Virus record (IMG/VR): IMGVR_UViG_3300042486_000415
Coordinates: 1 to 23,356 of that record
Reading direction: 5' to 3' (one strand)
Origin: a virus
DNA length: 23,356 nucleotides
Below are positions 1-23,356 of this stretch, piece after piece (position 1 is the stretch's first letter; each line of letters begins with the position of its first letter). Under the pieces are notes generated by a model. That model was not told the origin of the DNA. It ran no database searches and was given only the letters and a program-made list of their open reading frames with translations. The translations under genes were made by a program, and so were the position numbers.

Positions 1-1586
1 TAATTAACGAGCGTGAATGGCGTTTATGCCGTGGACCAGAAAACGCTACCCTAGAAGAAGAACTGGATGCGTTCATTTACTTCTGTGAACATTACTGGCA
101 TATTAAACACCCCGAACAGGGGCGTATATTGTTTGAAATGCGTGAAGCACAAGTTGAAACTATGCGTACATGGATGACAGCACGCTACAGTGTAGTCCTA
201 AAGGCACGCCAGATTGGTTTCTCCACTCTGGCTGCAGCATATTCTTTTTGGCTGGTATATTTTCGTCCTGACCGATTTGTAGTTATGCTATCTAGGACAG
301 AACGAGAATCAGTTAAGTTGCTTGCCAAGTCTAAGTATGGTTATCGTTTCCTTCCTGTGTGGATGAAGGAGCGTGGACCTAAGCAAACTACCGACCATCA
401 GCAAAAGATGATGTTTGATAACGAGTCTGCCATTGAGTCGCTACCTAGTGGTTCGGACCCTGCTCGTGGTGAATCGGTATATTTGGTTATTGTTGACGAA
501 TGGGGTTTCTTGCCTAACCCTGAGGAAGCATGGGCTTCTATTGAGCCGATTGCCGATGTCGGCGGGCGAGTCATTGGTTTGTCCACCGCCAACGGTTCAG
601 GTAACTTCTTTCATCAACTGTGGGTTGGTTCCCAAACAGGAACCAACCAGTTTGAAGGTATTTTTTTTCCTTGGTCTGCTGGTGACCGTGACGAAGACTG
701 GTATACAGTTAAAGCACGAAACATGTCTTCTTGGCAGTTGCATCAAGAATACCCACGGTCACCTGAAGAAGCCTTTGTAAAGTCGGGTAACCCCGTGTTT
801 GACATTGACCTGTTGGATTCGTTTGAAATGATTGAACCTGAAGAGGGATATCTTCATGTTTACTCGGACAAAAACTATGAGTTCCGAAACGCAGAAGATG
901 GTCCTTTTTCAATTTGGGACTTTCCCCGTCCAGAGTGTGTTTATGTGATTGGGGCGGATGTGGCGGAAGGTTTGGCTCATGGCGACTATAGTTCTGCCCA
1001 CATTGTCAATGCCTCCACAGGTGAAGTTGTAGCCCACTGGCACGGTCACATTGAACCTGACTTGTTTGGTGAGTTACTTGCCGAACTGGGTTGGTGGTAT
1101 AACCAAGCCTTAGTCGGCGTTGAGTCTAATAACCACGGATTAACCACTCTAAAGGCTGCACAGCGTGCTGGATACAAAAACCTATATAGACAGCGCAAAC
1201 TGACGGTTCGTTCGCCACAGGCGACTGAAACGCTCGGTTGGCGCACAACGGCTTCCTCAAAGCCGTTGGCTATTGACGAACTTGTAGCGGCTATCCGTAA
1301 CGAAGATATTATTATTTACTGTTATAAAACCATCGGTGAGTTAAGAACCTTTGTTCGCAAGGACAACGGGAAGATGGCTGGGTCGCCTCATGACGACAGA
1401 ACTATGAGTTTGGCTATTACTAACCAAATGTTGAAGTATGTTTGGCTTCCAGAGTACCGTGGGGATGTAAATGTACCCAAAAATAGTCTTTTGTGGTGGG
1501 AACAGCACCTTTTTAGTGAGGTTGGAGAGGAAAGAATCCCTATTGGGGCTCATAATGTTCGTTCCACAACCAAAAATCCACTTTAA
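1..1586 (+). CDS. Terminase large subunit (5' partial)
   Basis: This is the ATPase-nuclease that pumps phage DNA into the prohead and cuts it. The frame is open from the window edge (first whole codon at nt 3), so the true start lies upstream; 527 residues are visible. The ATPase half has a Walker A-like loop KARQIGFST (nt 201-227), a Walker B strand LVIVDEW with the acidic pair (nt 483-503) and the coupling motif STANG (nt about 582-596). The RNase H-like nuclease half shows its three acidic sites: IGADVAEG (around nt 950-970), VGVESNNHG (around 1116-1140) and SPHDDRTMSLA (around 1383-1415). All expected catalytic residues are present, so it should be active. A small terminase subunit would be expected upstream, outside the window. 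The coding region contains two perfect inverted repeats, listed separately. Confidence 0.95.
   Translation, partial: INEREWRLCRGPENATLEEELDAFIYFCEHYWHIKHPEQGRILFEMREAQVETMRTWMTARYSVVLKARQIGFSTLAAAYSFWLVYFRPDRFVVMLSRTERESVKLLAKSKYGYRFLPVWMKERGPKQTTDHQQKMMFDNESAIESLPSGSDPARGESVYLVIVDEWGFLPNPEEAWASIEPIADVGGRVIGLSTANGSGNFFHQLWVGSQTGTNQFEGIFFPWSAGDRDEDWYTVKARNMSSWQLHQEYPRSPEEAFVKSGNPVFDIDLLDSFEMIEPEEGYLHVYSDKNYEFRNAEDGPFSIWDFPRPECVYVIGADVAEGLAHGDYSSAHIVNASTGEVVAHWHGHIEPDLFGELLAELGWWYNQALVGVESNNHGLTTLKAAQRAGYKNLYRQRKLTVRSPQATETLGWRTTASSKPLAIDELVAAIRNEDIIIYCYKTIGELRTFVRKDNGKMAGSPHDDRTMSLAITNQMLKYVWLPEYRGDVNVPKNSLLWWEQHLFSEVGEERIPIGAHNVRSTTKNPL
623..648 (+). other. Perfect inverted repeat in the terminase gene
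   Basis: GGTTGGTTCC (623-632) and GGAACCAACC (639-648) are exact reverse complements, a 10-bp stem with a 6-nt CAAACA loop. No T-tract follows, so it is not a terminator. Function unknown. Confidence 0.8.
1246..1268 (+). other. Perfect inverted repeat in the terminase gene
   Basis: CAACGGCTT (1246-1254) and AAGCCGTTG (1260-1268) form a 9-bp perfect stem with a 5-nt CCTCA loop inside the nuclease-domain coding region. No T-tract follows. Confidence 0.75.
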
Positions 1587-1610
1587 AGAACAAGATTGCT
1601 ATTAATATGG
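1587..1610 (+). promoter_or_regulatory. 24-nt repeated element, copy A
   Basis: It begins directly after the terminase stop codon. Like the other three copies it has AGAACA at positions 1-6, TAT at 14-16 and TA at 20-21; it matches copy B at 17 of 24 positions without gaps. Its position 21 is the A of the next gene's ATG (1607), and no Shine-Dalgarno sequence is visible. It may be a promoter or an RNA-level element; the sequence cannot decide which. Confidence 0.5.
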
Positions 1611-1840
1611 AAGTTTACCGTTTTGAATGTCAGGTTTGCAGGCGTGAAAAGACTGCCGAAGTGCGTCCACATCGTGGCGATATCTGTTTTGGATGCCATG
1701 TTAAGACTATTGACCTTGGTTTCCGTTATGGTAAAGAGAATTTTCATGGTCCTACTATTCGTGAGCGTCAGCAACATATTGTTTCTGACGCAAAAGCCAA
1801 AGGTATTGAGGCTGTTCCCGCAAAGGATTATGGTTTCTAA
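1607..1840 (+). CDS. Small zinc-ribbon protein
   Basis: This 77-residue protein has two CxxC pairs, C8/C11 and C27/C30, the spacing of a small zinc ribbon that would bind one zinc ion. The C-terminal half is mixed and charged with no recognised domain. It starts at the first ATG after the terminase gene, and the cysteine pair begins only seven residues in, so a later start is unlikely. Its stop overlaps the next start (TAATG at 1838-1842). Many phages carry such a ribbon protein near terminase or structural genes, but its role cannot be read here; DNA or protein binding is a guess. The ATG lies at the end of the repeated 24-nt element with no clear ribosome binding site. Confidence 0.75.
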   Translation: MEVYRFECQVCRREKTAEVRPHRGDICFGCHVKTIDLGFRYGKENFHGPTIRERQQHIVSDAKAKGIEAVPAKDYGF

Positions 1841-2034
1841 TGGTTTGGTGGGTCCCTATTGTTGCCGCTATTATTACAGGACCCATAGTTGTTGTTTTGC
1901 AACTGTTAAGAAAAGAAAACACTAGTCAACATGCAGAATCCAGAACACTTTTGGAACATGTTGCTGTAAAAATTGATAAAGTTTCAGATAAACTGGATGA
2001 ACATATTAAGGATGGTCATAATGGAAAAAGTTAA
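1840..2034 (+). CDS. Small membrane protein with coiled-coil tail
   Basis: This 64-residue protein has one hydrophobic segment at residues about 4-22 (WVPIVAAIITGPIVVVLQLL), followed by basic residues. A polar heptad-like tail (residues about 34-58, with VAVKIDKVSDKLDEHI) probably forms a short coiled coil. This layout resembles small actinophage membrane proteins of the DUF2746 kind and some holin or antiholin partners. It overlaps the zinc-ribbon gene upstream by one base and the holin-like gene downstream by 14 nt, so the two membrane proteins are probably made together and may act together in lysis. Assignment rests on topology and context only. Confidence 0.65.
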   Translation: MVWWVPIVAAIITGPIVVVLQLLRKENTSQHAESRTLLEHVAVKIDKVSDKLDEHIKDGHNGKS

Positions 2035-2221
2035 GATTACAGAACAGCAAAAGTCTGCTTTTGCGTCTTATGTTCGTAGTGCTAGTGCAACAGTGTTGAC
2101 TGTTGTTATTGCTGGTGAAACTTCACCACGAATGATTTGGTCTGCGTTTGTTGCAGCGTTCCTTCCTCCGATTGTCCGTTGGCTTAACCCCAAGGACGCT
2201 TCATTTGGACGGACAAAGTAA
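2021..2221 (+). CDS. Holin-like membrane protein
   Basis: This 66-residue protein has two hydrophobic stretches (residues about 22-31 and 38-53) separated by a short polar GETSPR turn. A charged end follows, with the pattern PPIVRWLNPKDASFGR. From memory, this arrangement and the 'RxxNPxDxxFGR' ending occur in small putative holins of environmental phages and actinophages; I could not search for homologues. A holin would permeabilise the inner membrane and let the lysin at 20845-21303 reach the cell wall. I chose the ATG at 2021 over an in-frame ATG at 1973, because the earlier one lies deep inside the preceding gene and adds residues with no membrane logic. The stop overlaps the next start (TAATG at 2219). 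Confidence 0.6.
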   Translation: MEKVKITEQQKSAFASYVRSASATVLTVVIAGETSPRMIWSAFVAAFLPPIVRWLNPKDASFGRTK

Positions 2222-2523
2222 TGCCTGCCAAGAGGAAACCAGCAATTACTGGTATGCATTCTCAGGGCATTAGCGATATTGCACGAGGAGCAGCGAAGGC
2301 TGCTGCTAAAATTGCTATGAGTAAATCAGCAAAGGCAGCAAAAGAAAAAGCGGCACAAAAGTCTGCTGCTCAAAAGGCTGCTAGTGCTGCTGCTAAAAAA
2401 GCAAAAGATAATGCTTATGAAAAAATGGTAGAAAAAGCATTAAAGAAAAGCCCAACTGGTTCCATCGGTGGTTCTGAACTTATGGATATTGGCAGGCGTT
2501 CAAATTCTTATTACAGGAAGTAA
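2221..2523 (+). CDS. Lys/Ala-rich basic protein, PAITGMHSQGI N-terminus
   Basis: This 100-residue protein is dominated by Ala and Lys (18 Lys and about 5 Arg by my count against about 7 acidic residues). Its middle is a long KAAAK-type helix like the tails of histone H1 and bacterial H1-like proteins. Such sequences bind nucleic acid non-specifically, so a role in condensing or neutralising packaged DNA is plausible but unproven. The N-terminus PAITGMHSQGI recurs in the protein encoded at 3188-3778, with only synonymous base changes. A 20-bp stretch (2290-2309) is repeated exactly at 2562-2581 in the next gene. The start overlaps the upstream stop, and only two bases separate its stop from the next ATG. 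Confidence 0.8.
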   Translation: MPAKRKPAITGMHSQGISDIARGAAKAAAKIAMSKSAKAAKEKAAQKSAAQKAASAAAKKAKDNAYEKMVEKALKKSPTGSIGGSELMDIGRRSNSYYRK

Positions 2524-2525
2524 TT

Positions 2526-3191
2526 ATGGCTGCTAGAAAACCTGAAGGTATTGTTGGCGATGCAGCGAAGGCTGCTGCTAAGAAGGCTGCTGAAGCAGCA
2601 AAGAAGGCAGCAGTAAAGAAGGCTGCTGCCGAAGCAAAAGCAAAGGCTGCTAAAAAGGCTGTAACAAAGACAACAAAGAAAGCCGCTTCCAAGGCTAATC
2701 CTAGGAACTCTTATGCTTTGGGTCGTACTGTTGTGCATGCTTCCCCAACTCGTGGTTTAAAAAAGATTACACCCCATAAAGGTTCTGCTGCTTTACCCGA
2801 TGAAACTGTAGCGTTTTTTTGGGACCCAAAAGATTTTGGAAAAAGAGGAAGTATTCTTTTGTCTTCACAAGAATACATGCGTGGAACTGGTTCTGCGTAT
2901 GTAGGAAAAGTTCCACGGTCTTCATATAAAAAGACACAGCATGGTATTGGTGCTTCTTATAAGCCAATTAAGGTAAAGAAGGAAATTGTTGGCGATAATC
3001 AGAATTTTTCTAAAAATTATAAAGAACTTGATAAGGCACTTTTAAGGGCTGGTGTTATTAAGAAGCCAACCAAGGCTGGTGCAAAATCTAAAGCCAAAAA
3101 GGTTGTTTCTAAGGCTGAAACTGTTGCTAGGAAAAATAAAACAATTTCTAAAAAACTTAGCAAATATCAAAATAGGAATTCAATAGTATGA
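2526..3191 (+). CDS. H1-like basic protein with extra C-terminal domain
   Basis: This 221-residue protein opens with about 60 residues of Ala/Lys repeats (AAKKAAEAAKKAAVKK type), as in histone H1-like tails. A less biased segment follows (residues about 62-165) containing WDPKDFGKRGSIL and Gly/Ser-rich stretches, and then a second Lys-rich end (residues about 178-221). The start RKPEGI...AAKAAAKK looks like a shortened version of the upstream protein's RKPAITGMHSQGI...AAKAAAK. Shared DNA (20 bp identical) points to duplication or recombination between the two genes. The ATG follows the previous stop by two bases, and its own stop overlaps the next start as ATGA at 3188-3191. The middle domain is not one I recognise. 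Confidence 0.8.
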   Translation: MAARKPEGIVGDAAKAAAKKAAEAAKKAAVKKAAAEAKAKAAKKAVTKTTKKAASKANPRNSYALGRTVVHASPTRGLKKITPHKGSAALPDETVAFFWDPKDFGKRGSILLSSQEYMRGTGSAYVGKVPRSSYKKTQHGIGASYKPIKVKKEIVGDNQNFSKNYKELDKALLRAGVIKKPTKAGAKSKAKKVVSKAETVARKNKTISKKLSKYQNRNSIV

Positions 3192-3778
3192 TGCCAGCAG
3201 GTAGACCAGCAATTACAGGGATGCATTCTCAAGGAATCATTGACGACATTTTTGAAGGCGCAGGGAAAAAGGTCGTTCACGCAGTTCGGCGCACAGTTCA
3301 GGACGCTGTACATGCAGACAAAAGACTTGCTGGACGAACTGCTGCTGCAGCAAAATCAAAAACTAGGTCAGAAATTTCTAATGCCAAAAAGATTGGTGGA
3401 GTTAAAAAAGGATTTGCTAAAGAGGTCGGTATTAAAACTGGTCCTGATGGTAAACCTTTAAAGGGACCTGATGGTAAAACCATTCGTGTTAAGCCCAAAA
3501 TCAGAACAGCCAATCCTACCAAGAAGGCAACTAAAGCCGCTAATAAAAGCAACTCGGCAAAAGCAAACATTGACGACATTAATAGTCGTGTACCTAAGAA
3601 GACTGCTGCACGGGCTGAAGCGTATTCTTCTATTCGTGATAACAAGATGTTTAGGGCTAGGGCTTTCTTTCCTGATGATGCTTCGTTTCAGCGTGCATTG
3701 AAGGAAGAGGCTGCAGATATTCGTAGAGCCACCAAAGGTATTAAGGGTGGACCAAAAGTGACAAAGAAGAAAAAGTAA
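3188..3778 (+). CDS. Basic protein, second PAITGMHSQGI copy
   Basis: This 196-residue Lys/Arg-rich protein starts with PAITGMHSQGI, the same peptide that opens the protein at 2221, followed by an IDDI sequence. Lys/Ala-rich helices run through residues 20-60. A short GPDGKPLKGPDGKTI repeat sits near residues 86-100, and residues about 125-185 are less biased. The start may be the ATG at 3188 (4-nt overlap) or the adjacent ATG at 3191 (1-nt overlap). The stop overlaps the portal start (TAATG at 3776-3780). Being directly before the portal and coupled to it suggests a virion or assembly role such as an internal or DNA-binding protein, but no family is recognised. Confidence 0.8.
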   Translation: MMPAGRPAITGMHSQGIIDDIFEGAGKKVVHAVRRTVQDAVHADKRLAGRTAAAAKSKTRSEISNAKKIGGVKKGFAKEVGIKTGPDGKPLKGPDGKTIRVKPKIRTANPTKKATKAANKSNSAKANIDDINSRVPKKTAARAEAYSSIRDNKMFRARAFFPDDASFQRALKEEAADIRRATKGIKGGPKVTKKKK

Positions 3779-5562
3779 TGGCTAGAAAATCTAAATCAGA
3801 AAAACTTGCTAATTACCGCAAGCATCTTGAAGCCTCCAAAAAGTGGCGCAAAGATGAAGGCTATGATGCAACATGGCGCAGACTAATTGACCTATATAAA
3901 GGCAAGCATTACGATGCCTACAGTGATGAAGACCGCATGTTGATTAACATTGCGTTCTCCACCATTAATGTTATTGGTCCTGCTGTTGCTGTTAACTACC
4001 CTAAGATTACAGTTAATGCTGTTAAGCCCGACAACGCTGCTCAGGCAGTCGTTGCCGAGGCGGTTGTTAACTACTGGTGGAAGTATCGTGATATTCGTTC
4101 TGAGTTTCGCCGTGCTGTTAAAGATTTGTTGATTACTGGTCAGGGTTGGGTTAAGACTGGTTATCGTTTTGTTGAAGAAGAAGCCATTGGCGATGATGGC
4201 GATGACAACGACCCTATGATGGGTGGAGAGGCAACTACCAATAATGTTATCCTTCAAGATTCACCGTTTGCGGAGCGTGTGTCACCGTTTGACATTTTTG
4301 TTGATTGCGATGCTACCAGTATGCATGACATTAAGTGGATTGCTCAGCGTATCCGCCGTCCTATTAGCGAAGTAAAATCAGACAAGCGTTATAATAAAAC
4401 GGCTCGTGAAAATGTAACCATTGCTGCTATTGGTCGTTATGGTGATGACCCAAGTCTTCGCAAGGTTTACGACAAGAATTATGGTTATGCTGAACTTTGG
4501 GAATATTATGACATTCAAAACAATATTATGTGTGTATTCTCGGAAGGTGGCGAGTCATTCTTGGTGGACCCAATGCGTATGCCATATGCGTTTGGTCATC
4601 CATTTGTTATGCTACGCAACTATGATGTCCCTGATTGTTTTTACCCTATGGGTGACCTTGAACAGATTGAACCACTTCAAAAAGAACTAAACGAGACACG
4701 CTCACAGATGATGAATCATCGTAAGCGTTTTGCCCGTAAGTATCTGTACAAGGAATCAGCGTTTGACCAGTTTGGTCGCAGTGCCCTAGAGTCAGACCAA
4801 GACAATGTTATGGTTCCTGTTGTTTCTGATGAAGCACTAGGTAATGTTATTATGCCTATGCCTGCTGTTATTTCTCCTCCAGAGTTTTATAACCAGTCAC
4901 AGTTGATTACTGACGACATTAACCGTATTACTGGTTTGCCTGAGTTTATGTCGGGTGGTTTGCCTGAGATTCGCCGTACCGCTACAGAAATTAGTGCGGT
5001 GCAGGATGCTGCTAACGCACGAACATCAGATAAGTTGTCTATTGTTGAGATTGCAATTTCTGAAGTGGCACGCCGTATGTTAATGCTTGCTCAGCAATAT
5101 ATGACTGGTGAACATGTTGCTCGCATTTCTGCTAAAGATGGCGAACCTATGTGGGTTACTTATGACCGTGACTATCTTGAGGGCGACTTTGACTTTGAGG
5201 TTGTAGGTGGTTCTACACAGCCACATAACGAGGCTCAACGCCGTCAGATGGCTTTGCAAATGGTTGACGCTATGGCTCCGTTTGCTGGCGCAGGAATTAT
5301 CAACATGCAGGAACTGGCTGGATATGTACTCTCTCAGGGATTCAACATTAAGAACCCAGAGAAGTTCTTGTCCGTGCCTGCTCCTGCTCCTATGGGTCCT
5401 GAGGGTGGCGCACTACCTGAAGGTGGTATGCCACCACAAGGTATGCCTCCACAGGGTATGGTTCCGCCTGAGCAGATGCCACCTGAGGGTGGTATGCCAC
5501 CAGAAGGTGGTTTACCTCCTGAGATTATGGCTCTGTTGCAGCAGGGACAACCACCAGTTTAG
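3778..5562 (+). CDS. Portal protein
   Basis: The portal is the twelve-subunit ring at one capsid vertex through which DNA enters and leaves and on which the tail is built. The 594-residue length, the position between terminase and scaffold/capsid genes, and the sequence fit a podovirus portal. It has an N-terminal wing region rich in WR, DLYKGKHYDAYSDED and LLITGQGWVKTGY. A helical segment MMNHRKRFARKYLY follows, and then a clip/stem-like region INRITGLPEFMSGGLPE with RRTATEIS. The last 55 or so residues are a Pro/Gly/Met-rich low-complexity tail of PPEGGM/PPQGM units, which is unusual and probably disordered. Its start overlaps the preceding basic-protein stop by one base. The repeated 24-nt element lies just after its stop. 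Confidence 0.93.
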   Translation: MARKSKSEKLANYRKHLEASKKWRKDEGYDATWRRLIDLYKGKHYDAYSDEDRMLINIAFSTINVIGPAVAVNYPKITVNAVKPDNAAQAVVAEAVVNYWWKYRDIRSEFRRAVKDLLITGQGWVKTGYRFVEEEAIGDDGDDNDPMMGGEATTNNVILQDSPFAERVSPFDIFVDCDATSMHDIKWIAQRIRRPISEVKSDKRYNKTARENVTIAAIGRYGDDPSLRKVYDKNYGYAELWEYYDIQNNIMCVFSEGGESFLVDPMRMPYAFGHPFVMLRNYDVPDCFYPMGDLEQIEPLQKELNETRSQMMNHRKRFARKYLYKESAFDQFGRSALESDQDNVMVPVVSDEALGNVIMPMPAVISPPEFYNQSQLITDDINRITGLPEFMSGGLPEIRRTATEISAVQDAANARTSDKLSIVEIAISEVARRMLMLAQQYMTGEHVARISAKDGEPMWVTYDRDYLEGDFDFEVVGGSTQPHNEAQRRQMALQMVDAMAPFAGAGIINMQELAGYVLSQGFNIKNPEKFLSVPAPAPMGPEGGALPEGGMPPQGMPPQGMVPPEQMPPEGGMPPEGGLPPEIMALLQQGQPPV

Positions 5563-5563
5563 T

Positions 5564-5587
5564 AGAACAAGAATCTTATATATAGAG
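5564..5587 (+). promoter_or_regulatory. 24-nt repeated element, copy B
   Basis: It starts one base after the portal stop. Positions 1-6 are AGAACA and the end reads TTATATATAG. Unlike copies A and C it is 30 nt away from the next start codon (5618), which has its own AGGAG at 5604-5608. The TATAG ending resembles the initiation end of single-subunit phage RNA polymerase promoters such as those of T7 and SP6, but no such polymerase is in the window. Confidence 0.55.
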
Positions 5588-5617
5588 CAACCATTAGGAC
5601 TCTAGGAGAAAAAAAAT

Positions 5618-6433
5618 ATGAGCGAAGATTTCGCACCCGTATCTGATGCGGAACCCATTTCAACAGATGTTGAATTTGATGGTGGGTCACCCGATTCCAG
5701 TGAGGTAATTGAAACCACAGAATCACCAACCTTGGACATTAGTGAGTATTCGGATTACCGAATTCCCGTTAAACTTGATGGTGAGGAACTGCAAGTTCCA
5801 CTTTCTGAGGCTATTGCTGGTTATCAGCGTCAAGCAGATTATACTCGCAAGACGCAAGAATTAGCAGAGCAACGGCAATCTTTAGAGTTTGCCTCCACTC
5901 TGCAGTCTGCTCTTGAGAATGACCCTGCTGGAACTCTGGACCTATTGAGTCGTCATTATGGCATTTCTCGTGCACAAGCACAAGGGATGGTTGATGATTT
6001 GGATTCTCAGTTTGAGGATTTGGACCCAGTGGAACGGAAGATGCGTGAACTTGACCAGCGTATTGCACAGTTTGAGGAGATTCAATCGCAGCAAGCGATT
6101 GAAACGGAAATTAACCGTTTGCAGTCTAAGTATGAGGATTTCAACAAGACAGAGGTTGTCAATGCCGCTATTAAGGCAGGGACAACCGATTTGGAAGCAA
6201 TGTACAAGCAGATTGCGTTTGACCGTTTTATGAAGCAAAAAGAATTAGAAACTGCCGCAAATCAGGCTAAGCAACAGAGAGAGTCTCAGGTTGTTCAGCA
6301 GAAGCGTGAAGCAGGTGTGGTGTCGGGTGGCTCTTCGGCTACTGCTACTACAACTACTGATTCTATTGCTCCTATTTCGTCAATCTCTGATGCTTGGGCT
6401 GCTGCCAAGAGACAATACAACGCCAGTTTTTAA
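5618..6433 (+). CDS. Capsid assembly scaffold protein
   Basis: Scaffold proteins line the inside of the growing prohead and are removed before or during packaging. This 271-residue acidic protein lies between portal and capsid genes, as expected. The N-terminal 40 residues are acidic and disordered. Residues about 45-90 hold IPVKLDGEELQVPLSEAI followed by YQRQADYTRKTQELAE, a pattern shared by many podovirus scaffolds. The rest is predicted coiled coil (Glu/Gln/Leu-rich to about residue 225), then a Ser/Thr linker and a short C-terminal helix that in this family contacts the capsid protein. A strong AGGAG stands at 5604-5608, 9 nt before the ATG. The coding region contains a 9-bp perfect inverted repeat at 6081-6103. 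Confidence 0.88.
   Translation: MSEDFAPVSDAEPISTDVEFDGGSPDSSEVIETTESPTLDISEYSDYRIPVKLDGEELQVPLSEAIAGYQRQADYTRKTQELAEQRQSLEFASTLQSALENDPAGTLDLLSRHYGISRAQAQGMVDDLDSQFEDLDPVERKMRELDQRIAQFEEIQSQQAIETEINRLQSKYEDFNKTEVVNAAIKAGTTDLEAMYKQIAFDRFMKQKELETAANQAKQQRESQVVQQKREAGVVSGGSSATATTTTDSIAPISSISDAWAAAKRQYNASF
6081..6103 (+). other. Perfect inverted repeat in the scaffold gene
   Basis: TTCAATCGC (6081-6089) and GCGATTGAA (6095-6103) pair over 9 bp around the loop AGCAA. No T-tract follows, so termination is unlikely. Confidence 0.75.
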
Positions 6434-6450
6434 TTAATTAGGAGAATATA

Positions 6451-7416
6451 ATGGCTGCAGGAAATAGTAATTTTGACCAAATTCTGACAACGACACTTGC
6501 GAACTATCGTGACCAGTTGACAGACAATGTGTTCACGGCTCGTCCGTTAACATACCACCTTATGGATAAGGGTCGCATTCGTATGCTTAACGGCGGTACG
6601 AAGATTGTTGAGCCTTTGATTTATGGTGAAAACTCAACAGTAAAGCCTTACAGTGGTTATGACACCATTGACCTTTCGCCACAGGCTGGCATTTCGGCTG
6701 CTGAATTTGATTGGAAGCAGTACGCTGCTTCTATCGCAATCAGTGGTATTGAAGAAGCAAAGAACAACGGCGAACAGGAAGTTATTAACTTGCTGGAAGC
6801 CAAGATTATGCAGGCTGAAGAGTCAATGCGTGAAGGTTTCAACCGTATGTTCTTCGGAAACGGTACAGACACCCTTGGTGCTGGTGGAACAAACTCAGGC
6901 AAGTCTTGGAACGGTCTTGGTAACTTGGTTGAATCAGGTAACACCGTTGGTGGTATTGATTCGTCAGACGCAGACAACACTTGGTGGCGTTCATATGAGG
7001 AAAACACCGCAGGTGCTTTGACTCTTGCACAGATGGCTACGGCTTACAACACCGTGTCGGTTGGTAATGACCACCCTGATATGGTTCTTACTACTCAAAC
7101 ATTGTTTGAAAAGTATGAGTCGTTGTTGCAACCACAGTTGCGTTACACCGACACCCGTACAGCAGATGCTGGTTTCCAGAACCTGTTGTTCAAGTCGGCT
7201 CCAGTAACCTACGATGTTCATGCTCCTTCGGGAACAATGTTCTTCATTAACTCTAAGTATCTCACGCTTGTGGGTCACTCAGAGAAGTGGTTCCAGAACA
7301 CTTCGTTTGTTCGTCCCGAAAATATGGACGCTCGTTACGCTCTTATCATGTGCTACGGTAACCTTACAATCCGTAACCGTGAAAAGCAGGGTAAGTTGAC
7401 TGCGAAGACTGCTTAA
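6451..7416 (+). CDS. Major capsid protein (HK97-fold type)
   Basis: This 321-residue protein builds the capsid shell. It follows the scaffold gene and has the best ribosome binding site of the region (AGGAG at 6440-6444, 6 nt before the ATG), as expected for the most abundant protein. Its sequence fits capsid proteins of the HK97 fold. The N-terminus ILTTTLANYRDQLTDNVF leads to an E-loop-like stretch with KIVEPLIYGENSTVKPYSGYD and a long helix EAKIMQAEESMREGFNRMFFGNG. The C-terminal A-domain strands include MFFINSKYLTLVGH and MDARYALIMCYGNLTIRNR. No N-terminal prohead protease site is evident, which agrees with a separate scaffold. A strong terminator follows at 7443, probably limiting read-through into the next genes. 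Confidence 0.92.
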   Translation: MAAGNSNFDQILTTTLANYRDQLTDNVFTARPLTYHLMDKGRIRMLNGGTKIVEPLIYGENSTVKPYSGYDTIDLSPQAGISAAEFDWKQYAASIAISGIEEAKNNGEQEVINLLEAKIMQAEESMREGFNRMFFGNGTDTLGAGGTNSGKSWNGLGNLVESGNTVGGIDSSDADNTWWRSYEENTAGALTLAQMATAYNTVSVGNDHPDMVLTTQTLFEKYESLLQPQLRYTDTRTADAGFQNLLFKSAPVTYDVHAPSGTMFFINSKYLTLVGHSEKWFQNTSFVRPENMDARYALIMCYGNLTIRNREKQGKLTAKTA

Positions 7417-7442
7417 TTAGTAGTTAGTAAATATACTGTATT

Positions 7443-7480
7443 GATGGGGGAGTGGATTTTATCCCTCCCCCATCTTTCTA
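7443..7480 (+). terminator. Intrinsic terminator after the capsid gene
   Basis: GATGGGGGAG (7443-7452) pairs perfectly with CTCCCCCATC (7465-7474). An inner GGAT/ATCC pairing and a TTT loop extend it to 14 bp with one bulged T. TTTCTATTT follows. Its place, 26 nt after the capsid stop and ahead of a lower-priority gene block, fits a Rho-independent terminator or a stabilising 3' hairpin that sets capsid mRNA level. Confidence 0.88.
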
Positions 7481-7503
7481 TTTAAACAAGAGAGAGTTTC
7501 ATT

Positions 7504-8028
7504 ATGTATGGTCCAAATGACCCAAAACCTTTTCCACCTAAGCCAAGACGCAAAGGTCCACGCAAAGATGGTCCAACACCCATTGTTCCACGCAGACCAA
7601 ACCCACCAAAACCAATTGGACCTGATGGGCGTAAGCGCAAAGATGATGGTAGACTGTTGCCACGGGAACTTCTTCAATTTCCAACACCTTTTGGTCCATC
7701 AAAGCCGAAGCGTCCGAAAAAGCCAACGACAACACCGCCGAGCAAAAAAGGTCCTAGTGGTAGTCGCAAGCCTGTAGGTCCATCGGTTGGTCCAAAGCCT
7801 ATGCCTAAGGGTCCTAAGGGTCCTAAGGGTCCTAAGGGTCCTAGTGGTTCTCGCAAGCCAATGCCAGCACCTCCAAGTGGCAAGGGTCGTATTCCTATGC
7901 CAAAGGGACCTGGTAGCAGTCGTAAGCCAGGTATTAAAACTTTACCTGCTTATCCAAGTGATAAAAAGCCAAACATTAAGACATTGCCTTATAAGCCAAA
8001 AAAGCAAAGCCGTAAAAAGGTTTATTAA
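7504..8028 (+). CDS. Pro/Lys/Gly-rich protein with collagen-like repeats
   Basis: This 174-residue protein is almost entirely Pro, Lys, Gly, Arg and Ser, very basic and without predictable globular structure. Near residues 101-114 it has four consecutive GPK-type triplets encoded by exact 9-bp repeats. The peptide GPSGSRKP occurs twice, with a related GPGSSRKP and two IKTLP motifs further on. Collagen-like triplets occur in phage tail fibres and capsid decorations. Here the extreme positive charge and the neighbouring basic proteins equally suggest an internal, DNA-associated protein. It is the first gene after the capsid terminator, with only a weak purine stretch (AGAGAGAG) before the ATG. 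The stop overlaps the next ATG (TAATG at 8026). Confidence 0.75.
   Translation: MYGPNDPKPFPPKPRRKGPRKDGPTPIVPRRPNPPKPIGPDGRKRKDDGRLLPRELLQFPTPFGPSKPKRPKKPTTTPPSKKGPSGSRKPVGPSVGPKPMPKGPKGPKGPKGPSGSRKPMPAPPSGKGRIPMPKGPGSSRKPGIKTLPAYPSDKKPNIKTLPYKPKKQSRKKVY
7804..7848 (+). repeat. 9-bp tandem repeat (collagen-like codons)
   Basis: Four exact copies of CCTAAGGGT run from 7804 to 7839, and a degenerate fifth copy, CCTAGTGGT, ends at 7848. They encode repeating Pro-Lys-Gly. The exactness at third positions suggests recent slippage expansion, so copy number may vary between related phages. Confidence 0.9.
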
Positions 8029-8618
8029 TGCCAACTGTTGGAAACAAAAAATATCCTTACACTAAAAAGGGTATTGCAGATGCCAAAAAAGCAGCCAAGA
8101 AAGTGGGTGGGGGTAAAACCCCACCCAAATCTGCTGCAAAAAAGGCTTCCGCTAAACCATTGACAGCATATCAAAAGGCTGTTAAAGGTCCTGCTAAATC
8201 TGCTGGAAAAGGCAAACTTCAACCTTACGATGCTAAATGGAAGGCTAGTGTTGCTAAAAAATCTAAGCGTACAGGCGTAGACAAGGTTGCTGAGGGTATT
8301 TTAAAGTATTCTCCTCTTGCTGGTATTGCTTATGGTTTTGAAGCAGCAACTGGTAAAAGCGTTAGCGGTCCCATGAATAAGCCTGCTAAGAAGGTAAACC
8401 GTTTGGGTGCTGCTGCCAATGCTGCTACTTATGTAGTGGGTGGTGGGGCTCTTGGAAAAGCAGCAAAGAAAACAGTTAAAACTCTTAGGGCTACTAAGGG
8501 TGCTGGAGAAATGGCAACCAAAAAAAGCAATCAAGGTCAACAGGTTGGAAAAGCAGAATTTGATAATTATGTAAATATACTTGTTAACAAACAACTTTCA
8601 AAAAAGAAAAAGAAATAA
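8028..8618 (+). CDS. Basic protein with VGNKKYPYTKKG N-terminus
   Basis: This 196-residue protein is Lys/Ala-rich at both ends and ends in a run of lysines. The N-terminus VGNKKYPYTKKGIADAKKAAKK resembles, from memory, the start of many small basic proteins in environmental phages ('VGxKKFPYTxxG...'), whose function is unknown. Residues about 85-150 are less biased and partly hydrophobic (ILKYSPLAGIAYGFEAATG, and a Gly/Ala/Val-rich stretch NAATYVVGGGALGKAA). That pattern could be an amphipathic or membrane-active segment. It overlaps the collagen-like gene by one base and is followed after two bases by the next ATG. A strong GC-rich hairpin lies about 75 nt inside the gene. Confidence 0.75.
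   Translation: MPTVGNKKYPYTKKGIADAKKAAKKVGGGKTPPKSAAKKASAKPLTAYQKAVKGPAKSAGKGKLQPYDAKWKASVAKKSKRTGVDKVAEGILKYSPLAGIAYGFEAATGKSVSGPMNKPAKKVNRLGAAANAATYVVGGGALGKAAKKTVKTLRATKGAGEMATKKSNQGQQVGKAEFDNYVNILVNKQLSKKKKK
8104..8127 (+). other. GC-rich perfect hairpin near a gene start
   Basis: TGGGTGGGG (8104-8112) and CCCCACCCA (8119-8127) pair over 9 bp with a 6-nt GTAAAA loop, inside the gene starting at 8028. No T-tract follows. In mRNA it would be a stable obstacle soon after initiation. Confidence 0.8.
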
Positions 8619-8620
8619 TT

Positions 8621-9214
8621 ATGGCTAAGTTACCTATTGATGACATTATGAAAAAAATTGCTAAGCAGATGGCTAACAAGGCTAATCAAAAAGCACGCTA
8701 TGAACTAATGAAGAAAACTAAGGACATTGCTACTTCTGGTGCTAGCAAAGTTACGGCAAAGCCAAAAGTAAAACCCAAGGCAAAGCCGAAAGCAAAGCCG
8801 AAGGCAAAACCCAAGACAAGTTCACGGGGTACTGGCACTATTGATGGTCGTCCTACAGGCAGAATTGCCCGAACAACCCCTGCTCGTCCACGCCGTGATT
8901 ACTACCCCAAGGGCAAGACTGTTGCTCAAACCGATTCTGAGAAGCGTGCTGCTGAGCGTTTGGCTAACCGTATGTTGCGTCAATCAGGTTTCAACACTCC
9001 TAAGTCTAAGCCTAGTGGAAATGCTAAGCCTGTTGATGTTCGTGGTTCTATTATTCAACCACCGTCTAAGGCTACTATGCGCCCCACTAGCCCACGAGGT
9101 TCTTCTGCGTTTGAGGCTGATAAGTCTGTTGCAGAGATTCGTGCTGACCGTGCCAAGTTTGGCAGAGGTCAGAAACCACCTAAGCGTAAACCAAAACCTA
9201 AGCCTAAAAAGTAA
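8621..9214 (+). CDS. Basic protein with Lys-Pro repeats
   Basis: This 197-residue protein is strongly basic. It starts LPIDDIMKKIAKQMANKANQ, then has a (Ala/Val)-Lys-Pro-Lys repeat at residues about 45-65, an Arg/Gly/Thr-rich middle (RGTGTIDGRPTGRIAR) and a Lys/Pro tail ending KPPKRKPKPKPKK. Alternating Lys-Pro is typical of extended, DNA-binding H1-like tails. The sequence is the third member of the basic block downstream of the capsid gene, mirroring the three basic genes before the portal. No enzyme motif is visible. The ATG follows the previous stop by two bases; a six-T run and the third copy of the 24-nt element follow its own stop. Confidence 0.75.
   Translation: MAKLPIDDIMKKIAKQMANKANQKARYELMKKTKDIATSGASKVTAKPKVKPKAKPKAKPKAKPKTSSRGTGTIDGRPTGRIARTTPARPRRDYYPKGKTVAQTDSEKRAAERLANRMLRQSGFNTPKSKPSGNAKPVDVRGSIIQPPSKATMRPTSPRGSSAFEADKSVAEIRADRAKFGRGQKPPKRKPKPKPKK
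8759..8815 (+). repeat. 12-nt period repeat encoding Lys-Pro-Lys-Ala
   Basis: The nineteen codons from 8759 to 8815 encode repeating KPK(A/V) units with a 12-nt period. The units differ mainly at third codon positions, so this is an older or selected repeat rather than a fresh expansion. Confidence 0.8.
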
Positions 9215-9220
9215 TTTTTT

Positions 9221-9244
9221 AGAACAAAAGCCTTATTTGTATGA
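9221..9244 (+). promoter_or_regulatory. 24-nt repeated element, copy C
   Basis: It lies 6 nt after the stop of the basic gene, behind a run of six T. It has AGAACA at 1-6, CTTAT at 12-16 and TA at 20-21. As in copy A, position 21 is the A of the next ATG (9241), and no Shine-Dalgarno sequence is seen. Confidence 0.5.
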
Positions 9245-9492
9245 GTATTCAAGGTTCTGTCCCCGCCCACGCTTATTATGGTAAGCCTGTTAGTGGGAAC
9301 CGTCCTGCTGGTGAGCAGGGTGGTTCCCGTCTTGCTGCTGCTTCTGGTCCTTATTTGGGTCGTGGTAATAAGTGTTCAGGCAAGGACGACACCTGTGAGG
9401 GAAACCGTGTTAAGGATGAAGAGTTTTGTGCTGGTCATCTTAGGTCGGTTGCGAAGGTTAAGAAGGATTTGAAGGTGGCTGATGGCGTTTAG
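9241..9492 (+). CDS. Small Cys/His protein, possible zinc binder
   Basis: This 83-residue protein has an N-terminal Gly/Pro/Ala-rich half (SVPAHAYYGKPVSGNRPAGE) and a C-terminal cluster C45, C52, C63, H66 in the context KCSGKDDTC...FCAGHLRS. The C-x6-C-x10-C-x2-H spacing could hold a zinc ion. It lies immediately upstream of the adaptor gene and overlaps it by 11 nt, so it is probably made together with head-completion proteins; no function is recognised. Its ATG is at the end of a 24-nt repeated element without a ribosome binding site. A very strong hairpin begins about 50 nt into the gene and would affect its translation or mRNA stability. Confidence 0.7.
   Translation: MSIQGSVPAHAYYGKPVSGNRPAGEQGGSRLAAASGPYLGRGNKCSGKDDTCEGNRVKDEEFCAGHLRSVAKVKKDLKVADGV
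9293..9330 (+). other. Long hairpin (17 bp in RNA) near a gene start
   Basis: The outer arms GGGAACC (9295-9301) and GGTTCCC (9322-9328) and the inner arms CCTGCT (9304-9309) and AGCAGG (9314-9319) are perfect. The two GT steps between them pair as G-U in RNA, and two more G-U pairs extend the base. The loop is GGTG. The stem is continuous over 17 bp and sits about 50 nt after the ATG at 9241. Confidence 0.8.
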
Positions 9493-10201
9493 AACTATGA
9501 CTGCAGCCGATATTCGGGCTGCTGTGCGAAGTATTACGGATTTGGATTCTGATGATTTGCCTGATTCGTTGTTGAATCTTTATATCCGTGACGGGTATTA
9601 TCGTATTTTGGATACTGAGAAGCGTTGGTCTTTCCTTGAGTATTCATTTACTTTCAACACACGAACAGGTGTTCGTGAGTATGAGATTGCTACTTTGACT
9701 GATGAACCTCTTGGTCAAGTTGTGTCTATTGTTGATAATCGTGCTACGGGTTACCGTTTAGACATGATTGGCTATGATATGGCTGAGCAAACCTATATTG
9801 GTTCTTATGACACTAATAGTGACCCGTTGTTTTATGCTGTGTGGGCTAATAAGATTCATTTGTATCCTAAGCCTAATAATGTGCGTACTTTGACGGCTCG
9901 TGGTTATCGTGAGCCGTTTGATTGGCAGACCGAGGGTGGCGATGTGGATGCGCCTGCTTCTTTGCATTTCCCGTTGGTTTATTATGCGTGCAGTCGTGTG
10001 TATCAGCAGTTGGAAGATTCGTCTATGGCTGAAATGTATAAGCGTGCATATGATGAGGGTGTTGCTCTTGCTGTTCGCAACGCAACAACCCCAACAAGTC
10101 ATCATGCTTTGATTTTGACGCATGGACAAACCAATGGTCGTCCTACTTATAATGGTTGGCTTAACAGTCTTGGCTCTAATAGGTCTAACTGGGGTCTTTA
10201 A
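9482..10201 (+). CDS. Head-tail adaptor (T7 gp11 / P22 gp4-like)
   Basis: Adaptor proteins form a ring below the portal, close the packaged head and give the tail its docking site. The 239-residue protein has the N-terminal helical pattern common to this group: MTAADIRAAVRSITD, then LPDSLLNLYIRDGYYRIL and KRWSFLE. A beta-rich middle follows (REYEIATL, LYPKPNN, LTARGYREPFDW), and then a C-terminal helix LVYYACSRVYQQLED...AEMYKRAYDEGV. Length and position directly before the nozzle gene agree. The ATG overlaps the preceding gene by 11 nt, with a GAAGGTGG purine stretch just upstream. Its stop is directly followed by the GTG start of the nozzle gene. Assignment is by pattern and synteny, not by a search. 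Confidence 0.8.
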   Translation: MAFRTMTAADIRAAVRSITDLDSDDLPDSLLNLYIRDGYYRILDTEKRWSFLEYSFTFNTRTGVREYEIATLTDEPLGQVVSIVDNRATGYRLDMIGYDMAEQTYIGSYDTNSDPLFYAVWANKIHLYPKPNNVRTLTARGYREPFDWQTEGGDVDAPASLHFPLVYYACSRVYQQLEDSSMAEMYKRAYDEGVALAVRNATTPTSHHALILTHGQTNGRPTYNGWLNSLGSNRSNWGL

Positions 10202-11842
10202 GTGTCGTCTATCCAGATTTATGAGCAGAAGGATTTTACTGGTGGTTTGAACTTGCGTTCGGACCAGTTTCAGTTGCGAGATAATGAATCTCCTGAAATG
10301 CTTAATGTTGAGATTGACCCTCGTGGTGGTGTTTTTAGCCGTGGGGCTATGCAGCGTTTAAATCCTGATAATGTTTCTGGTACTACTTGGACTCCTCATA
10401 AGTTGTTTTCTTTTTATGGTGATTCTAATCATTTAATGTTGGCTAATAACAATCGTGTTTATTATATGTCTACTAGTAATAATTTTGCGGTTTTAAATAC
10501 TTCTGCTGGTGCTGTTAATATTCCTAGTCCAGATGGTGCTTGTTTTGCTGCTTGGGGTGAAACTTTATATATAGGTGCAGGTAATGCTACTTCTGATGGT
10601 TTTTATAAGTGGAATGGTGCTGGGAACGCTGTGGCGTTACCTCCTATTACTTCTTCTGGTCAGTGGGCTGCTCGCAATGGCATTGGCGGTGGTCATGTTC
10701 CTCGTGCCGAGCATCTTGCTGTTCATGCTAATAAAATGTTTGCAGCACATACTTGGGAAGAAGGTTCGGAGTTCCCGAACCGTCTTCGCTGGTCCGATGA
10801 ATCAAAACCAGAAAACTGGATTCAAGATGACTATATTGATATTCAGGGCGGTGGCGATGGCATCCGTGGCATTGTCGTTGTTAATGGCGCACTGGTCATA
10901 TTTAAGCCTTATTCTATTTATGTTTTGTATGGTTATTATTATGATGAGTTCAAAGTAGTTCAAGTTTCTGGTTCACTTGGATGTAGCGAACATTCACAAA
11001 TGGCAGCAACAGACACAGGTGTTTATTTCTATAGCCATGATGATGGTTTGTTTTTCTTTGATGGTTCAGGAATTATAGATGTTTTCAATAACATGAAACC
11101 TATTTTTGATTTGAATTATATTAACTCTGCTCAGGATTCTTCTGTTTCTTTGTCTTGGGTTGGTCGCCGCCTTTGGTTGTCCTTGCCATATTCTGTTACT
11201 GGTGGAGCAACTGGTCCAACAGTTAATCTTGTATTTGACCCTAGTATCAATGCATATATGATGTTTGCCACCGCAGACTCCAAGGGAGTTGTCGGTGGCT
11301 GTGACTTTAGAAACTCTTCAGGCATGGATTTAAAGTTAATGCTTCACCCTACCACTGCTGCTGTTTTGCAGGTTGATATGTACGATGAGGGCGTGGACAA
11401 AATCGCTGCTGGTGGTGCATCCGTTGGTTATCCAACGGTGTACCGCACTAAATGGTTTGATGCTGGTTCTTATATGCAACGCAAAATGTTCCGCCGTCCA
11501 GACCTTGTTATGAAAGAGTCAGAAACACGCCTACAAGTTAATGTTGCTGTGTATCATGACTTTCAGGAGTCGGATGGTTCTCAGGCTAGAACTTTTGATG
11601 TTGTTTTTCCAACTGCTCTTGGTGGTATGTTTTGGGATGATGACTCATGGGCTAATGAGTCTGTTGATGGTTCTGTTTCTGGTTCTGTTTGGTCTAGTGG
11701 TGTTGTGTCTAGTACTATTAAAACAGCGAAGAATCTTGGCTTGGCTAAGACGGTGCAACTTCGTTTTTCTGGTGAACTGGGCAAGCCTTGGGGTTTGAAC
11801 AGTATTGGTTATAAGTGGAGCCCACGAAGGGTTAAAGGATAG
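10202..11842 (+). CDS. Tail nozzle / tail tubular protein B-like
   Basis: This 546-residue protein matches the class of podovirus nozzle proteins (T7 gp12-like, P22 gp10-like), beta-propeller proteins forming the tail tube below the adaptor. The N-terminus FTGGLNLRSDQFQLRDNESPEMLNVEIDP is highly typical of them. Internal propeller-like repeats include YYMSTSNN, LYIGAGNATSDGFYKWNG, GALVIFKPYSIYVLYG and GVYFYSHDDGLFFFDGSG. The start is a GTG at 10202, directly after the TAA of the adaptor gene; any later ATG would lose the conserved N-terminus. At least three strong hairpins lie in its coding sequence (10757-10787, 11267-11299, 11414-11444). The gene is followed by fibre genes, as in other podoviruses. 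Confidence 0.85.
   Translation: MSSIQIYEQKDFTGGLNLRSDQFQLRDNESPEMLNVEIDPRGGVFSRGAMQRLNPDNVSGTTWTPHKLFSFYGDSNHLMLANNNRVYYMSTSNNFAVLNTSAGAVNIPSPDGACFAAWGETLYIGAGNATSDGFYKWNGAGNAVALPPITSSGQWAARNGIGGGHVPRAEHLAVHANKMFAAHTWEEGSEFPNRLRWSDESKPENWIQDDYIDIQGGGDGIRGIVVVNGALVIFKPYSIYVLYGYYYDEFKVVQVSGSLGCSEHSQMAATDTGVYFYSHDDGLFFFDGSGIIDVFNNMKPIFDLNYINSAQDSSVSLSWVGRRLWLSLPYSVTGGATGPTVNLVFDPSINAYMMFATADSKGVVGGCDFRNSSGMDLKLMLHPTTAAVLQVDMYDEGVDKIAAGGASVGYPTVYRTKWFDAGSYMQRKMFRRPDLVMKESETRLQVNVAVYHDFQESDGSQARTFDVVFPTALGGMFWDDDSWANESVDGSVSGSVWSSGVVSSTIKTAKNLGLAKTVQLRFSGELGKPWGLNSIGYKWSPRRVKG
10757..10787 (+). other. Hairpin in the nozzle gene
   Basis: GGTTCGG (10763-10769) pairs with CCGAACC (10775-10781) around the loop AGTTC. 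After one A-G mismatch the stem continues for 5 bp (GAAGA-side at 10757-10761 with TCTTC at 10783-10787). That is 12 pairs in all. Confidence 0.75.
11267..11299 (+). other. Hairpin in the nozzle gene
   Basis: GCCACCG (11267-11273) pairs with CGGTGGC (11293-11299). Inside, ACTCC (11277-11281) pairs with GGAGT (11285-11289) around an AAG loop. A small internal loop separates the two stems. Confidence 0.65.
11414..11444 (+). other. Hairpin in the nozzle gene
   Basis: CCGTTGG (11421-11427) and CCAACGG (11432-11438) form a perfect 7-bp stem with a TTAT loop. Beyond a single bulged T, GGTGCA pairs with TGTACC (one G-U), giving 13 pairs. Confidence 0.75.
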
Positions 11843-11850
11843 GTTATATT

Positions 11851-12240
11851 ATGGCTACTTTGAATGGTTTATATTCGTTTACTCCTAGTACGGCGGCTAA
11901 AGCCAGTGAGGTGAACACAAACTTTAACGCTGTTAAGGCGTTTGTGGATGCTATTACTACTGGTGCAAACATTGACAGTTCTGCTATTACAGAAGCAAAG
12001 ATTAACAACGGCGCAGTGTCAGAGGTTAAGATTGCTAACAATGCTGTGACTACTGATAAGATTAATGCTTTGGCTGTTACCGAGGCTAAGATTGCTGCTA
12101 ATGCTGTTACTGCAGCAAAGATTAATACTGCTGCTGTTACTAACGCAAAGATTGATTATACTAGCGTACCTCAAACCACCATTTCTACCAGTGACCCTAC
12201 TGGTGGTAAAGATGGGGATATTTGGGTAAAGGTTGTCTGA
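11851..12240 (+). CDS. Tail fibre-like protein with decapeptide repeats
   Basis: This 129-residue protein has an N-terminal part common to phage fibre or appendage proteins (LYSFTPSTAAKASEVNTNFNAVKAFV). Six consecutive ten-residue repeats of the type AVTxAKIxxN follow at residues 45-104 (nt 11983-12162). Such repeats are seen in fibrous trimeric phage proteins that build shafts or beta-helices. The C-terminus, with DPTGGKDGDIWVKVV, resembles short caps of virion appendage proteins. It stands 8 nt after the nozzle stop; the only ribosome binding signal is a purine patch AAAGGATAGG overlapping that stop. The protein is short for a receptor-binding fibre, so it may be a linker to which another fibre protein attaches. 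Confidence 0.75.
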   Translation: MATLNGLYSFTPSTAAKASEVNTNFNAVKAFVDAITTGANIDSSAITEAKINNGAVSEVKIANNAVTTDKINALAVTEAKIAANAVTAAKINTAAVTNAKIDYTSVPQTTISTSDPTGGKDGDIWVKVV

Positions 12241-12674
12241 TGCCTGCTGTTGGTTCTAATACTGTTTCTGCGAAACTTAGTTCTACTTGGAAGTCTTGGT
12301 CTAATTTTTGGGCTAGGCATTCTGGTGTCTGGAAGAAGCCTTTGGGTGTTTGGGTTCGCCGTAGTGGTGTTTGGGTTAAAGTTTGGGATGAACGCCCAAG
12401 TATTACAAATATAGTTACATCATATGATTATGATGGTGGTGCTTTTCCTCCTTCTACTACATATTATAAAAACTTTACTGTTGCTGCTAATGGTTTTGGA
12501 GCCACTTTAACATCTAATGACCCTACTGGTTTTGGTGTTACCTTTTCTCAGACAACTGTCAATGCCGATACTAGCGCAAATGTGACTACATCAACATTTG
12601 CTTTTGGTTCCTTTAATGCTGCTAATTATCCAACTATTACGGCAACTAATTCTTCTGGTTCGGTGGTTTTCTAA
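12240..12674 (+). CDS. Trp-repeat appendage protein with Ig-like C-terminus
   Basis: This 144-residue protein starts at an ATG overlapping the upstream TGA (TGATG at 12238). Residues about 16-50 contain short Trp repeats (WKSWSNFW, SGVWKKPLGVWVRRSGVWVKVW) like those in fibres and appendages of some environmental phages. The rest is Ser/Thr/Asn/Gly-rich and beta-strand-like (YKNFTVAANGFGATLTSND, then alternating strands to the end), consistent with an Ig-like or other beta-sandwich fold. An upstream in-frame ATG at 12222 lies inside the preceding gene and is less likely. Its place in the fibre block suggests a host-contact or decoration role. No enzymatic motif is seen. Confidence 0.7.
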   Translation: MPAVGSNTVSAKLSSTWKSWSNFWARHSGVWKKPLGVWVRRSGVWVKVWDERPSITNIVTSYDYDGGAFPPSTTYYKNFTVAANGFGATLTSNDPTGFGVTFSQTTVNADTSANVTTSTFAFGSFNAANYPTITATNSSGSVVF

Positions 12675-12811
12675 TGGCGTGGACACCAACTGGAGCGCAT
12701 TTGTTTTCAAATCTTCCCGAAGGAATGGTTTTAATTAATATCCTTAACAGTCTTGCTCGTGAACTTAAGCGTTTACAAGATGAAATTGATGAATTGAAGC
12801 GGAGCAAATAA
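12674..12811 (+). CDS. 45-residue protein of the fibre block
   Basis: This is a short gene with both junctions of the local style: its ATG overlaps the previous TAA (TAATG at 12672) and its TAA overlaps the next ATG (TAATG at 12809). The protein starts MAWTPTGAHLFSNLPEGMVL and ends in a charged heptad-like helix (LARELKRLQDEIDELKRSK), probably a short coiled coil. The tight coupling on both sides is the main evidence that it is real. No family is recognised; a small structural or chaperone role for neighbouring fibre proteins is a guess. Confidence 0.65.
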   Translation: MAWTPTGAHLFSNLPEGMVLINILNSLARELKRLQDEIDELKRSK

Positions 12812-13248
12812 TGAGTAACTTTATGGCTAGTTTTGGCGACTTTGGTGTGTCCGAGGCTCGTGCTATTAGGCAGCGAAAGAATCAAAATACTGCCAACCTT
12901 CAGGCTTCTTTGTTGGGTCAGAAGCGTGGTGCACGGCGTATGGATGATATTCAACGCCAATACTCTGAGGGTTTTACACCTATGATGGCTAGTTATGGTC
13001 GGCGTGGTTTTGGTGGTCCGAATGTTAAATCTGGTATTCGTACTACTGGTTTGGAGAAGTACGCCAAAAATCTCCAGCGAGATTTAGGCGTTGAGTCTGA
13101 AAATCTTCAGGATGAGTTAAACGGTATTGCTTTGAAGGAGGCTAGTGAGCAGTCTGAACTTGATGCTTATCTTGCAGAGTTAAGGTTGAATTCTCAGCAG
13201 GCTGTTTTAAATACTGCTACCGACATTAAGCAATACGCTAGTTACTAG
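12811..13248 (+). CDS. Hypothetical helical structural protein
   Basis: This 145-residue protein is probably largely helical, with many Gln, Arg, Glu and Ala. The first 60 residues are basic (RAIRQRKNQNTANLQ, LLGQKRGARRMDDIQRQY). A Gly-rich loop (YGRRGFGGPNVKSGIR) follows, then an acidic C-terminal helix (LEKYAKNLQRDLGVE ... QSELDAYLAELRLNSQQA). Its place between fibre genes and the large internal-virion-type genes suggests a small internal virion or tail-associated protein such as the T7 gp14-like group, but similarity is not established. The ATG overlaps the upstream stop. A hairpin occurs at 13061-13091. Confidence 0.6.
   Translation: MSNFMASFGDFGVSEARAIRQRKNQNTANLQASLLGQKRGARRMDDIQRQYSEGFTPMMASYGRRGFGGPNVKSGIRTTGLEKYAKNLQRDLGVESENLQDELNGIALKEASEQSELDAYLAELRLNSQQAVLNTATDIKQYASY
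13061..13091 (+). other. Hairpin inside the 12811-13248 gene
   Basis: AAATCTC (13068-13074) pairs with GAGATTT (13079-13085) around CAGC. Beyond a small AA/A internal loop, ACGCC (13061-13065) pairs with GGCGT (13087-13091). Confidence 0.7.
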
Positions 13249-13266
13249 TTATTATAGGAGTTTATT

Positions 13267-14499
13267 ATGGTTATGAAATTTAATCCACAGTCTAATCGTT
13301 TTGAAAATGTTAACACTGCAAGTCAGGGTAATCAAACATTAGAGCAGCGTAGATATGCTCGTTTTGCTGAATTAGTTAGTCAGGGCGTTCCTATTGAACA
13401 GGCTCGTACTCAAGCCAATAGTGAAATTGTTGGTGTTACCACTAGAGGTGGAAGTCCAACTACAACTGTACCAAGTCCAACTACAACTGTACCAAGCCCA
13501 AGTACAACCGCACCTAGAACAGCACCTGAAACTGGTCGTGGCAGAGGTACGGGTAGAGGAAGAGGTTCACAGGAAAACCAACCTAGAACTACTGTAGCAC
13601 CTCGTACTTCACCTACTACTGCACCTCCTCAGACCACTACTGCTACAACTTCTCCACCTCGTACAACAACAACTACTGCACCGCCTCGTACAACAACAAC
13701 AACGGCTCCAGCATCTCCTACAACTACTGTTCCTAGAAATGCACCCACAACTACTGTCCCAGCAAATTCAACTACTCCAACTACTCCTGCGACACCAGTT
13801 GACCCGTTGGTTCAGGCTTTTACTGATTGGAGCGCAGGGAATACTTTAACATCAGCGCAGTCATCTGCGTTAAGTGCTTTGGGAATTGGCAGTAGTGGCA
13901 AGAAGACTAGCGGTCCTAGCACAGCACAGAAAAAGGCTAGCGCAAAAATCCAAACACAGGCTGGTAAGAAAGCACAAACACAATATAACGCTTTGGCACA
14001 ATCTGCTTTTAATGATGCCCAAGCAGCATCACAGGGTTTTTATAAAACACAAGCAGAACAAGCAAACACTGCAATTGATGCTGCAACTAAAACATACCTT
14101 GAAAATCTGATTAAGCCAACTGCTTACAGCAATGCCGCATTTGCTCAGTTAGCACCTCAACAACAGGGTCTTTTGGCAAGTCTTCAAGCATATGGTGCTA
14201 CTGGGCAGCAAGCCCAGCAGCAACAAGCACAGGACACTGAATTCAACAGGTTCCTTACACAGTTGATGACCACTGGGGCACAGTCTCTTCAAACGGCTGA
14301 CCAAGGATATTTTGATGCTTTGCGTAATGCTGGGACAGGTGGGCAGGCTGCAGCCCGTCTTGGTGTAACACAAAACACTGCTGCAATGCAGAATCAGTCT
14401 ACGGCTCAGGCTGAGGCTATTCGTCAGCAACTGATTCAGGCTGGTATTCAGGCGTTGATGACTGGTCAGTCTAACGCTGCAAATACGCTTGCATCGTAG
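13267..14499 (+). CDS. Internal virion-type protein with Thr/Pro linker
   Basis: This 410-residue protein has three parts. Residues 1-60 include FNPQSNRFENVN and a helix EQRRYARFAELVSQGVPIEQART. Residues about 61-178 are a low-complexity linker of TTTVP, TTTTAP and Arg-Gly repeats. Residues about 200-410 are a Gln/Ala-rich helical region (YNALAQSAFNDAQAAS, GYFDALRNAGTGGQAAARLGV, AEAIRQQLIQAG). The helical region resembles the amphipathic internal proteins ejected by podoviruses. The ATG at 13267 has a good AGGAG at 13256-13260; a second ATG two codons later is possible. The Thr/Pro linker is of a kind common in actinobacterial secreted proteins, hence the weak host hint. Confidence 0.65.
   Translation: MVMKFNPQSNRFENVNTASQGNQTLEQRRYARFAELVSQGVPIEQARTQANSEIVGVTTRGGSPTTTVPSPTTTVPSPSTTAPRTAPETGRGRGTGRGRGSQENQPRTTVAPRTSPTTAPPQTTTATTSPPRTTTTTAPPRTTTTTAPASPTTTVPRNAPTTTVPANSTTPTTPATPVDPLVQAFTDWSAGNTLTSAQSSALSALGIGSSGKKTSGPSTAQKKASAKIQTQAGKKAQTQYNALAQSAFNDAQAASQGFYKTQAEQANTAIDAATKTYLENLIKPTAYSNAAFAQLAPQQQGLLASLQAYGATGQQAQQQQAQDTEFNRFLTQLMTTGAQSLQTADQGYFDALRNAGTGGQAAARLGVTQNTAAMQNQSTAQAEAIRQQLIQAGIQALMTGQSNAANTLAS
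13453..13515 (+). repeat. 21-nt tandem repeat (SPTTTVP)
   Basis: Two exact 21-nt copies encode Ser-Pro-Thr-Thr-Thr-Val-Pro (13453-13473 and 13474-13494). A diverged third copy follows (13495-13515). They start the Thr/Pro linker and suggest expansion by slippage or unequal recombination. Confidence 0.85.
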
Positions 14500-14521
14500 A
14501 ACATTTTTGTTATATATAGGG
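14498..14521 (+). promoter_or_regulatory. 24-nt repeated element, copy D
   Basis: It overlaps the TAG stop of the preceding gene by two bases. It reads AGAACA, then a T-rich middle, then TTATATATAGGG. The last part also serves as leader of the gene at 14529 (AGGGG as weak Shine-Dalgarno). It closely resembles the leader of the gene at 13267 over GTTAT..TATAGGRGTTTATTATGG, but that leader lacks AGAACA. Confidence 0.55.
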
Positions 14522-14528
14522 GTTTATT

Positions 14529-15359
14529 ATGGCTAATTTAAGCGATTCGCAAGTTTTTGAAGTTTTAAACTTGACTAATGGCGACACTACGGCATTAACA
14601 AATGCGGATGTTCCTACTGGTCAGATTATTCGTGTCCTTGTAGCAAACCCTGAACTTGTTGAAAAAATCAAAAAAAATGCTGCAAAAAAAGTAACTCGTT
14701 ATGGCAGGTTCTATAGGGATTATAATTATGACCCTACCTATGCCCAGAATGCTGTTGAGTCTAAGTGGGCTTTGGCTCCACCAAAGGTTGCTAAGTTTGG
14801 TATGGATTTTTGGAAGAAAATAAAACAGCGTGGAATTGACACAACAACCTTTAACGCCACAAAGCAATATTTAACTGACAACAAAGATGACATGATTGCT
14901 CAGTATGGAATTACTGAAGGTGAATTTGATGACGCTATAGCAACTTTTGATACGGACTATACAGAATTTCGTGATTCGGAACAGAGGCGTGTACGCATTC
15001 AGTATAAAGCGTATAAGGCTGGTCAGAAGGAACGAGGAATTACTCCTGAAGATAACAATGTTCCTGGCACTGCTGGTTTTCGGCGTGGTGGACCTAATTA
15101 TAGAACTCAAACACGAGATGATTATTTGACTGAATCAACTGGAATTGTTGGTGTAGGTTCTATTCCTAAAAGTGCTGACGATTATGCAACACAACAGGTT
15201 GCGGCATTTAAAAAGTTTGCTCAAGGAAAAGGTTTAGATGTTAGCCGCATTGATTCTTTGTCCCCGCAACTAACTGGGATTGTAAAGAAAAAAGTTGGAA
15301 AAAATTATCAAAATTATGCAATTCAAGATTTGCTTAAGCGTCAAGTTACTGGACAATAA
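14529..15359 (+). CDS. Hypothetical internal virion-type protein
   Basis: This 276-residue charged, mainly helical protein has no domain that I recognise. The N-terminus (NLSDSQVFEVLNLTNGDT) is followed by a basic segment (VEKIKKNAAKKVTRYGRFYRDY). Helical stretches come next (FGMDFWKKIKQRGIDTTTF; EGEFDDAIATFDTDYTEFRD), then a Gly/Arg-rich section and a C-terminal helix. It lies between the Thr/Pro-linker protein and the 1829-residue protein and overlaps the latter by one base (TAATG at 15357). In podoviruses this position holds the middle member of the ejected internal proteins. The leader carries copy D of the 24-nt element and only an AGGGG ribosome binding site. Confidence 0.6.
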   Translation: MANLSDSQVFEVLNLTNGDTTALTNADVPTGQIIRVLVANPELVEKIKKNAAKKVTRYGRFYRDYNYDPTYAQNAVESKWALAPPKVAKFGMDFWKKIKQRGIDTTTFNATKQYLTDNKDDMIAQYGITEGEFDDAIATFDTDYTEFRDSEQRRVRIQYKAYKAGQKERGITPEDNNVPGTAGFRRGGPNYRTQTRDDYLTESTGIVGVGSIPKSADDYATQQVAAFKKFAQGKGLDVSRIDSLSPQLTGIVKKKVGKNYQNYAIQDLLKRQVTGQ

Positions 15360-18300
15360 TGGCTGTTTCAAAATCTCCTTTTAGCAAGAAGAACAATACA
15401 GATACAACAACCAGCACGACCATTGGTCCTGCTGGTATTAACCCGTTTGAAGAGTCAAATACGCCTTCCTTAATGGATGAAATTAATAACCTAACCCTTG
15501 CGGGTTATGTTAATGCTGGTGGTGGCAGTGACAAACTCAAGTCCACTGTACGCCAAGAGAAGCAAGCATTGGACAAGTCTTATCGTGCTGCTTTGGCTAG
15601 AATTTCTCGTAGCACTACGATGAGTGAAAAAGAAAAGAATCGTTACCGTAAAAGGTTGGAAGACATTTATACCAAGGGAATGGTTGAAAGTCCTAAGCCT
15701 GGTATTCTTAGTCAAATTGGTTCGGAGTTTAAAAGCCTTCTTAGCAACCCTATTGCTTATGTTGGTGGTGACATTTTAAGTACTTCTGCAACGGTTGGGC
15801 GTGGTATTCAATCTGGTGTTTTGGAAGGTATTCAGGCTGCTAAAAAAGGTCAGTTCCTTACGAGTGGTTTGTCCACGCCTACTGGTACGGTTATGGGTGC
15901 TGCTCGCAATATGCCTGCACCAAATACTGTTTATAAACAAGACGAAACAACTGGTAAAACAGTTCGTCAATACACTGGACCTGAACCTTCTTTTAAAGAT
16001 TTTGTTTCTCAAGCAAAAGATAAAGATTTCCGTTTAGCACCGCAAACGGGAAATGCGTTTATTGACTGGACTGTTGACTTTGGTGCAGACCTTATTACAG
16101 ACCCAATTAACCGTATTGGTATTGGAAATGTTCGTTATTTTGGTTTTGCTGGTCGTACCGAACTTGCAGTCAAGTTCGGTACGGAAGAGATGCTCAGTAA
16201 GTATCCTCAACTTGTAGGAAAAATAGATGACATTGGAACCTATGGTGCTGCCGCAATTCCCAAGGATGTGCGTGTTGCTGAAGGCATAGAATATGGTCTT
16301 CGTTTTAGAAGGGGTTTAAACCCTTTTAGTGAAAAAGCAGAAAACATCGTCATGATTCCCAAGACCGATATTTTTCATACTGCTTTGTCTGGCAAGAGTG
16401 GTGTTTTAACACAGACTCGTTTGCTTGCTGGTGAAGCAGCACGCAAGATTGGTACAAAGACTGGCAAAACAGGAACATACACTGCTGCTAGTCGTCTTGG
16501 TCTTAAAACTCTTGGTTATGGTACAGGTCAAGGTCTTGCGGACCAACCAGTTATTGAAGAGATTGCTAAGTACACTTCTGCTAAATGGGCTAAAGGTTTT
16601 AAGGCTGAAGCGTACCGTAAAAATGTTGCTGGAATTAAAGATTTGCTTAAAGAGATTCGTGAGGCTGGTGTTGGCAAAGAGGTTTATAAACTTGTTGAAT
16701 CTCCAGAAGCGTTCGCTAGGTCTACTGATACACAGTTGAAAGAGTTTGCTACACGCTATAAAGTGTGGCAGGATGAAGTTCGTCAGGGTGTAAACAATAT
16801 TCGCATTAAATTCAATGATGAATTTGGTGCGAATATGAAAGAGATTGGTTTTGTGGATGATTATCTTCACCACAAAATGACAGACAAGGCTTTCCGTTTT
16901 GCTTATGGACCTAAGGGTCAAAGTGCAAAATATGCTGGTTACTTTAAAGATGCTGATTTGTCATCTGTTGAACTAGGACAAAACACTGGTGCTGCTATGC
17001 ATCGTACCATTGGGTCTCCTGCGGTTATGCCTGATGGAAGCATTACTTATTCTAAGTTTATGGGTGAAGATGTTGTCCTTGACGACAATTTCCCTACGGT
17101 CATTGATAAAGTTAATGAAATTTTTCGCCGTAAAACTGGCGAGTCGTTTGACTTTTTTGAAACAGATATTTTTGCTATTGCAGATTCTTATGCTTATAGC
17201 ATGGCTGCAGCCCGTGGGCGTGAAGCCTATGTTCGCCGTCTGTTGGATTATGGTGGCGATGTTGCACAGATTATAAACAAGAAGGTTGTTCCAGATGCTG
17301 CTTTGTTGGCTACTTTAACTACTGCACATACTGGTTTGATGGCTGTTCGTCAACGCTTAGTAACGAAGGTTATGAAGACTCGTAATTTGGCTAATGAAAA
17401 AGCCGAGGCAGTTTTGAAAACTGCTCGGAAAATTCTTGATGAAAAGGATTCTAAAGCCTTTTTGTTGGACACAGAAATTGCTGCGACAACTAAGAAGTTA
17501 AACGAGTTGGAAGTTAAACTTAACAATGCTTTGATTAATGCTTCTGTTAAGGGTCAGGCTGAGCGTGGTGCGTTTGTTGAGATTCATTCTGCTTTGATTG
17601 AACAGGTTCAGGTTATGCGTGCCGCTATTGAGGCTGGTCGTCTTGATGAGTTGGCTGCTTATAATATGTTGAAGGATATCTTTTTGAAGATGCGTCCTGA
17701 TGCTAAGCGTATTCCTAATACTGCTAGCAAACTTTATGATGCTATTACTCGTCAGATGGGTATTAATGACCCTACTGATTTGCGTGAGGCTACTAAGCGT
17801 TTGAAGGCTCTTCAGGCACAGTTGAAAGATAATCCTCCTGTTGACGCTGACGAGTTAAATGATTTGTTGGATATTGAAGAAGCGTTAAGCGAGCAGATTG
17901 CTGGTTTCCAAATTTTGTCTGATGTTAAGATGACTGCTGATTATGCTGAGGATGGTTTGCTTTATACAAGTTTTGATAACCTTAGCCCTAGAGAGTTTGA
18001 CCCTAATGCCGAAATGCCGTTGCGTGTTGCAGACACGCAACCAGTTACTGGTGGTTATGGTCCTGACATGAGTGTTGATGAAATTGCTATGTTGCGTCAG
18101 GCGCAGTTATCAGACCCAAACTCTGTTGCTGTCCATGCTATTCCAACATCGGAAATGGCTGACTTGCGTAATCCTGAGTGGTGGACAATGTTTTGGCATC
18201 CACAAGATGGTTCTGTTGATGCTGTAATGTATGCTGTGAGCCGTGCTGGTGCAGACTTTGAAGACGGCATCAGGATGGCTCTTGATGATTTAATGAATAA

Positions 18301-20848
18301 TGGATTCATTGAATCAGGATTTAGAGAAGCGTTCCCTGAAGCGGCTGACCTTGTTGAATATATTGTTCAACTTGGAAACATGACTTTTCCTGAAGGGGTT
18401 GTTCCCGAAGATGTTCTTGTTGATGTCTTTAGGGCTTTGAACGAAAAGTTTTATGCGCTGTCTTTTTCTTTAGACCCGTTTAATGCTGAGTTGGCTGCCA
18501 AGCAAATGTATAATGACTTTTTGATGTCTTCTGTTAATGAGGTTGTGAACAAGCGTTTTGTTTTGGGTGGCGATGACCTTCCTGATTTCCGCAACCTTCT
18601 TGTTCCTAGCCAAGTAGTTCATGGTTTTGATAATCCAATGGCTGAGGGTGTGTATTCAGTTATTATGCCTGAACCATACAACTATGCTGACGAGTGGGGC
18701 ATGAAGACGCTTACGGATGACATGATTGATGGTCAAGGTTCTCCTGTTATGTTTACAGCAAACGAAGAAAACGAATTGATGCAGGCAGTTATAAACTCTG
18801 ATTATCATACTGCTGCATTTGAGGCTGCGGGTAGGCAAAGTAAACTTGAAGAAACGGTTCAAGAATTAACTAGTAGGCAGGCTACTAACGAGGCACTTAG
18901 GGCTGAAACTATGTCTGTTTCTGGCAAGATTGGCGGTATGAAGTCTGCTGGTTCTCGCCGTGTTAAAGCGGCTGAGAAGGCTTGGAAACAATATGAAGAA
19001 TCAGGTTTGATTGATATTGTTGATGGTAGCGGTAAAAAAGTCAAGGTTACTGTTGATGAAGCACAACGGATTCTTAACAAGTCTGAGGTTAAACTTCATA
19101 ATAAGTTGATGGCTATGGAGGATAAACTTCTTCGTTCTACCGATAGAACTTTGGCTCCTATTCAGCGTGACATTGCGTATCATGAACAGCGTTTGCAAAC
19201 TTTGGTTGACCAAAAGCGTGTCATTGAACGATGGAACGCAAGCACTGGAGATGCTTTGCGTTCCGAAGTTGAAGCATTAACGATTGCTATTCAGACTAAT
19301 CCTCCTGCTGGGGATGCAGGGACATACTCTCGTATTTGGACTAACCGTGTAACTGACCGTATCAATAACATTGCTAGACTTGAGGGCACTGGTGTTAAGG
19401 ATGCTTGGGAGCGTGTTGCTGTTCAGTTGTCTGCTGACGAGGCTAAGTTGGCTTTATATGATGGTGTGTTGATTCCTAATTCTCTTAGGGATATTGATGC
19501 TGCTAAGTTTGCTGGGTTGGCTGATGATATTCTTGATGGCTGGACTGCTATTGAATCTTTGGGTATTCAGGTTCCTAAGGAAATGTCTGACATTTTAAAG
19601 CCGAACATTGAGCAGTTGCGTAAGGCGGCTACGAGCAATACTTGGTTCCAAGCGTATAAGCGTTATAACCAAATCTTTAAGATTTATGCGACTATGACTC
19701 CTGGTTTCGTTGTCCGTAACGCATATTCTGCTGCTTTTATGAACAAGATTGCTGGTGTTGATAACAAGGCTATTATGGATGGCACTAAGGCTATGATTGC
19801 TTATCATAAGCATGGTCCTAGTAAGTGGCTGGATGTTTTGGGTATTACCGATGTTGCTGACCGTGAGGTTTATGAGACTGCTATGCGCTCTGTTATGGCT
19901 ACGGGGCGTGGTATTCAGTCTGACTTTATTTCTCCTGCTCTTGCTGGTACTTGGGGTGAGCGTATTGTGAACAACAAGGCTACTCAACTGTTGGGCAGGG
20001 CGAACGAGTTTGTTGAAAACTCGGTTCGCTTCCCTATGGCTTTGGACAGTATGCGAAAAGGTTATGGATATGATGAGGCTGTATATCGTATTTCACGCTA
20101 CCACTTTGATTATACTGACCTTTCTGCAACAGATGAAATGATGAAGAACTTCATTCCTTTCTGGGTGTGGACAACGAAAAACTTGCCTTTGCAGTTGGTT
20201 GAACAGATGATTCACCCACAGTATTATCAGGCTTATAATCGTATTCAAGAGTCAAACCCTGTTTCGTCTGAGATTCTTTTGCCTGCTTGGTTGTCCGAGT
20301 CTAGACCTATGGGTTTCTTGGGTGGCAATAATATTTTCAGTCCTGATTTGCCTCAACTTAGATTAAGGTCAACAGCCGAAGGCTTGGTTGACCCTCTTCG
20401 TCTTCTTGGTCAGGCTAACCCGTTGGTTAAACTTCCTATTGAACTTTCGTTTGATAAGCAGTCTGCTACTGGTCAACCGTTTACTGGTAAGTATGACAAG
20501 GCTAAGGGTCTTGACAAGGCTGTTGCTTGGCTCGCAGACAATCTAGGCATTGACGCAGTGGGTCGTATGGGTGCTGAAGGCGAACTGGAAATTAACCCTA
20601 AGTTTAACTACGCCCTAGGAAACCTGTTGCCAACCATTGGTACTGCACAGCGTATATCGGGTGGTGCTATTGGTGGTAAGCCAACCTACGAGGAACGCCA
20701 ACTTAGCAGTTTGGCTACATTCTTTGGTCTTCCAATGAGAAGCATCGGGGAAGGTCAACAGCGTGGAGAGGCAATTAGCCGTCAGTTTAGATTTGCTGAG
20801 GAATTAAAAGGCTTAGCCCAAAAAGGAAAGATAGAGAAAAACAAATGA
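15359..20848 (+). CDS. Giant internal virion / DNA-ejection type protein
   Basis: At 1829 residues this is the largest gene. Its size and place after the fibre genes match the largest ejected core protein of podoviruses (T7 gp16-like role) or phage 'polyvalent' proteins. No tape-measure context exists. The N-terminus (1-110) is polar, followed by SNPIAYVGGDILSTSATVGRG and a conserved-looking NAFIDWTVDFGADLITDPINRIG. Coiled-coil-like regions occur at residues about 677-780 and 1161-1291. Around 1446-1640 is a region with MTPGFVVRNAYSAAF, a motif with FPMALDSMRKGYGYDEAVYRI and NFIPFWVWTTKNLPLQ. From memory, such 'FxPFWxWTxxN' regions recur in large environmental phage virion proteins. I see no lytic transglycosylase or protease signature. 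The gene contains at least six strong inverted repeats, including the longest perfect one of the window. Confidence 0.65.
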   Translation: MAVSKSPFSKKNNTDTTTSTTIGPAGINPFEESNTPSLMDEINNLTLAGYVNAGGGSDKLKSTVRQEKQALDKSYRAALARISRSTTMSEKEKNRYRKRLEDIYTKGMVESPKPGILSQIGSEFKSLLSNPIAYVGGDILSTSATVGRGIQSGVLEGIQAAKKGQFLTSGLSTPTGTVMGAARNMPAPNTVYKQDETTGKTVRQYTGPEPSFKDFVSQAKDKDFRLAPQTGNAFIDWTVDFGADLITDPINRIGIGNVRYFGFAGRTELAVKFGTEEMLSKYPQLVGKIDDIGTYGAAAIPKDVRVAEGIEYGLRFRRGLNPFSEKAENIVMIPKTDIFHTALSGKSGVLTQTRLLAGEAARKIGTKTGKTGTYTAASRLGLKTLGYGTGQGLADQPVIEEIAKYTSAKWAKGFKAEAYRKNVAGIKDLLKEIREAGVGKEVYKLVESPEAFARSTDTQLKEFATRYKVWQDEVRQGVNNIRIKFNDEFGANMKEIGFVDDYLHHKMTDKAFRFAYGPKGQSAKYAGYFKDADLSSVELGQNTGAAMHRTIGSPAVMPDGSITYSKFMGEDVVLDDNFPTVIDKVNEIFRRKTGESFDFFETDIFAIADSYAYSMAAARGREAYVRRLLDYGGDVAQIINKKVVPDAALLATLTTAHTGLMAVRQRLVTKVMKTRNLANEKAEAVLKTARKILDEKDSKAFLLDTEIAATTKKLNELEVKLNNALINASVKGQAERGAFVEIHSALIEQVQVMRAAIEAGRLDELAAYNMLKDIFLKMRPDAKRIPNTASKLYDAITRQMGINDPTDLREATKRLKALQAQLKDNPPVDADELNDLLDIEEALSEQIAGFQILSDVKMTADYAEDGLLYTSFDNLSPREFDPNAEMPLRVADTQPVTGGYGPDMSVDEIAMLRQAQLSDPNSVAVHAIPTSEMADLRNPEWWTMFWHPQDGSVDAVMYAVSRAGADFEDGIRMALDDLMNNGFIESGFREAFPEAADLVEYIVQLGNMTFPEGVVPEDVLVDVFRALNEKFYALSFSLDPFNAELAAKQMYNDFLMSSVNEVVNKRFVLGGDDLPDFRNLLVPSQVVHGFDNPMAEGVYSVIMPEPYNYADEWGMKTLTDDMIDGQGSPVMFTANEENELMQAVINSDYHTAAFEAAGRQSKLEETVQELTSRQATNEALRAETMSVSGKIGGMKSAGSRRVKAAEKAWKQYEESGLIDIVDGSGKKVKVTVDEAQRILNKSEVKLHNKLMAMEDKLLRSTDRTLAPIQRDIAYHEQRLQTLVDQKRVIERWNASTGDALRSEVEALTIAIQTNPPAGDAGTYSRIWTNRVTDRINNIARLEGTGVKDAWERVAVQLSADEAKLALYDGVLIPNSLRDIDAAKFAGLADDILDGWTAIESLGIQVPKEMSDILKPNIEQLRKAATSNTWFQAYKRYNQIFKIYATMTPGFVVRNAYSAAFMNKIAGVDNKAIMDGTKAMIAYHKHGPSKWLDVLGITDVADREVYETAMRSVMATGRGIQSDFISPALAGTWGERIVNNKATQLLGRANEFVENSVRFPMALDSMRKGYGYDEAVYRISRYHFDYTDLSATDEMMKNFIPFWVWTTKNLPLQLVEQMIHPQYYQAYNRIQESNPVSSEILLPAWLSESRPMGFLGGNNIFSPDLPQLRLRSTAEGLVDPLRLLGQANPLVKLPIELSFDKQSATGQPFTGKYDKAKGLDKAVAWLADNLGIDAVGRMGAEGELEINPKFNYALGNLLPTIGTAQRISGGAIGGKPTYEERQLSSLATFFGLPMRSIGEGQQRGEAISRQFRFAEELKGLAQKGKIEKNK
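16154..16183 (+). other. 13-bp perfect inverted repeat, 4-nt loop
   Basis: CGTACCGAACTTG (16154-16166) and CAAGTTCGGTACG (16171-16183) are exact reverse complements with loop CAGT. A T-G wobble could extend it. It is inside the giant protein's coding region; no T-tract follows on either strand. A simple chance estimate for such a structure in this window is far below one. Confidence 0.9.
18019..18041 (+). other. Perfect inverted repeat in the giant gene
   Basis: GTTGCGTGT (18019-18027) and ACACGCAAC (18033-18041) pair over 9 bp around TGCAG. Confidence 0.75.
18286..18316 (+). other. 13-bp hairpin with one G-U in the giant gene
   Basis: TGATTTAATGAAT (18286-18298) pairs with ATTCATTGAATCA (18304-18316) around AATGG. 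Twelve pairs are Watson-Crick and one is U-G in RNA. The stem is AT-rich, unlike the others. Confidence 0.8.
19232..19265 (+). other. Hairpin in the giant gene
   Basis: GGAACGCAA (19233-19241) pairs with TTGCGTTCC (19256-19264). With one bulged T, GC/GC adds two pairs above it, and a T-G wobble extends the base. The loop is 9 nt. Confidence 0.7.
19998..20031 (+). other. 14-bp hairpin with one bulge in the giant gene
   Basis: GCGAAC plus GAGTTT (20000-20011) pair with AAACTC (20017-20022) and GTTCGC (20024-20029), with one bulged G and the loop GTTGA. Two G-U pairs extend the base. Confidence 0.8.
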
Positions 20849-21303
20849 GCGTCAATAAGACTGATTATTATAATTGGCAGAAGGCTACGAAACTAGACAA
20901 GGTTCGTTTCGGAGGTCATGCAAGTCCTAACATTGTGGCGTTGAAGGACCATCTCATTAAGCGTTATGGTGGCACTAGTGTTGGAATTGTTAACAAGCGT
21001 GAGGTGCGTGGTGGCGGTTCTCCGTCATCGCATTACTTTGGTGCTGCTGTTGACTGGCGTTACCCTACTAGGGCTGTGTGTCTTACTAGCATGAAGTGGA
21101 TGGTTGCCAACTCAAAAGAGTTGGGCATCCAAATGATTGTTGATTATGTTGGCTGTTGTACTTGGACACCGTCTAGGGGCTGGCACAAGTCAAAGCCGAA
21201 TGGTCATGGCATGGGTCAGGCGTGGGCTAAGTGGTTGCACATTGAAACCACAAAGTCATCGTGGGGAAACAAGACTCCTGTTACCGACAGGGTTCCTGCT
21301 TAG
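20845..21303 (+). CDS. Endolysin, M15-type peptidase
   Basis: This 152-residue protein has the zinc-peptidase pattern of the M15 (VanY/D-Ala-D-Ala carboxypeptidase-like) family. The motif SSHYFGAAVDWR holds the ligands H63 and D70, and a later LHIE motif holds H132. Such phage enzymes cut the peptide part of peptidoglycan at the end of infection; a virion-associated cell-wall entry role is the alternative. No signal peptide is present, so export would need a holin such as the one proposed at 2021-2221. The start overlaps the giant gene by 4 nt (ATGA at 20845). It is the last late gene; its TAG overlaps the stop of the convergent minus-strand gene. Confidence 0.8.
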   Translation: MSVNKTDYYNWQKATKLDKVRFGGHASPNIVALKDHLIKRYGGTSVGIVNKREVRGGGSPSSHYFGAAVDWRYPTRAVCLTSMKWMVANSKELGIQMIVDYVGCCTWTPSRGWHKSKPNGHGMGQAWAKWLHIETTKSSWGNKTPVTDRVPA

Positions 21304-21527
21304 TCCAACCTTAGGGCTTCCATAATTTCACTTACAATATAAGTGTAGTTTTCCATGCATTTAAACAGGCTGTCTTGGTCACCGTCCATTGCTTGTTTCC
21401 ATTCTTCTACCATGTTCTTTGCACCATGTTTGGTAACATGGAATTCTACACAGTAACCTTCAAAAGAGTCTGTTATTTTTGCGAATGATTCGCTAATTTC
21501 TGCCATGTCTTCAGGGTCAAAACTCAT
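21300..21527 (-). CDS. Hypothetical small acidic protein
   Basis: This 75-residue acidic, helical protein (SFDPEDMAEISESFAKIT ... CMENYTYIVSEIMEALRLD) has no recognised domain. I chose the ATG at 21527 because it overlaps the upstream TGA as ATGA, the style of this phage. A GTG at 21542 would add five residues but lies inside the upstream gene. It is the last gene of the minus-strand operon, and its stop overlaps the stop of the plus-strand lysin by 4 nt, with no terminator hairpin between them. Function unknown. Confidence 0.65.
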   Translation of the reverse strand: MSFDPEDMAEISESFAKITDSFEGYCVEFHVTKHGAKNMVEEWKQAMDGDQDSLFKCMENYTYIVSEIMEALRLD

Positions 21528-21784
21528 TTGCTGTCCCTGCACAAATTCTCGTAGGTGCGTAACACACGAAAAACCTTTTTCCAGTTTTTAGGTGATGTTG
21601 GGTCGTCTTCTAGTAGTCCGATTACCCACGCCATTTCGTGTGCGACCTGTTCCCAAACAGGTTCTCCCCACTTGGCTTTGTTTAAAGAGTCATAATGTTT
21701 TGCCATTTTGCTGATTTCGGATTCATAATCTGTCCGTCCTTTGGTCCAGTAATATGCCCGTCCCTTTTTTTCGTTGTTATCCAC
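21524..21784 (-). CDS. Hypothetical protein, GTG start preferred
   Basis: This protein is about 86 residues from a GTG at 21784. An ATG at 21823 would give 99 residues but overlap the previous gene by 47 nt. The GTG is preceded by GGTGGAG at good spacing and overlaps the previous stop region by 8 nt, so it is preferred. The sequence is rich in Trp, Lys and Tyr (AYYWTKGRTDYESEISKMAKHYD; EPVWEQVAHEMAWVIGLLEDD; NWKKVFRVLRTYENL) and probably helical. No family is recognised. It overlaps the next gene by ATGA. Confidence 0.65.
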   Translation of the reverse strand: MDNNEKKGRAYYWTKGRTDYESEISKMAKHYDSLNKAKWGEPVWEQVAHEMAWVIGLLEDDPTSPKNWKKVFRVLRTYENLCRDSK

Positions 21785-21923
21785 GATTTTTCTCCACCAG
21801 TTCAATAGTTTTCTGTAGGTCATCTACATCTCTGATTCTAGCCATTGGTAGTCCCATATGTGTCGCTTCCTTTTTTAGTTCAGCCAGCAACTTCTTCAGT
21901 GCTACTAGGTCTGTCTTTTTCAT
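21777..21923 (-). CDS. 48-residue helical protein
   Basis: This short gene has an excellent Shine-Dalgarno sequence (CTAGGAG, 6 nt before the ATG at 21923), which is the main reason to accept it. The protein begins KKTDLVALKKLLAELKKEA and ends VDDLQKTIELVEKNRG, giving two amphipathic helices. It begins inside the 3' end of the sigma-like gene, overlapping it by 44 nt in another frame, and overlaps the downstream gene. No family is recognised; small early phage proteins of this size often act on host proteins, but nothing here shows that. Confidence 0.6.
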   Translation of the reverse strand: MKKTDLVALKKLLAELKKEATHMGLPMARIRDVDDLQKTIELVEKNRG

Positions 21924-22245
21924 TTGTTTCTCCTAGATGGCGCAACATTGGATGTTGCTCCATAATTGTTTTTAAATTTTTCAATGCTGTTTGCGTTTTT
22001 GTCCATGCGTGCGACTTTGCTTTTACACCTACAACTGTTTTTAGTTCTTCGTATGTAAGCCTGTCGTAAAACAAACCATAGATTATGGTTTGTTCTTTCT
22101 CGTCTAGCATGGACACACACTCTGATACTGCGTCTAGTATATCCCAGTCGGGGTCTAAGTCGCCTGCGGATAGATACATGAACGGCATCATCAACAGTTC
22201 TGTCTCTGTTTGTCCTAGTTTACTTGACGGTTCGTACTGCATCAT
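21880..22245 (-). CDS. Sigma-70 region 4-like helix-turn-helix protein
   Basis: This 121-residue protein contains, at residues about 40-95, the pattern of sigma factor region 4: SMLDEKEQTIIYGLFYDRLTYEEL, then VVGVKAKSHAWTKTQTALKNLK. It corresponds to the 'L..-E-..I..L.......-Y-E-EI...-G-V...-T.....L..L' layout of the -35-binding helix-turn-helix. No region 2 (the -10 reader) is present, so it is not a complete sigma factor. It could be an anti-sigma or co-activator, a phage regulator replacing region 4, or simply a small DNA-binding protein. The start overlaps the nuclease gene by 26 nt, and no ribosome binding site is visible, so it is probably coupled. A 10-bp perfect inverted repeat lies in codons about 51-59. 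Confidence 0.65.
   Translation of the reverse strand: MMQYEPSSKLGQTETELLMMPFMYLSAGDLDPDWDILDAVSECVSMLDEKEQTIIYGLFYDRLTYEELKTVVGVKAKSHAWTKTQTALKNLKTIMEQHPMLRHLGETNEKDRPSSTEEVAG
22070..22094 (-). other. 10-bp perfect inverted repeat in the sigma-like gene
   Basis: AACAAACCAT (22070-22079) and ATGGTTTGTT (22085-22094) are exact reverse complements with a 5-nt loop. On the minus strand GTTTTAC overlaps and follows the stem, only a short T-run, so it may be a weak attenuator, an operator-like dyad or an unexplained hairpin. Confidence 0.75.
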
Positions 22246-22705
22246 AATCAGGGTTTGTCATCAAGTCGTTGACTTGTTCGGGTAACAGTAGGAAACCACG
22301 GGATGGGTTTGAACTAGACCATGCAAAGTTAGACATAGTCTTACGATTATAAATATCTTTGTTTGCTTTTAGGTATCGTTTGATTCGTTTCGTAGATACG
22401 ATAACGAATGCTCCTTGGTCACCATCTAGGGTGTAAACATACACCCACCATGCTGCTTTGGTTACATTTAATCCCGATGGTTCCCATACGGCTTTGCCGT
22501 CTTCGTCTTGCCTACGCCTTGGGTTTTGTTCCATTTCAAGAACCATTTTACCGTTGCGGTAGCGGTCTGTTTTAACTTCAAAAGAACCCGCTTCCATTGC
22601 AGTGAGAAAATCGTCAACGAGTTTCTCACCTTTTTTACCGAACTTAAGGTCTTCATGGAAGTTAAACTTTTTCGCAGGTAAATCATAATCAGAGAACTTC
22701 CCCAT
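22220..22705 (-). CDS. PD-(D/E)XK-like nuclease
   Basis: This 161-residue protein shows a restriction-endonuclease-like core: FGKKGEKLVDDFL (E27, D31), then SFEVKTDR with the E43-x-K45 catalytic pair, then KMVLEMEQN with acidic residues after the strand. The later segment EPSGLNVTKAAWWVYVY and KRIKRYL occur in the same order in small phage nucleases of this superfamily, some of which act as recombination or resolvase enzymes. It would cut DNA in a metal-dependent way; the exact substrate is unknown. A strong GAGGAG lies 6 nt before the ATG at 22705. Neighbours RusA-like resolvase and the sigma-like gene suggest an early recombination/replication operon. Confidence 0.75.
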   Translation of the reverse strand: MGKFSDYDLPAKKFNFHEDLKFGKKGEKLVDDFLTAMEAGSFEVKTDRYRNGKMVLEMEQNPRRRQDEDGKAVWEPSGLNVTKAAWWVYVYTLDGDQGAFVIVSTKRIKRYLKANKDIYNRKTMSNFAWSSSNPSRGFLLLPEQVNDLMTNPDYDAVRTVK

Positions 22706-22708
22706 CGG

Positions 22709-22858
22709 TCACTCCTCTTTTTTCTGTATTTTTCCTTCGGGTCCATAACCCTCCATATATGTTATTTTGACTGGTCTTGGATGTGAACTTGTATAAGGCG
22801 ACCTTGGACGACAAGCCCTTAGTTTTCTTCGCTTTGTTGGACGAATACTGCGACCCAT
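22709..22858 (-). CDS. 49-residue very basic protein
   Basis: This short gene begins at an ATG (22858) two bases after the TAA of the resolvase-like gene, with AAGGA as ribosome binding site, and ends just before the nuclease gene. The protein is Arg/Lys/Pro-rich (GRSIRPTKRRKLRACRPRS) with a charged C-terminus (GPEGKIQKKEE), likely nucleic-acid binding or disordered. Support is its good spacing and coupling on both sides; no family is recognised. A longer open frame here in another register is judged a shadow. Confidence 0.5.
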   Translation of the reverse strand: MGRSIRPTKRRKLRACRPRSPYTSSHPRPVKITYMEGYGPEGKIQKKEE

Positions 22859-22860
22859 GA

Positions 22861-23214
22861 TTATTCCTTCGTTGATTCAATGTAATGCACCTGCTTATCG
22901 TCTGCCCATGCAACGCCATTTAAACCGTCCATGAGTGTTTTAATATAATTATCTAAGTCACCTCGTAACTTAGATTTCTGTCCGTTAAACTCCGCAACCG
23001 TAACTACGGTTTCTTTGTCGTTGAACAAAACAGTTAGCGAGACTTGTCCTTCAAAGATAGGACCATCCCATGCGTCACGGATTTCCGCTTCAGCAATTAA
23101 AGTTTTTTCGGGTGTGAACACACGCCCACGCCGACCCAACCTAGGTCTGCCTTTAGGGACTGGTCTGCCTGTAATCGTTACCGAATGTGATAACGGCTTT
23201 TTAGAAGGGGTCAT
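22861..23214 (-). CDS. RusA-like Holliday junction resolvase
   Basis: RusA enzymes are small dimeric endonucleases that cut four-way DNA junctions arising during recombination and replication. The 117-residue protein begins with the typical basic start (VTITGRPVPKGRPR ... RVFTPEKT). It ends with the signature RGDLDNYIKTLMDGLNGVAWADDKQV, holding the acidic residues D86, D88, D96 and D105/D106 that bind metal and the conserved lysine after them (K92). I prefer the ATG at 23214 over a TTG at 23223. The start overlaps the upstream short gene by 14 nt. Length is close to the roughly 120 residues of the family. Confidence 0.9.
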   Translation of the reverse strand: MTPSKKPLSHSVTITGRPVPKGRPRLGRRGRVFTPEKTLIAEAEIRDAWDGPIFEGQVSLTVLFNDKETVVTVAEFNGQKSKLRGDLDNYIKTLMDGLNGVAWADDKQVHYIESTKE

Positions 23215-23356
23215 CTTCTTCAACTAACTTAACTGTCGGGTCATGTTTGTGTCGCCACATCATGACCTCTTTGGTCATGTCCGAGACTTCTTGTTCAAGA
23301 CGATAAATATAATCTTCAAGAAGTTTGATTCGGTTGCTTTCTTCTTCGGGTGTCAT
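23201..23356 (-). CDS. 51-residue coiled-coil protein, start at window edge
   Basis: The frame begins with an ATG whose complement is the last three bases of the window, so an earlier start outside cannot be excluded. It ends at TAA (23201-23203) inside the resolvase-like gene. The 51-residue protein has heptad-like charged helices (ESNRIKLLEDYIYRLEQEVSDM) and a basic/acidic tail (MWRHKHDPTVKLVEEDDPF). No family is recognised. Confidence 0.55.
   Translation of the reverse strand: MTPEEESNRIKLLEDYIYRLEQEVSDMTKEVMMWRHKHDPTVKLVEEDDPF

What the first reader, a model, noticed from the sequence alone, without database searches (positions are those of the whole stretch)
2221..3240. A conserved 11-residue N-terminal peptide on two adjacent basic proteins
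PAITGMHSQGI opens the proteins encoded at 2221 and 3188. Over these eleven codons the DNA differs at five or so third positions and at no replacement site, so the peptide itself is under selection after an old duplication. The protein between them has a shortened version (RKP..GI). It may be a docking or packaging tag, for example to scaffold, portal or the capsid interior, on DNA-binding cargo.
Basis: partly seen in the sequence, partly recalled or inferred. Interest (0 to 1): 0.6.

Follow-up and report, generated by a model that had tools for sequence, protein, structure and literature searches.

The report
Shared N-terminal tag on phage proteins
A group of uncultured short-tailed phages puts the same short peptide at the front of several otherwise unrelated, strongly positively charged proteins, most likely as an address label that loads them into the virus head, much as phages T4 and P1 do with different labels.

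Summary
PAITGMHSQGI opens the proteins at 2221 and 3188/3191 with no replacement difference, and synonymous codons as different as independent draws (5 differences, 5.1 expected). Related phage contigs carry the same module at the N-termini of up to 5 basic proteins each (strict motif): M-A-x-[KR]n-P-[AI-linker]-[QEK]-G-[IVF]-x-D-D-[IVA]. The linker is TG[ML]HSQ, GGLHSQ, [DT]GLARPQ/E, E[RK]PE or ELNNKPK, or is absent, as in window gene 2526. Of 35 matches in a position-blind scan of IMG/VR, 31 lie 3-5 residues after an ATG, all in this clade. Bodies fall into about 27 sequence clusters, while the linker tracks the genome (permutation 1/5000). Tagged genes sit in the terminase-portal-scaffold-capsid cassette. 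The body of gene 2526 has a predicted ADP-ribosyltransferase-like fold (Foldseek best hit Arr, probability 0.98, E 0.006, low TM-score). Best explanation: a modular head-loading signal for DNA-binding or injected cargo, functionally like the T4 and P1 DarB capsid-targeting sequences; no protease gene is evident, and no annotated phage carries it. Packaging itself is inferred, not shown, and the binding partner is unresolved. New variant of a known kind.

The parts
2221..2523 (+). basic protein (100 aa, pI 10.4) with long-form tag
   Evidence: homologs in L007, L009, L085
2239..2271 (+). tag peptide PAITGMHSQGI, copy 1
2526..3191 (+). basic protein (221 aa, pI 10.5) with short-form tag, Lys/Ala-rich helix and a folded domain
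2538..2564 (+). short-form tag KPEGIVGDA (homologs KPQGIIDDA, KPEGVLDDI)
2697..3065 (+). predicted ADP-ribosyltransferase-like domain
   Evidence: AlphaFold pLDDT 82.9, pTM 0.78; Foldseek Arr probability 0.98, E 0.0056; low TM-score
3191..3778 (+). basic protein (195 aa, pI 10.8) with long-form tag; listed ORF starts at 3188, homologs favour ATG 3191
3206..3238 (+). tag peptide PAITGMHSQGI, copy 2
8621..8647 (+). MAKLPIDDI, probable looser variant of the module at the start of the basic protein 8621-9214
   Evidence: inference
129..1586 (+). context: terminase large subunit
   Evidence: PHROGs
3778..5562 (+). context: portal protein
   Evidence: PHROGs, Pfam
5618..6433 (+). context: head scaffolding protein
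   Evidence: PHROGs
6451..7416 (+). context: major head protein
   Evidence: PHROGs

Best explanation
The peptide is a modular N-terminal address tag shared by a set of co-expressed, strongly basic proteins in the head-assembly cassette of a clade of uncultured podovirus-like phages. Anatomy: a short basic start (M-A-x-K-K-P), an optional 4-8 residue linker whose sequence is characteristic of each phage (here AITGMHSQ), and a core G-[IVF]-x-D-D-[IVA] that runs into a basic, probably helical stretch. Most likely the tag binds an assembling head component (scaffold, portal or inner capsid face; which one is unknown) and so loads the proteins into the procapsid. There their basic bodies can neutralise or organise packaged DNA, or they are ejected into the host. 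One cargo (gene 2526) carries a predicted ADP-ribosyltransferase-like domain; T4 Alt, a head-packaged ADP-ribosyltransferase, is the precedent. Shown: sequence conservation, N-terminal position, modular exchange of bodies, per-genome matching of linkers, cassette location. Inferred: binding to a head component, packaging, ejection, enzymatic activity.
For: Peptide identical with saturated synonymous sites in the window; over same-genome tag pairs 168 of 207 residues identical, with 84 of 166 degenerate codons differing against 90.6 expected for independent draws. A position-blind scan of IMG/VR gave 35 matches, 31 of them in frame 3-5 residues after an ATG and all in this clade. 57 strictly tagged proteins in 28 loci; with looser variants, 83 proteins whose bodies fall in 27 clusters. 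Linker similarity is 0.62 for different bodies in one genome, 0.55 for one body family across genomes and 0.33 otherwise; 1 of 5000 permutations reaches it. Long and short tags interchange on one body family. Genes lie between terL and portal, after the major capsid gene, or upstream of terL, with abutting or overlapping start and stop codons; in 38-39 kb contigs that carry the strict tag it is found 2-3 times. All strictly tagged proteins have pI above 10. Gene 2526 domain: AlphaFold pLDDT 82.9 and pTM 0.78 (best of five models), Foldseek best hits Arr, then TreTu. [quoted passage not shown] the first 30 residues of P1 DarB send a reporter to the capsid (PMC9024508); phage ARTs encoded near head genes are thought to be head-packaged (PMC9503650).
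Against: I found no virion proteomics for any member, and packaging is argued from anatomy and analogy. Linker divergence correlates with terL, portal, scaffold and capsid divergence alike (Mantel r 0.69, 0.58, 0.51, 0.47), so it may simply follow phylogeny and does not name a partner. No similarity between the tag and the scaffold profile. More distant relatives with 81-87% identical capsid protein lack the tag, so the capsid does not by itself require it. The ART assignment rests on one good model of five, with low TM-scores (about 0.45) and no sequence-profile support.
Confidence: 0.6

Rival explanations
1. The tag docks the basic proteins to a partner outside the head, for example a host protein or a replication, transcription or terminase component, and the proteins act in the infected cell without being packaged.
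For: Linker sequence follows the genome, as a shared partner of any kind would predict; linker divergence correlates somewhat more with terL than with capsid.
Against: All tagged genes found lie in or next to the head cassette and are so presumably late; known relatives of this arrangement (T4, P1) are head cargo.
Confidence: 0.2
2. The tag is no address label but the conserved first helix of an expanding family of DNA-condensing proteins: an oligomerisation or DNA-binding element, whose bodies have drifted beyond recognition after duplication.
For: The core runs into a basic, Ala/Lys-rich stretch shared in character by most members; several genomes have tandem tagged genes (L085, L050).
Against: One body family exchanges long and short tags, and a linker of one genome sits on different bodies, which simple descent does not predict; an acidic DD core is unexpected for a DNA contact.
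Confidence: 0.15
3. The N-terminal similarity is kept at the nucleic-acid level (translation signal, RNA structure) or by recent gene conversion.
For: N-terminal coding position would suit a translation signal.
Against: Synonymous codons are as different as independent draws in the window (5 of 10, 5.1 expected) and over all pairs (84 of 166, 90.6 expected).
Confidence: 0.02

Closest known systems
T4 capsid-targeting sequence (CTS) of the internal proteins IPI-III and Alt
   Same: About 10 N-terminal residues conserved on otherwise diverse small proteins that are loaded into the scaffolding core; one cargo (Alt) is an ADP-ribosyltransferase (PMC3012670, PMC9958956, PMC9503650).
   Different: In T4 the tag is removed by the gp21 protease; no such protease was recognised in this window. 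No sequence comparison with the T4 CTS was run. Here packaging is not shown, the tag has a genome-specific linker, and the phages look podovirus-like.
P1 DarB N-terminal capsid-targeting signal
   Same: First 30 residues suffice to send a reporter to the capsid; residues 6-10 matter (PMC9024508), the position of the tag here.
   Different: P1 is a myovirus with a predicted prohead protease and no identified scaffold protein; here a scaffold gene is present and the tag recurs on many proteins.
Head-packaged phage ADP-ribosyltransferases (Alt/VIP2, MuF fusions)
   Same: ART-like domain encoded next to head genes (PMC9503650).
   Different: Gene 2526 is Arr-like by predicted fold only, not a MuF fusion, and carries the short-form tag.
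Small basic phage proteins with the N-terminal FPYT module (phrog_33179)
   Same: Another short N-terminal module on different basic bodies in the same phages, e.g. window 8028.
   Different: Unrelated sequence (MPxVxxKxFPYTxxG); function unknown.

Membership tests
T4-type capsid-targeting sequence | Short conserved N-terminal sequence on several otherwise dissimilar proteins of one phage | tested here: met
T4-type capsid-targeting sequence | Genes encoded with the head genes | tested here: met
T4-type capsid-targeting sequence | Removed by a prohead protease | tested here: inconclusive
   No protease among the window products scanned with PHROGs and Pfam, but the record may be incomplete
T4-type capsid-targeting sequence | Sufficient to load a foreign protein into the head | not testable with these tools
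   needs reporter fusion
T4-type capsid-targeting sequence | Sequence homology to the T4 or P1 signals | not tested
   The T4 and P1 peptides were not compared directly; a 36-residue long-form tag found no match in 50,697 GenBank phage records
ADP-ribosyltransferase superfamily (gene 2526 domain) | ART fold | tested here: inconclusive
   Foldseek best hits Arr (probability 0.98, E 0.0056) but TM about 0.45 and only one good model of five
ADP-ribosyltransferase superfamily (gene 2526 domain) | Sequence-profile match to an ART family | tested here: not met
   Pfam and PDB sequence searches found none
ADP-ribosyltransferase superfamily (gene 2526 domain) | Catalytic triad and activity | not tested
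   His71, Tyr117 and Glu153 are invariant in seven homologs; their role is inference

The most novel reading that the evidence does not exclude
A protease-independent, genome-specific cargo-loading code in scaffold-dependent short-tailed phages: each phage carries its own linker variant on several exchangeable cargo proteins, including an ADP-ribosyltransferase-like effector, so cargo genes acquired from relatives must be re-addressed to the local partner before they are packaged.
Probability: 0.35. Interest if true: 0.75.

Novelty: new variant of a known kind. Interest (0 to 1): 0.6.

Why it matters
The N-terminal head-loading signals that I found shown by experiment are those of T4 and P1, both myoviruses with a known or predicted prohead protease. 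A signal of this kind recurring on about 27 body clusters in an uncultured phage clade would suggest that such address tags arose separately in short-tailed phages. It would also give a simple rule for spotting head-packaged and possibly injected proteins in metagenomes, where most of them are now 'hypothetical'. A 20-residue loading tag could also be a portable tool for putting proteins into phage particles.

Tried and rejected
Tag as mimic of the scaffold's conserved C-terminus (PI..I.DAW.AAKRQ): hhalign of the tag profile against the scaffold profile gave no meaningful match (probability 0.2%). Identifying the partner by matching tag divergence to core-protein divergence: all four core proteins correlate, so it does not discriminate. 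RNA- or DNA-level conservation or recent gene conversion: rejected because synonymous codons are randomised. Family assignment of the tagged proteins by Pfam, PHROGs or PADLOC: nothing convincing. Finding the tag or two of the cargo proteins in GenBank phages: none; in 84,980 bacterial and archaeal genomes: no exact match to the long-form pattern and no relative of gene 2526. PDB sequence search for gene 2526: nothing significant. Literature search for a described tag of this kind in podoviruses: none recognised in the open-licence library.

Full report
What was checked. The window is one whole IMG/VR virus record of 23,356 bases. It reads terminase large subunit (129-1586), three small genes, three basic proteins (2221, 2526, 3188), portal (3778-5562), scaffold (5618-6433), major capsid protein (6451-7416), then more small basic proteins and tail genes. 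PAITGMHSQGI is present exactly as described: eleven identical residues, five third-position differences. With this phage's codon usage, independent codon choice would give 5.1 differences at those ten degenerate codons, and in 200 shuffles of the main proteins no shared peptide exceeded eight residues. So the DNA is saturated while the peptide is held.

The tag is a family feature. The capsid protein brought in 80 related contigs. Many of their head cassettes contain the same N-terminal module on several basic proteins each. Aligned, the module reads M-A-x-[KR]n-P, then either nothing or A-[IV] plus a linker, then [QEKH]-G-[IVF]-[VIL]-D-D-[IVA] and a basic stretch. Strictly defined, it occurs on 57 proteins in 28 of 78 representative loci, one to five per locus; many other loci are truncated or belong to more distant subclades. 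Looser variants on neighbouring genes (KPAIGLGPIKDDL, KPKLPIGDDL, KPQDLRDI, and MAKLPIDDI in window gene 8621) are probably the same module, with less certainty.

Position and specificity. A DNA pattern for KPAI followed within 1-11 residues by GI[IV]DD, with no constraint on position, was run over 2.9 million viral contigs. Of 35 matches, 31 are in frame and start 3-5 residues after an ATG, all in this clade; the other four look like chance. In the 38-39 kb contigs that carry the strict tag it appears two or three times. A long-form tag was not found in GenBank phages, and the long-form pattern has no exact match in 84,980 bacterial and archaeal genomes.

Modularity. With the tag removed, 83 tagged proteins fall into 27 sequence clusters at BLAST E 1e-4; low-complexity basic sequence makes this number approximate. 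One body family can carry the long or the short form: the family of window gene 3188 has AITGMHSQ here, AITGLHSQ in L007 and L085 and no linker in L010 and L011; the family of window gene 2526 has no linker except in L085 7531, which has AVQLHNQ. Conversely, bodies of different clusters in one genome carry near-identical linkers (window TGMHSQ twice, L017 ELGNKPK and ELNNKPK, L050 ERPE and ERPQ, L114 DGLARPQ twice). Mean linker similarity is 0.62 for different bodies in one genome and 0.33 for different bodies in different genomes; 1 of 5000 permutations reaches the observed value. Over same-genome pairs 84 of 166 degenerate codons differ, against 90.6 for independent draws, with 168 of 207 residues identical. 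This excludes recent gene conversion and RNA-level constraint and fits protein-level selection for a common partner. Genomes are related to one another, so the permutation value is not an exact probability.

Cargo. All strictly tagged proteins are very basic (pI 10.2-11.4, median about 26% Lys+Arg), and those scanned have no convincing family assignment. Gene 2526 has a folded domain (residues 58-180) after the tag and a Lys/Ala-rich helix. Predicted alone with seven sequences in the alignment it reached pLDDT 82.9 and pTM 0.78 in the best of five models, the other four being poor. The best PDB fold matches are rifampin ADP-ribosyltransferases (Arr 2hw2, probability 0.98, E 0.0056; 9iaf; Arr-2 9iba) and further down the Rhs toxin TreTu, which to my knowledge is also an ADP-ribosyltransferase; the full-length model gave Arr as its top hits too. 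TM-scores are only about 0.45. The invariant His71 (VVHGSP in homologs), Tyr117 and Glu153 could be an H-Y-E type triad; that is inference.

Mechanism. Tight start-stop overlaps within the run from 2221 to portal suggest synthesis together with the head proteins. The closest working precedents are T4, where the internal proteins are a diverse set sharing only a capsid-targeting sequence (PMC3012670), with Alt and the internal proteins in the scaffolding core and cut by gp21 (PMC9958956), and P1, where the first 30 residues of DarB carry a reporter into the head (PMC9024508). ARTs encoded next to head genes are thought to be head-packaged (PMC9503650). The tag here fits that logic: same end of the protein, similar size, shared by dissimilar cargo, encoded in the head cassette. 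It differs in having no recognisable prohead protease among the window products tested and in its genome-specific linker. The partner is unknown: tag divergence follows terL, portal, scaffold and capsid alike, and it does not resemble the scaffold.

Verdict. The packaging interpretation is the best explanation at about 0.6, not shown. It is a new variant of a known kind of signal, if packaging is right.

Noticed in passing
window 8028-8618; L010 7019, L087 (oriented) 1511, L109 (oriented) 2588, L114 (oriented) 4581: A second short N-terminal module, MP[TKR]V[GN][NG]K[KTE][FY]PYTxxG, on basic proteins whose bodies look different, in the same phages. Window copy matches phrog_33179 at E 0.0006; no GenBank phage match by a 28-residue query.
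   Followed up: partly
L068 2402, L070 1930, L080 4526 and 4954, L082 1138: Relatives that lack the KPAI/DD tag start their basic post-capsid proteins with a third shared motif, MPxxYxILDNG or MPYDYAVLDNG. Possibly another clade's tag.
   Followed up: partly
L007 4354-5151, L010 3367-4128, L011 6363-7124, L006 1598-2368: Some close relatives have an extra gene of about 253-265 aa (…VPWGY…) between portal and scaffold that the window lacks. Not identified.
   Followed up: no
L085 oriented 5969-8608: Five tagged genes in tandem after terL, two of them with the ART-like domain family in long- and short-tag form.
   Followed up: partly
L016 3404-3805: A short-form tagged protein whose C-terminus reads RRKPAIEINR, like the start of a long-form tag.
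   Followed up: no
L115 oriented about 1949; L117 4326: Tagged genes upstream of terL rather than after it.
   Followed up: no
window 15359-20848: Protein of 1829 aa with only a weak PHROGs match (tail fiber/host specificity, E 2e-6) over about 65 residues.
   Followed up: no
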